From Pseudoxanthomonas suwonensis 11-1 (lineage in GTDB: Bacteria > Pseudomonadota > Gammaproteobacteria > Xanthomonadales > Xanthomonadaceae), in NCBI RefSeq assembly GCF_000185965.1, contig NC_014924.1:496001-560000 (forward strand): a stretch of DNA of 64,000 nt, in the 5' to 3' direction. Under the pieces are notes generated by a model. That model was not told the origin of the DNA. It did no database searches and saw only the letters and a program-made list of their open reading frames with translations. This document shows positions 1 through 64,000 of the stretch, one piece after another (the stretch's first letter is position 1; every line of letters starts with the position of its first letter). The translations under genes were made by a program, and so were the position numbers.

Positions 1-1
1 C

Positions 2-1300
<1,299 letters not shown>

Positions 1301-1311
1301 CCAGGAAGGCA

Positions 1312-1343
1312 CCCGGCCGCGGCCACGCCGGGTCGCGGCCGGG
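1312..1343 (+). terminator. Hairpin after thiC
   Basis: A perfect 10-bp inverted repeat (CCCGGCCGCG, 12-base loop, CGCGGCCGGG) starts 11 bases after the thiC stop codon. No T-run follows, so it is a terminator-like or 3'-protecting hairpin and not a canonical intrinsic terminator. Confidence 0.45.
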
Positions 1344-1590
1344 CGCAACGGCACCACTGGCGCCGGAGCAGGCCAGGCTGGAGTGGATCGGTGCCGGCCT
1401 GCGCCCAGTGTCGGCGCGGGCGGGCCGCGTGCGCTTGTCCCTGCTGGCGCGGTGGATTGCCCGGGATTGCGTTTCCGGCTCGGCCCGTAACCCAGGCATC
1501 CGGTTTCCGGGCCCGCCCATCCGCCATGTTCACGCGCCGGCGCGGATGATCCGCGCCAGATCCTCCGTCCCGGAGGTACAGGAGAGCACC

Positions 1591-2181
1591 ATGGTCCGCC
1601 TGATCCGCAGTCCACGACTCGCCTGGGGCCTGGCGGCCCTGTTCGCGCTGCTGCTGTCGGCCTGTTCCACCGGCCCGCGCATCAGCAGCGAGGGCGATCC
1701 TTCCGCCGACTTCAGCCAGTACCGCAGCTTCGCCTTCTACTCGCCGCTGGCGATCGAAGGGCAGGGATACTCGACTCCCACCAGCAACCGCATCCGCCAG
1801 GCGGCCCGTGCGCAGCTGGAGGCGCGCAGCTACGTCTACGACGAGCAGGCGCCGGACCTGTGGGTGAACCTCAACGCCTACCTGCAGGAACGCACCGACG
1901 TCACCACCACCCCGGAGGTCGACTACGGCATCTACTACAGCTACCGCGCCCGCGCCTACGTGGCCGTGCCGTACTGGCGCGACCGCACCGACGTGCGCCG
2001 CTACACCGAGGGCACGCTCAACGTGGACCTGGTCGATGCGCGCCAGAACCGGCTGGTGTGGACCGGCGTGGCCGTCGGGCGCGCCAGCCGCAGCGCTTCG
2101 CCGACCGAGCGCGGCGCCAAGATCGACGCGGCCATGGCCGACATCTTCGCCCAGTACCCGCACCGCGCCGGCGCCCGCTGA
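1591..2181 (+). CDS. DUF4136 family lipoprotein
   Basis: A 196-residue predicted lipoprotein. The N-terminus has basic residues, a hydrophobic stretch and a lipobox LLSACS, so the cysteine at about residue 24 should be lipidated and the protein anchored in an envelope membrane. The rest resembles DUF4136: FSQYRSFAFY near the N-terminus, a Tyr/Arg-rich middle and a conserved end in which WTGVAVGRAS is followed by a C-terminal helix. This family is common in Gram-negative bacteria and its biochemical role is unknown. The ATG was chosen because a purine-rich AGGAGAG lies just upstream and the lipoprotein signal begins there; the longer reading frame upstream overlaps thiC and is spurious. It appears to be monocistronic. 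Confidence 0.85.
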   Translation: MVRLIRSPRLAWGLAALFALLLSACSTGPRISSEGDPSADFSQYRSFAFYSPLAIEGQGYSTPTSNRIRQAARAQLEARSYVYDEQAPDLWVNLNAYLQERTDVTTTPEVDYGIYYSYRARAYVAVPYWRDRTDVRRYTEGTLNVDLVDARQNRLVWTGVAVGRASRSASPTERGAKIDAAMADIFAQYPHRAGAR

Positions 2182-2201
2182 CGGCGGTATCCTCGCCGGG
2201 C

Positions 2202-2897
2202 ATGCTTCCGCAACCGGCCATCCGCTGGCTCGCCGCCGTACGCCGGCACCCTTCCGCCGTGCTGCTGGCGGTGCAGCTGCTGGGCATCCTGCTGTATCCG
2301 GCGATGGACCAGGCCCCGGGTGGGCGCGCACTTTTCGGCGCGTTCGGGGTCGTGGTCCTGCTGCTGGCGGTGTGGGTGGTCAAGCGCAGCCCGGCACTGG
2401 CCTGGATCGCCTGGTGCCTGGCGCTGCCGGCGGTATCGCTGTCGCTGGCCTCGTCCCTGGTGGATCCGGCGCTGGGACGCGTCATGCTCGGGGTGGGACA
2501 GGGCATCGAAAGCCTGCTCTACCTCTATGCGGCCTTCGCCCTGTGCGCGTACATGCTGGAGGACCACAAGGTCACCCGCGACGAGCTGTTCGCCGCCGGC
2601 GCCACCTTCACCCTGCTGGCCTGGGCGTTCGCCTTCGCCTTCTCGGCGTGCCAGATCGCCCTTCCAGGCAGCTTCGTGTCCACCTCCCCCGGGCTGCAGC
2701 GCAGCTGGATGGAGCTGCTGTACCTGGGCTTCAGCCTGCTGTCGGGCGTGGGCCTGAGCGACGTGGTGCCGGTGCTGCCGCTGGCACGCGCGCTGGTGAT
2801 GCTGGGCCAGTTCGCCGGGGTCATGTACCTGGCCCTGGTGGTCTCGCGCCTGATCGGCCTGGCCATCCTCCGCAGGCAGCAACCGCCGCCGGCCTGA
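2202..2897 (+). CDS. Ion-channel-like membrane protein with a degenerate selectivity filter
   Basis: A 231-residue integral membrane protein with about six hydrophobic segments (residues 17-32, 43-60, 64-86, 103-118, 133-152, 197-222). The C-terminal third has the layout of the two-TM potassium channel domain (Ion_trans_2): a helix, a pore-loop segment at 170-190, then a last helix. Where such channels carry TxGYGD, this one has SGVGLSDVVP (residues 181-190), so the K+ filter signature is not intact. It begins 20 bases after the lipoprotein gene and may be co-transcribed with it. The ATG gives the only sensible N-terminus. It may be a non-selective channel, a channel relative with another role, or a non-conducting protein. 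The family assignment is by pattern only. Confidence 0.7.
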   Translation: MLPQPAIRWLAAVRRHPSAVLLAVQLLGILLYPAMDQAPGGRALFGAFGVVVLLLAVWVVKRSPALAWIAWCLALPAVSLSLASSLVDPALGRVMLGVGQGIESLLYLYAAFALCAYMLEDHKVTRDELFAAGATFTLLAWAFAFAFSACQIALPGSFVSTSPGLQRSWMELLYLGFSLLSGVGLSDVVPVLPLARALVMLGQFAGVMYLALVVSRLIGLAILRRQQPPPA

Positions 2898-2964
2898 ACA
2901 CGCGGCTTTGTCGGTGGCGGCGCGGTTTGCCACACTGCGCGTCCATGCAAGCAGGCACGCCCCG

Positions 2965-4865
2965 ATGAAATTGCAGGTTCCCTTCCTCCAGTTGCCGGTC
3001 CTGTTCGACGCGCAGGCCATGGCCGAGGAGGTGGCGGCGGTCGATCCGCGCTGGTGGCGCGGACGTACCCAGCGCGACGACGGCAACAGCGCGCTGACCC
3101 TCATCACTACCGGCGGCGATCCGGACAGCGATGCGCTGGACGGCCAGATGCGGTCGACCCCGCCCTGCAGCAGTGTCCCTACCTGATGCAGGTGCTGGAG
3201 TCGCTGGGCGCGACCTGGGGCAGGGCGCGGCTGATGCGCCTCAACGGCCAGGCCGAGGTGCGCGCGCACGTGGACATCAACTACTACTGGCGCGAACGCA
3301 TGCGCGTGCACGTGCCGATCGTGACCACGCCCTCGGTGCGCTTCCCGTGCGGCGAGGGCGAGGTCAACATGGCCGCCGGCGAGTGCTGGATCTTCGATAC
3401 CTGGCGCCGGCACCGGGTGCTGAACCAGGGCAATGACACCCGCATCCACCTGGTCGCCGACACCGTCGGCGGCGAGCGGTTCTGGGACCTGCTGGCGCAG
3501 GCACGTCCGCCGGGCATGCGCGGTCCGGAATGGCAGCCGCGGCTGATCAGCCCGCGCGCCGATGGCGCCGCGCCGCAGCTGGACCTGGAGAACTTCAACG
3601 CGCCGGCGGTGATGTCGCCCTGGGAGCTGCGCGAGCACATCGTGTTCCTGCTGGGCGAGGCGGTGCCGGATCCGCGCATGGGCCCGATCCAGCAGGCGCT
3701 GCTGCGCTTCGCCCGGCGCTGGCACGCGCTGTGGGCCGCTTGCGGCGACCGCGGCGAAGGCCTGCCGCGCTACCAGCGCCTGCTGGCCGGGATCCGCGCC
3801 GAGCTGGACGCGCTGGGTGCAGGGCAGATCGGACTGAAGAACGAGCTTGGCTTCCTGCAGGCGCTGGGTGCGCACGTGCTGGACATGGCCGTGGCGCAGC
3901 CCGCGGGCGCAGGTGGCGCGGCGCAGACCGACCGCCACGGCGACCAGGGCGTGCATGCCGGCGGCGCGGCGGTGCCCGAGCGGCCGGCACCGGCACCGGT
4001 GTCGCGTCCGGGCCAGGCGCAGCCGGCGACGGAAGCGGACGAACTGTTCGAGCGCCCGCTGTTCATCGTCAGCCCGCCTCGCTCGGGCTCGACCCTGCTG
4101 TTCGAGACCCTGGCCGCCGCGCCCGGGCTGTACTCGCCCGGCGACGAGAGCCATGCGCTGATCGAAGGCGTGCCGGGGCTGTCGCCGGCGGCGCACGACT
4201 GGGATTCCAACCGCCTGCTGGCGGAGCACGCCGGCGCGCCGGTCGGCGCGGCGCTGCGCGAGCGCTTCTTCCGCCAGCTGCGCGACCGCGACGGCCAGCC
4301 GCCTGGGGCCGGCCCGGTGCGGATGCTGGAGAAGACGCCGAAGAACGCGCTGCGCATCCCGTTCCTGCGCACGGTGTTCCCGCAGGCGCGCTTCGTGTTC
4401 CTGTACCGCGAGCCGCGCCAGGTGCTGGCCAGCATGATCGACGGCTGGCGCTCGGGGCAGTTCCAGACCTATCCGCGCCTGCCCGGCTGGGATGGCCCGG
4501 CGTGGTCGTTCCTGCTGACCCCGGGCTGGCGCCAGCTGGCGGGGCGACCACTGGAAGAAGTGGTGGCGGCGCAGTGGGCGGCGACCATGCAGGTCCTGCT
4601 CGACGACCTGGCGGCGCTGCCGGCCGGGGAGTGGATCGGGATCGAGCACGGCCGCTTCCTGGCCGATCCGCAGGGCGAGGTGCGTCGGATCTGCGACTGG
4701 GCCGGCCTGGCCTGGGACCGCACCCTGGGCCGCGAACTGCCGCTGTCGCGCTACACCCTGACCCCGCCCGACCCGGAGAAGTGGCGGCGCCACGAGCCGG
4801 CCATCGAGGCCACGCGCGCGCTCTGGGAGCCCCAGGCGGCACGCGCCGGGGCACTCCTGGGCTGA
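2965..4865 (+). pseudogene. Aspartyl/asparaginyl beta-hydroxylase-sulfotransferase fusion, frameshifted
   Basis: The gene is split over two frames. Bases 2965-3186 encode the first 70-odd residues in frame 1; the rest continues in another frame to 4865. Similarity passes smoothly from GQMR into ALQQCPYLMQ if one base is added near 3157-3166, in the C-rich run ACCCCGCCC. The first part is a cupin-type 2-oxoglutarate dioxygenase domain (aspartyl/asparaginyl beta-hydroxylase): HVD as the HxD metal pair, then RHRVLN and RIHLVAD. The C-terminal half is a sulfotransferase domain with the PAPS 5'-phosphosulfate loop PPRSGSTLLFE and the 3'-phosphate motif FLYREPRQVLAS. The substrate is unknown. The frame-1 stop and an ATG overlap as TGATG at 3184-3188, so a separate 559-residue protein could start at 3186. 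A sequencing error and a real mutation cannot be told apart here. Confidence 0.8.
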
Positions 4866-4914
4866 GGGATCGGGAGGGCCGGCCCCATATGCGGGGCCGG
4901 CGGTCGCGCCGGGG

Positions 4915-6021
4915 TCAGGCCAGCGCGGCGGCGTCGAGCATCAGGTCGGCGTGGCCGCGCCACTCTTCCAGGTGGCCAAGTACGTTGCAGCGCTGCAGGT
5001 ACTCGTGGTCCGGCTCCTCGCCGGAGGCCAGGGCCATGGCCACGTGGGTGGCGCCGGTGACCCAGAAGCTGCGGCTGGCCGAACGCGAGGGGCGGCGGTG
5101 GAACGCGACCGCCTCGATGATCGGCATCGGCAGGCCCCACAGGCCCAGCAGGTAGGCGCCGGCGTCGGTATGGCCCGGGCGGGTGTCGCCGGCTTCCGCC
5201 GGCTGGCGCTCGTCACGCACGCCCGGCAGCAGCAGGCCGATGTCGGCGAGCAGGGCGGCGGTGGCGCCGAGTTCGGCGCTGGATTCGGGCAGCATGCGCT
5301 TGGCCAGGCGCGAGGCGACCAGGGCGCGCTGCTGCAGGGCGTTGCGGTCCACGCCGGCCGGGGCCGGCAGGGCGAACACTTCGGAGGCCAGCACCAGGTC
5401 GCGCAGGGTGGAGATGCCCAGGCGGGTCACGGCCGCGCGCAGGTCGGTCACGGTGCGGCCGGTGGAGAAGAAGGCCGAGTTGCACAGCTGCAGCACCTTG
5501 GCCGCGATCGCCGGGTCGGCGGCGACCAGGGCGGAGATGTCCGCGGCGCTGGCGTCCTCGTCGTTCTCCAGGGCCTGCATCAGGCGCAGGTACAGCTGCG
5601 GCGGCGACGGCAGCTGCTCGACCTTGCCGATGGCGTCGCGCAGCTGCGGGTTGTCGACCACGTCGCGCAGCTCCTCGAGGCTGCCGATGGATTCCAGCAG
5701 CAGTTCGGGGGCCAGCGGAGCGGGCAGGAAGCGGTGGGCCAGGCCGATGATGCGGGCCGGCGGGGTCCCGGCATTGCCGATCACGGCCATGCGCGAGGTG
5801 GAGGGACGCAGGGTGCGGACCTGGCCCAGCAGGGTCGCCGCCGGCATGTCCGGCAGGGTCGGCGGTACCAGGACTACATCGACATCGGTCGCGGCCACAT
5901 GCGCCATCGCGGCGCCGCCATCCGCACAACGGTGGACATCCCAGTCCTCCCCCATGTCGCCGACCAGTTCCACCAGGTCGGCAGGAAACACGACGTCGTC
6001 ACCGACGAACAGGATGCGCAC
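4915..6021 (-). CDS. HDOD domain protein with a degenerate receiver domain
   Basis: A 368-residue protein. Residues 1-115 fold like a response-regulator receiver (the acidic pair in FVGDD is kept). At the phospho-acceptor position the usual Asp is replaced: the block reads DVVLVPPTLPDMP, and the conserved Lys region reads FLPAPL. The domain is therefore probably not phosphorylated. Residues about 130-325 form an HDOD domain (LPSPPQLYLRLMQ, DPAIAAKVLQLCNSAFF, AVTRLGISTLRDLVL), a catalytically inactive HD relative found in signalling proteins. The start is placed at the GTG at 6021 because GGAGG lies 5 bases upstream; a GTG at 6033 would add four residues. It is convergent with the preceding sulfotransferase gene. 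Partners are unknown. Confidence 0.88.
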   Translation of the reverse strand: MRILFVGDDVVFPADLVELVGDMGEDWDVHRCADGGAAMAHVAATDVDVVLVPPTLPDMPAATLLGQVRTLRPSTSRMAVIGNAGTPPARIIGLAHRFLPAPLAPELLLESIGSLEELRDVVDNPQLRDAIGKVEQLPSPPQLYLRLMQALENDEDASAADISALVAADPAIAAKVLQLCNSAFFSTGRTVTDLRAAVTRLGISTLRDLVLASEVFALPAPAGVDRNALQQRALVASRLAKRMLPESSAELGATAALLADIGLLLPGVRDERQPAEAGDTRPGHTDAGAYLLGLWGLPMPIIEAVAFHRRPSRSASRSFWVTGATHVAMALASGEEPDHEYLQRCNVLGHLEEWRGHADLMLDAAALA

Positions 6022-6129
6022 TCGTTCCTCCACGAATTCACCAGCAAGGGGCGGGGCACCGGGGTGCCCGCGCCACCTGCACGGTATCGGATATCCGGAC
6101 AGGAATCTTCAGCGTTTGCCGGCACCCCA

Positions 6130-6143
6130 TGCACGGCCGTGCA
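6130..6143. other. 14-bp perfect palindrome in the HDOD upstream region
   Basis: TGCACGGCCGTGCA is a perfect palindrome about 110 bp upstream of the HDOD gene start, between that gene and the 3' end of ppa. It could be an operator or only a hairpin in the ppa 3' region. No function can be assigned from one copy. Confidence 0.3.
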
Positions 6144-6230
6144 CGGAAGTGTGCCGCATTTGGCGGTCCGGGGGCGCCGGCATCGCGCCGGCGCGGGAGG
6201 ATGCGGCCATGGCGGCCGCATCCGCGTCGC

Positions 6231-6764
6231 TCAGGCCTTGGCCTGGCAGCGCTCGATCGACTCGACGAGGATCTTCTTGGCCTCGGCGGCGTCGCCCCAG
6301 CCGTCGACCTTGACCCACTTGCCCTTCTCCAGGTCCTTGTAGTGCTCGAAGAAGTGGCCGATGCGCTCCAGCCAGTGGCTGGACACCTGGTTGATGTCCT
6401 CGACGTGGGCGTAGCCGGCGAACACCTTGGACACCGGCACGGCCAGGATCTTCTCGTCGGAACCGGCCTCGTCGCTCATCTTCAGCACGCCGACCGGGCG
6501 GCAGCGCACGACCGAACCCGGGACCAGCGGCAGCGGCAGCACCACCAGCACGTCGGCCGGGTCGCCGTCGCCGCACAGGGTGTCCGGCACGTAGCCGTAG
6601 TTGCAGGGGTAGCGCATCGGGGTGGAGAGGATGCGGTCGACGAAGATGGCGCCGCTTTCCTTGTCCACTTCGTACTTGACCGGCTCGGAGTCCTTCGGGA
6701 TCTCGATGACGACGTTGATTTCCTCGGGCGGGTTGCGTCCGGAATTGACCTGGTCGAGGCCCAT
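6231..6764 (-). CDS. ppa: Inorganic pyrophosphatase
   Basis: A family I soluble pyrophosphatase of 177 residues, the usual bacterial length. It hydrolyses pyrophosphate to phosphate with Mg2+ and drives biosynthetic reactions, including sulfate adenylation by CysDN encoded nearby. Conserved active-site blocks are visible: EIPKDSEPVKYEVDKESG, YPCNYGYVPDT, and the signature DGDPADVLVV with its metal-binding Asp residues. The C-terminal EHYKDLEKGKWVKVDGW is typical. The start is the ATG at 6764 (MGLDQ), because GGAG lies 6 bases upstream; the ATG at 6776 overlaps this Shine-Dalgarno and would add four unlikely residues. It has its own promoter region and no operon partner. Confidence 0.96.
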   Translation of the reverse strand: MGLDQVNSGRNPPEEINVVIEIPKDSEPVKYEVDKESGAIFVDRILSTPMRYPCNYGYVPDTLCGDGDPADVLVVLPLPLVPGSVVRCRPVGVLKMSDEAGSDEKILAVPVSKVFAGYAHVEDINQVSSHWLERIGHFFEHYKDLEKGKWVKVDGWGDAAEAKKILVESIERCQAKA

Positions 6765-6800
6765 CAGTGACTCCATTCCATCGGTTGGTTGAAGCCGGCC

Positions 6801-6831
6801 ATTTTACGCGCTGCTGTATTGCATTGCACAA
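6801..6831 (-). promoter_or_regulatory. Candidate ppa promoter
   Basis: On the minus strand TAAAAT (6806-6801) is a good -10 element 36 bases upstream of the ppa start. TTGTGC (6831-6826) could be a -35, but the 19-bp spacer is longer than ideal. Inference from sequence pattern only. Confidence 0.4.
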
Positions 6832-7172
6832 CGAGTAATGGCAGGCGGGGAGCGGGCCGGGGCGGAGGCGGTCGTTCCGGGTAGAGCGCCCTGTCGGTCC
6901 AGCGGCGCCTGGCCGGCCGGCTGCCGCTGCGAAAAGGGCCCGGATGGGCGGAAAGCCTTCCGGGGCGGGGCTTCCGCCTTGGCCGCCGGCAGCGCGTCCT
7001 GTCCGGGAGCGGGCCGCGCCGTGCCCTGGATCACGTATCGGCACTTTGCGCACAGCCCGCGCCGGCGTGCAATTAGCCGAAAAGCCGATCCGGGGGATGC
7101 CCGGCCGGGCCGGGCAGGCCGGTGGGGGCGGCTAAAATCGGGCGTTTCTCCCCCGACGTTGGACCCCGCATC
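6832..7172. other. Intergenic stretch between ppa and the CoA-transferase gene
   Basis: About 340 bases with no credible gene. The one open frame here (6838-7176, plus strand) has no family resemblance, a composition like a GC-rich shadow frame, and overlaps the next start. Near the right end CTAAAAT (7133-7139) is a plausible -10 element 33 bases upstream of the next ATG, without a recognisable -35. The middle is GC-rich with imperfect inverted repeats but no clear terminator or riboswitch. Confidence 0.5.
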
Positions 7173-8684
7173 ATGAACGAGCGCATTGCCCACGCCGGCC
7201 TGGCCTCCAGGCTGGTGTCGGCTGAGCAGGCCGCTGCCCTGATCCAGCCCGGCATGGCCGTGGGCATGAGTGGCTTCACCGGTGCCGGCTATCCCAAGGC
7301 CGTGCCCAAGGCACTGGCCTCGCGGATCGAGGCCGCCCGCGAGCGCGGCGAGCAGTTCGCCATCCGCATCCTGACCGGCGCCTCCACCGCGCCCGAGCTG
7401 GACGGCGTGCTGGCGCGTGCCGGCGGCATCGAGTTCCGCCTGCCATACCAGTCCGATCCGGAGCTGCGCGGGCGCATCAACGGCGGCCAGATCGAGTACA
7501 TGGACATCCACCTGGGACACGTCGCCCAGCATGCGCTGTTCGGCTTCCTCGGCCGCATCGACCTGGCCATCGTCGAGGTCACCGCGATCCTGCCCGACGG
7601 CCGCCTGGTGCCCTCCACCTCGGTGGGCAACAACAAGACCTGGCTGGACCTGGCCGACAAGGTGATCATCGAGGTCAACCATCGCCAGCCGCGTGCGATG
7701 GAAGGCATGCACGACGTCTACTACGGCACGGCCAAGCCGCCGCACCGCAAGCCGATCCCGCTGGCCCACCCGGGCGACCGCATCGGCGAGCCCTACCTGA
7801 AGGTGGACCTGGACAAGGTGGTGGCGGTGGTCGAGAGCGACGCGCCGGACCGCATCGGCCGCTTCGCCCCGATCGACGAGGTGTCCCGTTCCATCGCCGG
7901 CCACCTGGTCGAGTTCTTCCGCCACGAGATCAGGGCCGGACGCCTGGGCGAGCAGCTGCTGCCGCTGCAGTCGGGCGTGGGCAACATCGCCAACGCGGTG
8001 CTGGCCGGCCTGCACGAGGGCGGGTTCCGCGGACTCACCGCGTTCACCGAGGTGATCCAGGACGGCATGCTCGACCTGATCGGCAACGGCACGATCGACA
8101 TGGCCTCGGCCACCTCGTTCTCGCTCAGCCCCGAGGGCGTGGAGGAGTTCGCGCGCAACATCGACCTGTACCGCGAGAAGATCGTGCTGCGGCCGCAGGA
8201 GATCTCCAACCACGCCGAGCTGGTGCGCCGCCTTGGCGTGATCGGCATGAACGGCATGGTCGAGGCCGACCTCTACGGCAACGTGAACTCCACCCACGTT
8301 TGCGGCACCAGCATCATCAACGGCATCGGCGGCTCCGGCGACTTCGCCCGCAACGGCTTCATGTCCTGCTTCCTGAGCCCGAGCACGGCCAAGAACGGGG
8401 CGATCTCGGCCTTCGTGCCAATGGTCAGCCACGTCGACCACACCGAGCACGACGTGGCAGTGCTGGTCAGCGAGCAGGGCCTGGCCGACCTGCGCGGGCT
8501 TTCGCCCAAGCAGCGCGCGCGGGCGATCATCAACAACTGCGCGCACCCGGACTACCGGCCGATGCTGCAGGACTACTACGACCGCGCCCTGCGCGACAGC
8601 AAGGGCCGGCATACCCCGCACCTGCTGGCCGAGGCGCTGTCCTGGCACCAGCGGTTCCTGGAGACGGGGACGATGAAGGCCTGA
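7173..8684 (+). CDS. Acetyl-CoA hydrolase/CoA-transferase family protein
   Basis: A 503-residue enzyme of the Ach1/ScpC/AarC family. Members move CoA between acyl groups, commonly succinyl-CoA and acetate, or hydrolyse acyl-CoA through a glutamyl-CoA thioester intermediate. The N-terminal half has MSGFTGAGYPKAVP and EVTAILPDGRLVPSTSVGNN; the catalytic Glu lies in TEVIQDGMLDL at about residue 292. The C-terminal half has GGSGDFARNGF and SEQGLADLRGLSPKQRARAI, both typical of the family. The cytosolic reaction probably serves acetate/propionate or short-chain acyl-CoA balance. The ATG at 7173 is at the family N-terminus; upstream in-frame codons have no support. It is monocistronic and followed by a strong terminator. 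The exact acyl substrates cannot be read from sequence. Confidence 0.92.
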   Translation: MNERIAHAGLASRLVSAEQAAALIQPGMAVGMSGFTGAGYPKAVPKALASRIEAARERGEQFAIRILTGASTAPELDGVLARAGGIEFRLPYQSDPELRGRINGGQIEYMDIHLGHVAQHALFGFLGRIDLAIVEVTAILPDGRLVPSTSVGNNKTWLDLADKVIIEVNHRQPRAMEGMHDVYYGTAKPPHRKPIPLAHPGDRIGEPYLKVDLDKVVAVVESDAPDRIGRFAPIDEVSRSIAGHLVEFFRHEIRAGRLGEQLLPLQSGVGNIANAVLAGLHEGGFRGLTAFTEVIQDGMLDLIGNGTIDMASATSFSLSPEGVEEFARNIDLYREKIVLRPQEISNHAELVRRLGVIGMNGMVEADLYGNVNSTHVCGTSIINGIGGSGDFARNGFMSCFLSPSTAKNGAISAFVPMVSHVDHTEHDVAVLVSEQGLADLRGLSPKQRARAIINNCAHPDYRPMLQDYYDRALRDSKGRHTPHLLAEALSWHQRFLETGTMKA

Positions 8685-8709
8685 GCGGCCTTCGTTCCGG
8701 GGTAACGAG

Positions 8710-8733
8710 AAGGGCGGCCAGGAGGCCGCCCTT
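8710..8733. terminator. Bidirectional intrinsic terminator between the CoA-transferase gene and cysK
   Basis: A 10-bp perfect stem (AAGGGCGGCC, loop AGGA, GGCCGCCCTT) followed by CTTCTTCC on the plus strand, with an A-rich flank giving partial U-runs on the minus strand. It sits between two convergent genes and can serve both. Confidence 0.85.
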
Positions 8734-8756
8734 CTTCTTCCAGCGCTTCAGCCGAA

Positions 8757-9716
8757 TCAGCCCAGCGACTCCAGCCACTCGTCGTCCGAACCTTCGTTGA
8801 CGCCTTCGAACAGCGGGGTCGAGAAGTAGCGCTCGCCGGTATCCGGCAGCATGGCCAGCAAGACCGAGCCCTCCGGCGCATCGGCGGCGACCTTCAGCGC
8901 GGCGGCCACGGTGGCGCCGGCGGAGATGCCAACGAAGATGCCTTCCTCGGCGGCCAGGCGGCGGGCGGTGGCGATCGCGTCCTCGTCGCTCACGCCGAGG
9001 ATGCTGTCGGCCACGTCGCGGTTGAGCACCGCCGGCACGAAGTCCGGGGTCCAGCCCTGGACCTTGTGCGGCTTCCACTCGTTGCCGGCCAGCAGCGAGG
9101 CGTTGGCCGGCTCGGCGGCGGTGATCTTCACCTCCGGGCGGGCCACGCGCAGGACCTCGCCCACGCCGGTCAGGGTGCCGCCGGTGCCCCAGCCGCTGAC
9201 GAAGTGGTCGAGGCGGCGGCCGGCGAAGTCGCGCAGGATCTCGGCGGCGGTGGTCTGGCGGTGGTAGGCCGGGTTGGCCGGGTTCTCGAACTGGCGGGCC
9301 AGGAACCAGCCGTGCTTCTTCGCCAGCTCCTCGGCCTTGCGCACCATGCCGGTGCCGCGCTCGGCCGCCGGGGTCAGGATCACCTTGCCGCCGTAGGCGC
9401 GGATCAGCTTGCGGCGCTCGATCGAGAAGGTCTCGACCATGGTCGCCACGAACTTGTAGCCGCGCGCCGCGGCCACCGCCGCCAACGCCACGCCGGTGTT
9501 GCCGGAAGTGGCCTCGACGATGGTGTCTCCGGGCTTGAGCAGGCCCTTGGCCTCGGCGTCGAGCACGATCGCCAGGGCCAGGCGGTCCTTGACCGAACCG
9601 GCCGGGTTGAAGGCCTCGACCTTGGCGTAGAGCTCCACGCCCTGGGGCGCGATGCGGTTGAGGCGGACGACCGGAGTGCGGCCGATGGTGTCCAGGATGC
9701 TGTCGTAGATGGCCAT
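8757..9716 (-). CDS. cysK: Cysteine synthase A (O-acetylserine sulfhydrylase)
   Basis: A 319-residue PLP enzyme that makes cysteine from O-acetylserine and sulfide, the last step of assimilatory sulfate reduction. The PLP lysine is K43 in NPAGSVKDR; the substrate loop TSGNTG is at residues 70-75; the phosphate-binding glycine loop is GTGGTLTGVG; the C-terminal domain carries GISAGA. The length is typical of CysK. It lies 37 bp downstream of cobA on the same strand and probably forms a cobA-cysK operon that reads away from the cysB-type regulator. Regulation by that regulator and by O-acetylserine is likely by family knowledge, and a candidate operator lies upstream of cobA. Confidence 0.95.
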   Translation of the reverse strand: MAIYDSILDTIGRTPVVRLNRIAPQGVELYAKVEAFNPAGSVKDRLALAIVLDAEAKGLLKPGDTIVEATSGNTGVALAAVAAARGYKFVATMVETFSIERRKLIRAYGGKVILTPAAERGTGMVRKAEELAKKHGWFLARQFENPANPAYHRQTTAAEILRDFAGRRLDHFVSGWGTGGTLTGVGEVLRVARPEVKITAAEPANASLLAGNEWKPHKVQGWTPDFVPAVLNRDVADSILGVSDEDAIATARRLAAEEGIFVGISAGATVAAALKVAADAPEGSVLLAMLPDTGERYFSTPLFEGVNEGSDDEWLESLG

Positions 9717-9753
9717 GGAGGCTTCCGTTGTCGTTGGGATGGGGGTGTGGGGA

Positions 9754-10587
9754 TCAGGCGGCGCGGGCCAGTGCCGCGGGCGCGCCCAGCGGTGGGGCGC
9801 CGTACCAGTGCAGCTGGCCGGCCAGCGCGGCGACCTCGCCGAGTATCAGCAACGCCGGTGAACCCACCGCATGCGCCCGTGCGATCTGCGCGAGCCCGGC
9901 CAGGGTGCCGCTGACCACCCGCTGCTCCGGGCGCGAGCCGTTCTCGACCAGGGCGAACGGGGTGGACGGGGCCCGGCCTGCGGCCAGCAGGCGCTGCTGC
10001 AGCTGTTCCAGCGCGGCCACGCCCATGTACACGGCCAGGGTCTGGCGCTCCTGCGCCAGCGATTCCCAGTCCACGGCGTCGACCGAGTCGCGGCAGTGCG
10101 CGGTGACCAGGCGCAGCGACTGGGCGTGGTCGCGATGGGTGAGGGGAATGCCGGAGTAGGCGGCGCAGGCCGCTGCGGCGGTGATGCCCGGCACCACCTG
10201 GAACGGGATGCCATGGCTGCGCAGGAACTCCAGCTCCTCGCCGCCGCGGCCGAACACGAACGGGTCGCCGCCCTTGAGCCGGACCACGCGCTGGCCGCCG
10301 CGGGCATGGCGCAGCATCAGGGCGTGGATGTCCTCCTGCGGCATGCTGTGGTTGCCTGCCGACTTGCCGACCTCGACCAGCAGCGCCTGCGGGTTGGCCA
10401 GGGCCAGCACGCCGGGGCCGACCAGGCGGTCGTACAGCACCACCTCGGCCGCCTCCAGCGCGCGCAGCGCATGCAGGGTCAGCAGGCCCGGATCGCCCGG
10501 GCCGGCGCCGACCAGGGTGACGCTGCCCGGGGCCAGGGCCAGGTTCGAGCCGGAAGCGGGGGCGGCGGCGCTGGTCGGCAGGCTCAC
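9754..10587 (-). CDS. cobA: Uroporphyrinogen-III C-methyltransferase
   Basis: A 277-residue SUMT. It methylates uroporphyrinogen III twice with SAM to give precorrin-2, the precursor of sirohaem. Motifs: [13 protein letters not shown] at the N-terminus, [16 protein letters not shown] in the middle, VPGITAA and GIPLTHR after it, and the late [16 protein letters not shown] block. It is a stand-alone CobA-type enzyme without the dehydrogenase/ferrochelatase half of CysG, so that activity must be encoded elsewhere. Its position in front of cysK and in the sulfate reduction locus fits sirohaem supply to sulfite reductase CysI. It could also feed cobalamin synthesis, but no cobalamin genes are present here. 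Confidence 0.93.
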
Positions 10588-10631
10588 GGCGGAGGCCTCG
10601 CAGGATGGGAAGCCGACCGTACGCCGGCCTC

Positions 10632-10680
10632 ATAACAGGCGGAAATAACTTGGGGCCCAATGCTCATGCTTTCGGGTTAT
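10632..10680. promoter_or_regulatory. Candidate CysB-type operator between cobA and the cysB-type gene
   Basis: In the 159-bp divergent region, ATAAC occurs at 10632-10636 and 10645-10649 and GTTAT at 10676-10680. The segment CTCATGCTTTCGGGTTAT (10663-10680) matches CTTATGCTTCCCGCTTAT (17496-17513) in the cysJ/cysD divergent region at 14 of 18 positions. Such AT-rich islands in a 70% GC genome next to a LysR-type regulator fit an operator. The assignment to CysB is inference. Confidence 0.45.
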
Positions 10681-10746
10681 AAGAGCGTGAGCCGGATTGC
10701 CCTACAGTCCGTTGAGACCCGCCACGCCACCGCCGGACCCCGCGCC

Positions 10747-11730
10747 ATGACGCTCACCCAGCTGCGCTATCTGGTTGCCATCGCCGACGCCGGGCTGAAC
10801 ATCACCCTGGCCGCCGCGCGCGTGCACGCCACCCAGCCGGGCCTGTCCAAGCAGCTCAAGCAGCTGGAGGACGAGCTGGGTTTCCTGCTGTTCGTGCGCA
10901 AGGGCCGCAGCCTGGAGGCGATCACGCCCGCCGGCGCCGAGGTGCTGGAGCGCGCGCGGGTGATCCTGGCCGAGACCGCCAACATCCGCGCCTACGCCGC
11001 CAACCAGCGCCGTGACAACCAGGGCCAGCTGACCATCATCACCACGCACACCCAGTCGCGCTTCGTGCTGCCGCCGGCGATCGCGCGGATCAAGCGGGAT
11101 TTCCCCCAGGTGAGCGTGCACCTGCAGCAGGCCGCCGAGGGCGTGGCCCTGGACCTGCTCAGCCAGGGCGATGCCGACATGGCCGTGGTCAGCACCGCAG
11201 GCGGCGAGCCGCAGGGCGGCGTGGCGGTGCCGCTGTACCGCTGGCGCCGGCTGGCGCTGGTACCGCGCGGCCATCCGCTGGACCGCGCGGGGCGCGCGCC
11301 GGACATCAACGAGCTCTCGCAGCATCCGCTGATCAGCTACGAGTCCTCGGTGCGCCCGGAATCCTCGCTGCAGCGTGCGTTCCATTCGGTGGGGCTGGAG
11401 CCCAACCTGGCCCTGACCGCGCTGGATGCCGACCTGATCAAGACCTACGTGCGCGCCGGCCTGGGCGTGGGCCTGCTGGCGGAGATGGCGGTCAGCCTGG
11501 GCGACACCGACCTGCGCGGCTGGCCGGCGCCGCCTGAAATCAGCGAGTGCATCGCCTGGGCGGTGCTGCCGCGCGAGCGCGTGCTGCGCGACTACGCGCT
11601 GGAGCTGGTCCACGTGCTGGCCCCGCAGATCGACAAGCGCGACCTGCGCCGGGTGCTGGACGGCAACCAGGATCCCGACTGGCCGGTGCCGCCGACCTGG
11701 GAATCCCTGACCCAGACGATCACAAGCTGA
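10747..11730 (+). CDS. cysB: LysR-family transcriptional regulator, CysB type
   Basis: A 327-residue LysR-type activator very like CysB. Residues 1-60 form the winged helix-turn-helix: MTLTQLRYLVAIADAGLN, then ATQPGLSKQLKQLEDELGF and ITPAG, closely matching enterobacterial CysB. Residues about 93-310 form the inducer-binding domain (TTHTQSRFVLPPAI, YESSVRPESSLQRAF, DLIKTYVRAGLGVG). CysB activates sulfate assimilation genes when N-acetylserine or O-acetylserine signals sulfur need. The length and the position at the edge of the cys locus, divergent from cobA-cysK, support the name. The ATG at 10747 starts the canonical helix-turn-helix; an upstream in-frame ATG is not supported. Autoregulation through the shared upstream region is likely but unproven. 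Confidence 0.88.
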   Translation: MTLTQLRYLVAIADAGLNITLAAARVHATQPGLSKQLKQLEDELGFLLFVRKGRSLEAITPAGAEVLERARVILAETANIRAYAANQRRDNQGQLTIITTHTQSRFVLPPAIARIKRDFPQVSVHLQQAAEGVALDLLSQGDADMAVVSTAGGEPQGGVAVPLYRWRRLALVPRGHPLDRAGRAPDINELSQHPLISYESSVRPESSLQRAFHSVGLEPNLALTALDADLIKTYVRAGLGVGLLAEMAVSLGDTDLRGWPAPPEISECIAWAVLPRERVLRDYALELVHVLAPQIDKRDLRRVLDGNQDPDWPVPPTWESLTQTITS

Positions 11731-11739
11731 GCCGCGCCC

Positions 11740-12099
11740 TCAGGGCAATGGCGTCTGGTGATGCAGGGCCAGCAGCCACTGGTCCTGGTGGCGCACGTAG
11801 GTGGAACTGCACAGCGCGGCGTACGCGCCACCCGGCGCGCCACGCGAGGCGTGGGCGCGGTAGGCCAGTACCACCACCCCGGTGCCGTCGTCGGCAAGCA
11901 CCTGGTCGTCGAAGCGGACCGTTTCCCAGCGCGGGACCCCGCGGATCGAGGCGAGGGTGCCCGCGCGATCGAGCACGCCGACCGGTGGCGGCAGCACCAT
12001 GAGCGCCCCGGGTGCCAGGTGCTGCGCATGGAACGCGGCGTCGCCCAGCCAGAACTGCTGTTCCATGCGCCACAGCGGATGCGGAGACAGGCTGGCCAT
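11740..12099 (-). CDS. NTF2/SnoaL-like (DUF4440-type) protein
   Basis: A 119-residue protein with the cone-shaped NTF2-like fold pattern: a long N-terminal helix (LWRMEQQFWLGDAAFHAQHL), a short strand with a Pro-rich turn (MVLPPPVGVLDRAG), a helix, and four to five C-terminal strands ending in WLLALHHQTPLP. Family members include ketosteroid isomerase-like enzymes and many proteins of unknown role, so no reaction is assigned. The start codon overlaps the stop of the small upstream gene (TGATG at 12101-12097), which suggests translational coupling. It is convergent with the cysB-type gene, nine bases away. Confidence 0.75.
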   Translation of the reverse strand: MASLSPHPLWRMEQQFWLGDAAFHAQHLAPGALMVLPPPVGVLDRAGTLASIRGVPRWETVRFDDQVLADDGTGVVVLAYRAHASRGAPGGAYAALCSSTYVRHQDQWLLALHHQTPLP

Positions 12100-12245
12100 C
12101 AGGACTTCCCGTCGTCGCGGTTATCGCCGGCTTCCGCGTCGTCACCCGGTCTGCTGCGCCTGCCCGAAGTCGCCAGCGACAGGGCGATGCCCAGGGCGAT
12201 GCCGGTAGCGAGGGAAATGCCTTTCCCGCCGTGCTCGCGTGCCAT
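12099..12245 (-). CDS. Small hydrophobic protein, 48 residues
   Basis: A short gene of unknown function. The peptide begins MAREHGGKGISLATGIALG and continues with a Gly/Ala/Leu-rich segment (residues 9-28) that could span a membrane once, followed by an acidic, Arg- and Asp-rich tail. Support comes from a strong Shine-Dalgarno (GGAGG five bases upstream of the ATG) and from its one-base overlap with the start of the NTF2-like gene downstream, which suggests an operon. The repeated glycines resemble glycine-zipper helices. It could also be a leader peptide that controls its neighbour. Confidence 0.5.
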   Translation of the reverse strand: MAREHGGKGISLATGIALGIALSLATSGRRSRPGDDAEAGDNRDDGKS

Positions 12246-12407
12246 GTCGCCTCCGCCGGGTATCCAGGTCGCCGGCAGTCTGCGCCGGCAACGGTGGACG
12301 CCGTGTGGCGCCCGGCTGGCGGTGCTCGCAGGTTTTTTCGGGGCGGTTACCCGCGGCCCGTCGCGACCCTCCGGTAAACTGGCCGCCCCACCGCCAGCAG
12401 AAGCCGC

Positions 12408-12791
12408 ATGAACACCATCATGGTCCCCGTCTCGGTCGGGGAGCTCGTCGACAAGATCACGATCCTGGAGATCAAGGCCGAGCGCATCGACGATGCGGGC
12501 AAGCGCGCCAACGTCGTGCGCGAGCTGGAGGGCCTGCTGCCGCTGTGGGAGAAGACCGGCGCCGGCTCGCCGGAGCTGGACGCGCTGAAGCTGAAGCTGC
12601 GCGACGTCAACGAGCGCATGTGGGACGTGCAGGACGCGCTGCGCGCGAAGGAAGCCGCGCAGGACTTCGGTCCGGAATTCGTCGGACTGGCGCGCGCGGT
12701 CGCCGCCCACAACGGCGAGCGCGTCGGCTACAAGAACGACATCAACCGGCTGGCCGGCTCGCAGTTCATCGAGGAAAAGCAGTACCGCTGA
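12408..12791 (+). CDS. DUF6165 family protein
   Basis: A 127-residue, highly charged, mainly helical protein that matches the DUF6165 family pattern: VPVSVGELVDKITILEIKAERI at the N-terminus in two blocks, a middle with a conserved WEKTG, and ENDINRL-type residues near the end (KNDINRLAGS) followed by EEKQYR. Its function is unknown. It has no obvious signal peptide or membrane segment and is probably cytosolic. TAAACT at 12375-12380 may be its -10 element, 27 bases upstream of the ATG. It is convergent with cysH; a short GC-rich spacer with an inverted repeat lies between them. Confidence 0.8.
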   Translation: MNTIMVPVSVGELVDKITILEIKAERIDDAGKRANVVRELEGLLPLWEKTGAGSPELDALKLKLRDVNERMWDVQDALRAKEAAQDFGPEFVGLARAVAAHNGERVGYKNDINRLAGSQFIEEKQYR

Positions 12792-12926
12792 GCGGTGCCC
12801 CTCGCCTCATGGGGCAAAGAGGGAGCGTTTGCATCTCACCGGTTCGCGCTCCCCTGCGCGCCCTCGCGCTGGCGCGGGGGGCTGAGGTGCCAACCGGATC
12901 GGCGCGCAGCTGTGCAGCCGCCCGAT

Positions 12927-12958
12927 CCTCTCCCCCGACCCTCTTCCGCAGGGAGAGG
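12927..12958. repeat. CCTCTCCC/GGGAGAGG inverted repeat
   Basis: An 8-bp inverted repeat with a 16-base loop in the spacer between the DUF6165 gene and cysH. CTCTCCC...GGGAGAG dispersed palindromes are frequent in intergenic DNA of this bacterial group, so this may be one copy, and it may act as a transcription barrier for the two convergent genes. Confidence 0.4.
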
Positions 12959-12972
12959 AGCTACTCCATTGC

Positions 12973-13713
12973 TCAGATATCCTCGTGGATCCCGCACTCG
13001 CGCTTGAGGCCGAAGAAGCGGGTTTCCTCGTCCTTCATGCCGGGCTCCCAGCGCTTGGTGGTGTGGAAGTCGCCAATCGAGACATAGCCTTCGTGCCACA
13101 GCGGGTGGTAGGGCAGGTCGTGCTTCTTCAGGTACTGCCACACGTCGCGGTCGCTCCAGTCCGCGATCGGGCTGACCTTCAGGCGGTTGCCGCGCATCTG
13201 CAGGATCGGGGTATTGGCGCGGCTGGCCGACTGGCTGCGGCGCAGGCCGGTGAACCAGGTGCCGGCGCCGAGGTCGTCCAGGGCACGGCGCATCGGCTCG
13301 ACCTTGCGCAGCTGGTTGTAGTTGTCCAGGCCTTCTACGCCCTGTTCCCACAAGCGGCCGTGGCGGGCTTCCATCCACGCGCGGCTGACCAGCGGGCGGT
13401 AGACCTTGAGGTTGAGCTGCAGGCGCTCGGTCAGCTCGTCGGCGAAGCGGTAGGTTTCCGGGAACAGGTAGCCGGTATCGACCAGGATCACCGGGATGTC
13501 CGGCTTCTGCACGGTGAGCATGTGCAGGGCCACCGCTGCCTGGGCGCCGAAGCTGGAGGACAGCACGTGCGTGCCCGGACCGTGCTCGAGCGCCCAGACC
13601 ACGCGCGCCTCGGCATCCATCGCCTCGAGCCGGGGGTTGAGCGCATCAAGGTCCAGCGCTGCGTGGGCGTCGCTGTTGGCGGCTTCGTGGGAGGTGGCGG
13701 CGTTGAGGCTCAT
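12973..13713 (-). CDS. cysH: Phosphoadenosine phosphosulfate reductase
   Basis: A 246-residue thioredoxin-dependent reductase that turns PAPS into sulfite and adenosine 3',5'-bisphosphate. The PP-loop-like N-terminal motif is [15 protein letters not shown], followed by [11 protein letters not shown] and the [10 protein letters not shown] phosphate-binding block. The catalytic cysteine is C240 in the C-terminal ECGIHEDI. I see no extra cysteine pairs of the kind that bind the 4Fe-4S cluster of APS reductases, so PAPS is the likely substrate, consistent with a CysC kinase domain encoded nearby. It is the last gene of the cysJ-cysI-cysH operon, 41 bp after cysI, and has a GGAG ribosome site 8 bases before the ATG. 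Confidence 0.95.
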
Positions 13714-13754
13714 GGGGACGCTCCGGTCCGGATACGACGGGGTCAGGCAAGAGG

Positions 13755-15473
13755 TCAGGCGGGTACGGCTTCGGCCTCGGCCGGTCCGACCTGGACATGG
13801 GTGGGATACGGGGGCAGGGCGACCAGACCGGCGCGGTGCAGGAAGTCGCCGAAGCGCTCCTCCGGCTGGCGCTCGGCCGCGTAGCGGGCCAGCAGCGGCT
13901 CCAGCTCCTCGAGGATCTGCGCCTCGGTGATGTTCTCGCGGTAGAGCGTGTTGAGCCGCTGGCCGCGATGGTCGGCGCCAAGCATCAGGTTGTAGCGGCC
14001 CGGGGCCTTGCCGACCAGGGCGATCTCGCCCAGGTAGGGACGCGAGCAGCCGTTCGGGCAGCCGGAGATGCGTAGCAGGATCGGCGCCTCGGCCAGGCCA
14101 TGCTTCTCCAGGATCGGCTGCAGCTTGCCGGCGAAACCGGGCAGGTAGCGCTCGGCCTCGGCCATGGCCAGGGCGCAGGTGGGCAGGGCGACGCAGGCCA
14201 TCGCGGTGCGCTGCAGCGCGGTCGGGGCGCGGTTCTCCAGGTCCAGCCCATGGTCGCGTACCAGTGTGTCGATGCGCTTGCGCTCGCCGGCCGGCACGTT
14301 GGCGATGACCAGGTTCTGGTTGGACGTCAGGCGGAACTCCCCGCGATGGACGTTGGCGATCTCGCGCAGCCCGGTCAGGTGCGGCGCACCGGGGCGGTCA
14401 GCGATGCGGCCGGACGGGATCGACAAGGTCAGGTGCCAGCGCCCGTCCTCGCCCTCGATCCAGCCGAAGCGGTCGCCGTTGTGCTCGAAGTGGAACGGGC
14501 GCGCCGGCTGCAGGCGGAAGCCGGCCAGCGCCTCCATGCGTGCGACGATGGCCTCCAGGCCGTTGTCGTCGATGGTGTACTTGAAGCGCGCGTGCTTGCG
14601 CTCGACCCGGTCGCCGAGGTCGCGCTGCACCACCACCGCGGCGCGGGCGATGTCGATCACCTGCTCCGGGGCGACGAAGCCGATCACGTTGCCCAGGCGC
14701 GGATAGGTCTTCGGGTCGCCGTGGCTCGCGCCCATGCCGCCGCCGATGGCGACGTTGAAGCCGGCCAGGCCGCCGGCGCCGTCATCGATGGCGATCAGGC
14801 CGAAGTCGTTGGCGAACACGTCCACGTCGTTCACCGGCGGCACGGCGATGGCCATCTTGAACTTGCGCGGCAGGTAGGTGGTGCCGTACACCGGGTCCTC
14901 TTCCTGCCCGCTGTCGGCCAGCTTCTCCTGGTCCAGCCAGATCTCGTAGTAGGCGCGGGTCTTCGGCAGGAACTCCAGCGACAGCTTCTGCGCCCACTCG
15001 TGCACCTGGGCGTGCAGGCCCGACAGCAGCGGATTGCTGCAGCCGAGCACGTTGCGGTTGACGTCGCCGCAGGCGGAGATGGTGTCCATCGCCGCGGCGT
15101 TGATCGCCTGCATGGTTGCCTTCAGCTCGCGCTTGACCACGCCGTGGAACTGGAAGGTCTGGCGGGTGGTGATGCGCAGCGAATGGTTGGCGAAGCGGGT
15201 GGCGATGGCGTCCATCCTGAGCCACTGCTCGGGGGTGAACACCCCGCCCGGTGCACGGATCCGGATCATGAACTGGTGCGCCGGCTCCAGCTTCTGCCGG
15301 CGGCGTTCGTCGCGGATGTCGCGGTCGTCCTGCTGGTAGGTGCCGTGGAACTTGACCAGGCGCTGGTCCTCGAAGGACAGCGAACCGGTGACCGGATCGG
15401 CCAGTCCCTCCAGCAGCGTGCCCCGCAGGCCGCGGCTGTTGATCTTGATGTCTTCGACGGAGGGATGGCTCAT
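13755..15473 (-). CDS. cysI: Sulfite reductase (NADPH) hemoprotein beta subunit
   Basis: A 572-residue sirohaem and 4Fe-4S protein that reduces sulfite to sulfide with six electrons delivered by CysJ. Visible blocks are the N-terminal [18 protein letters not shown], the sirohaem-binding Arg-rich region ([14 protein letters not shown]), and the cluster/sirohaem motif in the last third: CVALPTC (Cx5C) and [10 protein letters not shown] (Cx3C). The length matches the enterobacterial beta subunit. It lies downstream of cysJ with a 77-bp gap that holds a tandem repeat, and upstream of cysH. The start ([10 protein letters not shown]) is at the usual family N-terminus. CobA encoded nearby supplies the sirohaem precursor. 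Confidence 0.96.
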
Positions 15474-15479
15474 TGGTCG

Positions 15480-15521
15480 GGATTCGGGATTCGGGATTCG
15501 GGATTGGGGATTGGGGATTGG
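15480..15521. repeat. Six tandem heptamers between cysI and cysJ
   Basis: Three copies of GGATTCG followed by three of GGATTGG fill most of the 77-bp cysJ-cysI spacer. The unit is related to the GATTCG/GATTGG repeats at 18567-18647 and 46158-46257. It lies 6 to 48 bases upstream of the cysI start, where it displaces any obvious strong Shine-Dalgarno. Confidence 0.85.
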
Positions 15522-15550
15522 GGGACGTGCTTCCGTTGGACCGGACCGGG

Positions 15551-17404
15551 TCAGTAGACGTCGCGGGCGTAGCGCCCTTCGGCCTGCAGCGTGGTGAGGT
15601 ATTCGGCAGCCGCCTCGCGATCGCCGCCGTTGTGCGCGGCCACGATGTCCAGCAGCGCCGCGTGCACGTCCTTGCCCATGGCGATCGCGCCGCAGACGTA
15701 GAAGTGCGCGCCTTCCTGCAGCCAGGCGTAGACCTCGGCGCCGCGCTCGCGCAGCCGGTCCTGGACGTAGACCTTGCGCGGCTGGTCGCGGGAGAAGGCC
15801 AGGTCGAGGCGGTGCAGTTCCTTGCGCTGCAGGGCCTCCTGCCACTCGACCTGGTAAAGGAAGCCGGTGTTGAAGTGCTGGGTGCCGAAGAACAGCCAGT
15901 TGCGGCCGCCGGCGCCGGTTTCGGCGCGCTCCTGGACGAAGCCGCGGAACGGGGCCACGCCGGTGCCCGGGCCGACCATGATGATGTCGCGGCTGGCGTC
16001 GGCCGGAACGCGGAAGCGCTCGTTGGGCTCGATGTAGACCGGTACCTGGGCGCCTTCCTCCAGCGCGGCCAGGAACGCGCTGGCGGCGCCCAGGTGCGGC
16101 TGGCCGTGGGCCTGGTAGCGCAGCACGTCCACCGTCAGGTGCGCTTCCTCGCCCACGCGCTTGCGGCTGGAGGCGATCGAGTACAGGCGCTGCGCCTGCG
16201 GCCGCAGCGCGGCCAGCAGGGCCTGGTGGTCCCAATCCGCCGGCCAGCGACGCAGCACGTCCACCAGCTGGTGGTCCGCAAGCAACGCCGCCAGGCCGGC
16301 AGGCTGGGTCGGGTCGAGCAGCTGCTGCAGCGACGCGGCGCCGGAGCGCTCGGCGTGCGCGGCCAGGAACGGTCGCGAAAGACGGGTCAGTTCGCGCCGG
16401 GTGGCCAGCCACTCGTGCAGGGGTAGAGTCTCCTCTCCGATGGTGACGGCCGCGTTACCGTCGAGGCGGCTGGCCTCGAGCACCGACGCCACCAGGGATT
16501 CGGGGTTGCGATGGCGGATGCCCAGGGCATCGCCCGGCTCGTAGGCCAGGCCCGAGCCTTCCAGCGACAGCTCGACATGGCGGACGTCCTTCTCCACCGG
16601 GGCGTACTTCTGGAAGCCGGTACCACGGAACTCGCGGCCGGTGATCTGCTGGTTGGCCAGCACCTCGGCCGGGAACGGGCGCTCGTGCGACCAGCTGGCG
16701 GCCGGGCGCAGCGGGGTGACCGTGGCCAGGTGGCCGCCGGTGGCCGGGGCCGACGCGCGCAGCAGCTCGCCGGCCTTGGCCAGCGCCGCCTCGCGCCAGG
16801 GCGCGGCGACGGTGTCGATGTCCAGGTCGGCCTGGCCCAGGTCGTGGATGCGCTGCGCGCCCAGTTCGGCCAGGCGCGCGTCCAGCTTGCGGGCGATGCC
16901 GCAGAAGTCGGCGTAGCTGGTATCGCCCAGGCCCAGCACTGCGTACTTCAGTTCGGGCAGCTTCGGCGCGCGCTTGCCGGAAAGGAATTCGGTGAAACCA
17001 ATCGCGTCGTCCGGCGGATCGCCCTCGCCCTGGGTGCTGATGACGATATAGAGCAGGCGCTCGCCGGCCAGCTCGCGGGTCGGGTAGCTGTCGGTGCGGA
17101 CCAGGCGCACCGACAGGCCCGCGGCCTCGGCGGCCTGGGCCAGCTTCTCCGCCTCGCGGCGGGCATTGCCGGTCTGGCTGCCGTAGAGCACGGTCAGGCG
17201 CTGGCCGGCCTGCGCCGCCGCACCCGGGCCGCCACCCGCCAGCACGGCCAGCTGCGGCGCGCCCTGGCCCTGGGCCAGGCCGGCGGCGTAGCCGGACACC
17301 CACCACAGCGAGGGCGCATCCAGCCCATCGACCAGGCGCGCGAGCAGGACCTTGCGGTCCTCGTCCAGCGGGCCGGGGGAAAAGGCGGGGGACGCAGCGG
17401 TCAT
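15551..17404 (-). CDS. cysJ: Sulfite reductase (NADPH) flavoprotein alpha subunit
   Basis: A 617-residue diflavin reductase that passes electrons from NADPH through FAD and FMN to CysI. An N-terminal extension is followed by the flavodoxin domain with the FMN loop [10 protein letters not shown] (residues 71-80), then [11 protein letters not shown] and [11 protein letters not shown]. The FAD domain has RLYSIASS and GxGxxP-type [10 protein letters not shown]; the NADPH domain has WLFFGTQHF and the C-terminal [12 protein letters not shown] with the terminal aromatic residue RDVY. It is the first gene of the cysJ-cysI-cysH operon, divergent from cysD, with a candidate CysB-type operator in the shared 235-bp region. 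Confidence 0.96.
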
Positions 17405-17495
17405 CGCAAGGGCCTTGGGGTTCGACGTCGCAACTCGACGGAGGACCGATGGTAGGAACCCTCTTCCTGTATCTGAAACGGCCTGTGGTTATTGG

Positions 17496-17513
17496 CTTAT
17501 GCTTCCCGCTTAT
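17496..17513. promoter_or_regulatory. Candidate CysB-type operator between cysJ and cysD
   Basis: CTTATGCTTCCCGCTTAT lies inside an AT-rich island (GGTTATTGGCTTATGC...) in the otherwise GC-rich divergent region. It matches CTCATGCTTTCGGGTTAT upstream of cobA/cysB at 14 of 18 positions. The shared location upstream of divergent cys operons is the argument for a common regulator. Confidence 0.45.
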
Positions 17514-17639
17514 TTCAAGCGCCGGGCTGCGCGTGCGGATACTGCGCCTCCACCGTGTCCCGCCCTGCACGCCGTGCGGGGTGGTATGGCACGCGTCGCC
17601 GCCGGCGGCCTGCCCGGACCGCCCACTTCCCAGCTGCCG

Positions 17640-18551
17640 ATGAGCCTCTCCCACCGCCTGTCCCATCTCGACCGCCTTGAGGCGGAGAGCATCCATATCC
17701 TGCGCGAGGTGGCGGCCGAGTTCCGCAACCCGGTGCTGCTGTATTCGGTGGGCAAGGACAGCTCGGTGCTGCTGCACCTGCTGCTGAAGGCCTTCGCGCC
17801 GGCGCCACCGCCGATCCCGCTGCTGCACGTGGATACGCGCTGGAAGTTCCGCGAGATGATCGCCTTCCGCGACCGGCGCGCGGCCGAGACCGGGGTCGAG
17901 CTGCGGGTGCACATCAATCCCGACGGCGTCGCCCAGGGCATCGGCCCGGTCAGCCACGGCGCCACCGTGCATACCGACGTGATGAAGACCCAGGGCCTCA
18001 AGCAGGCGCTGGACAAGTGGAAGTTCGACGCCGCCATCGGCGGTGCGCGCCGCGACGAGGAGAAATCGCGCGCCAAGGAGCGGGTATTGTCCTTCCGCAA
18101 CGAGCACCACCGCTGGGACCCCAAGCGCCAGCGCCCGGAGCTGTGGAACCTGTACAACGCCCGCATCCGCACCGGCGAGAGCGTGCGCGCGTTCCCGCTG
18201 TCCAACTGGACCGAGCTGGACGTGTGGCTCTACATCTACCGCGAGAAGATCCCGGTGGTGCCGCTGTACCTGGCCGCCGAGCGCCCGGTGGTGGAGCGCG
18301 ACGGCGCCCTGATCATGGTCGACGACGAGCGCCTGCCGCTGCGGCCGGGCGAGGTGCCGCAGCTGCGCAAGGTCCGCTTTCGCACCCTCGGCTGCTATCC
18401 GCTGACCGGCGCGATCGAATCGGAGGCCGACAGCCTGGAGGCGATCATCGCCGAGATGCTGGTTGCCACCACCTCCGAGCGCCAGGGCCGGGTCATCGAC
18501 CACGACCCGACCGCGTCGATGGAGAAGAAGAAGCTCGAGGGGTATTTCTGA
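17640..18551 (+). CDS. cysD: Sulfate adenylyltransferase subunit 2
   Basis: A 303-residue PP-loop ATP pyrophosphatase that, with the GTPase subunit CysN, forms adenosine phosphosulfate from sulfate and ATP. The PP-loop is YSVGKDSSV (residues 35-43), followed by [29 protein letters not shown] and the C-terminal [17 protein letters not shown]. The length is typical. It starts the cysD-cysNC operon, divergent from cysJ. The stop codon overlaps the cysN start (TGATG at 18549-18553), so the two are translationally coupled as in other bacteria. The leader of about 130 bases is GC-rich after the candidate operator. Confidence 0.96.
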
Positions 18552-20518
18552 TGGGCAGCAGTGATTCGTCATTCGTGATTGGTGATTCGAAGGGGCAGGC
18601 CACCGCCGTTGCTTCTTCCAATCACGAATCACCGATCACCAATGACGGTGCGGATAGCGCCGTAAGCGCCTACCTGCGCCAGCACGAAAGCAAGCCGCTG
18701 CTGCGCTTCATCACCTGCGGCAGCGTGGACGACGGCAAGAGCACCCTGATCGGGCGCCTGCTGTACGAGAGCAAGCGCCTGTTCGACGACCAGCTGGCGG
18801 CATTGGAGGCCGACAGCCGCCGCCACGGCACCCAGGGCGAGCGCATCGACTACGCGCTGCTGCTCGATGGCCTGGCCGCCGAGCGCGAGCAGGGCATCAC
18901 CATCGACGTGGCCTACCGCTACTTCGATACCGAGAAGCGCAAGTTCATCGTCGCCGACTGCCCGGGCCACGAGCAGTACACCCGCAACATGGCCACCGGC
19001 GCCTCCACCGCCGACCTGGCCGTGGTGCTGGTGGACGCGCGCAAGGGCCTGCTGGCGCAGACCCGCCGCCACAGTTATATCGTTTCCTCGCTGCTGGGCA
19101 TCCGCCACGTGGTGCTGGCGGTGAACAAGATGGACCTGGTCGGTTACGACCGCGCCGTGTTCGAGCAGATCGCCACTGGCTACCGCGCGCTGGCCGCGCA
19201 GCTGGGCATCCCCGACGTGCAGGTGATCCCGCTGTCGGCGCTGGAGGGCGACAACCTGCTGCAGCGCTCGCCGAACACGCCGTGGTACGACGGCCCGGCG
19301 CTGCTCCAGCACCTGGAGTCGGTCGAGGTCGAGGACGGCCAGGCCCGCACCGGGCTGCGCCTGCCGGTGCAGTGGGTCAACCGGCCCAACCAGGATTTCC
19401 GCGGCTTCGCCGGCACGATCGCCGCCGGCGTGGCGCGTCCCGGCGACCCGGTGGTGGTGCTGCCCTCGGCGCGACGCTCCACCATCGCCCAGGTGCTTGG
19501 CCCGGACGGCCCGCTGGAACGCGCGGGCGCCGGCCAGGCGGTGACCCTGACCCTGGCCGACGAGATCGACGTCAGCCGCGGCGACCTGATCGCCGCCGCC
19601 GGCGATCCGCCCGCGGTGGCCGACCAGTTCGCCGCCCACGTGCTGTGGATGAGCGATGCGCCGCTGCTGCCCGGCCGCCCGTACTGGCTGAAGATCGGCA
19701 CCCGCACCGTTGCCGCCAGCGTCAGCGAGATCAAGCACCGGGTCGACGTGAACACCCAGGAGCACCTGGCCGCCAAGCGCCTGGAGCTCAACGAGGTCGG
19801 CTACTGCAACCTCAGCCTGGAGGAGCCGATCCCGTTCGCGTCCTACGCCGAGAACCGCACCCTTGGCGGATTCATCCTGATCGACCGCCAGAACAACGAC
19901 ACCGTCGCCGCCGGCACCCTGGACTTCGCCCTGCGCCGCGCCGACAACGTGCACTGGCAGCACCTGGACGTGGACAAGGCCGCGCGTGCGCGGATCAAGG
20001 GCCAGGTGCCGAAGGTGCTGTGGTTCACCGGCCTGTCCGGCGCCGGCAAGTCCACCGTGGCCAACCTGGTGGACAAGCGCCTGCACGCGCTGGGCTACCA
20101 CACCTTCGTCCTGGACGGCGACAACGTCCGCCACGGCCTCAACCGCGACCTCGGCTTCACCGACGAGGACCGGGTGGAGAACATCCGCCGCGTGGCCGAG
20201 GTGGCGAAGCTGATGACCGATGCCGGCCTGATCGTGCTGGTCAGCTTCATCTCCCCGTTCCGCGCCGAGCGGCGGATGGCGCGCGAGCGCTTCGCCCCGG
20301 GCGAGTTCGTCGAGGTGTTCGTCGACGTGCCGCTGGAGGTGGCCGAGGCGCGCGACGTGAAGGGCCTGTACCGCAAGGCCCGCGCCGGCCTGATCCCGAA
20401 CTTCACCGGCATCGACTCCCCCTACGAGGCGCCGGAGCAGCCGGAGGTGCACCTGGCCGCCGACCGCGACGACCCGGAGGCCATGGTCGCCCAGGTGCTG
20501 GCCGCGCTGGACCTCTGA
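18551..20518 (+). CDS. cysN: Bifunctional sulfate adenylyltransferase subunit 1/adenylylsulfate kinase
   Basis: A 655-residue CysN-CysC fusion. Residues about 50-460 form the EF-Tu-like GTPase that powers sulfate adenylation: G1 GSVDDGKST (57-65), G3 DCPGHEQ, G4 NKMD. From about 485 the APS kinase domain makes PAPS: P-loop GLSGAGKST at 494-502, [10 protein letters not shown], and [10 protein letters not shown]. The first 35 or so residues have no counterpart that I know of in the family. They are encoded by an inverted repeat of the intergenic GATTCG/GATTGG type (18567-18647), and no start codon lies after it and before the conserved region, so the repeat must be translated. The ATG overlaps the cysD stop, with GAGGGG upstream as ribosome site. 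Confidence 0.95.
18567..18647. repeat. Near-perfect 23-bp inverted repeat inside the 5' end of cysN
   Basis: Arms 18567-18589 and 18625-18647 are reverse complements with two mismatches, separated by 35 bases. Both arms are built from CGTCATT and GTGATTGG-type units, the same vocabulary as the repeats at 15480-15521 and 46158-46257. In the cysN mRNA the arms would form a long hairpin just after the start codon. Confidence 0.85.
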
Positions 20519-20623
20519 GCAGGCCGCAAGTTCCCGGGACCACCGTCAACCAAAGCCACATACAGTCGTTCACGCGCGCTGGCTAAACTCCCCGGTTTGC
20601 GCATGAATCCAGCGAGGCGGTCG

Positions 20624-21757
20624 ATGGCGGTACGAGTTCCGGCGGTAGTGCTGTGCGGATTGCTGGCACTTGCCGGCTGCGATCGCCAGGAGCCCGCCGC
20701 CCGCGCGGCTGCCGCTGCGATCCCGGTGACCACCACCGTGGTCCAGCCGCGACCGTGGAGCGACACCGTGCAGGGCCTGGGCACGGTCCGCGCCCGCGAG
20801 TCGGTGACCCTGACCGCCAAGGTCAGCGAGATCGTCGAGCAGGTGCATTTCGACAGCGGCCAGAAGGTCGCCGCCGGGCAGCCGCTGGTGACCCTGCGGG
20901 TGGACGCGCAGCGCGCCGCCCTGCTCGAGGCCCAGGCCGCGGCCGACGAGGCCGAGCAGCAGTTCCGCCGGCTGCAGAGCCTGGCCGGGCAGCAGCTGGT
21001 CTCGCGCGCCAGCCTCGATACCCAGCGCGCCACCCGCGACGCCGCGGTGGCGCGGGTGCGGCAGATGCAGTCGGACATCGGCGACCGCCAGGTGCGTGCG
21101 CCGTTCGCCGGCGTGCTCGGCATCCGCCAGGTCAGCCCGGGCGCGCTGCTGACCCCGAACGCGGTCATCGCCACCCTGGACGACATCTCAAAGGTTTACG
21201 TGGACTTCCAGGTCCCGGAGTCGGCGCTGTCGCGGGTCGCGACCGGCGCCACGGTCAGCGCCAGCGGCGCGGCCTGGCCGGGGAGGGAATTCGAAGGCCA
21301 GGTGCAGGCGGTGGATGCGCGGATCGACCCGCAGACCCGCGCGGTGACCGTGCGCGCCGCGTTCGACAACCCGGAGGGGATGCTGCGTCCCGGCATGCTG
21401 CTGGACGTTCGCCTGTTCCAGCCGCCGCGCCAGGCGCTGGTAGTGCCGGAACTGGCGGTGGTCCAGGCGGGCCGCGACTCCTTCGTGTACCGGGTCGATG
21501 GCGAGGGCATGGTGGCGCAGGTGCCGGTGCGTACCGGGCTGCGCCGCGAGGGCCTGGCCGAGATCACCGAAGGCCTGGCCGCGGGCGACCGCATCGTGGT
21601 CGAGGGCACCGGCAAGCTGCGTCCGGGCGTGAAGGTCGCCGACGCGGCCAAGGCGCCGGCGCCGGAACAGACGGAGGAAGCGGGGACGGGCGACACGGGC
21701 ACCGGTGCTGCGCCCGCTGGCGAACCCGGCGCCGCCGGCAACGGCGACCGGGGCTGA
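20624..21757 (+). CDS. RND efflux periplasmic adaptor (membrane fusion protein)
   Basis: A 377-residue HlyD/AcrA-type adaptor that links an RND pump to an outer-membrane channel. The N-terminus is a lipoprotein signal (hydrophobic stretch and lipobox LALAGCD), so it is likely lipid-anchored in the inner membrane. It has the barrel-sandwich (lipoyl) halves (ARESVTLTAKVSEIVEQV and DRQVRAPFAGVLG), a helical hairpin between them, the beta-barrel domain and a C-terminal Glu/Ala/Gly/Thr-rich tail. The start at 20624 is chosen because GAGG lies 7 bases upstream; an in-frame ATG at 20603 would add seven residues before the signal. The stop is four bases before the pump gene. The substrate is unknown. 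Confidence 0.9.
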   Translation: MAVRVPAVVLCGLLALAGCDRQEPAARAAAAAIPVTTTVVQPRPWSDTVQGLGTVRARESVTLTAKVSEIVEQVHFDSGQKVAAGQPLVTLRVDAQRAALLEAQAAADEAEQQFRRLQSLAGQQLVSRASLDTQRATRDAAVARVRQMQSDIGDRQVRAPFAGVLGIRQVSPGALLTPNAVIATLDDISKVYVDFQVPESALSRVATGATVSASGAAWPGREFEGQVQAVDARIDPQTRAVTVRAAFDNPEGMLRPGMLLDVRLFQPPRQALVVPELAVVQAGRDSFVYRVDGEGMVAQVPVRTGLRREGLAEITEGLAAGDRIVVEGTGKLRPGVKVADAAKAPAPEQTEEAGTGDTGTGAAPAGEPGAAGNGDRG

Positions 21758-21761
21758 GCCG

Positions 21762-24700
21762 ATGAAGCTCTCCGACCTGTCGATCCGGCGCCCCGTGTTC
21801 GCGGTGGTGGTCAGCCTGCTGCTGGTGGTGCTGGGCGCGATGTCGTTCATGCGCCTGACCCTGCGCGAGCTGCCCAACATCGATCCGCCGATCGTCTCGG
21901 TGGAGGTGCGTTATCCGGGCGCCTCGGCCGCCGTGGTCGAGACCCGGGTCACCCAGATCCTCGAGGACGGCCTGGCCGGCATCGAGGGCATCCGCACCAT
22001 CCAGTCGCAGAGCCGCAACGGCCGCGCCGACGTCACCATCGAGTTCAACCTCACCCGCGACATCGAGGCCGCGGCCAACGACGTGCGCGACCGCGTCAGC
22101 CGGGTGATGGACCGCCTGCCCGACGAGGCCGATCCGCCGGAGATCGCCAAGGTCGAGGCCGACGCAGACGTCATCATCTGGCTCAACATGCGCTCCACCG
22201 TGATGGACACGATGGAGCTGACCGACTACGCCGACCGCTACGTGGTCGACCGGCTGTCGGCGCTCGACGGCGTGGCCCGGGTGCAGCTGGGCGGTGGCCA
22301 GCGCTACGCGATGCGCATCTGGCTGGACCGCGACGCCATGGCCGCGCGCGGGATCACCGCCGGGGACGTGGAATCGGCCCTGCGCGCGGAGAACGTGGAG
22401 CTGCCGGCCGGGCGCATCGAGTCGGCCACCCGCGACTTCACCCTGCGCGTGGAGCGCGGCTACCGTGCGCCGGAACAGTTCGCCAACCTGCCCCTGCGCA
22501 AGGGCGCGGACGGTTACGTGGTCCGCCTGGGCGACGTGGCCCGGGTCGAGCTGGGCCCGGAGGAGCGCCGCTCCTACCTGCGCAGCAACGGCGTGCCCAA
22601 CGTCGGCCTGGGCATCGTCCGCACCTCCACCGCCAACGCCCTGGACGTGGCCCGCGCCGCGCGCGCCGAGGCCGAGGTGATCCAGAAGACCCTGCCGGAA
22701 GGCACCGACATCTTCGTCGCCTACGACAGCACCATCTTCATCGAGGCCTCGGTCGAGCGCGTGTACTGGACCCTGGCCGAGGCCATGGTCCTGGTGTTCG
22801 GCGTGATCTGGCTGTTCCTGGGCAGCCTGCGCGCGGCGCTGATCCCGGCGGTGACCGTGCCGGTATGCCTGGTGGCCGCGTTCATCGCGCTCTATGCGTT
22901 CGGGTTCTCGATCAACCTGCTGACCCTGCTGGCCCTGGTGCTGTGCATCGGCCTGGTGGTTGACGACGCCATCGTGGTGCTGGAGAACGTGCAGCGCCGC
23001 GCCGACCTGGGCGAGCCGCCGCTGGTGGCCGCGCGCCGCGGCACCGCGCAGGTGGCGTTCGCGGTGATCGCCACCACCGCGGTGCTGGTGGCGGTGTTCC
23101 TGCCGGTGGGCTTCATGGAGGGCAATACCGGCCGCCTGTTCCGCGAACTGTCGGTGGCGCTGGCGGCGGCGGTGGCGATCTCGGCCTTCGTGGCCCTGAC
23201 CCTGACCCCGATGATGACCTCCAAGCTGGTGCGCCCGCATTCGGCCCCGCGCGGTCTCAATGCCTGGATCCAGCGCTCGCTCACCCGCATCAGCGACGGC
23301 TACGGCCGCCAGGTCACGCGCATGGTCGGGCTGCCGGGGCGGCGGCTGCTGGGCCTGCTGCTGCTGGCGATGGCGCTGTGCGCGGCGGCGGTGGCCGTGC
23401 TCGGCCTGCGCGTGCCCAGCGAGCTGGCCCCGGCCGAGGACCGCGGCCGTTTCTTCGTGATGGTCGACGCGCCCGAGGGTGCCGGTTTCGACTACACCGT
23501 GGGCCAGATGCGGCAGGTCGAGGACATCATCCTGCGCCAAGTGGGCGGGGACCAGCCGGTGCAGCGTGCGAACTCGCGCGTGCCGCGCGGTTTCGGCGGC
23601 AGCGAGGAGATGCATACCGGCCACGTGGTGGTGTTCATGCAGGACTGGCGCGAGCGCAAGGCCAGCACCGACGAGGTGGTGGCCGGGCTGCGCCGCGAGC
23701 TGTCGGTGCTGCCGGGCGTGCAGGCGCGCGCCAACGTGCCGGGCGGCCTGGTCAACACCCGCGGCCAGCGCTACCAGCTGGTGCTGGGTGGTCCGGACTA
23801 CGCGGAACTGGCGCAGTGGCGCGACCGCATCCTTGAGCGGATGGAGTCCAACCCCGGCATCCAGGACCCCGACTCGGACTACAAGGAGACCCGGCCGCAG
23901 ATGCGGGTGGAGATCGACCGCCAGCGCGCGGCCGACCTCGGGGTGGCGGTGCAGGAGATCGGCCGCACCCTGGAGACCATGATGGGCTCGCGCCAGGTCA
24001 CCACCTACGTGGACAACGGCGAGGAGTACGACGTCATGCTCCAGGCCGACCGCGAGAAGCGCATGGATCCATCCGACCTGGAGCGCACCTGGGTGCGGGC
24101 CAACAGCGGCGAACTGGTGCCGTTGGCCAACCTGGTCACCCTGCGCGAGGTCGCCGAGCCGGGCAGCCTCAACCGCTTCAACCGCCTGCGCGCGATCACC
24201 ATCAGCGCCGGCCTGGCGCCGGGCTACAGCATGGGCGAGGCGCTGGAGTGGACCCGCCAGGTCGCTTCCGAGGAGCTGCCGGACTACGCCCAGGTCGACT
24301 GGAAGGGCGAGTCGCGCGAGTACCAGGAGGCCGGCGGCGCGGTGCTGCTGACCTTCGCCATGGCCCTGCTGGTGGTCTACCTGGTGCTGGCGGCGCAGTT
24401 CGAGAGCTTCCTGCATCCACTGGTGATCATGCTCACCGTGCCGCTGGCGGTGCTGGGCGCGCTGATCGGCCTGTGGGTCACCGGCGGCACGCTCAACCTC
24501 TTCAGCCAGATCGGCATCGTCATGCTGATCGGCCTGGCGGCCAAGAACGGCATCCTGATCGTGGAGTTCGCCAACCAGCTGCGCGACGAGGGCCGCGACG
24601 TGGCCGCCGCGATCGGCGAGGCGGCGAGGGTGCGCCTGCGCCCGATCCTGATGACCTCGGTGGCCACCGTGGTCGGCGCGGTGCCGCTGGTGGTTGCCGG

Positions 24701-24896
24701 CGGGCCGGGCTCGGCCAGCCGTGCCACGATCGGCATCGTGATCATCTTCGGCGTGTCGTTCTCGACCCTGCTGTCGCTGTACGTGGTGCCCGCGTTCTAC
24801 GCCCTGCTGGCGCCGTTCACCCGCTCGCCCGAGGCCCTGGCCCAGGAGCTGGCGCGGCTGGAGGCGGAAACCCCTTCGGTGGGCGGCCATGGCTGA
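21762..24896 (+). CDS. RND efflux pump inner-membrane subunit (HAE1-like)
   Basis: A 1044-residue proton-driven exporter of the AcrB/MexB type, with the usual length and 12 transmembrane helices. TM1 is at the N-terminus (MKLSDLSIRRPVFAVVVSLL). The proton-relay Asp pair is in LVVDDAIVVLENVQRR in TM4, and the second half begins near residue 530 with a repeat of the same layout and GLAAKNGILIVEFANQLR. Two large periplasmic loops form the porter domain. It overlaps the acetyltransferase gene by 8 bases and follows the adaptor directly; no outer-membrane channel gene is present, so a shared TolC-like protein is likely. Drug or solvent export cannot be told from sequence. Confidence 0.93.
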   Translation: MKLSDLSIRRPVFAVVVSLLLVVLGAMSFMRLTLRELPNIDPPIVSVEVRYPGASAAVVETRVTQILEDGLAGIEGIRTIQSQSRNGRADVTIEFNLTRDIEAAANDVRDRVSRVMDRLPDEADPPEIAKVEADADVIIWLNMRSTVMDTMELTDYADRYVVDRLSALDGVARVQLGGGQRYAMRIWLDRDAMAARGITAGDVESALRAENVELPAGRIESATRDFTLRVERGYRAPEQFANLPLRKGADGYVVRLGDVARVELGPEERRSYLRSNGVPNVGLGIVRTSTANALDVARAARAEAEVIQKTLPEGTDIFVAYDSTIFIEASVERVYWTLAEAMVLVFGVIWLFLGSLRAALIPAVTVPVCLVAAFIALYAFGFSINLLTLLALVLCIGLVVDDAIVVLENVQRRADLGEPPLVAARRGTAQVAFAVIATTAVLVAVFLPVGFMEGNTGRLFRELSVALAAAVAISAFVALTLTPMMTSKLVRPHSAPRGLNAWIQRSLTRISDGYGRQVTRMVGLPGRRLLGLLLLAMALCAAAVAVLGLRVPSELAPAEDRGRFFVMVDAPEGAGFDYTVGQMRQVEDIILRQVGGDQPVQRANSRVPRGFGGSEEMHTGHVVVFMQDWRERKASTDEVVAGLRRELSVLPGVQARANVPGGLVNTRGQRYQLVLGGPDYAELAQWRDRILERMESNPGIQDPDSDYKETRPQMRVEIDRQRAADLGVAVQEIGRTLETMMGSRQVTTYVDNGEEYDVMLQADREKRMDPSDLERTWVRANSGELVPLANLVTLREVAEPGSLNRFNRLRAITISAGLAPGYSMGEALEWTRQVASEELPDYAQVDWKGESREYQEAGGAVLLTFAMALLVVYLVLAAQFESFLHPLVIMLTVPLAVLGALIGLWVTGGTLNLFSQIGIVMLIGLAAKNGILIVEFANQLRDEGRDVAAAIGEAARVRLRPILMTSVATVVGAVPLVVAGGPGSASRATIGIVIIFGVSFSTLLSLYVVPAFYALLAPFTRSPEALAQELARLEAETPSVGGHG

Positions 24897-25443
24897 GCCG
24901 GCGCGCACGCCGCTGCGCGTCGAGGGCGCGGGCTTCGTCGTGCGTCCCTGGCGCATCGATGACCTGGACGCGCTGCTGGAGCACGCCGACGACGCCCAGG
25001 TGGTGCGCGGCCTCAGCGACCGCTTCCCGCACCCGTACAGACGGGCCGACGGCGAGGCCTTCCTTTCCGGCCGGGTGGTGGACCTGTCCACCGCCTGGGC
25101 GATCGAGCTGGAGGGGCGCGCCTGCGGCGGCATCGGCCTGCTGCCGCAACAGGGCGAGCGCGAGCACGTGGCGCGGCTGGGCTACTGGCTCGGTCGGCGC
25201 CACTGGGGCCGTGGCCATATGAGCCGGCTCGTCGGCGCGTTCCTCGACGCGGCCGTGCCTGCTTTCGGCCTGCAACGGGTCGAGGCCTTCGTCCTCGACG
25301 GCAACACGGCTTCCGTGCGGGTGCTGGCGAAGAACGGGTTCCAGCCCGAGGGCACGACCCGCGCCGCGGTATGCAAGGACGGCCGCTTCCACGACCTGCA
25401 CTGGTTCGCCCGGCTGTGGGGCGAGGCGGCATCCGGCCACTGA
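24889..25443 (+). CDS. GNAT family N-acetyltransferase (RimJ/RimL-like)
   Basis: A 184-residue acetyltransferase of the RimJ/RimL group, which acetylates N-terminal or small-molecule amines with acetyl-CoA. The fold pattern is complete: FVVRPWRIDDLDALLEHADD at the N-terminus, the strand AIELEGRACGGIGL, the acetyl-CoA pyrophosphate loop near GRRHWGRGHMSRLVGAF, and the C-terminal VLAKNGFQPEG helix-strand. The ATG lies inside the last codons of the RND gene (8-base overlap), so it is probably the third gene of that operon. The substrate is unknown. Confidence 0.88.
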   Translation: MAEPARTPLRVEGAGFVVRPWRIDDLDALLEHADDAQVVRGLSDRFPHPYRRADGEAFLSGRVVDLSTAWAIELEGRACGGIGLLPQQGEREHVARLGYWLGRRHWGRGHMSRLVGAFLDAAVPAFGLQRVEAFVLDGNTASVRVLAKNGFQPEGTTRAAVCKDGRFHDLHWFARLWGEAASGH

Positions 25444-25507
25444 CTGGCCACGGCTACCGCGCCGGCCGCCGTCCGGGCACCATGGGCAGGACCCGGGGAG
25501 GACGGCA

Positions 25508-26710
25508 ATGGCAGGCAACGCAGGCGGCGCGCGACTGGAGAACCTGGACGCGCTGAGGGGCTTCGCCCTGTTCGGGCTGTTCATGGTGCACATGCCGGAA
25601 CTGTTCGAGCTCTACTGGCTGGCGCCGGTGACCGATCCATTCCAGCTCGCCGTGCACGACGCGGTGTGGCTGCTGCTGGCCGGCAAGGCCTTCGCCCTGA
25701 TGGCGCTGTGCTTCGGCACCAGCTTCTTCATCCTGATGCAGGGCGGCGAACGGCGCGGCCAGGACTTCAGCGCCCGCTTCGTCTGGCGACTGGCGCTGCT
25801 GGGTGCGCTGGGCCTGCTGCACGGCCTGTGGTACCGCGGCGACATCCTCGAGGTGCTGGCGGTGATGGGCCTGTTCCTGCTGCCGTTCCACCGCGTCCGC
25901 TCCAACCGGGTGCTGCTGTCGGTGGCCGTGGTCCTGCTGCTGCAGCCGCTGATGCTGGTGCAGGCGGTGGCCGGACTGGCCGGGACGGAGTGGGCCAACC
26001 GCCCGCCGGCGTACTGGGACATCCGCATCAACCCGCTGTACCTGTCCGGCAGCCTGTGGGACACGATCCGGATCAACGTGGTGGAAGGCCACGGCCAGAA
26101 GTGGTCCTTCATGTTCGGCTCCGGGCGCCTGAGCCAGATCCTCGGTCTGTCCCTGGTGGGCATGGTGCTGGGCCGGACCGGCTTCTTCGCCCGGCCGGAG
26201 GCGTTCGCACGCATGCGCATCGGCGGGCTGCTGCTGTCGCTGGCGGCCGCGGTGGCGCTGCACTACCTGCGCGACCCGCTGGCCGGGCTGGTGCCGGCCG
26301 GCGCAGGCATGACCATGCCGCGCGACCGGGTCTGGACCATGCTCGGCAGCCTGTTCGACCTGGCGATGATGGCGGTGCTGCTGTTCGGCTTCCTCGCCCT
26401 GTACCACGGCCCTGGGCGCCGGCTGCTGGGCCTGCTGGCCCCGGCGGGACGGATGACGCTGAGCCTCTACGTCGCCCAGTCGCTGGTGTTCGTGCCGGTG
26501 TTCTACGGCTACGGGCTGGGCCTGCACGCCAGCATGACCCAGCTGCAGGCGGTGGCCTGGGGCCTGGTCGCCTTCGCCGCGCAGCTGGCATTGGCCCATC
26601 TCTGGTTCCGGCACTTCCTGTACGGGCCGCTGGAATGGCTGTGGCGCGCGGCTACCTGGCTGGATCCGCGCCTGCCGTTCCGTCGCAGGCACGCGACCAC
26701 GCCGGCCTGA
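25508..26710 (+). CDS. DUF418 domain-containing membrane protein
   Basis: A 400-residue polytopic inner-membrane protein with about ten hydrophobic segments. The N-terminus RLENLDALRGFALFGLFMVH and the C-terminal DUF418 region (MTLSLYVAQSLVFVPVFYGYGLG, WFRHFLYGPLEWLWRAATW) are characteristic. DUF418 proteins resemble acyltransferase-3-type membrane proteins, but their reaction is unknown. The start has GGAGG seven bases upstream. A 64-bp spacer follows the acetyltransferase gene, so it may be the last gene of the same transcript or have its own promoter. Confidence 0.88.
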   Translation: MAGNAGGARLENLDALRGFALFGLFMVHMPELFELYWLAPVTDPFQLAVHDAVWLLLAGKAFALMALCFGTSFFILMQGGERRGQDFSARFVWRLALLGALGLLHGLWYRGDILEVLAVMGLFLLPFHRVRSNRVLLSVAVVLLLQPLMLVQAVAGLAGTEWANRPPAYWDIRINPLYLSGSLWDTIRINVVEGHGQKWSFMFGSGRLSQILGLSLVGMVLGRTGFFARPEAFARMRIGGLLLSLAAAVALHYLRDPLAGLVPAGAGMTMPRDRVWTMLGSLFDLAMMAVLLFGFLALYHGPGRRLLGLLAPAGRMTLSLYVAQSLVFVPVFYGYGLGLHASMTQLQAVAWGLVAFAAQLALAHLWFRHFLYGPLEWLWRAATWLDPRLPFRRRHATTPA

Positions 26711-26842
26711 GCCAGGGTCCACGCGACGCGCATGTGCGGGAAGGCACTGCGCGTGGCGGCGGTATGCGGTTATCTTTCCCCACACCCTGCGGTATGCGCC
26801 GCGCATCCCCATTCCGTTCCCGACGGCCGGAGACCCAACCCC

Positions 26843-28348
26843 GTGGAAGCTTTTCTTGCCTGGATTAACGGCATCATCTGGAGCAATGCGCTGATCGCGC
26901 TGTGCCTGGGTGCCGGCCTGTGGTTCACCTTCCGCACCCGCGTGATGCAGGTGCGTGGATTCGCCGAGATGTGCCGGCTGACCGTCACCGGGCAGAAGTC
27001 CGATGCCGGCGTGTCCTCGTTCCAGGCCCTGGCCATCTCCATGGCCGGGCGGATGGGCATCGGCAACATCGCCGGCGTGGCCACCGCGATCGCCTACGGC
27101 GGCCCGGGCGCGGTGTTCTGGATGTGGGTGATGGGCTTCCTTGGCGCCTCGACCTCCTACGTCGAATCCACCCTGGCCCAGATCTACAAGGAGAAGGACG
27201 CCGAGGGCCGCTACCGCGGCGGCCCGGCCTACTACATCGAAAAGGCGATGGGCCTGAAGTGGTACGCGGTGCTGTTCGCCGTGGCCACGGTCGTCGCCAC
27301 CGGCCTGCTGCTGCCGGGCGTGCAGGCCAATGCGATCGCCGACAGCGCCAGCAGCGTGCTGTGCAACGGCACGGCCGACACCTGCGCGGCCCTGGGCGGC
27401 AGCGGCATGCTCAAGCTGTGGATCGGCCTGGCCGTGGCCTTCCTGCTGGGGCTGATCATCTTCGGCGGCATCAAGCGCATCGCCACTTTCGCCGAGGTCG
27501 TGGTGCCGTTCATGGCGCTGGCCTTCATCCTGATGGCGGTCATCGTGATGATCGTCAACGCGGACAAGGTGCCGGCGATGTTCGCCGACATCTTCTCCAG
27601 CGCCTTCGGTGGCCACGCGGCGTTCGGCGCGATCCTCGGCCAGGCCATCGCCTGGGGCGTCAAGCGGGGCGTCTACGCCAACGAGGCAGGCCAGGGCACC
27701 GGCCCGCACGCGGCCGCGGCGGCCGAGGTCTCGCACCCGGCCAAGCAGGGTTACGTGCAGGCCTTCGCCATCTACTTCGACACCATGCTGGTGTGCACCT
27801 CCACCGCCTTCCTGCTGCTGTCCACCGGCATGTACAACACCTTCCGCGTGGTGGTGGAGGACGGCAAGGAGACGCTGCAGGCCATCGTCACCGGCGTGCC
27901 GGGCGTGCAGCCCTCGGAAGGCGCGCAGTTCACCCAGGCGGCGGTCGAATCGGTGCTGCCCGGCTGGGGCGCGGGCTTCGTGGCGCTGGCGCTGTTCTTC
28001 TTCGCCTTCACCACGATCATGGCCTATTACTACATGGCCGAGACCAACCTCACCTACCTGGCCGGCGTGCGCAAGACCCATCCGCTGGCGACCCTGCTGC
28101 TGCGCCTGGGCATCATCGGCATGGTGGTGTTCGGCGCGTACCACAACGCCGCCATGGCCTGGACCCTGGGCGACATCGGCGTCGGCCTGATGGCCTGGCT
28201 CAACATCATCGCCATCCTGATCCTGCAGAAGCCCGCGCTGCAGGCCCTGCGCGACTACGAACGGCAGAAGAAGCTGGGTGCTGATCCGGTGTTCGATCCG
28301 GACGCGCTGGGCATCCGCAACGCCGGGTTCTGGTCCGGTAAGAAGTGA
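26843..28348 (+). CDS. Alanine/glycine:cation symporter (AGCS family)
   Basis: A 501-residue sodium-coupled amino acid importer with about eleven membrane helices. The family start is a GTG (read as Met) in VEAFLAWINGIIWSNALI, with GGAG about ten bases upstream; no ATG lies at the family N-terminus. Typical blocks are SFQALAISMAGRMGIGNIAG, GGPGAVFWMWVMGFLGAST, GVKRGVYANEAGQGTGPHAAA and the late FFFAFTTIMAYYYMAETN. The substrate is likely alanine or glycine by family. The stop codon overlaps the ATG of the next gene (TGATG at 28346-28350), which suggests coupling. Confidence 0.93.
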   Translation: MEAFLAWINGIIWSNALIALCLGAGLWFTFRTRVMQVRGFAEMCRLTVTGQKSDAGVSSFQALAISMAGRMGIGNIAGVATAIAYGGPGAVFWMWVMGFLGASTSYVESTLAQIYKEKDAEGRYRGGPAYYIEKAMGLKWYAVLFAVATVVATGLLLPGVQANAIADSASSVLCNGTADTCAALGGSGMLKLWIGLAVAFLLGLIIFGGIKRIATFAEVVVPFMALAFILMAVIVMIVNADKVPAMFADIFSSAFGGHAAFGAILGQAIAWGVKRGVYANEAGQGTGPHAAAAAEVSHPAKQGYVQAFAIYFDTMLVCTSTAFLLLSTGMYNTFRVVVEDGKETLQAIVTGVPGVQPSEGAQFTQAAVESVLPGWGAGFVALALFFFAFTTIMAYYYMAETNLTYLAGVRKTHPLATLLLRLGIIGMVVFGAYHNAAMAWTLGDIGVGLMAWLNIIAILILQKPALQALRDYERQKKLGADPVFDPDALGIRNAGFWSGKK

Positions 28349-29253
28349 TGGGCAGTCCGTGGGACCGCGGCCCGCGGCCGCCGCGCAAGGGGCCGCCGCG
28401 TGATCGCGGCGCAAGCGGCCCTGGCGAACGCGTCCCGTCCGAACGCGCGCCGGCCGGCGAGCGGCCACGGCGCCCCTCGGCGGAAGCGCCAGCCTCCCCC
28501 GGCGCGCCACCGCGCCCGGCGCGCCGCGAGGAAGTGCGGCTGTACGGACTGAACGCGGTGCAGGCGGTGTTCGAGCGCCGCCCGCAGGCAATCCGCAAGC
28601 TCTACCTGCTGCAGGCCCGCGTGCACGCGCTGCGCCCGCTGCTGGCCTGGTGCGTACAGAACCGGGTCGGCTACCGCGTGGTCGAGAACGAGGACCTGGA
28701 CCGGCTGGCGGCCAGCTCGCACCACGAGGGCGTGGTCGCCGACGTGCTGCGCAGCGATCCGCTGCCGCTGGAGGACTGGCTGGCCTCGCTGGCGCCGGGC
28801 GCGCCTGCGCTGGCGCTGTGGCTGGATGGCGTCGGCAACCCGCACAACTTCGGCGCGATCCTGCGTTCGGCCGCGCACTTCGGCGCGGCGGTACTGCTGC
28901 CGGAGCGTTCCACCCTGGCACTGTCCGGCGCCGCCGCGCGCGTGGCCGAGGGTGGTGCCGAAGGCGTGGCCCTGGTGCGCCTGCCCGGCAACGACGCGGC
29001 GCTGGCGCGCCTGCATGCGGCGGGCTTCGCCTCGGCCGCCACCGTGGTGCGCGATGGCGAGGACCTGTTCGCGATGCAGCCGCAGCCGCGGCTGGTCTAC
29101 GTGATGGGGGCCGAAGGCGAGGGCATGGACGCCGGCCTGGCCGGCGCCTGCCAGCACCGGGTCTCGATTGCGGGCACCGGCGCGGTGGAAAGCCTCAACG
29201 TCGCCGCGGCCACCGCCGTGTTCCTGGCGCACTGGGCCGCCGCGCGCCGCTGA
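28348..29253 (+). CDS. TrmH/SpoU family RNA 2'-O-methyltransferase
   Basis: A 301-residue SPOUT methyltransferase that uses SAM to methylate ribose 2'-OH in tRNA or rRNA. The first 60 residues are a Pro/Arg/Gly-rich low-complexity tail. An N-terminal substrate-binding domain (VRLYGLNAVQAVFERRPQAI) follows. The knotted catalytic domain has motif 1 GVGNPHNFGAILRSAAHFG, motif 2 VYVMGAEGEGM and motif 3 AVESLNVAAATAVFLAHW, the three SpoU signatures. The architecture resembles E. coli YfiF more than RlmB, but the target nucleotide cannot be read from sequence. It overlaps the symporter stop by one base and is convergent with the GH97 gene. Confidence 0.9.
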   Translation: MGSPWDRGPRPPRKGPPRDRGASGPGERVPSERAPAGERPRRPSAEAPASPGAPPRPARREEVRLYGLNAVQAVFERRPQAIRKLYLLQARVHALRPLLAWCVQNRVGYRVVENEDLDRLAASSHHEGVVADVLRSDPLPLEDWLASLAPGAPALALWLDGVGNPHNFGAILRSAAHFGAAVLLPERSTLALSGAAARVAEGGAEGVALVRLPGNDAALARLHAAGFASAATVVRDGEDLFAMQPQPRLVYVMGAEGEGMDAGLAGACQHRVSIAGTGAVESLNVAAATAVFLAHWAAARR

Positions 29254-29269
29254 CCGCGCGGCGCGCGCC

Positions 29270-31270
29270 TCAATCCCGCGTGGCGATGCGCAGCGGCGTG
29301 GCCTGCAGGTGCAGTACCGCGCCGCCGCCAGCCGCCAGTTCCAGGCGGATGCGGCGATGGCCGGCATCGACGCGCCGTTGCTCGCGGACCACGTCGGTCG
29401 CCTTGTTGCCGTCGCGCCACACGGTTGCGCTGTAGTCCGCCGCCGGCAGGAAGCCCAGGTCCAGCTCCAGGGTGCGCGCCTGGTCGGTCATCGCGCCGAT
29501 GTACCAGTCGCGTCCCACCCGGCGTGCGGTGACGATGTGGCTGCCGATCGCGCCGTCCAGCACCCGGGTCTCGTCCCAGCTGGTGGGCACCAGGCGGATG
29601 AAGTCCGCGCCGGGCGCGTCGACGTAGACGTCCGGACTGTCGGCCACCATCTGCAGCGGACTGTCGTAGACCACGTACATCGCCAGCTGGTGGGCGCGCG
29701 TGCCCATCACCTCCGGTCCCTTGAACCTCACCTGGAACGCCTCCGGCGTGGTGTTGCGGAAGCCGCCGGGGGTGTAGTCCATCGGCCCCAGCAGCATGCG
29801 GGTGAACGGCAGGGTGACGTTGTGCGCCGGGGTGATGCGGCGGCTCCACTTGTTGTACTCCGCGCCGAGCACGCCTTCCTGGGTGATGTACTGCGGCCAG
29901 GTGCGCTGCAGGCCGGTGGGGCGGTAGGCGCCGTGCAGGTTGAGCATCAGCCGGTGGCGGGCGGAGGCGCGCATCATCTCGTGGAAGAAGGCGACCATCT
30001 GCTGGTCGTCGCGTTCCATGAAGTCGACCTTGACGCCCTTGACCCCGAGCTGCGCGTAACGCTCGAACACCTCGTCCAGGCGCGGCTCGAGCGAGCGCCA
30101 GTGCGCCCACAGCCAGATGCCTACGCCGCGATCGCCGGCGTAGGCGATGAGGTCCTCCAGGTCCAGCCCGGGAATCGCGCGGGTGATGTCCGCATCCGGG
30201 TTGTAGTGGCCGTTGCCGGTGCTGCCGACGTACCAGCCGTCGTCGACCAGCATGTACTCCAGGCCCAGCGCCGCGGCGTGGTCGATATAGCGGCGGATGG
30301 TCGCGGTGTTCATGCCCGGCTCCGGCACGTCCGGCGCCAGCCCGCCGGACCACCAGTCCCAGGCCGACTTGCCGGGGCGGATCCACGAGGTGTCGCTGAT
30401 CGGCGTGGGTGGGTTGAGCCGCTCGACGATGTCCGACTCGACCAGCGCGCCGGGGCTGTCGCCCAGCATCACCACCCGCCACGGCGTGGGATGTCCCCTG
30501 GCGTCGACTTCGGTGCGCAGCAGGCGCACGGCCACGCCCTGTTCGTCCAGGCGCGGCGACAGCCTGGCCTCCACGCCCAGGCGGCCATCGCCGCGGCCGC
30601 TGAGGTACAGCGCGGCGTAGCGGCTGAGGTCGGCCTCGGCGATGGCGAAGGTGGTCGTGCCTTGGCCGGTGGCGCAGACCAGCGGCAGGTCGAGCAGGTG
30701 GTGCGGACGGATGCGCGAGGCATCGACCGGATCGAACTCGCCCTCGTGGCTGGTGCCGAAACGGCCGAGGTTGAGCGCGTGGCAGGCATAGTCGCGCGGG
30801 AACAGGAAGCCGGTCAGGTCCTCGTTGACCACCAGGTCGCCGCGCGCGGGGCGCGGCAGGCGGTAGCGCAGGGCGATGCCATCGTCGTAGGCGCGCAGCA
30901 CCACGCCGAGCACGTGGCCGTCCGCACCGGCCAGGTCGATCTCCAGCTCGCGGTAGTGGTCGCGGCCTTCGCGCGACTTGCCTGCGACCCGTTCGTAGCG
31001 CTGGTCCGCCCCGGCGCTGCGGCTGGCGACCACGCGCAGCGGCTTGCCGACCCGCATTTCGCCGGCCAGGCGCACGCCAAGCGGCGAGGGCGCGATCACC
31101 GTCCGGCCGTCGCGCGCCACCGTCCAGGTGGGCGTGCCTTCGTCATCGAGTGCGAAGCCGACGCGGTTGCGGCCGTCGGGCGACTGCAGCTGCAGCGGCG
31201 TGGCAGCGCCTGCGTGTGCGGCATGCAGGCCCAGCAGCAGGACGAGGGCGGTACTCAGCTTGCCTGGCAT
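29270..31270 (-). CDS. Glycoside hydrolase family 97 protein
   Basis: A 666-residue secreted glycosidase. The N-terminus is a signal peptide ending near HAAHAGAA, so it acts in the periplasm or outside. It has an N-terminal beta-sandwich, a central TIM barrel (LEYMLVDDGWYVG, GIWLWAHWRSLE) and a C-terminal beta domain. In the barrel, GVKGVKVDFMERDDQQM carries an Asp where retaining GH97 alpha-galactosidases have their nucleophile; inverting alpha-glucosidases of this family lack it. Retaining alpha-galactosidase activity is therefore the better guess, at moderate confidence. The start at 31270 is chosen for the signal peptide and a GGAG upstream; earlier in-frame Met codons are unsupported. 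It lies downstream of the M28 peptidase gene, 157 bp away. Confidence 0.9.
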   Translation of the reverse strand: MPGKLSTALVLLLGLHAAHAGAATPLQLQSPDGRNRVGFALDDEGTPTWTVARDGRTVIAPSPLGVRLAGEMRVGKPLRVVASRSAGADQRYERVAGKSREGRDHYRELEIDLAGADGHVLGVVLRAYDDGIALRYRLPRPARGDLVVNEDLTGFLFPRDYACHALNLGRFGTSHEGEFDPVDASRIRPHHLLDLPLVCATGQGTTTFAIAEADLSRYAALYLSGRGDGRLGVEARLSPRLDEQGVAVRLLRTEVDARGHPTPWRVVMLGDSPGALVESDIVERLNPPTPISDTSWIRPGKSAWDWWSGGLAPDVPEPGMNTATIRRYIDHAAALGLEYMLVDDGWYVGSTGNGHYNPDADITRAIPGLDLEDLIAYAGDRGVGIWLWAHWRSLEPRLDEVFERYAQLGVKGVKVDFMERDDQQMVAFFHEMMRASARHRLMLNLHGAYRPTGLQRTWPQYITQEGVLGAEYNKWSRRITPAHNVTLPFTRMLLGPMDYTPGGFRNTTPEAFQVRFKGPEVMGTRAHQLAMYVVYDSPLQMVADSPDVYVDAPGADFIRLVPTSWDETRVLDGAIGSHIVTARRVGRDWYIGAMTDQARTLELDLGFLPAADYSATVWRDGNKATDVVREQRRVDAGHRRIRLELAAGGGAVLHLQATPLRIATRD

Positions 31271-31350
31271 CGGGTGCTCCCTTCCCGGAGGAGAAGGGAG
31301 GGTACCCGCTCGGCGCGGCTGGCGTCCGGCATGGCTGCTTGACGATCCGG

Positions 31351-31379
31351 CATACCTGCGCACGATGCGCGCAGGTATG
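31351..31379. terminator. 11-bp hairpin between the M28 peptidase and GH97 genes
   Basis: CATACCTGCGC and GCGCAGGTATG form a perfect 11-bp stem with a 7-base loop. No T-run follows on the minus strand, so it is terminator-like or a dispersed palindrome. It separates two genes on the same strand. Confidence 0.4.
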
Positions 31380-31427
31380 GCTTTGCCGTGCGTGGATGCG
31401 CCTCCGCCAGGCGCGGAAGGCGGTCGC

Positions 31428-32828
31428 TCAGTTGCCGGGCTTGGGCATCGGACCGGGCCTGCTGCCGAAGTCGCCTTCGGCCTCGGCGGCCAGCCAGGCG
31501 AACACCGCCCACGTGGCCACGTTCTGCTTCAACGCCTCCGGATCGACCTTGTCCAGGGTGTCGTCGGCGGTGTGGTGCAGGTTGAAGTAGTCGGTGCCGT
31601 CCTGCGCCAGCCAGGCCCAGGCCGCGCCCTTTGCCGACAGCGGGATGATGTCCGGGCCGGGACTCCCCTCGCCGGGCGCGTGCACGATGCCCAGCGGCGC
31701 CAGCGCCTCGGCAATCTGGCGGGTGGCCGCCTGGGCGTGCTCCGGGCCGCTGGTGTTGAAGGCGTAGATGCGGCCGGCGCCGAAGTCGCTCTCGGCCGAC
31801 AGCTGGTGCAATGCGATCTCGCCGGCATGCTTCTCCGCGTAGGCGCGGCCGCCGAGCAGGCCCTGCTCCTCGTTGGCGTAGGCCACGACGCGGATGCTGC
31901 GCGCCGGACGCTTCGGCATCTGCCCGACCAGGCGCGCGGCGGCCATGGTGATGCCGATGCCGGAGGCATCGTCGATCGCGCCGGTGCCCAGGTCCCAGGA
32001 ATCCAGGTGCGCGCCCAGCAGCACGACTTCCTTCGGCCTGCTGCGGCCGGTGATCTCGCCGATCACGTTCTGCGAGGTGTATTCGCCGTCCCAGCCGCAA
32101 TCCAGCGCCATCCGCACCTTGACCGGGCCGCGCGCGGCCAGGCGTGCGAGCTGGTCGGCATCGGGGATGCTCAGCGCAGCCGAAGGTACCGGGGTGAGGC
32201 CCTCGTCGAAACGGGTGATGCCGGTATGCGGCACGCGGTGGTTGTCGGTGCCGGCCGAGCGCATCAGGAAGCCGATCGCGCCCTTGCGGATGGCCAGCGA
32301 CGGGCCACGCGAGCGGATCGCGCTGCCCGGGCCGTAGCCGCTGCCGTCGCGCGACGCTGGCATCTGGTAGTCGACGAAGGCGATGCGGCCGGCCAGCGAG
32401 CCTTCCGGCGCCGCCTCCAGCGCGGCCAGGTCGGGGAAGCGCACGATCTCCGCCTCGACCGTGCCGCCGGGGCTGCCGCCGAGCGCGGTGAGCGCCAGTG
32501 GTTGGGCGTTGTTGCCCACCACCGCGGCGCTCTCGCTGCGGCGTTCCCACTTCGGGAAGGTGACCGGCTCGGTCCACACCTTGTCGAAGCCCAGCTCCCG
32601 GAACTTGGCCACCGCCCAGGCCACGGCGCGGGCGTCGGCCTCGCTGCCGGCGATGCGCGGGCCAATCTCCGTGGTCAGGGATTCGGTGACCTGCCACGCG
32701 GTGTCGTCGGCCAGCGCGCGCTCGCGCAGCGAGGCCGCCTGTTCCAGGGCGCGATCGGGAATACGGGTCTCGGCCGCGGCGGCGGCCAGCGGGACGAGCA
32801 GGGCGGCGGCAAGCAGGGCAAGGCGCAT
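31428..32828 (-). CDS. M28 family metallopeptidase
   Basis: A 466-residue secreted zinc aminopeptidase or carboxypeptidase of family M28. The signal peptide (MRLALLAAALLVPLAAAAAE) directs export. A protease-associated insert occupies residues about 120-235. The zinc ligands are seen in order: His and Asp in LGAHLDSWDLGTGAIDDASG, the catalytic Glu pair in ANEEQGLLGG, Asp in SAESDFGAG, and a His in NLHHTADDTLDK. This order is that of M28 co-catalytic enzymes. It should digest peptides in the periplasm or medium. The gene is flanked by hairpins and is probably its own transcription unit, possibly running on into the GH97 gene. Confidence 0.93.
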   Translation of the reverse strand: MRLALLAAALLVPLAAAAAETRIPDRALEQAASLRERALADDTAWQVTESLTTEIGPRIAGSEADARAVAWAVAKFRELGFDKVWTEPVTFPKWERRSESAAVVGNNAQPLALTALGGSPGGTVEAEIVRFPDLAALEAAPEGSLAGRIAFVDYQMPASRDGSGYGPGSAIRSRGPSLAIRKGAIGFLMRSAGTDNHRVPHTGITRFDEGLTPVPSAALSIPDADQLARLAARGPVKVRMALDCGWDGEYTSQNVIGEITGRSRPKEVVLLGAHLDSWDLGTGAIDDASGIGITMAAARLVGQMPKRPARSIRVVAYANEEQGLLGGRAYAEKHAGEIALHQLSAESDFGAGRIYAFNTSGPEHAQAATRQIAEALAPLGIVHAPGEGSPGPDIIPLSAKGAAWAWLAQDGTDYFNLHHTADDTLDKVDPEALKQNVATWAVFAWLAAEAEGDFGSRPGPMPKPGN

Positions 32829-32878
32829 GCGGCTATGGCTCCGGGGTATGAGACCCCGAGCCTAGCAGCGCCTGCGAT

Positions 32879-32910
32879 GCCGCTCCCGTGCGCATGGTCA
32901 CGGGAGCGGC
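32879..32910 (-). terminator. Hairpin after mscL
   Basis: A perfect 12-bp stem (GCCGCTCCCGTG / CACGGGAGCGGC, 8-base loop) starts 8 bases after the mscL stop on the minus strand. It is followed by ATCGC without a T-run, so it may be a non-canonical terminator. Confidence 0.55.
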
Positions 32911-32918
32911 GGGATCGA

Positions 32919-33350
32919 TCAGCGCGGCTGCTGCTGCAGCGAGTCGCGGATCTGGCGCAGCAGGAGCACTTCCTCGCTCGGCTCCGGCGGCGCGGCCTGG
33001 GCTTCCTCTTCCTGCTTGCGGCGGCGGGCCAGGCGGTTGAGGCCCTTGACCAGCATGAAGATGGCGAACGCCACGATCAGGAACTGGATCACGGTGTTGA
33101 GGAACTCGCCGTAGCCGATGACCACGGCCGGGATCTCGCTGCCGTCGGCGGCCACGCGCGCGGGCGACAGGGTCCAGGCAAGGTCGGAGAAGTCGACATT
33201 GCCGATCAGCCAGCCCAGCGGAGGCATGATGATCTTGTCCACCAGTGCGCTGACGATCTTGCCGAACGCGCCGCCGATCACCACGCCCACGGCGAGGTCG
33301 ATCACGTTGCCGCGCATGGCGAATTCCTTGAACTCGCTGATCATGCCCAT
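32919..33350 (-). CDS. mscL: Large-conductance mechanosensitive channel
   Basis: A 143-residue inner-membrane channel that opens under membrane tension and releases solutes during hypo-osmotic shock. It has the N-terminal amphipathic segment [22 protein letters not shown]1 ([18 protein letters not shown]), a periplasmic loop, TM2 ([20 protein letters not shown]) and a charged C-terminal bundle ([16 protein letters not shown]). The start at 33350 (MGMISEF) is supported by GGAGG seven bases upstream; the longer frame upstream is made of the 9-mer repeat and is not expected to be translated. The promoter is not evident. Confidence 0.95.
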
Positions 33351-33361
33351 CTTGAATCCTC

Positions 33362-33388
33362 CAGTTGTTCCAGTTGTTTCAGTTGTTC
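33362..33388. repeat. Three tandem 9-mers just upstream of mscL
   Basis: CAGTTGTTC, CAGTTGTTT, CAGTTGTTC in direct tandem. On the mscL strand this reads as repeated CAACTG and ends at the Shine-Dalgarno GGAGG. Copy-number change here would alter the leader length of mscL. Confidence 0.75.
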
Positions 33389-33443
33389 CAGGTGCACGCG
33401 GCACGTGCGCGGAAGCGTAACCCCCGCGGGCCGCGCGCGGTGA

Positions 33444-34178
33444 TCAGCCGGCGACGTGGCCGTGCAGGGTGGCGATGCCTTCGAGGCTGGCGACGAAGCG
33501 GTCGCCCGGCTGCAGCGCGGCCACGCCGGCCGGGGTGCCCATGAACACCAGGTCGCCCGCACGCAGCGCGTACAGCTTCGAAAGCTCGTGCAGGATCTCC
33601 GCCACGTCCCAGATCAGGTCCGACAGCGGCGCGCGCTGGCGCACCTGGCCGTTGACCTGCAGCTCGAGCACGCGGCCGTCGAGGCTGCCGGCCTCGGCGA
33701 CCGGGACCAGCCCGGCGACCGGCGCGGAATGGTCGAAGCCCTTGGCGATGTCCCAGGGCAGGCCCTTGGCCTTGGCCGCGGCCTGCAGGTCGCGCCGGGT
33801 CAGGTCCAGGCCGACGCTGTAGCCGTATACCAGGGCCTTCGCGTCCTCGACCGCCAGTACGCCGGCCGGCGCGTCGCGGCCGATCGCCACCACCAGCTCG
33901 ACCTCGTGGTGCAGGTCGGAGGTGGCCGGCGGGTAGGGCACGGCTTCGCCGGTGACGATGGCATCGGCCGGCTTCATGAAGAACACGGGAGTGCCGCGCT
34001 CGGCTTTCGAGGCGGGGGCGGTGGCGCCCATCTCGCGGGCGTGGTCGGCGAAGTTGCGGCCGACGCAATAGATGCGGTGGACCGGGAAGGTGCCGCCGCC
34101 GCGCACGGCCAGTCGCGGCACGGCCGGTGCGGGGATCACGTCGTGGTTGTCGGCGACCATGCTGCGGCCCGTATGCAT
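33444..34178 (-). CDS. Fumarylacetoacetate hydrolase family protein
   Basis: A 244-residue enzyme of the FAH superfamily, whose members are metal-dependent hydrolases, decarboxylases or isomerases acting on beta-diketo or related acids. Family blocks: YCVGRNFADHAREMG at the N-terminus, FFMKPADAIV, the metal-binding acidic residues in HHEVELVVAIG and GYSVGLDLTRRDLQ, the Lys-containing KGFDHSAPVAG, and the C-terminal GDLVFMGTPAGV. Many bacterial members are oxaloacetate decarboxylases or acylpyruvases, so the substrate is open. The ATG at 34178 gives seven residues more than an in-frame ATG at 34160; neither has a strong ribosome site. Confidence 0.88.
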   Translation of the reverse strand: MHTGRSMVADNHDVIPAPAVPRLAVRGGGTFPVHRIYCVGRNFADHAREMGATAPASKAERGTPVFFMKPADAIVTGEAVPYPPATSDLHHEVELVVAIGRDAPAGVLAVEDAKALVYGYSVGLDLTRRDLQAAAKAKGLPWDIAKGFDHSAPVAGLVPVAEAGSLDGRVLELQVNGQVRQRAPLSDLIWDVAEILHELSKLYALRAGDLVFMGTPAGVAALQPGDRFVASLEGIATLHGHVAG

Positions 34179-34215
34179 GAGGGCCGCACAGTCTAGCGGC
34201 GCAGGCGCACCGCGG

Positions 34216-34491
34216 TCAGCGGGGCAGGGCCTGGCGGCGCAGCACCCGGTACTCGGCGTCCATCACCGTGCCGCGGGCGGACGCCCGCTGGGCGCGACCG
34301 CGCATCAGCTTCCACGCCAGGCCCACGGTCAGCATCGCCGCGCCCACGAACACGCTGAAGAACACCAGCAGCGCCAGCAGGCCGAGGCCGACCAGGCCCA
34401 GGGCCACGCGCAGCAGCGGGTGCCGCGGCTTGCGGGGCTGGAACAGGTCGCGCAGGCGTGCGCTGTCGAAGCGGAAGGAGCGTTGGTGCAT
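34216..34491 (-). CDS. Small membrane protein of unknown function
   Basis: A 91-residue protein. A basic N-terminus (RFDSARLRDLFQPRKPRHP) is followed by a hydrophobic stretch at residues about 27-62 that can form two transmembrane helices, then a basic C-terminal tail ending VLRRQALPR. I recognise it only as a conserved small protein in this group of bacteria. It is divergent from the Rieske gene, with a 63-bp shared upstream region. No catalytic motif is visible. Confidence 0.65.
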   Translation of the reverse strand: MHQRSFRFDSARLRDLFQPRKPRHPLLRVALGLVGLGLLALLVFFSVFVGAAMLTVGLAWKLMRGRAQRASARGTVMDAEYRVLRRQALPR

Positions 34492-34554
34492 TTCGGTGCC
34501 GTGCCAGAATGGCGGGTGGCCGGCAGTATCGGTGTGATATCCGCGCGAGGTGTG

Positions 34555-34896
34555 ATGAATCCGTTAAACCATGAACCGCTGCTCAGTCTTGATTCGCTCG
34601 CGGATGGCGCGCTGGGCGAGGCCCAGGCCGTGATCGACGGCGAGCCCGAGTCGCTGGTCCTGCACCGCGCCGGCGACACCGTGCGCGCCTGGCTCAACGT
34701 CTGTCCACACGCCGGCCGGCGACTGGACTGGGCCCCCGGGCAGTTCCTCAAGAGCCGGGAAGGCCAGCTGGTGTGCGCCGCGCATGGCGCATCGTTCGAA
34801 CTGGAAGGCGGCAGCTGCGTGGCCGGCCCGTGCCGCGGCGACACCCTGCGCGCCGTTGCGGTGGAAGTGCGCGACGGCCAGGTCTGGCTGGCCTGA
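34555..34896 (+). CDS. Rieske [2Fe-2S] domain protein
   Basis: A 113-residue single-domain Rieske ferredoxin-like protein. The cluster ligands are complete: CPHAGRRL supplies the first Cys and His, and CAAHGASFE the second Cys and His (CxH...CxxH). No signal peptide or membrane anchor is visible, so it is probably a cytosolic electron carrier or a small oxygenase component. The ATG at 34555 fits the conserved N-terminus LLSLDSLADGALGEA. It is convergent with the SLC13-type transporter gene 15 bases away and divergent from the small membrane protein. No dioxygenase genes are near, so the redox partner is unknown. Confidence 0.88.
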   Translation: MNPLNHEPLLSLDSLADGALGEAQAVIDGEPESLVLHRAGDTVRAWLNVCPHAGRRLDWAPGQFLKSREGQLVCAAHGASFELEGGSCVAGPCRGDTLRAVAVEVRDGQVWLA

Positions 34897-34911
34897 GCAC
34901 GGCCGCGGGCC

Positions 34912-36765
34912 TCAGCGGCCCCAGAACATCAGGTTGACCATGGTCACCGCGATCAGCGCGTACAGCAGCGACAGCGGTCCGCCCACGCGCCAGAGCTGGC
35001 GCGAGCTGTAGCCGGCCGGGCCGGTGATCATCGAGATCACCGGGTTGGACGCGGTCATGAAGTTGTTGGATGCCGACAGCGCGGTGACCAGGGCGAACGC
35101 GGTCGGGTCGCCGCCCACCGCCAGCGCCAGGTTGATCGCGATCGGCACCATCACGATGGTCGCGCCGACGTGGCTGATCACCAGCGAGAAGCCTGTGGTC
35201 AGCAGCGCCACCACGATCTGCAGCACCCAGGGCGGAGTGCCCTCCGGCAGGCGGTCCAGGGTGTTGCCCGCCACCCACGCCGCCGCGCCGCTGCTGTCCA
35301 TCGCCCAGCCCAGCGGGATCAGGCAGGCGGTGAGGAACACGGTCTTCCAGTTGATGGCCGCGTAGGCCTCGTCCATCTTCAGCACGCCGGCCAGCAGCAT
35401 GCCGGCCACGCCGGTCATCAGGATCAGCGACACCGGCAGCCGCGCGAACAGGGCCACGGCGATCGTGAAGGCGAAGATCGCCATGGCGATCTTGAACTTG
35501 TGCGGACGCTGCTCGCCCTTGGGGTAGTCGGTGACCACGGCGAAGTCGCGGCTGCGCGCGGCCTGGGCCAGGTCCTGCCAGATGCTGTGGAACACCAGCA
35601 TGTCGCCGGCGCGCAGCGCCACCGAGCGCACGTCCTCGCGGATCACCTGCTTGTCGCGGTTGATCGCCAGCAGGCTGATGCCCAGGCGCTGGCGCAGGCG
35701 CATCTCGCGCGCGCTCTTGCCGATGAAGGTCGAGGTGGGCGGCACCACCGCCTCGGAAATGCCGGCACGGGCCGGGTTGAACAGGTCGCCGAGGGCGCGC
35801 AGGCGCGAGGACATGCGCAGGAAATGGTTCTGGGCGAAGTCGGCCACTTCCTCGCGGCGGCCCATCACGCCCAGCACGCTGCCGACCCAGATGCGCATGT
35901 CCGCCGGCGGCGCCAGGCGGGTGTCGTTGCCGGTCTTGAGCGCGAGCAGCATCGGCGCGTCGCGCAGGGTCTCGGCCTCGCCCAGGGTCATGCCGACCAG
36001 CGGGCTCTCGGCGGTGACGGTCAGCTCGTAGACGTCGCCGTCCAGGCCATAGGTGCGGGCGAAATAGCCCTCGGTGCTGGCCGGGGTCGCGTTCTCGCCC
36101 CCGCTGTCGCCGTCGGCCAGCTTGCGGTTGCCGTGGAAGCGGAAGTACAGCAGCGAGGCCACCAGCAGGGCCAGGCCCACCGGTGCCGGCGCGAACATCG
36201 GCAGCGGCTCCAGGGTGGCCATGCCCGAGGGCAGGTTGTTGTTGGCCGAGACCAGCAGGTCGTTGAGCAGGATCAGCGGCGAGTTGCCGACCATGGTCAG
36301 CGCCGCGCCGGTGACGATCGCCGCGGCGATCGGCAGCAGCAGCCGCGACAGCGCCAGGCCGCTGCGGGTGGACAGGCGCGAGGCCACCGGCAGGTACAGC
36401 GCCATCACCGACGGGTTCTGCATGAACGAGGAATTGAGGCCGGCGATGGCGGTGGTCATCAGCAGCAGCCGCTGCTCGACGCCTTGTCCGCGCCGCAGCA
36501 GCCAGCCGGCCAGGCGGTTGAGCGCGCCGGTACGGTCCAGGCCCGCGCCCAGGATCATGGTGGCCATGATGCTGATGACAGCGTTGCCGGAGAAGCCGCT
36601 GAAGATCTCCTCCGGCGCCACCAGGCCGGTGACGCCCAGCACCACCAGCACCACCAGCGCGACCAGGTCGGCGCGGATGCGCTCGAACAGGAACATCGCC
36701 ATGGTGAAGGCCACCAGGCCCAGCACCAGGCGCATGTCGTTGGTCAGGGTCAGGCCGTATTCCAT
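34912..36765 (-). CDS. SLC13/DASS-type transporter with two TrkA-C (RCK_C) domains
   Basis: A 617-residue inner-membrane transporter. The N-terminal half has membrane helices with the hairpin FSGNAVISIMATMILGAGL and the NSSFMQNPSVMALYLP block. Two cytosolic TrkA-C-type domains lie at residues about 225-310 and 330-415 (GDVYELTVTAESPLVGMTL; GISEAVVPPTSTFIGKSARE). A second membrane half follows with LVISHVGATIVMVPIA and SASNNFMTASNPVISM. Such proteins carry anions, often di- or tricarboxylates or sulfate, and the RCK_C domains likely bind a regulatory ligand. It is the last gene in the thiS-thiG-trmB run, 84 bases after trmB. Sulfate transport would suit the sulfate reduction locus, but this is only a guess. 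Confidence 0.88.
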   Translation of the reverse strand: MEYGLTLTNDMRLVLGLVAFTMAMFLFERIRADLVALVVLVVLGVTGLVAPEEIFSGFSGNAVISIMATMILGAGLDRTGALNRLAGWLLRRGQGVEQRLLLMTTAIAGLNSSFMQNPSVMALYLPVASRLSTRSGLALSRLLLPIAAAIVTGAALTMVGNSPLILLNDLLVSANNNLPSGMATLEPLPMFAPAPVGLALLVASLLYFRFHGNRKLADGDSGGENATPASTEGYFARTYGLDGDVYELTVTAESPLVGMTLGEAETLRDAPMLLALKTGNDTRLAPPADMRIWVGSVLGVMGRREEVADFAQNHFLRMSSRLRALGDLFNPARAGISEAVVPPTSTFIGKSAREMRLRQRLGISLLAINRDKQVIREDVRSVALRAGDMLVFHSIWQDLAQAARSRDFAVVTDYPKGEQRPHKFKIAMAIFAFTIAVALFARLPVSLILMTGVAGMLLAGVLKMDEAYAAINWKTVFLTACLIPLGWAMDSSGAAAWVAGNTLDRLPEGTPPWVLQIVVALLTTGFSLVISHVGATIVMVPIAINLALAVGGDPTAFALVTALSASNNFMTASNPVISMITGPAGYSSRQLWRVGGPLSLLYALIAVTMVNLMFWGR

Positions 36766-36806
36766 GGCGCCCCGTTCCTCAGCGTCCGCCCGTGGCGGGA
36801 CGGCGG

Positions 36807-36843
36807 CCGTGGCCGCATGCTGGATGCACGACGGCGGCCACGG
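36807..36843 (-). terminator. Hairpin between trmB and the SLC13-type gene
   Basis: CCGTGGCCGC and GCGGCCACGG form a perfect 10-bp stem with a 17-base loop, just after the trmB stop on the minus strand. There is no T-run. It may attenuate transcription into the transporter gene. Confidence 0.4.
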
Positions 36844-36849
36844 ACGGGG

Positions 36850-37614
36850 TCATCGCTGCGACGGCTCCGGCAGCGGTGCGTCGACGCGGTCGTACAGCAG
36901 GTCCCACACCCCATGGCCCAGCTTCAGGCCGCGGCGCTCGAAGTGGGTTTCCGGACGCCACTCCGGGCGCTGCACGTGGCCGCGCGGGCCGGCGCGGTTG
37001 GCCAGGCCGGCGGTTTCCTCGAGCACGTCCCACATGTGCTCGGCGTACGGCTCCCAGTCGGTGGCCAGGTGCAGGCGGCCGCCGATGCGCAGCTTGCGCA
37101 CCAGCAGGGCGGCGAACTCCGGCTGCACCAGGCGGCGCTTGTTGTGGCGCTTCTTGTGCCAGGGATCGGGGAAGTAGATCCGGATCTCGTCCAGGACGCC
37201 GTCGGCGACCTCGTTGCGCAGCACTTCCACCGCGTCGTGGTGGTAGAGGCGCACGTGGTCGCTGCCATCGGCGGCCAGCGCGTTGAGCAGGCGGCCCACG
37301 CCGGGGGCGTGGACTTCCAGGCCGATGTAGTTGCGCGACGGATCCTGTTGCGCGGCGAAGCGCAGCGCTTCGCCATTGCCGAAGCCGATCTCCAGCACCA
37401 GCGGCGCGGTGCGGCCGAAGGCGGCGGCGTAGTCGCGGACCTGGCCGCTGTAGTCCAGGCCGAAGCGCGGCCAGGCCTCGTCGAACGCGCGCTGCTGGGC
37501 CGGGGTGAACCGGCCCTGGCGCAGGACGAAGCTGCGGATCTCGCGCCGGCCTTCGCTGGCGGTGTAGGGCTTGGGCGGGGCCTTGGCACCCTCGCTGGTG
37601 AACGGGTCCGTCAT
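36850..37614 (-). CDS. trmB: tRNA (guanine-N7-)-methyltransferase
   Basis: A 254-residue SAM-dependent methyltransferase that makes m7G46 in the variable loop of tRNAs. The SAM-binding motif is [13 protein letters not shown]; then [16 protein letters not shown], the tRNA-binding/active-site [17 protein letters not shown] and the C-terminal [10 protein letters not shown] and ETHFERRG. The length is typical for proteobacterial TrmB. It lies two bases downstream of thiG, so the two are almost certainly co-transcribed. The linkage to thiamine genes is commonly seen in this group and has no evident functional reason. Confidence 0.95.
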
Positions 37615-37616
37615 CG

Positions 37617-38411
37617 TCAGCCGATCAGTCCGTCCACCGGGGAGGAAGCGCTGGCGTAGCGCTTGCGCGGGATGCGGCCGGCACGGAACGCGTCGCGCCC
37701 GGCCTCCACTGCCTTGCGCATGGCGCTGGCCATCAGCACCGGATCCTTGGCGCCGGCGATGGCGGTGTTCATCAGCACGCCGTCGCAGCCCAGCTCCATG
37801 GCGATGGCCGCGTCGGACGCGGTGCCCACGCCGGCGTCGACGATGATCGGCACCTTGGCGTTGTCGATGATCTCCAGCAGGGTGTAGCGGTTCTGGATGC
37901 CCAGGCCCGAACCAATGGGCGCCGCCAGCGGCATCACCGCGCAGCAGCCGATCTGCTCCAGCTGGCGGGCCAGGATCGGGTCGTCGGAGGTGTAGACCAT
38001 CACGTCGAAACCGTCGGCCACCAGCAGCTCGGCGGCCTTGAGGGTCTGGACCACGTCCGGGTACAGGGTGCGCTGGTCGCCCAGCACCTCGAGCTTGACC
38101 AGGTTGTGGCCGTCCAGCAGCTCGCGCGCGAGCCTGCAGGTGCGCACCGCGTCCTCGGCGGTGTAGCAGCCGGCGGTGTTGGGCAGGATGGTGTAGCGCT
38201 CCGGCGGCAGCACGTCGAGCAGGTTGGGCTCGCCCGGGTTCTGGCCGATGTTGGTGCGGCGGATGGCGACGGTGACGATCTGGGCACCGGCGGCCTCGGT
38301 GGCACGACGGGTCTCGTCGAGATCCTTGAACTTGCCGGTGCCGGTCAGCAGGCGCGAATGGAAGGTCCGGCCGGCGATGACCAGCGGATCGGAAGCAGGG
38401 ACGTTATTCAT
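37617..38411 (-). CDS. thiG: Thiazole synthase
   Basis: A 264-residue TIM-barrel enzyme that forms the thiazole phosphate of thiamine from deoxyxylulose phosphate, dehydroglycine and ThiS thiocarboxylate. Visible blocks are [12 protein letters not shown] at the N-terminus, [47 protein letters not shown] with the Schiff-base lysine region, and the phosphate-binding end [20 protein letters not shown]. It lies 54 bases after thiS and two bases before trmB in one operon on the minus strand. Confidence 0.96.
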
Positions 38412-38465
38412 CGGCCGATTATGGCCCGCGGCGCGTGCAGGCGGAACCGGCGCGATGCCCGGCGC

Positions 38466-38666
38466 TCAGCCGCCGCCCAGGGCGTGGACCACCTCGACCC
38501 GGTCGCCGTTGGCCAGCGGGTGGGTGGGATGGCTGCCGCGCGGCACGATTTCGCCGTTGACCTCGACCGCGACCCGGCGCCCGGCCAGGCCCTCGGCGTC
38601 CAGCAGGGAGGCGATGGTGGTTCCGGCCGCGACGGTGCGCGGCTCTCCATTGAGCACGATTTCCAT
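38466..38666 (-). CDS. thiS: Sulfur carrier protein ThiS
   Basis: A 66-residue ubiquitin-fold sulfur carrier. The C-terminus ends in HALGGG, so it has the diglycine that is adenylated and converted to a thiocarboxylate before donating sulfur to ThiG. The beta-grasp pattern is clear (MEIVLNGEPRTV, VAVEVNGEIVPRGSH, GDRVEVVHALGGG). The ATG at 38666 gives the canonical N-terminus; an upstream in-frame ATG adds 12 residues and is not supported. It is the first gene of thiS-thiG-trmB. No TPP riboswitch is visible upstream. Confidence 0.93.
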   Translation of the reverse strand: MEIVLNGEPRTVAAGTTIASLLDAEGLAGRRVAVEVNGEIVPRGSHPTHPLANGDRVEVVHALGGG

Positions 38667-38805
38667 GGCCGTGATTGTGGCATTCCGCCGCGCCTGCCGC
38701 ACCGCAGCGTGGAGCCGGCGCGCGCATGGCCGATCATTGCGGGGATCGTTACCGTTTCAACCAACCATCCCGCCGCTCGCCACGACCGGCACCAAGGAGT
38801 TCCGC

Positions 38806-40596
38806 ATGTCCACCCGTCCCCTGCGCAAGCTGCTGCCGCTGGCTCTCGCCCTGGCCGTCGCCCCGGCCGCCGCCGGCGAGTACAGCCGCACCGTGTTCTT
38901 CGGCGACAGCCTGACCGACTCGGGCCACTTCCGCAGCCAGATCCCCGCATCGGCGCGGCCGTTCACCGGCAAGTTCACCACCAACCCGGCGCTGGTCTGG
39001 TCCGAGTACCTGGCCCGCTACTACGGCACCGACGCGACCACCGCGGTCGAGGGCGGCGACAACTACGCCCAGGGCGGCTCGCGCGCCGCGGTGCCCAATG
39101 GCCCGGCCGACAGCACCCTGACCCAGGTCAACGCCTACCTCGCCGCCAGCGGCGGCCGTGCCGACGCTGACGCCCTGTACACCGTGTGGACCGGCGCCAA
39201 CGACCTGTTCGCGATCGCTTCCGGCGCCCCGGTCGAGTCGACCATCGCCACTGCGATCGGCGGCACCGTGCAGGCGGTGGGCGCGCTGGACGCGGCCGGC
39301 GCCCGCTACATCCTGGTGCCGAGCCTGCCCGACATGGGCATGACCCCCGACGCGATCGCCGCCGGCCCCATCGGCCAGGCCACGCTGACCGCGCTGGCCA
39401 CCAACTACAACCAGGCCCTGTACGGCGCCCTGGGCCAGGCCGGCTACAAGGTGATCCCGCTGGATACCTTCAGCCTGCTGCGCGAGATCGCCGCCAGTCC
39501 GTCCACCTACGGCTTCACCAACGTCACCGGCACCGCCTGCCAGCCGCCGGGCGCCAGCTCGCTGACCTGCACCCCGGCCTCCTACGTGTCGCCGGATGCC
39601 GGCCAGACCTACCTGTTCGCCGATGGCGTGCATCCGTCCGGCGCCGCCCACGAGATGCTGGGCCAGTACGCGCTGTCGGTGCTGGAAGGCCCGCGCCTGG
39701 CCGCGGTCATCCCGTATTCGGCCACGGTCACCGGCCGCAGCCGCGCCGACCAGGTCGCTACCCACGTCCGCGGCCAGGCCCCGGCCGGCACCCGCTGGTG
39801 GGGCGGCCTGCGCGCCGACCACCAGCGCTACGGCCATGGCGAGCTGTACGACGGCATCGCCCCGGCCGCGCTGTTCGGCATGGACTGGTCCAACGGCAAC
39901 GGCCTGGTCGCCGGCGGCTTCGCCGCCTACGGCCGCATGGATGCCGACTTCGGCGGCGACCGCGGCGGCTTCACCCAGGCCGACACCACCCTCGGCGCCT
40001 TCGCCGGCTGGTACGGCGAGCGCGCCTGGGTCAACGGCCAGGTCAGCTACACCCGCCTGGACGTGGACGTGGACCGCGAGGTCCGCATCGGCCCGGCGGT
40101 GCGCCGCCACTCCGGCTCGGCCGACGGCGACGCGACCGCGGTCGGCCTGTCGAGCGGCTACCAGTTCGGCAACGGCGCGCTGCGCCACGGCCCGGTGGCC
40201 TCGCTGCTGTGGCAGCAGGTCGAGCTGGACGGCTGGACCGAGGGCAACGCCTCCTCCAGCGCGCTGATCCTGCCGGACCAGTCGCGCGACTCGCTGGTCG
40301 GCAGCCTGGGCTGGCAGCTCAGCTATGACGCCGGCGGCTTCGCCCCGTACGCGCGCGCCACCTGGGACCGCGAGTTCGAGGACGAGGCCGGGCAGGCCAC
40401 CGCGCGCCTGCAGAGCCTGCCGGGCATGTCCTACGCGGTGCCCGGCCTGGGCATGGACGACAGCTACGGCACCGTCGTCCTGGGTGCACGCTTCGACCTG
40501 TTCGGGCTCAAGGCCGACCTCGGTGCGCGCAGCACCTTCGAGCGCAGCGGCGGCAGCGATGCCGGCCTGTTCCTGGGCCTCGGCGGCAGCTTCTGA
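38806..40596 (+). CDS. GDSL-type esterase autotransporter
   Basis: A 596-residue type V secreted esterase like EstA of Pseudomonas. A signal peptide (residues 1-23) leads to a passenger with the SGNH catalytic blocks: FFGDSLTDSG (Ser35), the block II Gly in NYAQGGS, block III TGANDLF, and block V DGVHPSG with the catalytic Asp and His. Residues about 320-596 are a C-terminal autotransporter barrel with alternating aromatic strands and a terminal Phe (LGLGGSF), as expected for outer-membrane insertion. It should hydrolyse lipids or esters at the cell surface. The start has AAGGAG seven bases upstream. It is monocistronic, divergent from thiS, with a terminator after the stop. Confidence 0.93.
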   Translation: MSTRPLRKLLPLALALAVAPAAAGEYSRTVFFGDSLTDSGHFRSQIPASARPFTGKFTTNPALVWSEYLARYYGTDATTAVEGGDNYAQGGSRAAVPNGPADSTLTQVNAYLAASGGRADADALYTVWTGANDLFAIASGAPVESTIATAIGGTVQAVGALDAAGARYILVPSLPDMGMTPDAIAAGPIGQATLTALATNYNQALYGALGQAGYKVIPLDTFSLLREIAASPSTYGFTNVTGTACQPPGASSLTCTPASYVSPDAGQTYLFADGVHPSGAAHEMLGQYALSVLEGPRLAAVIPYSATVTGRSRADQVATHVRGQAPAGTRWWGGLRADHQRYGHGELYDGIAPAALFGMDWSNGNGLVAGGFAAYGRMDADFGGDRGGFTQADTTLGAFAGWYGERAWVNGQVSYTRLDVDVDREVRIGPAVRRHSGSADGDATAVGLSSGYQFGNGALRHGPVASLLWQQVELDGWTEGNASSSALILPDQSRDSLVGSLGWQLSYDAGGFAPYARATWDREFEDEAGQATARLQSLPGMSYAVPGLGMDDSYGTVVLGARFDLFGLKADLGARSTFERSGGSDAGLFLGLGGSF

Positions 40597-40597
40597 G

Positions 40598-40620
40598 GCC
40601 CGTGCGCGGCGGGCACGGGC
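40598..40620 (+). terminator. Terminator hairpin after the autotransporter gene
   Basis: GCCCGTGC and GCACGGGC form an 8-bp stem with a 7-base loop one base after the stop codon. GTTG follows, a weak T-tract. Confidence 0.55.
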
Positions 40621-40660
40621 GTTGCGCCGGTGCCCGCCTGCCGCATAGACTTCGGCCCGT

Positions 40661-40734
40661 GCGGGTGTAGTTCAATGGTAGAACTGCAGCTTCCCAAGCT
40701 GCTAACGTGGGTTCGATTCCCATCACCCGCTCCA
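40661..40734 (+). tRNA. tRNA-Gly (anticodon CCC)
   Basis: A 74-base cloverleaf with encoded CCA. The acceptor GCGGGTG pairs with CACCCGC, and the discriminator is T. The D arm GTTC...GAAC, anticodon stem GCAGC/GCTGC with loop TTCCCAA (anticodon CCC, reads GGG) and T arm GTGGG-TTCGATT-CCCAT are all present. It is a single tRNA gene between the autotransporter gene and rimK. Confidence 0.97.
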
Positions 40735-40801
40735 ACTTCCCGGGACGCCGCGATGACCGCGGCGTCTTGCGTTTCCGGGCGACGCACAAGGGCCGCGCGC
40801 G

Positions 40802-41689
40802 ATGAAACTGGCGATCCTTTCCCGCAACGGTTCGCTGTATTCGACCCGGCGCCTGGTCGAGGCCGCGCGTACCCGCGGCCACACCGTCCGGGTGCTCGAT
40901 CCGTTGCGCTGCTACATGCGCATCGCCCCCGGCGGCTTCGCCATGCGCTACAAGGGCAGGCCGGTGTCCGGCTACGACGCGGTGATCCCGCGCATCGGCA
41001 CCTCGGTCACCCGCTATGCCACGGCAGTGCTGCGCCAGTTCGAGCTGATGGGCAGCTGGACCCCCAATCCCTCCGACGCGATCCTGCGTTCGCGCGACAA
41101 GCTGCGAGCGCACCAGCTGCTGGCGGCGCAGGGCATCGACCTGCCGACCACCGTGTTCGGCGACAGCCCCGACGACACCGACGACCTGCTCTCGCTGCTC
41201 GGTCCGCCGCCGCACGTGGTCAAGCTCAACGAGGGCACCCAGGGCGCCGGCGTGGTCCTGACCGAGAAGGCCTCGGCCTCGCGCGCCACGGTCGAGGCGC
41301 TGCGCGGGCTGTACGCCAACTTCCTGGTGCAGGAGTTCGTGGCCGAGGCCTTGGGCGCCGACCTGCGCTGCTTCGTGGTCGGCGACCGGGTGGTGGCGGC
41401 GATGCGCCGCCAGGCCGCCGAAGGCGAGTTCCGCTCCAACCTGCACCGCGGCGGCCAGGCCAGCCCGGCCGAGGCCAGCGCCCGGGAACAGGAGGTGGCG
41501 GTGCGTTCGGCCCAGGCCCTCGGCCTGGAGGTCGCCGGCGTGGACCTGATCGCCTCCGGACGTGGCCCGCTGGTGCTGGAGGTCAACTCGACCCCGGGGC
41601 TGGAAGGCATCGAGAGCGCGAGCGGGGTGGACGTGGCCGGCGCCATCATCGAGCACATGGCGACCCGGGTTCGGTCGCGGAATCAATGA
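40802..41689 (+). CDS. rimK: RimK-type ATP-grasp alpha-L-glutamate ligase
   Basis: A 295-residue ATP-grasp enzyme of the RimK family, which adds glutamate residues to the C-terminus of ribosomal protein S6. It has the N-terminal [36 protein letters not shown], the ATP-grasp Lys and glycine loop [20 protein letters not shown]-type [26 protein letters not shown], and the Mg-binding [21 protein letters not shown]. The length and motifs match RimK closely. It begins 67 bases after the tRNA. A candidate PhoP-box promoter and an intrinsic terminator follow the stop. Confidence 0.93.
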
Positions 41690-41707
41690 GTTACGCGAGT
41701 CCCGGCG

Positions 41708-41743
41708 GTTTTAACAGCGGTTTAATCGGGCCCGCCGTAGTCT
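41708..41743 (+). promoter_or_regulatory. Candidate PhoP-box promoter upstream of the phoPQ operon
   Basis: GTTTTA-ACAGC-GGTTTA (41708-41724) fits the PhoP box described in enterobacteria, (T/G)GTTTA-N5-(T/G)GTTTA, with one mismatch. TAGTCT (41738-41743) is a plausible -10, 13 bases further on, close to the 12-base spacing of class I PhoP promoters in which the box replaces the -35. The gene pair downstream is a PhoP/PhoQ-type system. A second, conventional promoter may be TTGCTC/CAGAAT (41884-41912, 17-bp spacer). Confidence 0.45.
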
Positions 41744-41749
41744 CGCCCG

Positions 41750-41858
41750 GACCGCAGCTCCACACGCCATCGGCCGGGTCCTCGTCCGGCAGTGGCCAGG
41801 GAATACGGTAATCGGGGCACTTCTTTGGCCCAGGCGGTCCTCCAGCCTGGGCTTTTTT
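41750..41858 (+). ncRNA. Possible terminated leader or small RNA before the phoPQ operon
   Basis: A transcript from the candidate PhoP-box promoter would begin near 41750 and end at the intrinsic terminator at 41858, giving about 110 nt. No reading frame in it has a ribosome site. The 5' segment GGACCGC (41749-41755) is exactly complementary to GCGGTCC (41834-41840) in the terminator arm and loop, so an alternative fold could exist. It may be an independent small RNA, an attenuator for the operon, or only the 3' part of the rimK transcript. Confidence 0.3.
41828..41858 (+). terminator. Intrinsic terminator between rimK and the phoPQ operon
   Basis: GCCCAGGC, a 9-base loop and GCCTGGGC form an 8-bp stem that is followed directly by TTTTTT. 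This is the most canonical intrinsic terminator in the window. It lies 139 bases after the rimK stop and 102 bases before the next start. Confidence 0.9.
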
Positions 41859-41959
41859 GTGTCGGCGTTCGCGTCGACCATGTTTGCTCCGTCACGCGGC
41901 CGTCGGCAGAATCCGGACGACCGCGGCCGTCACGGCGCACCGCCAGCCAGAGGTAACTC

Positions 41960-42397
41960 GTGAAGAAAGCCTTTCTGTTCCCGCTCCTGGGCTTGGCCCT
42001 GGCGGCGGACCCGCTGGTCGACGTCAACCGCCCGTTCGAGGAGCAGCGCAGCACCATCCTCGCCCAACTCAACGACGGCACTACCTACTCGGAGATCAGC
42101 GCCGACGACCGCCGCCGCGTGGTCAGTTCGCTCAATCGCATCTCCGGGCTGCTCGACAACCGCGAGGCTTCGGAACTGCCGGAGGCGACGCGGGTCGAAG
42201 TCTTCAACGAACAGGAGCTGGTGAACGCGCTGCTGGCCGGCGCCCGCGAGGACAGCCGCCTGGTTTGCAAGCGCGAGAAGAAGACCGGTTCCAACCGCCC
42301 GACCAACAACTGCATGACCGTGGCCGAACGCCGCCGCGCGCAGGAGGAGTCGCAGGCCGAGATGCAGAAGCTGCTCCGCCGCCCCATATCCCCCTAA
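41960..42397 (+). CDS. Exported protein of unknown function, first gene of the phoPQ operon
   Basis: A 145-residue protein. A short signal peptide (MKKAFLFPLLGLALAAD, likely cut after ALA) is followed by a helical, acidic-to-basic charged region (ADDRRRVVSSLNRISGLLDN, RVEVFNEQELVNALLAGARED), a single Cys pair (LVCKRE...NNCMT) that could form a disulfide, and a basic helical tail (RRRAQEESQAEMQKLLRR). It starts with GTG, with AGAGG seven bases upstream. It ends 13 bases before phoP, so it is probably co-transcribed with the two-component system. It might be a periplasmic modulator of the sensor, but that is inference from position. Confidence 0.75.
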   Translation: MKKAFLFPLLGLALAADPLVDVNRPFEEQRSTILAQLNDGTTYSEISADDRRRVVSSLNRISGLLDNREASELPEATRVEVFNEQELVNALLAGAREDSRLVCKREKKTGSNRPTNNCMTVAERRRAQEESQAEMQKLLRRPISP

Positions 42398-42410
42398 GCT
42401 GGAGTTCCAA

Positions 42411-43094
42411 GTGCGCATCCTCGTCATCGAAGACAACAGCGACATCGCCGCAAACCTCGGCGACTACCTCGAGGACCGTGGCCATACGGTCGATTTCGCC
42501 GCCGATGGCGTGACCGGCCTGCACCTGGCCGTGGTCCACGACTTCGATGCCATCGTGCTGGACCTGAACCTGCCGGGCATGGACGGCATCGAGGTCTGCC
42601 GCAAGCTGCGCAACGAAGCGCGCAAGCAGACCCCGGTGCTGATGCTCACCGCCCGCGACAGCCTGGAGAACAAGCTCGCCGGCTTCGACTCCGGCGCCGA
42701 CGACTACCTGATCAAGCCGTTCGCGCTGCAGGAGGTCGAGGTCCGGCTCAATGCCCTGGCCCGCCGTGGCAAGGGCGTGCAGACCCGGGTCCTCAACACC
42801 GGCGACCTCGAATACAACCTGGACACCCTGGAGGTGCGGCGCGAGGGCCGGCTGCTGCAGCTCAACCCGACCGCGCTGAAGATCCTGCAGGCGCTGATGG
42901 AGGCCTCGCCGGCGGTGGTCACCCGCCAGGAACTGGAAACGCGGGTGTGGGGCGAGGAACTGCCCGATTCGGATTCCCTGCGGGTGCACATCCACGGGCT
43001 GAGGGCGGTGGTGGACAAGCCGTTCGCCACCCCCTACATCCAGACGCGACATGGCATCGGTTACCGCATCGCAGCCCCCGAAGGTGGCAACTGA
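42411..43094 (+). CDS. phoP: PhoP-type OmpR-family response regulator
   Basis: A 227-residue regulator. The receiver domain (residues 1-118) has the acidic residues IEDN at 7-9, phospho-acceptor D51 in VLDLNLPGMDG, T80 and K102 in LIKPF. The winged helix DNA-binding domain (residues about 128-225) has the OmpR pattern VVTRQELETRVWGEE and VHIHGLRAVVDKPF...GIGYRI. It closely resembles the protein called PhoP in Xanthomonas, where PhoPQ responds to low divalent cations or host cues. The start is GTG with GGAG seven bases upstream. Autoregulation is suggested by the PhoP-box-like site about 700 bases upstream, ahead of the operon. Confidence 0.9.
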   Translation: MRILVIEDNSDIAANLGDYLEDRGHTVDFAADGVTGLHLAVVHDFDAIVLDLNLPGMDGIEVCRKLRNEARKQTPVLMLTARDSLENKLAGFDSGADDYLIKPFALQEVEVRLNALARRGKGVQTRVLNTGDLEYNLDTLEVRREGRLLQLNPTALKILQALMEASPAVVTRQELETRVWGEELPDSDSLRVHIHGLRAVVDKPFATPYIQTRHGIGYRIAAPEGGN

Positions 43095-44445
43095 CCCCAC
43101 GCCGGCGGAAAGCCCCCAGGGCCGCCGCCGGCCGCGTCGCTTCCGGCGGCGCCTGCGCACCCGCATCATCCTCTCGTTCCTGCTGCTGGGCACCGGCCTG
43201 ACGGCACTGTTCGCGTTCCTCACCGACTACGCGCGCCAGCGCGTGGAGAGCCAGCTGGTCGAGGACGTGATGAACCGCAACATCAACGAGTACGCGCGCA
43301 GGTTCTACGTCGACCCGACCCGCAACCCGGACCTGCCGGTGCAGCAGATGTACGGGCGGGTGGTGAAGCGCGAGGACTTCGAACAGCTGCGCCAGGACGA
43401 ACCGGACTGGTACGAGCTGCCCGACGGGATCCACAACATCGTCGGCAGCGACGAGGATGGCGAGCCGTTCGCCTACAAGCTGGCGGTGCGCAAGACCCCG
43501 GACGAGTGGTTCTTCCTCGCCTACGACATGACCCAGGCGCTGCGCGGCGAAGCCCAGCTCAAGCGCGCGCTGTTCGCCTCGCTGCTGCTGTTCAGCGGGC
43601 TTTCGCTGCTGATCGGCTGGTGGTCGGCATCGCGGGTCATGCGCCCGGTGACCGAGCTGGCCGCACGCCTGCGCGCCTACCGCGGCAGCAGCCAGCCGAA
43701 GCGGCTGGCCGGGCATTTCCCGGAGGACGAGGTCGGCCAGCTGGCCGAGGCGCTGGACGACTACGCCACGCGCCTGACCGAGGTCGTGCAGCGCGACCGC
43801 GAGTTCAACGCCGACGTCAGCCACGAACTGCGCACCCCGCTGGCGGTGATCAAGGGCGCGGTCGAGCTGCTGCTCTCGCGCCAGGACCTGGACGAGCGCA
43901 CCCGTGCGCGCCTGCTGCGCATCCAGCGTGCCGAGCAGCAGTGCAGCGACCTGATCGGCTCGCTGCTGCTGCTGTCGCGCAACGAGCGCGGCCAGGGCCG
44001 CAGCGACGTGGCCGTGGTCGCCGAGCAGCTGCTGGAATCGCACCGCGCCCAGCTCGGCGGCAAGTCCCTGGAGCTGCACCTGCAGGGCGAGGAGGGCGGG
44101 CTGGTGGTCGAGGCCCCGGAGGCCGCGCTGTCGGTGGCGCTGGGCAACCTGATCGGCAACGCGGTCAAGTACACGCCGTCCGGCGAGGTGGTGGTGAAGC
44201 TGGGCGACGACGCGGTCCAGGTGATCGATACCGGCCCGGGCCTCAGCCCCGAGGATGCGCACGGCCTGTTCCGTCGCGGCTACCGCGGCACCCATGCAGG
44301 GCATTCGCAGGGCGCGGGCATCGGCCTGTCCATCGTCAGCCGCCTGTGCGAGCTGTACGGCTGGGAGGTCAGCGTGCGTCCGCGCGAGGACGGCCAGACC
44401 GGCGTGGTCGCGACCCTGGCCTTCGGCGGGGGTGGCCGGCGCTGA
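43051..44445 (+). CDS. phoQ: PhoQ-type sensor histidine kinase
   Basis: A 464-residue membrane kinase. The N-terminal tail is basic (GRRRPRRFRRRLRTR), then TM1 at 37-58, a periplasmic sensor at 59-172 and TM2 at 173-193. A HAMP-like linker follows (SRVMRPVTELAARLRAYR). The dimerisation helix carries H258 in DVSHELRTPLAVIKG, and the ATP-binding domain has NLIGNAVKYTP (N box), DTGPGLSPED (G1) and GAGIGLSIVSRL (G2). The sensor domain is acidic in part (QDEPDWYELPDG, GSDEDGEPF), which fits divalent-cation binding as known for PhoQ. It overlaps phoP by 44 bases from the ATG at 43051; a GTG at 43084 is an alternative start. Confidence 0.9.
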   Translation: MASVTASQPPKVATDPTPAESPQGRRRPRRFRRRLRTRIILSFLLLGTGLTALFAFLTDYARQRVESQLVEDVMNRNINEYARRFYVDPTRNPDLPVQQMYGRVVKREDFEQLRQDEPDWYELPDGIHNIVGSDEDGEPFAYKLAVRKTPDEWFFLAYDMTQALRGEAQLKRALFASLLLFSGLSLLIGWWSASRVMRPVTELAARLRAYRGSSQPKRLAGHFPEDEVGQLAEALDDYATRLTEVVQRDREFNADVSHELRTPLAVIKGAVELLLSRQDLDERTRARLLRIQRAEQQCSDLIGSLLLLSRNERGQGRSDVAVVAEQLLESHRAQLGGKSLELHLQGEEGGLVVEAPEAALSVALGNLIGNAVKYTPSGEVVVKLGDDAVQVIDTGPGLSPEDAHGLFRRGYRGTHAGHSQGAGIGLSIVSRLCELYGWEVSVRPREDGQTGVVATLAFGGGGRR

Positions 44446-44457
44446 GCGCCGCGCCGG

Positions 44458-45228
44458 CTAGAACCTCAGCCAGAGGCAGCCGTAGCGGCGTTCCATCCCG
44501 AACACGGTACGCGCCGGAGTAGCCGAGCCGGGCAGGGTCTGCTCGACCCGCAGCCCGACCGTGCGTGGCGGCGGTGGGGCCTCAGGCGCCAGCGAGGCCA
44601 CGGTCACCGCTTCCTCCTGGGCCAGTAACGGTCCATCGTCTGGCGTCCCGGCTCCGGCACTGCTGTCCGCCGGCGCCACGCGGATCCAGTCGGGCAGCCA
44701 GCGCGAGGCCTCGGGCTGCGGGGGCTCGCCGGTTTCGGCCAGCAGCGGCTCGGGCACCGGTTCGACCGCCGGCACGGGCGGTGCCGGCGCGACCTCGGCC
44801 AGTACCGGGGCGATGTCGACCAGCGGGCGCGCGGCCAGCTGCTCCAGCCGCCCCAGCACCTTGCTGGCCGAAGTGCCGGAAACGCCGCTCCAGTCGTACA
44901 TGCTGGCCAGGCGGTTGCTGTCGCGGGCGATCAGGGCCCGGCCGAGCTCGCTGGCCAGCTGGGTTGGCGTGCGCGGGCAGCCACCCGGTGACGGTCCGCG
45001 TGGGGACGCGACCGCGCCGGTGATGTTCATCGGCGCGGCGCTGTAGGCCTGCGCTCCTTCCGGCACCCGTTCCACCGCGCCCAGGTCGCTGCAGCGCTGA
45101 TCGGTGAACACGCTGCGCCCGGCCGCGTCGGTGCAGCGGCGCACGCCCTGCGCCGAGGCCGGCGCCGGATCGCACAGCGGCAACAGGGCCAGGGCAATGC
45201 AGGGCAGGAGCAGGGTTCGCCGGGACAT
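44458..45228 (-). CDS. Secreted DUF4124-like protein, unknown function
   Basis: A 256-residue exported protein. A signal peptide (residues 1-27, ending PAPASAQ) is followed by a DUF4124-like motif GVRRCTDAAGRSVFTDQRCSD with a conserved Cys pair. A helical block (TPTQLASELGRALIARDSNRL, then MYDWSGVSGTSASKV) has the look of a conserved core. A long Pro/Ala/Glu-rich linker (residues about 135-225) leads to a C-terminal strand region VFGMERRYGCLWLRF. The linker suggests a flexible periplasmic protein. It is convergent with phoQ, 12 bases apart, and 46 bases downstream of metF on the same strand. Confidence 0.75.
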   Translation of the reverse strand: MSRRTLLLPCIALALLPLCDPAPASAQGVRRCTDAAGRSVFTDQRCSDLGAVERVPEGAQAYSAAPMNITGAVASPRGPSPGGCPRTPTQLASELGRALIARDSNRLASMYDWSGVSGTSASKVLGRLEQLAARPLVDIAPVLAEVAPAPPVPAVEPVPEPLLAETGEPPQPEASRWLPDWIRVAPADSSAGAGTPDDGPLLAQEEAVTVASLAPEAPPPPRTVGLRVEQTLPGSATPARTVFGMERRYGCLWLRF

Positions 45229-45274
45229 GCGGCGAGCCTATCCGGGGTGCCCGTGTACGGGAAGCGACGGCCGT

Positions 45275-46099
45275 TCAGGCCAGCCGCTGCAGCACCGCTT
45301 CGGTCGGCCGGGCCAGGTTGAGCGTGTAGAAATGCAGCCCTGGCGCGCCGCCGGCGACCAGCTGCCGGCACAGGTCGGCGACCACGTCGGCGCCGAACTC
45401 GCGCACCGCCACGGCGTCGTCGCCGAAGGCCTGCATCCTCTTGGTGATCCAGCGCGGGATCTCCGCGCCGCAGGCCTCGGAGAAGCGCCGCAGCTGGGTG
45501 AAGTTGGAGATCGGCATGATGCCCGGGACGATCGGCACCTCCACGCCCAGCCGGCGCGCGTCGTCGACGAAGCGGAAGTAGGCGTCGGCGTTGTAGAAGT
45601 ACTGGGTGATCGCGGCATCGGCGCCGGCATCGACCTTGGCCTTGAAGTGGCGCAGGTCGGCCAGCGCGTCCTCGGCCTGGGGATGGGTTTCCGGATAGGC
45701 CGCCACCTCGATGCGGAAGCGGTCGCCATGCTCGGCGCGGATCAGCTCGACCAGTTCGGCGGCATAGCGCAGGTCGCCGGGATGGCCCATGCCCGAAGGC
45801 AGGTCGCCGCGCAGGGCGACGATCCGGCGGCAGCCGATCGCGCGGTAAAGCTTGAGCAGCTCGCGGATCTCCTCGCGGTTGCCGCCCACGCAGGACAGGT
45901 GCGGCGCTGCGTCGAAGCCGTGGTGCTGGTTGAGGTGGCGGACCGTCTCGGCGGTGTAGCTGAGGGTGGAGCCACCGGCGCCGAAGGTGCAGGACACGTA
46001 CTCGGGCGAGCGCGTCGCCAGTCGCGCGGCGGCGCGGTCCAGCTGCGCGCGCTGTTCGTCGGTCTTGGGTGGATAGAACTCGAAACTGATCGGCGTCAT
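45275..46099 (-). CDS. metF: 5,10-methylenetetrahydrofolate reductase
   Basis: A 274-residue FAD-dependent TIM-barrel enzyme that makes 5-methyltetrahydrofolate, the methyl donor for methionine synthesis. The N-terminal SFEFYPPKTDEQRAQL carries the catalytic Glu; CTFGAGGSTLSYTAETV, ALRGDLPSGMGHPGDLRYA, the FAD-binding AAYPETHPQAEDALADL and TQYFYNADAYFRFVDDAR, and PGIMPIS all match. The length is close to E. coli MetF. The start at 46099 (MTPISFEF) fits the family; a longer frame starting at 46129 is less likely. Upstream is a 171-bp region with an inverted repeat of the GATTGG family. Confidence 0.94.
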   Translation of the reverse strand: MTPISFEFYPPKTDEQRAQLDRAAARLATRSPEYVSCTFGAGGSTLSYTAETVRHLNQHHGFDAAPHLSCVGGNREEIRELLKLYRAIGCRRIVALRGDLPSGMGHPGDLRYAAELVELIRAEHGDRFRIEVAAYPETHPQAEDALADLRHFKAKVDAGADAAITQYFYNADAYFRFVDDARRLGVEVPIVPGIMPISNFTQLRRFSEACGAEIPRWITKRMQAFGDDAVAVREFGADVVADLCRQLVAGGAPGLHFYTLNLARPTEAVLQRLA

Positions 46100-46157
46100 C
46101 GCGGCATTTCCGTGGGGCACCGCAATCATATCTCTTTATCGCGATGGATGGGTAGAG

Positions 46158-46257
46158 CCGTGATTGGTGATTGGGGAGCCACGGCGGGCCCCGGCGCATG
46201 CACCCGCTTTTTCGAATCACCAATCACCAATCACGAATGACGAATCACCAATCACGG
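46158..46257. repeat. Inverted repeat of the GATTGG/GATTCG family upstream of metF
   Basis: CCGTGATTGGTGATT (46158-46172) and AATCACCAATCACGG (46243-46257) are a perfect 15-bp inverted repeat, about 70 bases apart. Between them, more copies of AATCACC and GAATGACGAATCACC form a tandem array (46213-46246). It has the same vocabulary as the repeats at 15480-15521 and 18567-18647. It lies between divergent metF and the DUF3228 gene. Confidence 0.85.
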
Positions 46258-46270
46258 CCCAAAATGAGCC

Positions 46271-46828
46271 ATGCGCATCGTCATGACCCCCTTCGCCCGT
46301 ACCCGCCTGTTCCCGCGCCAGCCGCGTGGCAACACCATCCGTGACTGCACTGCCGAGGAATTCGAGCGCTACCTCAACGCGCACGCGCCGCTGAAGGTGA
46401 TCGACGGCTACGCGCCGTTCTGCAAGCTGCACGTGCACCGCAACTGGACCAGCACCCGCTGCCTGACGGTGCCGGTCACCGACGGGAACCGGCACCTGCT
46501 GCGCTCGGCCTACGAGGCCCGCAGCCGCGAGGAGCTGCCGGTGCTGGTGCGCTGGTTCGAGGGGGTGGAACCGCCGGTGGCCAACTACCTGGTGCCGATC
46601 CTGTACAGCGCCGAACAGCTGGCGAAGGAAGGCAGCCCGATCGAGGGCGACTGGGGCATCGTCGGCTGCCTCTATACCCAGGAGCCGGAGGAGATCCCGA
46701 TGGCGCCGATCACCATGATGCGCAACGCCCTGGGGGTGGAGGAGGGCGGCTCCGGTGTTCCGCTGGACCGCGAGGCCTACCGCCGCGCCGTGGAGTTCTG
46801 GGAGAACAACGCCAACTGGCGGCCCTGA
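46271..46828 (+). CDS. DUF3228 family protein
   Basis: A 185-residue cytosolic protein of the DUF3228 family. It begins MRIVMTPFARTRLFPRQPRG and has the conserved middle LHVHRNWTSTRCLTVPVTDGN, VPPVANYLVPILYSAEQLAKEG-type residues, DWGIVGCLYTQEPEEIPMAPITMMRNALG in two blocks, and the C-terminal VEFWENNANW. The function of the family is unknown. It is divergent from metF. No strong ribosome site is seen, and the start directly follows the inverted repeat. Confidence 0.85.
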   Translation: MRIVMTPFARTRLFPRQPRGNTIRDCTAEEFERYLNAHAPLKVIDGYAPFCKLHVHRNWTSTRCLTVPVTDGNRHLLRSAYEARSREELPVLVRWFEGVEPPVANYLVPILYSAEQLAKEGSPIEGDWGIVGCLYTQEPEEIPMAPITMMRNALGVEEGGSGVPLDREAYRRAVEFWENNANWRP

Positions 46829-46850
46829 CCGGGTGCAGGGGGGCCGGTCT

Positions 46851-46871
46851 CCAATCCGGGCTCAGGATTGG
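46851..46871 (+). terminator. Hairpin after the DUF3228 gene
   Basis: CCAATCC and GGATTGG form a 7-bp stem with a 7-base loop, 23 bases after the stop. No T-run follows, so it is a weak terminator candidate. Confidence 0.35.
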
Positions 46872-46966
46872 CCGCGCGCGGCCGATCTAACGGTGCCAGC
46901 CCTGCGGACTGGTGGCCCGGGCGTGCCCCGGACCGGCGTGACCACTCCCACGGCCGACCCAGCGCA

Positions 46967-47749
46967 ATGAGCATCTTCCCGATCATCCTGATGACTGTCC
47001 TCGCCGTGTGGGCCCTGTGCGCCACCGTGCTGGCGGTCGTCTCCGCCCGGCGCCTGCGGCGCGAGCAGGAGGCGCACGGGGTGGCCCAGGACCGGATGGA
47101 CCGCTACCGCGCCGCGCTGCGCCGGAGCGAGGAGAAGGCCAGCGCCGTGGCCCTGCAGTTCGAGGCCCTGCAGCGCGAGTACGTCGCCCTGCGCCGCTCC
47201 CAGGAGGAGAGCGAGGCCGAGCCATCGGAGCGGCCGGTGCCGACGGTGATGATCGACTGCCTGGACATCTCCGGGGAGATCGGCACCCTGTTCGAGCACG
47301 TGGCCCGGGTGGCCACCGCGATCCGCGACTACAGCGCCTATACCCGCGGCCACTACGGCCCCGAGCACAGCAAGGCGCGCTACGACCTGCTGTGGCTGTC
47401 CGACTGCCTGCACACCTTAGACCGCGTCGGCAAGGCGCTGGCCGCCGGCAGCCAGCGCTCGCTGGCGTCGGCCTGCCAGGAGCTGCTGCAGATGTACGAC
47501 GCCTACCTCACCGACGGTTCCGGCTACGACAGCCGCGACACCTTCCGCCGCCTGTCCGAGCGGGTACCGCTGCGCGCGGTGTCCGACGCGATCCGCTCGA
47601 TCGCGATGAAAACCGCCGTGCCGCCGGCCTCCACCTCCGAGATGCCTGCGCCGGCCACCATTCCGCCGGTGTCCGCGCCCGTGACCGGACCGCCGCCGAC
47701 CACCGGGCAGCGTTCCATGCCCGGCTCGGCACTCGCGCAGCAGGCCTGA
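46967..47749 (+). CDS. Membrane-anchored protein of unknown function with a coiled coil
   Basis: A 260-residue protein. One transmembrane helix is at residues about 5-25 (FPIILMTVLAVWALCATVLAVV). Next comes a charged helical, coiled-coil-like segment (residues 26-85), then a helical domain (HVARVATAIRDYSAYTRGHY, SKARYDLLWLSDCLHTLDRVG, SACQELLQMYDAYLTDGSGYD). The C-terminal 45 residues are Pro/Ser/Thr-rich and probably disordered. I do not recognise a family. The start at 46967 places the membrane segment at the N-terminus. It appears monocistronic, with a strong hairpin after it. Confidence 0.7.
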   Translation: MSIFPIILMTVLAVWALCATVLAVVSARRLRREQEAHGVAQDRMDRYRAALRRSEEKASAVALQFEALQREYVALRRSQEESEAEPSERPVPTVMIDCLDISGEIGTLFEHVARVATAIRDYSAYTRGHYGPEHSKARYDLLWLSDCLHTLDRVGKALAAGSQRSLASACQELLQMYDAYLTDGSGYDSRDTFRRLSERVPLRAVSDAIRSIAMKTAVPPASTSEMPAPATIPPVSAPVTGPPPTTGQRSMPGSALAQQA

Positions 47750-47770
47750 GGCTTCGCGGCGCTGGAACCA

Positions 47771-47796
47771 GAACGGGCGCCTCGCGGCGCCCGTTC
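47771..47796. terminator. Bidirectional terminator hairpin between two convergent genes
   Basis: A perfect 11-bp stem (GAACGGGCGCC, loop TCGC, GGCGCCCGTTC) followed by CTTGTC on the plus strand and CTGG on the minus strand. It lies between the stop codons of the unknown membrane-anchored protein gene and ahcY. Confidence 0.7.
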
Positions 47797-47825
47797 CTTG
47801 TCGCAGCCTTGTCCGGGGACGCGGC

Positions 47826-49271
<1,446 letters not shown>

Positions 49272-49308
49272 TGCAATGCTCCGGAGGAGGGGGGAATCCC
49301 CAGTGGTC

Positions 49309-49418
49309 CGGGCGCCGTTGTCGCGGTGAAGCGCGTCGAGCCTGGCCAGGATCCCGGCCCGCAGGGCGGGCGGTGGCGGAGTGTCCGCGCATTCCATGGT
49401 CGCAGCGCCCCTCGACGG
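49309..49418 (-). promoter_or_regulatory. S-adenosylhomocysteine (SAH) riboswitch
   Basis: In the ahcY leader (minus strand), P1 is CGTCGAG (49417-49411) with CTCGACG (49340-49334). The core GGGCGCTGCG (49410-49401) and the conserved CCAGG (49345-49341) are in the expected order. P2 pairs CCA-U-GGA (49399-49393) with TCCTGG (49351-49346). The pseudoknot pairs GGGCGC (49410-49405) with GCGCCC (49315-49310) after AACG. The Ralstonia SAH aptamer known from structural work has GAGCGC and GCGCUC at these places, so the pairing is kept by compensatory change. An anti-Shine-Dalgarno CTCC (49289-49286) next to GGAG (49282-49279) suggests translational control that opens on SAH binding. Confidence 0.92.
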
Positions 49419-49427
49419 CGCCGGCGC

Positions 49428-49433
49428 ATTATA
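49428..49433 (-). promoter_or_regulatory. ahcY promoter -10 element
   Basis: A perfect TATAAT on the minus strand, about 10 bases upstream of the riboswitch P1 stem, so transcription would begin at about 49421. No good -35 is seen at 17 bp. The position fits a riboswitch transcript start very well. Confidence 0.65.
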
Positions 49434-49561
49434 TCGGGCCGTCCGGATCGGGGGATGAACCGGCCACGCGGCCGCCGAGAGGCCGGACCGGGACTTGTGT
49501 CATTGGCGCCAGGCGCGCGCAGCTGCTATCAGGGAAGGCTGCCTCACCTGGGGAACCCCCG

Positions 49562-52087
49562 ATGTCCTTACGCTCCACCGCCAGCCATGCCTGGCTCCCG
49601 CGCCTCGGCCGCCGTGCCGGCCGCTCCCTGCTATTCGCCGCGACCCTGCTGGTGCCGTCGCTGGCGCTTGCCCAGGCGCAGCCCGCCGGCGAATCCGGCT
49701 ACCGCACCCCGGTGGCCGAACTGCAGGCCATCGTCGACGCGCCGCGCGCGCCGCAGCTGACCCTGGGGCCGAAGCGCGACATCGCCGCGATGGTCCAGGT
49801 GCCCGACCTGCCGGGCATCGACGTGGTCGCGCAGCCTGAGCTCAAGCTCGGTGGCCTGCGCATCCATCCGCAGGTGCATGCGCGCAGCGTGTTCTCCCTC
49901 GGCTCCGACCTGTGGCTGGTCGACGTGGCCAGCGGTGCCGAGCGCCGCATCGCCGGCCTGCCGCAGCCGTTGGGCCTGGCCGGACTGGCCTGGTCGCCCG
50001 ACCAGCGCTGGCTGGCCTTCAACCGCCTGGACCGCGCCAGCGGCGCCAACGAGCTGTGGCTGGTCGATACCGCCGTGGCGAAGGCCAGGCGCGTGGCCAG
50101 CGGCCTGAACACCATCGGCGGGCGCGGCTATGCCTGGCTGCCGGGCAGCCGTGGCCTGCTGGTGCACCTGCGCAGCCCCAAGGCGCGCCCGCTGCCGCCG
50201 GCCGACGGCGTGCCGACCGGCCCGGCGATCCAGGAGACCCAGGCCGGTGCCGGCGTGCGTTCGGTCCGCACCTACCAGGACCTGCTGCGCAACGAGGCCG
50301 ACGCCCAGACCCTGGAGCACTACCTCCTGTCGCAGCTGGCGAGGGTTGATGTCGCTGGCAAGGTCACGCCGCTCGGCGCGCCGGGCCTGTACACCTCCGC
50401 CTCGGCCTCGCCGGATGGCCAGTACCTGCTGGTGCGCCGCGTCGAGCGCCCGTTCTCCTACCTGGTCCCGGTGGGCAGCTTCCCGCAGGTGGTCGAGGTG
50501 CTTGATGCCCGCGACGGCAAGCCGGTGCATACCGTTGCCCGCCTGCCGCTGGTGGAAGGCCTGCCGACTGGAAACGATGCCGTGCGTACCGGCGTGCGTT
50601 CGGTGCACTGGCGTGCCGACGCCCCGGCGACCCTGGCCTGGGTCGAGGCCCAGGACGGTGGCGACCCCGCGCGCGAGGCCGCGGTGCGCGACACCGTGTT
50701 CGTGCAGCCGGCGCCGTTCGACGCCGCGCCGGTGAAGCTGGCCGACCTGGCCATGCGCCTGGCCGACATCACCTGGGGCCGTGGCGACCTGGCCGTGCTC
50801 GACGAGTACTGGTGGAAGACCCGCCAGCTGCGCACCTGGCGCCTGTTCCCGGACCAGCCGGGCAGGGCGCCGGAGCTGATGTTCGAGCGTTCCTTCGAGG
50901 ACCGCTACGCCGACCCCGGCCAGCCCTCGACCCTGACCGATCCGGACAGCGGCCACCAGCGCCTGCGCACCAGCGCCGACGGCGGCAGCCTGTTCCTGCT
51001 CGGCGACGGCGCCTCGCCCGAGGGCGACCGTCCGTTCGTGGACCGCTACGAACTGGCCACCGGCAAGCGCGAGCGACTCTTCCACTCGCAGGCTCCGTAC
51101 TACGAGGCCCCGTACGCGGTGCTGGACGACACCGGCACGCGCCTGCTGCTGACCCGCGAATCGCCGCGTGAACCGGCCAACTACTACGTGCGCGACGCCT
51201 CCGCCGCCGAGCCGCTGCGCGCGCTGACTGCGTTCCCGCATCCGACCCCGCAGCTGCGCGACATCAGCAAGGAGCAGATCCGCTACCGCCGTGCCGATGG
51301 CGTGGAGCTGACCGGCACCCTGTACCTGCCGGCCGGTTACGACGCCCGGCGCGACGGTCCGCTGCCGGTGCTGATGTGGGCCTATCCGCAGGAGTTCAAG
51401 TCCGCGCAGGCCGCCAGCCAGGTCACCGATTCGCCGTACCGCTTCAACCGGGTCAGCTATTGGGGCCCGCTGCCGTTCCTGGCGCGCGGCTTCGCGGTGC
51501 TGGACGATCCGTCCATGCCGATCGTCGGCGAGGGCGATGCCGAGCCGAACGACACCTACGTCGAGCAGCTGACCGCCAGCGCCCGGGCGGCGATCGACGA
51601 GCTGGCCCGCCGCGGCGTGGGTGATCCGTCGCGGGTCGCGGTCGGTGGCCATTCCTACGGCGCGTTCATGACCGCCAACCTGCTCGCGCATACCCGCCTG
51701 TTCAAGGCCGGCATCGCCCGTAGCGGCGCCTACAACCGCAGCCTGACCCCGTTCGGCTTCCAGTCCGAGGAGCGCAACTACTGGCAGGCGCAGGAGACCT
51801 ACCAGGCGATGTCGCCGTTCGACCACGCCGACCGGATCAAGGATCCGCTGCTGCTGATCCACGGCGAGCAGGACAACAACTCCGGCACCTTCCCGATCCA
51901 GAGCGAGCGCATGTTCGCCGCGATCAAGGGCCTGGGCGGAACCGCGCGCCTGGTGATGCTGCCGAACGAGTCGCACGGCTACCGCGCCCGCGAGTCGATC
52001 CTGCACATGCTGGCCGAGAGCGACGACTGGCTGCAGAAGTACGTGCGCCAGCCGCAGCCGCAGCCGGAGGCGGCCGGCGGGCGTTGA
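49562..52087 (+). CDS. S9 family serine peptidase (glutamyl endopeptidase-like)
   Basis: An 841-residue secreted serine peptidase. A Tat-like or Sec signal with LGRRAGRSLLFAATLLVPSLALAQ is followed by a beta-propeller-like domain (residues about 60-560; repeats such as LAGLAWSPDQRWLAF). The C-terminal alpha/beta hydrolase domain has the catalytic Ser in VGGHSYGAFMTANLL, Asp in LLIHGEQDNNSGT and His in LPNESHGYRARES. The layout is that of the prolyl oligopeptidase family, nearest to glutamyl endopeptidase-like S9 proteins. It should act on peptides in the periplasm or outside. It is divergent from ahcY and followed by a terminator. Confidence 0.92.
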   Translation: MSLRSTASHAWLPRLGRRAGRSLLFAATLLVPSLALAQAQPAGESGYRTPVAELQAIVDAPRAPQLTLGPKRDIAAMVQVPDLPGIDVVAQPELKLGGLRIHPQVHARSVFSLGSDLWLVDVASGAERRIAGLPQPLGLAGLAWSPDQRWLAFNRLDRASGANELWLVDTAVAKARRVASGLNTIGGRGYAWLPGSRGLLVHLRSPKARPLPPADGVPTGPAIQETQAGAGVRSVRTYQDLLRNEADAQTLEHYLLSQLARVDVAGKVTPLGAPGLYTSASASPDGQYLLVRRVERPFSYLVPVGSFPQVVEVLDARDGKPVHTVARLPLVEGLPTGNDAVRTGVRSVHWRADAPATLAWVEAQDGGDPAREAAVRDTVFVQPAPFDAAPVKLADLAMRLADITWGRGDLAVLDEYWWKTRQLRTWRLFPDQPGRAPELMFERSFEDRYADPGQPSTLTDPDSGHQRLRTSADGGSLFLLGDGASPEGDRPFVDRYELATGKRERLFHSQAPYYEAPYAVLDDTGTRLLLTRESPREPANYYVRDASAAEPLRALTAFPHPTPQLRDISKEQIRYRRADGVELTGTLYLPAGYDARRDGPLPVLMWAYPQEFKSAQAASQVTDSPYRFNRVSYWGPLPFLARGFAVLDDPSMPIVGEGDAEPNDTYVEQLTASARAAIDELARRGVGDPSRVAVGGHSYGAFMTANLLAHTRLFKAGIARSGAYNRSLTPFGFQSEERNYWQAQETYQAMSPFDHADRIKDPLLLIHGEQDNNSGTFPIQSERMFAAIKGLGGTARLVMLPNESHGYRARESILHMLAESDDWLQKYVRQPQPQPEAAGGR

Positions 52088-52095
52088 GCGTGAAG

Positions 52096-52122
52096 AAGCG
52101 GCCGGCCAGGCGCCGGCCGCTT
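52096..52122 (+). terminator. Terminator after the S9 peptidase gene
   Basis: AAGCGGCCGGC, loop CAGGC, and GCCGGCCGCTT make an 11-bp stem followed by TGTTTCC. It starts 8 bases after the stop codon. Confidence 0.8.
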
Positions 52123-52145
52123 TGTTTCCGATACTGCTGAAACTT

Positions 52146-52175
52146 TTGCGGCATCGCACAACACCCGGCTAAGCT
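52146..52175 (+). promoter_or_regulatory. Candidate ppc promoter
   Basis: TTGCGG (52146-52151) and TAAGCT (52170-52175) are separated by 18 bp and lie 38 bases or more upstream of the ppc start. Pattern evidence only. Confidence 0.35.
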
Positions 52176-52213
52176 GCCGGGTCGCTGGTCAAAGCAGAGC
52201 CGTGCGCGTGTCG

Positions 52214-54928
52214 ATGAACGCTCCCCGCAACCTCGAGTTCGCTCCACCGGATCTTCCCCTGCGCGATGACGTGCGCCGCCTCGGCGCGCTGGTCGGCGAC
52301 ATGCTCGCCGAGCAGGAGTCGCCCGCGTTCCTCGAGGAGGTGGAGCAGGTCCGCACCACCGCGATCGCGCGGCGCCAGAATGGCAGCGACATCCAGTCGC
52401 TGGCGCAGCTGCTGGACGGACTGGAGCCGGCGCATGCGCAGGCGCTGGTGCGTGCGTTCAGCACCTACTTCCAGGTGGTGAACATCGCCGAGCGCGTGCA
52501 CCGCATCCGTCGCCGCCGCGACTACCAGCGCACCGGTGGCGACACCCCGCAGCCGGACAGCCTGCACGATGCCCTGCGCCGGCTGCGCAAGGCCGGCGTC
52601 GAGCCGACCGAGCTGCTCGAGTGGCTGGAGCGGGTCGATATCGAGCCGGTGTTCACCGCGCATCCGACCGAGGCGGTGCGCCGCGCGCTGCTGGAGAAGG
52701 AACAGATCATGGTCGCCGCCCTGGTCGACGACCTCGACGGCACCCGCACCCCGGGCGAACGCGCCGCCGACCTGGCGCGCTTCCGCATGGCCCTGACCTC
52801 GACCTGGCAGACCGCCGACTCCTCCCCGGTGCGCCCGACCGTGGACGACGAGCGCGAGCATGTCGGCTTCTACCTGACCGAAGTGCTGTACCGGATCATG
52901 CCGGCGTTCTACGAGACGCTGGAGCATGCGCTGGGCGAGAGCTTCGGCATCGCCAGCGAACTGCCGCGCCTGCTGCGCTTCGGCACCTGGGTCGGCGGCG
53001 ACATGGACGGCAATCCCAACGTCGACGCCACCACCATCCGCAACACGCTCGACGCGCAGCGCCGCGCGATCCTCGGCAAGTACGCGGCCGAGCTGCAGCA
53101 GCTGGCCAGCGTGCTGACCCAGAGCACCGGCGTGGCCGGGGTCGACGAGGCGGTGTTCGAGCGGCTGGAGCAGTACCGCGCGCTGCTGCCGCAGGCCGCG
53201 GCCAGCAGCCGCCCACGGCATGCCGACATGCCGTACCGCCTGCTGCTGGAACTGATGCGCGCGCGCCTGCTGGCGACGCTCGAGGACCAGGCGGTCGGCT
53301 ACGGCTCGCCGGACGAGTTCGCCCAGGACCTGGACCTGGTCCGCAAGAGCCTGGAGCACAACCGCGGCGTGCACGCCGGCTGGTTCTCGGTGCGGCGCCT
53401 GGTGTGGCGCCTGCGCACGTTCGGCTTCCACCTGGCGCGGCTGGACGTGCGCCAGGAGTCCACCGTGCATGCGCGCGCGATCGCCGCGGCGCTGGGCGAC
53501 GAGCAGTGGGAAGGCCGCGATCCGGTCGAGCAGGCCGGCATCCTCGCCGGCCACGCCGGCGAGGGCGAGCCGCTGCCGCAGGCCGGCGACGAAGGCAACA
53601 AGCGCCTGGACGCCGTGTTCCAGGCCCTCGGCGATGCCCGCCGCCGCCACGGTGCCGATGCGCTGGGTGCGTACATCATCAGCATGGCGCGCAGCCGCGC
53701 CGACGTGCTCGCGGTGCTGGCCCTGGCCCGCCGCGGTGGACTGGTCGACGAGGCCGGGCGCGTGCCGCTGGACATCGCACCGCTGTTCGAGACCGTGGAC
53801 GACCTGCACCACGGCCCGGATACCCTGCGCGACCTGTTCGCCGATCCGGTCTACCGCGAACACCTGCAGGCGCGTGGCAACGTGCAGATGGTGATGCTCG
53901 GCTATTCGGACAGCGGCAAGGACGGTGGCATCGCCGCCTCGCGCTGGAGCCTGCAGCGCGCCCAGGTCGAGCTGCTGCAGGTGGCCGAGGAGCACGGCAT
54001 CCGCCTGACCTTCTTCCACGGCCGCGGTGGTTCGCTCAGCCGCGGCGGCAGCAAGACCACCCGCGCCGTCGATGCATCGCCGCGCGGCAGCGTCGACGGC
54101 CGCCTGCGCGTGACCGAGCAGGGCGAGGCGATCCACCGCAAGTTCGGCATCCGCGCCCTGGCCCTGCGTTCGCTGGAGCAGACCACCGGCGCGGTGCTGG
54201 TCTCCAGCATCCGCCCACGTCCGCCGGAGCCGCGCGAGGCGCGCTGGCGCGAGGTGATGGATACGGTGGCCGAGGCCAGCAGCGTGGCCTACCGGGCCCT
54301 GGTCGGTGCGCCGCGCTTCATGGACTACTTCCGCAGCGCGACCCCGATCGACGTGATCGAGCGCATGACCCTCGGCTCGCGGCCCTCGCGCCGGCTGGGC
54401 CAGGACGCTGCGCTGTCCAACCTGCGCGCGATCCCATGGGTGTTCGCCTGGAGCCAGGCGCGCGCGGTGATCCCGGGCTGGTATGGCGTCGGCAGCGGCC
54501 TGCAGGCCGCCGCCGAGCAGCACGGCGAAGAGGTGCTGCGGGAGATGGCGGCGGACTGGCCGTTCTTCCGCACCTTCCTCGACGACCTGGCCATGGTCCT
54601 GGCCAAGGGCGACATGGGCATCGCCGAGATGTTCTCGCGCCTGTCCGGCGACGAACTGCACGGCGAGTTCTTCCCGCGGATCAGCGACGAGCACGCGCAT
54701 ACCCGGCAGTGGCTGCTGCGCCTCAACGGCCACGAGTTCCTGCTCCAGCACGACCAGCGGCTGGCCCTGTCGATCCGCCTGCGCAACCCGTACGTGGACC
54801 CGATCAGCGTGCTCCAGGCCGACCTGCTGCGGCGCTGGCGCGCCAGCGGCCGCGAGGACGACGACCTGCTGCGCGCGCTGGTGGCGAGCGTCAACGGCGT
54901 TTCCCAGGGCGTGCAGAACACCGGCTGA
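52214..54928 (+). CDS. ppc: Phosphoenolpyruvate carboxylase
   Basis: A 904-residue anaplerotic enzyme that makes oxaloacetate from phosphoenolpyruvate and bicarbonate. The catalytic His150 is in [13 protein letters not shown]; the second signature is [12 protein letters not shown], with a Gly where many enzymes have Asn in the SDS(N/G)KD motif; [12 protein letters not shown] is the PEP-binding loop; the C-terminus ends QNTG, as in all bacterial enzymes. The start is taken at the ATG at 52214 (MNAPRN) because it fits the family N-terminus; a GTG at 52202 would add four residues. It is monocistronic with a hairpin after the stop. Confidence 0.96.
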
Positions 54929-54933
54929 GGCCA

Positions 54934-54960
54934 GGGCGCCCGGCAGCGTCCGGGTGGCCC
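54934..54960 (+). terminator. Hairpin after ppc
   Basis: GGGCGCCCGG, loop CAGCGT, and CCGGGTGGCCC form a stem of about 10 pairs with small bulges, six bases after the stop. A short CTTG follows, so it is a weak terminator. Confidence 0.4.
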
Positions 54961-55253
54961 CTTGAAAGCCTGGTCGCCGGCCCTATCTGCCCGCTGCGGC
55001 GGCGTCCACGGCCGGCCGCGGAGACACCCTCCCATCGTCCACCCGTGGGTTTTCCGGGCCGGTCGACGATGCTGGCCGTGAGTCCCTTTGCGTTGCCCGC
55101 GTCCTCCCGGGTCGCGGGCGTGGCCCGTGGCTTGCCGCCGGCGACCGCAACGAGGAGGAGCACGAATGAACGCCACAACGTCGATCACCTGCCACCATGC
55201 CCGCGGGCGCTCGGCCCGCGGCCGGGACATCCGGCGCTGCTGAGGGTGCCGGC
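54961..55253 (+). other. Intergenic stretch between ppc and the glycosyltransferase gene
   Basis: About 290 bases, GC-rich, with no recognised promoter. A stem CCCGCG...CGCGGG (about 55097-55120) is present. The right part holds a short reading frame with a strong ribosome site at 55166. Nothing else can be supported. Confidence 0.5.
55166..55243 (+). CDS. Possible 25-residue leader peptide
   Basis: A short frame with a strong purine-rich ribosome site (GAGGAGGAG six bases before the ATG). The peptide starts MNATTSITCHHARGRS and ends RDIRRC, basic with three Cys and His residues. It ends 10 bases before the glycosyltransferase start, so its translation would affect that gene. It has no known family and may be chance. 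Confidence 0.3.
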   Translation: MNATTSITCHHARGRSARGRDIRRC

Positions 55254-56330
55254 ATGCGCATCGCCCATATCGCCCCCCTGTACGAAGCCGTGCCGCCGCG
55301 CCTGTATGGCGGCACCGAACGCATCGTCGCCTACCTGGCCGACGCCCAGGTAGACCTCGGCCACGAGGTGACGGTGTTCGCCAGCGGCGACAGCCGCACC
55401 CGCGCACGCCTGGTGCCGGCGCGCGGGCAGGCCCTGCGCCTGGATCCGCAGCCGCTGAAGTCCGACGTCGCCGCGCACCTGGCCATGCTGCACGAGGTGC
55501 GGCGCCGCGCCGGCGAGTTCGACGTGCTGCATTTCCACGTCGACCTGCTGCACTTCCCGATGTTCGAGGAGCTGGCCGGGCGCACCCTGACCACCCTGCA
55601 CGGACGCCTGGACCTGGCCGGCCTGGCCGAGGCCTACCGGCTGTGGCCGCGCTACCCGCTGGTGTCGATCTCGGCCCAGCAGCGCCAGCCGCTGCGCTTC
55701 GCCAACTGGATCGGCACCGTGCACCACGGCCTGCCCGCCGACCTGCTGCAGCCGCCGGAGTCGCCGCGTGGCGACTACCTCGCGTTCCTGGGACGGATCT
55801 CCCCGGAGAAGCGCCCGGATCGCGCCATCGACATCGCCGTTCGCGCCGGGGTGCCGCTGCGCATGGCCGCCAAGGTCGACGCCGCCGACGCGGTGTACTT
55901 CCATGACTGCATCGAGCCGATGCTGGACGCGTCGGGCGTGGAGTTCATCGGCGAGATCGACGATGCACGCAAGCCGGGCTTCCTCGGCCACGCCGCCGCG
56001 CTGCTGTTCCCGATCGACTGGCCCGAGCCGTTTGGCCTGGTGATGATCGAGGCCATGGCCTGTGGCACGCCGGTGATCGCCTGGGACAACGGTTCGGTGC
56101 GCGAGGTGGTGGAGGATGGCGTGACCGGCTTCATCGTCGGGTCGATGGACGAGGCGGTGGCGGCGGTCGAGCGCTTGCCGGAACTGGACCGCGCGACGAT
56201 CCGCCGGGTGTTCGAACGCCGCTTCTCGTCCACGGTGATGGCCCGCGGCTACCTCGACCTGTACCGCCGCCTGGTGGCGCCGGAGGCAGGCGCGGCCAAC
56301 GATGGCGACGCGTTCCAGCGCAGGGCCTGA
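55254..56330 (+). CDS. GT4-family glycosyltransferase
   Basis: A 358-residue retaining GT-B glycosyltransferase of family 4 that uses a nucleotide sugar. The N-terminal domain begins MRIAHIAPLYEAVPPRLYGG, with GGTERIV as the acceptor-side loop. The C-terminal domain has the phosphate-binding YLAFLGRISPEKRPDRAI and the EX7E motif EPFGLVMIE, followed by GTPVIAWDNGSVREVVED. The start at 55254 fits the family, with GAGGGT eight bases upstream; a longer frame upstream is unlikely. It ends four bases before the debranching-type gene, so both form an operon. The sugar and acceptor are unknown. Confidence 0.9.
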   Translation: MRIAHIAPLYEAVPPRLYGGTERIVAYLADAQVDLGHEVTVFASGDSRTRARLVPARGQALRLDPQPLKSDVAAHLAMLHEVRRRAGEFDVLHFHVDLLHFPMFEELAGRTLTTLHGRLDLAGLAEAYRLWPRYPLVSISAQQRQPLRFANWIGTVHHGLPADLLQPPESPRGDYLAFLGRISPEKRPDRAIDIAVRAGVPLRMAAKVDAADAVYFHDCIEPMLDASGVEFIGEIDDARKPGFLGHAAALLFPIDWPEPFGLVMIEAMACGTPVIAWDNGSVREVVEDGVTGFIVGSMDEAVAAVERLPELDRATIRRVFERRFSSTVMARGYLDLYRRLVAPEAGAANDGDAFQRRA

Positions 56331-56333
56331 GCC

Positions 56334-58460
56334 ATGCGCATGGCACGCACGCTTCCGGCCAGCCGCCAGCGCGGCTACTCGCTCAAGGACGGCGACAGCT
56401 TCCTGGTGAGCGATGCCTCCGGCGACATCCACGGCGACGAGGTGGCCGACGGCCTGTTCCACGAGGGCACCCGGATCCTGTCGCGGCTGCGGCTGGGCAT
56501 CGACGGCGAGCCGCTGACGCTGCTGGGCGCGGCCACCGCGCACGACCGGGTGGTATTCACCGCGCACCTGACCAACCGCCCGCTGCCGCCGATCGGCGAC
56601 AGCGTGGCGGCGGGCAAGGGCGTGATCCACGTCGAGCGCTCGCGCTTCCTGTGGCAGGGTCGCCTGCACGAGCGCATCGCCTGCTCCAACTACGACCGGG
56701 TGCAGGTGTCGTTGCCGCTGACGATCGAGTTCGGCGCCGATTTCCTCGACATGTTCGAGGTGCGCGGCATGCAGCGTGCGCACCGCGGCAGCTATCCGCA
56801 GGTACTCGCGCAGGCCGATCGCGTGGTCCTGCGCTACGCGGGGCTTGATGGCGTGGAGCGGCGCACGGTGATCGCCTTCTCGCAGGCACCGACGGCACTC
56901 GACGGTGGGATGGCCCGGTTCGACCTGGAGCTGGGTCCGCGCGAGCACGTCACCCTGTACCTGGAAGCGGGGGCGGAGGTCGGGCAGCCCGAAGCCACCC
57001 GCCATCGCCGGTCCATGGCCCAGGCGCGGCGGGCGCTGCACGGGCGCCGGCGCCCCGGTGCACGCCTGCGCGGCGGCGGCCTGCTGTTCGATGCCTGGGT
57101 GGAGCGTTCGCGCACCGATATCGCCCTGCTGGCCAGCGACCTGCCGACCGGTCGCTACCCGTACGCCGGCATCCCCTGGTTCTCCACGCCGTTCGGACGC
57201 GACGCGATCATCACCGCGCTGCAGATGCTGTGGCTGGATCCGGGGCTGGCGCGCGGCGTGCTTGCCTACCTGGCCGAGCGCCAGGCCGCGGAGGATTCCA
57301 GCTTCCGCGATTCGGCGCCCGGCAAGATCATGCACGAGACCCGCAAGGGCGAGATGGCGGCGCTGGGCGAGATCCCGTTCGGCCTCTACTACGGCGGCGT
57401 CGATACCACCCCGCTGTTCCTGGTGCTGGCCGGGCGCTACTTCCGCCGCACCGGCGACCGCGCCTTCATCGACCAGCTGTGGCCGGCGCTGCAGCGTGCG
57501 GCCGGCTGGATCGAGCGCAGCTGCGATGCCGACCCGGACGGCCTGCTGGCATACGCGCGCGGGGAGGCCAGCGGCCTGTCCAACCAGGGCTGGAAGGACA
57601 GCGGCGACTCGGTGTTCCATGCGGATGGCAGCCTGCCGGAAGGCCCGATCGCCCTGGTCGAAGTGCAGGGCTACGCCTGGGAAGCGCTGCGGACGATGGC
57701 GTCGCTGGCGCGCGAGCGCGGCGACATGATCGCCGCCGCCGGATGGGCGGCGCGGGCGGATCGCCTGCGCGCCACCGTGGAGGCACGCTTCTGGGACGAG
57801 GACCTGGACTTCTACGCGCTGGCCCGCGATGGCGCCGGGCGCATGTGCCGGGTGCTGGCCTCCAATCCGGGCCACCTGCTGTACGTCGGCCTGCCGGCGC
57901 CCGAACGCGCGCAGAGGGTGGTCGCGCAGCTGGCTTCGCCGCGCTTCGACAACGGTTGGGGCGTGCGCACCCTGGCCAGCGACCAGCCGCGCTACAACCC
58001 GATGTCCTACCACAACGGATCGGTATGGCCGCACGACGTGGCCCTGTGCGCGGCAGGCATGGCCCGCTATGGTGCACGCCGCCAGGCCGCGCGGCTGCTG
58101 GGCGAGGTGTTCGAGGCGGCGACCCATTTCGACATGCGCCTGCCCGAGCTGTTCTGCGGTTTCCCGCGCAGCGCGGGCGAACCACCGATCGCCTATCCGG
58201 TGGCGTGCACGCCGCAGGCCTGGGCGGCCGGTTCGGTGTTCATGCTGCTGCAGGCCTGCCTGGGCCTGGAGATCGATGCACCGGCGCGGGAGGTGGTGAT
58301 CACGCATCCTCAGTTGCCGCCGGGCGTGGACGGCTTGCGGGTGGAATCCCTGGATGTCGGCGATACCCGCATGGACCTGGCCTTCCAGCGCATCGGCGGA
58401 CGCGTGGTGGCCGCGCGTGCGTTCGGGTCAGAAGGCGTACGGGTAACGGTACGAATGTGA
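56334..58460 (+). CDS. Amylo-alpha-1,6-glucosidase/glycogen debranching-type enzyme
   Basis: A 708-residue protein of the bacterial debranching-like group. The N-terminal 250 residues form the GDE_N-type beta domain (SFLVSDASGDIHGDEVADGLFHEGTRIL in two blocks, LPLTIEFGADFLDMFEVRG). The C-terminal (alpha/alpha)6 barrel has PWFSTPFGRDAIITALQMLW, NQGWKDSGDSVFHADG, GYAWEALRTM, YHNGSVWPHDVAL and the late FCGFPRS. Such enzymes hydrolyse alpha-1,6 or similar glucosidic links in glycogen-like polymers or oligosaccharides; no signal peptide is seen, so it acts in the cytosol. It is the second gene after the glycosyltransferase, which suggests build-up and trimming of one glucan. It is convergent with the cdsA-like gene. 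Confidence 0.88.
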   Translation: MRMARTLPASRQRGYSLKDGDSFLVSDASGDIHGDEVADGLFHEGTRILSRLRLGIDGEPLTLLGAATAHDRVVFTAHLTNRPLPPIGDSVAAGKGVIHVERSRFLWQGRLHERIACSNYDRVQVSLPLTIEFGADFLDMFEVRGMQRAHRGSYPQVLAQADRVVLRYAGLDGVERRTVIAFSQAPTALDGGMARFDLELGPREHVTLYLEAGAEVGQPEATRHRRSMAQARRALHGRRRPGARLRGGGLLFDAWVERSRTDIALLASDLPTGRYPYAGIPWFSTPFGRDAIITALQMLWLDPGLARGVLAYLAERQAAEDSSFRDSAPGKIMHETRKGEMAALGEIPFGLYYGGVDTTPLFLVLAGRYFRRTGDRAFIDQLWPALQRAAGWIERSCDADPDGLLAYARGEASGLSNQGWKDSGDSVFHADGSLPEGPIALVEVQGYAWEALRTMASLARERGDMIAAAGWAARADRLRATVEARFWDEDLDFYALARDGAGRMCRVLASNPGHLLYVGLPAPERAQRVVAQLASPRFDNGWGVRTLASDQPRYNPMSYHNGSVWPHDVALCAAGMARYGARRQAARLLGEVFEAATHFDMRLPELFCGFPRSAGEPPIAYPVACTPQAWAAGSVFMLLQACLGLEIDAPAREVVITHPQLPPGVDGLRVESLDVGDTRMDLAFQRIGGRVVAARAFGSEGVRVTVRM

Positions 58461-58478
58461 GTCCGCCCCGCCGCAGCC

Positions 58479-59450
58479 CTACTGGAAACCGTAGCGCACC
58501 ACGTGGAAGAAAACGGGGGCGGCGAACACCACCGAGTCGAGGCGGTCGAGCACGCCGCCATGGCCCTCGATCATCTCGCCCCAGTCCTTGGCGCCAAGGC
58601 TGCGCTTGACCGCCGACAGCGCCAGCCCACCGAGGAAGCCGCACAGCACGATCAGCGCCGAAAGCCCCGCCGACTGCAGCGGCGAGAACGGCGTCGCCCA
58701 CCACAGCGCCGCGCCGACCGCGGTCGCCGCCAGGCCGCCACCGACCAGGCCCTCCACGGTCTTGGATGGGCTGACCTGCGGCGCCAGCAGGGTGCGTCCG
58801 AACAGCTTGCCGAATACGTACTGCAGCACGTCCGACAGCTGCACCACCAGCAGCAGGTAGAACAGCAGCAGCAGGTTCTGGCCTTCGTAACCGGGGATCT
58901 TCAGCAGCATCAGCGCGGGGGCGTGGCTGAGGCAGTACACCGTCAGCATCAGGCCCCATTGCACCTTGGTGGTGCGCTCGAGGAAGCCGGTGGTGTCGCC
59001 CTGCAGCGCGGCCACTGCCGGCAACAGCAGGAAGCCGTACACCGGGATGCACATGACGAACAGGCCGTACCACTCGATCCCGATCAGGAAGTACTGCAGC
59101 GGGATGGCGATGTAGAAGCACAGGCACAGCGACAGGTGGTCGCCGCGCCGGGTCGGGGTGAGGGTGAGGAACTCGCGCAGGGCCAGGAACGAAAGCAGGC
59201 CGTACAGCACCAGGGTGGCGATCTTGCCGGCGAGGAAGCACACCAGCAGCACCGCGGCCATCACCCACCAGGCGCGGATGCGGGCGTTGAGGTTCTCCAC
59301 CACCGGTCCCGGACGGCTGCGCGCCAGCAGCGTGCCGATGAGCGTGGCCAGCACCAGCAGTCCGATCACGCCGCCGATCAGCCACCAGAAGCGCTGCGGC
59401 GCCAGGGCCAGGGCGCTGCGCAGGAAGCCGTTGAGGTCGAGGGTATCCAT
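58479..59450 (-). CDS. CdsA-like phosphatidate cytidylyltransferase
   Basis: A 323-residue inner-membrane protein with about eight helices that should make CDP-diacylglycerol, or a similar CDP-lipid, from phosphatidate and CTP. The CdsA signature is complete near the C-terminus: SAVKRSLGAKDWGEMIEGHG and GGVLDRLDS. A second block QVSPSKTVEG is the substrate loop. The gene is the last of a minus-strand run: the CDP-alcohol transferase gene, the acyltransferase gene, then this gene 15 bases after the acyltransferase stop. It may be a paralogue of the housekeeping cdsA; the housekeeping copy is not in this window. Confidence 0.9.
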   Translation of the reverse strand: MDTLDLNGFLRSALALAPQRFWWLIGGVIGLLVLATLIGTLLARSRPGPVVENLNARIRAWWVMAAVLLVCFLAGKIATLVLYGLLSFLALREFLTLTPTRRGDHLSLCLCFYIAIPLQYFLIGIEWYGLFVMCIPVYGFLLLPAVAALQGDTTGFLERTTKVQWGLMLTVYCLSHAPALMLLKIPGYEGQNLLLLFYLLLVVQLSDVLQYVFGKLFGRTLLAPQVSPSKTVEGLVGGGLAATAVGAALWWATPFSPLQSAGLSALIVLCGFLGGLALSAVKRSLGAKDWGEMIEGHGGVLDRLDSVVFAAPVFFHVVRYGFQ

Positions 59451-59465
59451 GGCGGTCGTGTGTCC

Positions 59466-60077
59466 CTACCAGGTGGTCGCCGGTGCCAGCGCGCGCACCG
59501 CTTCGCGCGCGCGTTCCAGGTAGCCGGCCTTGTCCTCGCCCGGCAGCAGCGGCAGCGGCGCGCCGAAGCGCACGGTGCAGATCAGCGGCACCGGCAGCAG
59601 GCTGCCCTTGGGCATGCTGCGGCGGGCGTTGTCGAGGTACACGGCCACCGGTTCCACCTGGGGGTATTGCGCGGCCAGGTGGTAGAGGCCGGCGCGGAAG
59701 GGCAGCAGTTCAAGCTCCGCATTGCGCGTGCCTTCGGGGAACAGGATCAGCGAGTCGCCGCGCTCAAGCGCCTCGCGCAGCGGCGCCAGCGGATCGGCGC
59801 CGGGCTGCTCGCGGTTGCGGTCGATCAGCACCGCATTGAGTCCGCGGCCGGCGACCAGGCGGCGCAGCGCGCCCTTGCCCCAGTAGTCGCGCGCGGCCAC
59901 GGGGCGGGTCTGCCGGCGCAGCGCGGGTGGCAGGGCCGACCACAGCGCCACCGTGTCCAGGTGGCTGGCGTGGTTGGCGAAGTAGATGCGCTGCCGCGGT
60001 TCGGGAGCGCAGCCGATCCAGCGCGGATACGCACCGACCAGCGCCTTGCTGGCGGCGACGAGGAGGGCGTCGATCAC
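59466..60077 (-). CDS. PlsC-like lysophospholipid acyltransferase
   Basis: A 203-residue acyltransferase of the 1-acylglycerol-3-phosphate family. The HX4D motif is NHASHLDTV; the glycerophosphate-binding LFPEGTRNAELELLPF is present; a hydrophobic N-terminus (LLVAASKALVGAYPRW) may associate with the membrane. It is shorter than typical PlsC (about 240). It starts with GTG, in a four-base overlap (GTGA) with the stop of the CDP-alcohol transferase gene, a classic coupling. The acceptor lipid is unknown. Confidence 0.85.
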   Translation of the reverse strand: MIDALLVAASKALVGAYPRWIGCAPEPRQRIYFANHASHLDTVALWSALPPALRRQTRPVAARDYWGKGALRRLVAGRGLNAVLIDRNREQPGADPLAPLREALERGDSLILFPEGTRNAELELLPFRAGLYHLAAQYPQVEPVAVYLDNARRSMPKGSLLPVPLICTVRFGAPLPLLPGEDKAGYLERAREAVRALAPATTW

Positions 60078-60703
60078 GGGGCGCGTCCGCGCAGCGCTAT
60101 GGCGATCGCACGCGTGCGGGTGATGCAGGTGGCCAGCGAGCCCAGCGCGATCACCATCGCCGCCACCTCGAGCATCCGCGCGGCAAACGGCCACCATGGC
60201 GATGGCGCCGCAAGCACGCAGCCCGCGGTCATGGCGAACATCCGCTGCTGCTTGGCCATCGGCCCGCGGAAGTCGTGGCCCAGGCCAAGGCCGGCGCCGG
60301 TCTGGCGGATGTAGGCGGTGAGCGCCGCCAGCAGGGCACCGCACCAGCCCAGCCAGGGCTGGCCGGCCGCGTAGCCGAGGGCGACGATCAGTAGCGAGTC
60401 GGCAACGCGGTCGGGAAACTCGTTGTACAGGGCGCCGGTCGCTGTCTGCTTGCCGCCCTCGATAGCGACCATGCCATCGAACAGGTTGCACAGCAGGCGC
60501 AGCTGGATGCCCAGTGCGGCGAGCAGCGGGCCAGCGGGGGCAGGCAACAGCAGCAGGGCGGCCGCGCCGGCGGCGGCGAACAGCACGCTGGCCACCGAGA
60601 TCTGGTTGGGGGTGATGGAGGAGCGGGCGAGGGCGGCAGCGATGGCCCGCGCCCAGCCGGTGTTCCTTGAGGCCAGTGGCCTGCGATCGTCGTCCTGACT
60701 CAT
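60074..60703 (-). CDS. CDP-alcohol phosphatidyltransferase family protein with a variant motif
   Basis: A 209-residue inner-membrane enzyme with about six helices that transfers a phospho-alcohol group from a CDP-alcohol. The family motif DGxxAR-x8-Gx3D-x3D is changed: the stretch reads DGMVAI, then eight residues, then GALYN and EFPDRVAD. The Arg is Ile and the first Asp of the second half is Asn. The remaining Asp residues (the first DG Asp and the late Asp pair) are kept, so a metal site may still form. It is the first gene of a three-gene run with the acyltransferase and the CdsA-like gene. The product may be an unusual phospholipid; this is inference from the gene set. Confidence 0.82.
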   Translation of the reverse strand: MSQDDDRRPLASRNTGWARAIAAALARSSITPNQISVASVLFAAAGAAALLLLPAPAGPLLAALGIQLRLLCNLFDGMVAIEGGKQTATGALYNEFPDRVADSLLIVALGYAAGQPWLGWCGALLAALTAYIRQTGAGLGLGHDFRGPMAKQQRMFAMTAGCVLAAPSPWWPFAARMLEVAAMVIALGSLATCITRTRAIAIALRGRAP

Positions 60704-60797
60704 GCGTCGATCCTAGCGCAGGGGAATGGTTGCAGCAGCCGCCGGTCGTCGGCGGAGCAGGCGGCAGGTGGCCGGTGCCTCCGGCGAGGAGGCAAAA

Positions 60798-60823
60798 GAA
60801 AGGCCGCCCGGAGGCGGCCTTTC
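60798..60823 (-). terminator. metK terminator
   Basis: An 11-bp stem (GAAAGGCCGCC, loop, GGCGGCCTTTC) followed on the minus strand by TTTTGCC, with a T-rich run across the stem end. It lies 21 bases downstream of the metK stop and is also a barrier for the convergent DNA on the other side. Confidence 0.85.
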
Positions 60824-60843
60824 GATACGGCTTGCAGCGAGGC

Positions 60844-62061
60844 TTACTTGAGCTTCGCGTCGGCGCGCAGCGCCTCGGCGCGGTCCGTCTTCTCCCAGGA
60901 GAAGGCGGTGGCGACCTGCTTCTTGCCGGCACCGTCGGTGTAGCTCAGCTCGAACGGCTTGCGGCCGAAGTGGCCGTAGGCGGCGGTGGCCTGGTAGACC
61001 GGGTGCACCAGGTCCAGCATCTTGATGATGCCGTACGGGCGCAGGTCGAAGTGCTTGCGGATCAGCTTCTCGATCTGCGCGTCCGGGATGCGGCCGGTGC
61101 CGAAGGTGGTCACCGAGATCGAAGTCGGCTCGGCCACGCCGATGGCGTAGGAGACCTGCACCTCGCACCTGTCGGCCAGGCCGGCGGCGACCACGTTCTT
61201 GGCCACGTAGCGGGCGGCGTAGGCGGCCGAACGGTCGACCTTGGAGGGATCCTTGCCCGAGAACGCGCCACCGCCGTGGCGGGCCATGCCGCCGTAGCTG
61301 TCGACGATGATCTTGCGGCCGGTCAGGCCGCAGTCGCCCACCGGGCCGCCGATCACGAAGATGCCGGTTGGGTTGATGTGGACCTTCTTCTTCGGCAGCG
61401 ACTCCAGCCACTTCTTCGGCAGCACCGGCTTGAGGATGTGCTCGTACACGCCCTCGACCAGGTCCTTCTGCTTCACGCCCGGGTCGTGCTGGGTGGACAG
61501 CACCACGGCGTCCAGGCCAACGACCTTGTTGCCGTCATAGCGCAGGGTGACCTGGCTCTTGGCGTCCGGGCGCAGCCACGGCAGCTGGGAGTTGCGCTTC
61601 TTGCGGATCCTGGCCTGCTGCTCGACCAGGCGGTGCGAGTAATAGATCGGCGCCGGCATGAACTCCGGCGCCTCGTTGCAGGCGTAGCCGAACATCAGGC
61701 CCTGGTCGCCAGCGCCCTGTTCCTCCGGCTTCTTGCGGTCCACGCCGGCGGCGATGTCCGGGGACTGCTTGCCGAGCATGTTGATGATGGCGCAGGTGTG
61801 GCCGTCGAAGCCGACGTCGGAGTTGTTGTAGCCGATGTCGTTGATGACCTTGCGGGCCAGGCCTTCGATGTCCACCCAGGCGCTGGTGGTCACTTCGCCG
61901 GCGACGATGGCGGCGCCGGTCTTCACCAGGGTCTCGCAAGCCACGCGGGCGCGCTTGTCCTGCGCCAGGATGGCGTCGAGGACCGCATCGGAGATCTGGT
62001 CGGCGATCTTGTCCGGATGGCCCTCGGAGACCGATTCGGAGGTGAAGAGATAGCTGGACAT
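60844..62061 (-). CDS. metK: S-adenosylmethionine synthetase
   Basis: A 405-residue enzyme that makes SAM from methionine and ATP. The N-terminal [20 protein letters not shown], the methionine/ATP loop [15 protein letters not shown], the P-loop-like [16 protein letters not shown], and the C-terminal [13 protein letters not shown] are conserved. The length is slightly above the usual 380-390 because of a C-terminal extension and an internal insert ([15 protein letters not shown]). The start at 62061 (MSSYLF) is at the family N-terminus; a longer frame to 62223 overlaps the divergent gene. No SAM riboswitch is recognisable in the leader, which has a possible -10 TATCAT. Confidence 0.96.
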
Positions 62062-62213
62062 CGGGCTATATCCCTGTATTCGGATGAAAAGATGGCCGCG
62101 CATGATACACGCGTGGGGCCCGCGGTGCATTCTGCTCCGCACGGGGTTGGGAACCGTTAAAGGAAACGGGCGGCCCGCGCCTCGGCGTGAAGGCCGGCTG
62201 CTAGCATCCGGGC

Positions 62214-63251
62214 ATGGATTCACTGACCCAGATCGTCCTCGGTGGCGCGCTTGCCGCCGCCATCGCCCCCGCCCGCCACCGCCGCGCCGCCCTGCTGGCC
62301 GGCGCCGGACTGGGCACCCTTCCGGACCTGGACTCCCTGCCGATCAGGCTGGCTACCGCCGACCCGGTGCTGCTGATGACCGTGCACCGCAGCTTCAGCC
62401 ACTCCCTGTTCGTGCTGCCGCTGGTCGGCTGGCTGCTGTGGTGGCTGTTCCTGCGTCATGGCCGCGGGCGGGTGGCGGAGTCGCCGCGGCGCTGGTTCTG
62501 GGCGATCCAGCTGGCCCTGGTCACGCATCCGCTGCTGGACGCGTTCACCGTCTACGGCACCCAGCTGTGGTGGCCGCTGCCGGTGGCGCCGACGATGTGG
62601 TCCAGCGTTTTCATCATCGATCCGCTGTACACGGTCTGGTTGCTCGCCGCCTGCGTGGTGGCCTGGTTCGCCCGGGCACGCCCGCTTGCCCAGCGCGCCC
62701 TGCTGGCGGGGCTGGTGCTGAGCAGCGCCTACCTGGGCTGGTCGCTGGTGGCCAAGGCCATGGTCGACCGCCAGGCCGAACGCACCCTGGCGGCGATGGG
62801 CCTGGGCGATGCGCCGCGGTTCTCGGTGCCGATGCCGTTCAACACCCTGCTGTGGCGGGTGGTGGCGATGACGCCCGGCGGCTTCGTCGAAGGCGAGTAC
62901 TCGCTGGTGGCCGACACCGGCGCGATCGCGTTCCGTGGCTACCCGTCCAACACCCAGGCACTGGGCGAGGCCGCCGGTATCCCGGCGGTGCAGCGCCTGG
63001 CCTGGTTCAACCACGGCTTCATGAAGGCGCGCGAGCGCGATGGCCGGCTCGAACTCTCCGACCTGCGCATGGGCTCGGAGCCGGACTACACCTTCGTGTT
63101 CGCGGTGGCCGAGCGCGATGCGGAGGGCCGCTGGCAGCCGATCCCGCCACGACAGCTGCGCCTGCCCTGGGAAGCGCGCCGGCGGCTGGGGCCGATGTGG
63201 CGGCGGATCTGGGAAGCCCCGCCGACCGGCCCCGCCCCGCCCGGTGACTGA
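62214..63251 (+). CDS. YdjM-like (LexA-binding, inner-membrane metal-dependent hydrolase) family protein
   Basis: A 345-residue inner-membrane protein of the YdjM/DUF457 family. The N-terminus is [19 protein letters not shown]; conserved His and Asp residues follow in [25 protein letters not shown] and [17 protein letters not shown], consistent with a metal site at the membrane face. At least four helices cover residues 1-185; the C-terminal 150 residues form a soluble domain. The reaction is unknown. It is divergent from metK (152-bp shared region). Confidence 0.85.
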
Positions 63252-63290
63252 GCGCGACGGCGTCCATCGGCGCGCGACCGCACGTACGCG

Positions 63291-63617
63291 TCAGCCTTCC
63301 AGTCGCACCCTTTCGCGCACCGGTGGGCCCACGCGCGTGGCGCTGGCATACCCCTGCTGCAACTGCAGCGCGGCAGCGACATCGCCACGCTGCAGCCGCT
63401 CGTATGCGGCGTCGCCCATCGCATCGCGCAACTGCCGCTCGATGCGGTCGTAGACGATGCGGTACTCGGCATACGGCGTGCGTGCGCCGGCGATCATGCG
63501 GATGTGGCGTCCGCTGACGCCGGTCTCCTGCGACAGCGCGTCGACGGAGGTGTTCGCGGCGAAGGCGGTGGGAAGGGCGGCCATTGCGACCGCGAAGAGC
63601 GCGATGCGTGCAGACAT
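63291..63617 (-). CDS. Small secreted protein of unknown function
   Basis: A 108-residue protein with a signal peptide (residues 1-20, MSARIALFAVAMAALPTAFA). The mature part is helical and charged: VDALSQETGVSGRHIRMIAG, then YAEYRIVYDRIERQLRDAMG and DAAYERLQRGDVAAALQLQQ. I recognise no domain. GGAGG five bases upstream of the ATG supports the gene. It is convergent with the YdjM-like gene. Confidence 0.75.
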   Translation of the reverse strand: MSARIALFAVAMAALPTAFAANTSVDALSQETGVSGRHIRMIAGARTPYAEYRIVYDRIERQLRDAMGDAAYERLQRGDVAAALQLQQGYASATRVGPPVRERVRLEG

Positions 63618-63668
63618 GACAGCCTCCGGGGCTGGGCCCGAAAGGGAAGCCGCGGGCGGACCCGCGTA

Positions 63669-63686
63669 CCGGAGCGGGGGCTCCGG
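63669..63686. other. Hairpin in the spacer before dusB
   Basis: CCGGAGC, loop GGGG, and GCTCCGG form a 7-bp stem. A second weaker stem (ACCGTTC/GGACGGT, 63749-63769) lies nearer the dusB stop and could be its terminator. Neither has a T-run. Confidence 0.35.
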
Positions 63687-63803
63687 TGGCCGCAGCGTCG
63701 CGCCGGCAACGGCGTGGCCACAGTGCCGGATTGCACCCTGCCATTGGTACCGTTCAAGCGATGGACGGTTAAATGAAGCAACCAGTCCGCAACGATCGGG
63801 AAC

Positions 63804-64000
63804 TCAGGCGACTTCCGCCAGCACGAAGGGCATGCCCGCTTCCAGTGCGTCGAAGTATCCGCGGGTCAGCGCAAGCTGCTCGGCGGCGGTCTGGGCGCGG
63901 TTGACCACCGCGCGGAAGGCGGCGTTCTCGGCGCGGTCCTTCGCGTACCAGCCCAGGTGCTTGCGCGCGATGCGCACGCCCTGTTCCTCGCCGTAGAACG
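63804..64000 (-). CDS. dusB: tRNA-dihydrouridine synthase DusB, C-terminal part
   Basis: The last 65 residues of a reading frame that continues past the right edge of the window. On the minus strand it starts FYGEEQGVRIARKHLGWYAK and ends MPFVLAEVA before TGA. GVRIARKHxGWY is a conserved feature of DusB, an FMN enzyme that reduces uridine to dihydrouridine in the D loop of tRNA. The start and the active-site region lie outside the window. Confidence 0.88.
   Translation of the reverse strand, partial: FYGEEQGVRIARKHLGWYAKDRAENAAFRAVVNRAQTAAEQLALTRGYFDALEAGMPFVLAEVA

Follow-up and report, generated by a model that had tools for sequence, protein, structure and literature searches.

The leader of ahcY, on the minus strand of the 64,000-nucleotide stretch of Pseudoxanthomonas suwonensis 11-1 DNA analysed here (the window), raises the question of whether the region between a TATAAT hexamer and the start codon constitutes an S-adenosylhomocysteine (SAH) riboswitch and, if so, in which direction and at which level it would control the gene. 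Riboswitches of this class bind SAH and discriminate against SAM, and SAH raises expression; the founding paper (Wang 2008) reportedly describes, by its title, a class that activates genes.

An SAH aptamer in the ahcY leader

Based on its sequence, the minus-strand segment 49419-49303, which lies downstream of the TATAAT and upstream of the start codon of ahcY, is a predicted SAH riboswitch aptamer of the RF01057 class. The features of the leader are as follows.

49433-49428, minus strand: TATAAT, a -10-like hexamer (sequence reading; GATATAAT without a mismatch in 12 of the 16 leaders from the genus)
49419-49303, minus strand: aptamer, Rfam RF01057 match, model positions 1-78 of 78, 34.0 bits
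49417-49411, minus strand: P1 5' strand CGUCGAG, 7 pairs (sequence reading and family covariation)
49410-49405, minus strand: pseudoknot 5' strand GGGCGC (standard pairs in 177 of 177 leaders, partly set by the search pattern)
49399-49393, minus strand: P2 5' strand CCA-U-GGA, one bulged U (sequence, Rfam alignment and fold)
49392-49352, minus strand: P2 apical insert, 41 nt, two small hairpins predicted (RNAfold of the P2 region)
49351-49346, minus strand: P2 3' strand UCCUGG (sequence, Rfam alignment and fold)
49345-49341, minus strand: CCAGG (sequence reading)
49340-49334, minus strand: P1 3' strand CUCGACG (sequence reading and family covariation)
49315-49310, minus strand: pseudoknot 3' strand GCGCCC, can pair with GGGCGC at 49410-49405
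49311-49307, minus strand: putative anti-Shine-Dalgarno CCGGA, 5 pairs, its first two bases being the last two of the pseudoknot (covariation, 125 unique leaders)
49301-49291, minus strand: hairpin GGGG-AUU-CCCC, between anti-Shine-Dalgarno and Shine-Dalgarno (sequence reading)
49285-49281, minus strand: UCCGG, predicted partner of the anti-Shine-Dalgarno, its GG being the start of GGAG (covariation and folding)
49282-49279, minus strand: Shine-Dalgarno GGAG, 7 nt upstream of the start codon (sequence reading)
49271-49269, minus strand: ahcY start codon (sequence reading)
49271-47826, minus strand: ahcY, S-adenosylhomocysteine hydrolase, 481 aa (Pfam AdoHcyase, E 4.7e-149)

Read along the minus strand, the leader runs from TATAAT through P1, GGGCGC, UGCGA, P2 with its insert and CCAGG to the P1 3' strand, followed by a short linker, CAACGGCGCCCGG, the small hairpin, CUCCGGAG and, at 49271, the start codon. 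The conserved core elements GAGGNGCGCUGC, CCAGGCUCG and AACGGCGC are all present in the RF01057 alignment of the leader, and P1, P2 and the pseudoknot are all able to form, as judged from the sequence, the Rfam alignment and family comparison. The gene downstream of the aptamer encodes an SAH-recycling enzyme, as identified by the Pfam AdoHcyase match. A first-pass annotation had described this layout (a 7-bp P1, the core, a once-bulged P2, CCAGG and GGGCGC/GCGCCC), and each part was located on the minus strand within the coordinates it gave; its assignment of class, target gene and strand agrees with the Rfam and Pfam matches, and the perfect TATAAT which it placed upstream of the aptamer can be read at 49433-49428. 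Of the 177 family leaders, 151 have a TATAAT-like hexamer upstream of the core and no more than 45 nt from it, the median distance being 20 nt. A promoter search of the ahcY leader did not find a sigma-70 pair with a -35 box. Transcription would be expected to start at about 49422-49419, just upstream of P1. Additionally, the hairpin at 49301-49291 varies in the genus, being GGGG/CCCC in the window and two further leaders (L098 and L104; 3/16) and GCGAG/CUCGC in nine of the 16.

Covariance-model score and distribution of the element

The aptamer scored 34.0 bits against RF01057, with an E-value of 1.1e-4 in the 501-base leader and of 0.015 over the 64-kb window, where it is the second-listed row at a laxer threshold. 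In the 3.42-Mb genome it is the best RF01057 place (E 1.8e-4), the runner-up reaching 21.1 bits. The gathering score of 37, a curated threshold rather than a biological feature, is not reached by the aptamer of the window, while nine of the 17 genus genomes do reach it; because 34.0 bits falls under this cut-off, the default Rfam scan of the window returned a single tRNA and not the aptamer. The first-pass annotation had anticipated a high-scoring minus-strand hit; the strand and place were as expected (49419-49303), but the score lies just below the cut-off. No match to the SAM/SAH riboswitch model RF01727 was found in the leader up to E 10, and a plasmid search with the leader as query gave no match.

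In the Rfam alignment, some P1 and P2 pairs of the window leader are flagged as non-standard. The 41-nt insert was considered as a cause of the low score and rejected, as bit score and P2 length are unrelated among 16 genus leaders (rho 0.06); one leader (L089) has a P2 longer than that of the window, yet scores 51.8 bits. Apart from the aptamer, the genome gives 12 RF01057 rows at E<=10, none above 21.1 bits, and these were likewise set aside: 10 of 14 control genomes also give matches at that threshold, and the best two of the 12 (L002 and L003) lack the full core on reading. Other sub-threshold Rfam rows of the window fall under their own cut-offs and were taken as chance. Among the side observations is an ASdes match at 11867-11801 of the window, minus strand (27.8 of 40 bits, E 0.033), which is probably due to chance.

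RF01057 matches at E<=0.05 were obtained in 17 of 17 genus genomes, that of the window included, and therefore the aptamer is not considered a chance match. The best match per genome ranged from 30.4 to 51.8 bits, with nine genomes over the cut-off and eight under it, and all of them, including those under the cut-off, keep the element before ahcY. Second, weak matches in two genus genomes (L105 and L106) lack parts of the core and were taken as chance. The element of the window is thus ordinary but easily missed, since the default Rfam threshold drops it along with others, eight of the 17 genus genomes in all.

At family level, 287 of 296 sampled genomes gave a match at E<=0.02, of which 280 were over the cut-off, as opposed to none of 14 control genomes at the same threshold. 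Three of the nine misses were recovered, two (G067 and G151) in a second search with laxer filters and one (G287) by eye, where the element carries a long P2 (L245), and counting these the element is present in at least 290 of the 296 genomes. As regards the others, ahcY is only partial and at a contig end in G134 and G288, and was not found at E<=1e-30 in G116, G157 and G240. In the last one, G162 (L244), a metK-like reading frame (identified by eye) stands a short way upstream of ahcY, and there is no SAH riboswitch there; in this genome the regulation of ahcY would have been replaced or lost. The element is ordinary for Xanthomonadaceae, while the large P2 arm is unusual.

For the comparisons below, 192 loci were taken in, of which 14 failed the core pattern and one (L099) had no start codon that could be found, leaving 177 leaders. 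Those left out were five ahcY leaders whose core reads GCCAAGG or whose P2 is very long, their pseudoknot strands being the same (L015, L163, L166, L174 and L175), one locus with no core before ahcY (L060), five variant aptamers (L176-L180) and three second family matches (L181-L183), weak and with an incomplete core, which were taken as chance. Among the named gammaproteobacterial loci, 36 of 38 fit the core pattern, the two exceptions being L015, with an element of deviating core, and L060, without one. As several genomes occur twice among the 177 leaders, statistics were calculated on 125 unique segment pairs or on one leader per genus, the latter drawn from 141 loci with a genus label (46 genera).

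Covariation of P1 and the pseudoknot, and the P2 arm

P1 covaries across the 177 family leaders: its fifth pair is C-G in 135, U-A in 27 and U-G in 10, and its seventh is C-G in 112 and U-A in 24. The pseudoknot had been described as covarying, which applies to one pair. Within the family no pseudoknot pair changed on both sides over the 177 leaders, each of the six pairs being identical in 175-177 of them and the remainder G-U; since the selection patterns fix these bases in part, as they do the G of CAGG, the 177/177 counts for them arise partly by construction. At the second pair, however, A-U would still have passed the pattern; this is the pair for which both bases in the window (G-C in GGGCGC/GCGCCC) depart from the Rfam consensus (A-U in GAGCGC/GCGCUC). 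Outside the family, L266 and L267, both ahcY leaders of gammaproteobacteria, have the consensus form. In the sequences compared, covariation of the predicted pseudoknot is that of one pair, between groups.

The long P2 apical loop remarked upon at first reading does measure 41 nt, but it is no lone oddity: in RNAfold predictions of the P2 region, a pair of hairpins forms within the insert in 14 of the 16 leaders from the genus, that of the window included, and in the centroid structure of the whole leader these two hairpins are the only helices. The same two-hairpin P2 is predicted in Xanthomonas leaders L019, L023 and L025, in two leaders of genus g15 and in some leaders of other genera, while it is absent from Xanthomonas albilineans (L010) and from two leaders of the genus (L090 and L097); many genera have a single hairpin in a P2 region of 15-40 nt. 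When 14 P2 arms of the genus were aligned with MAFFT, the result was too gapped for a covariation count, and the two-hairpin arm therefore rests on single-sequence folds. As modelled, it looks like a lineage-specific elaboration, and the large insert is most likely a peripheral arm that would have no role in ligand recognition.

Pairing of the pseudoknot tail with the ribosome site

The bases that follow the pseudoknot 3' strand and those flanking the Shine-Dalgarno change together among family leaders, in combinations such as CCGGUUU/AAACCGG, CCGUGAU/AUCACGG, CCGUA/UACGG and CCGGUG/CACCGG. In one fixed register, the mean helix across the 125 unique leaders is 4.86 pairs, and 107 of them can form at least four. 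Shuffling the partners gives a mean of 3.68 (sd 0.085), and the highest value in 2000 shuffles was 4.02. The fourth pair is G-C in 64 leaders, U-A in 41, A-U in five and unpaired in 15, and sliding the register by one to three positions lowers the paired fraction from 0.65 to 0.19-0.42. Such shuffles leave some relatedness in, which the one-per-genus test reduces; with one leader for each of the 46 genera the means were the same, and in 200 repeats none of 200 shuffles reached the observed mean. Sequence comparison thereby establishes the predicted aptamer, its place and the covarying pairing of the pseudoknot tail with the Shine-Dalgarno flank, and the strong covariation of this putative anti-Shine-Dalgarno supports a switch in which SAH would turn translation on.

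An anti-Shine-Dalgarno had been proposed adjacent to the ribosome site. The best-supported one overlaps the pseudoknot 3' strand and is not adjacent to that site. A CUCC right beside GGAG, perhaps the sequence originally meant, occurs in 14 of the 177 leaders, within the genus in the window and L104, and is not family-wide.

The two C's common to both helices would make an SAH-stabilised pseudoknot and a closed ribosome site mutually exclusive, and SAH should thus turn translation on. Without SAH, the pseudoknot would be open and its tail (49311-49307) would keep the ribosome site shut. Upon the predicted binding of SAH, the pseudoknot would close and reclaim the two shared C's, the anti-Shine-Dalgarno pairing would be weakened, and ribosomes would translate SAH hydrolase, the enzyme that clears SAH. 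The idea that SAH binding opens translation was already part of the first-pass annotation and is the best-supported mechanism, by virtue of the covariation in 125 leaders. Overall, we consider it probable (approximately 0.82) that the ahcY leader contains an RF01057-class SAH riboswitch that controls the gene in cis, as an SAH-on translational switch. In the 125 unique leaders, the ribosome site has evolved in concert with the bases immediately 3' of the pseudoknot, which makes the proposed on-switch testable by two-base mutations.

Energy modelling of the on state gave a mixed picture. In RNAfold calculations for the window, the C-G pairs of the predicted helix have a probability of 0.99 with 3 or 12 nt of the gene included and of 0.76 with 33 nt. 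When the two shared C's were withheld, the modelled openness of the window GGAG rose from 0.43 to 0.56 (3 nt of gene) and from 0.37 to 0.47 (12 nt), while with 33 nt it fell from 0.318 to 0.008 by pairing with the coding region; across the 177 leaders, GGAN became more open in 114, 128 and 77, respectively. Furthermore, the whole leader folds no better than shuffled sequences (z 0.37), and the aptamer does not appear in its minimum-energy fold, pseudoknots being outside the fold model. Because accessibility modelling was mixed and the leader is no stabler than shuffles, the on-switch is argued from comparison and not from energy.

The failure of the ribosome site to open cleanly in the model with 33 nt of gene would suit a real aptamer that regulates mainly through mRNA decay or at transcription (e.g. 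Rho-dependent), the pairing at the Shine-Dalgarno having a secondary part. Such an arrangement is unlikely, given that no intrinsic terminator or terminator-like site was found in the leader and that the Shine-Dalgarno pairing covaries so strongly. The score below 37 bits and the non-standard pairs in P1 and P2, together with the fact that insert length does not account for the score, could alternatively be taken as loss of function in a degenerate, non-binding aptamer. This is rather improbable: the core bases are the same as in other family leaders (the patterns fix part of them), and the eight genus genomes below the cut-off all retain the element before ahcY.

That there is no RNA element at all, and that the leader instead encodes an N-terminal extension of AhcY, is suggested by a 523-aa open frame beginning at the in-frame ATG at 49397. 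This ATG falls inside P2, however, and the leaders of relatives carry a start codon corresponding to 49271 behind GGA(G), at a distance from the core that varies, which makes a coding leader highly improbable. An SAH-responsive translational switch remains the preferred interpretation of the leader.

Variant SAH-like aptamers in sister genera

In some sister genera, a second RF01057 match represents a variant that keeps P1, P2, the GGGYGC core, the pseudoknot and the overlap with the Shine-Dalgarno, but has CCACGCUCG or UCACGCUCG in place of CCAGGCUCG and AAGGGCGC in place of AACGGCGC. In effect, the G of CCAGG and the C of AACGG are exchanged for C and G. Both bases are kept in the 177 ahcY leaders, the G by selection pattern, while the C was free to vary in one of the patterns. 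Five swapped sequences, themselves first found with the unswapped Rfam model, were used to build a variant model (R1); of 395 family genomes searched with it, 16 carry the variant, with scores of 56.8-94.6 bits, and all other rows scored 50.5 bits or less. Both exchanges occur in all 16 (CACG with AAGGG, or AAGCG in L259), a set that leans towards the swap because the model was built from swapped sequences. The variants precede two types of gene.

ATP-grasp-like genes (13 variants): L176, L177, L179, L248, L249, L251, L252 and L254-L259
MOSC genes (3 variants): L178, L250 and L253

The variant matches lie from locus position 1501 on, that of L259 being at 644-720. The ATP-grasp-like gene of L177 has D-cycloserine synthetase DcsG (PDB 6jil) as its best named relative, at 174.7 bits against a cut-off of 360, and gave no Pfam family; neither the ATP-grasp nor the MOSC genes have an evident part in SAH recycling. 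In the 13 ATP-grasp variants, the pseudoknot strand runs into CCUCC, which faces a ribosome-site GGAGG a few bases on. Two further observations concern the neighbouring frames: a gamma-glutamylcyclotransferase/AIG2-like frame, recognised by eye, lies behind the ATP-grasp-like gene in L269 (5082-5531) and in L176, and the MOSC gene of L178 is in two frames, reflecting either a broken gene or a sequencing error.

Fifteen of the 16 variant genomes were within the 296-genome family search, each with two or more RF01057 matches, and in six (G153, G268, G136, G026, G123 and G193) the other match, on reading, is an ahcY leader. Model R1 found no variant in the genome of the window at E<=0.01, and across 369 genomes of the bacterial class it retrieved only two ahcY elements at E<=1e-5. 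Among the matches listed in literature searches, none on SAH riboswitch and MOSC dealt with such a variant (the term also matches 'Moscow'), and none on variant riboswitches and S-adenosylhomocysteine named a variant of the SAH aptamer. We tentatively propose that the SAH aptamer scaffold has split within the family into a second riboswitch class, a suggestion that could well prove wrong. The swapped G/C pair may change the ligand, and the variants in sister genera would constitute a good test of how an aptamer does so.

Comparison with known systems

The presence of this riboswitch class in ahcY leaders of Xanthomonadales is already published: as set out in Leyn 2014 (PMC4239095), every genome studied in seven proteobacterial lineages has an SAH riboswitch before ahcY, and the entry for Xanthomonadales gives three of four with an SAH riboswitch and metF outside the operon. 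The window agrees with the latter, as metF (46129-45275, minus strand) is not in the ahcY operon and plus-strand genes lie between them. Full-text literature searches on the SAH riboswitch showed no title on Xanthomonadaceae that was noticed among the matches listed. With the RF01057 elements placed before ahcY in beta- and gammaproteobacteria in PMC4239095, the window shares the target gene, P1, CCAGGCUCG, AACGGCGC, pseudoknot potential and the full model length; it differs in the 41 nt inside P2, where the RF01057 model has 4 nt. The SAH riboswitch of Ralstonia solanacearum, known from the crystal structure of a 54-nt construct (3NPQ; PMC7357161), is of the same class by name. The SAM/SAH riboswitch RF01727, according to PMC7367207 and PMC2864571, is likewise a pseudoknot RNA, with SAH among its ligands and the ribosome site as its target; unlike the switch proposed for the ahcY leader, however, it is located before metK and constitutes an off switch, its ligand closing the ribosome site.
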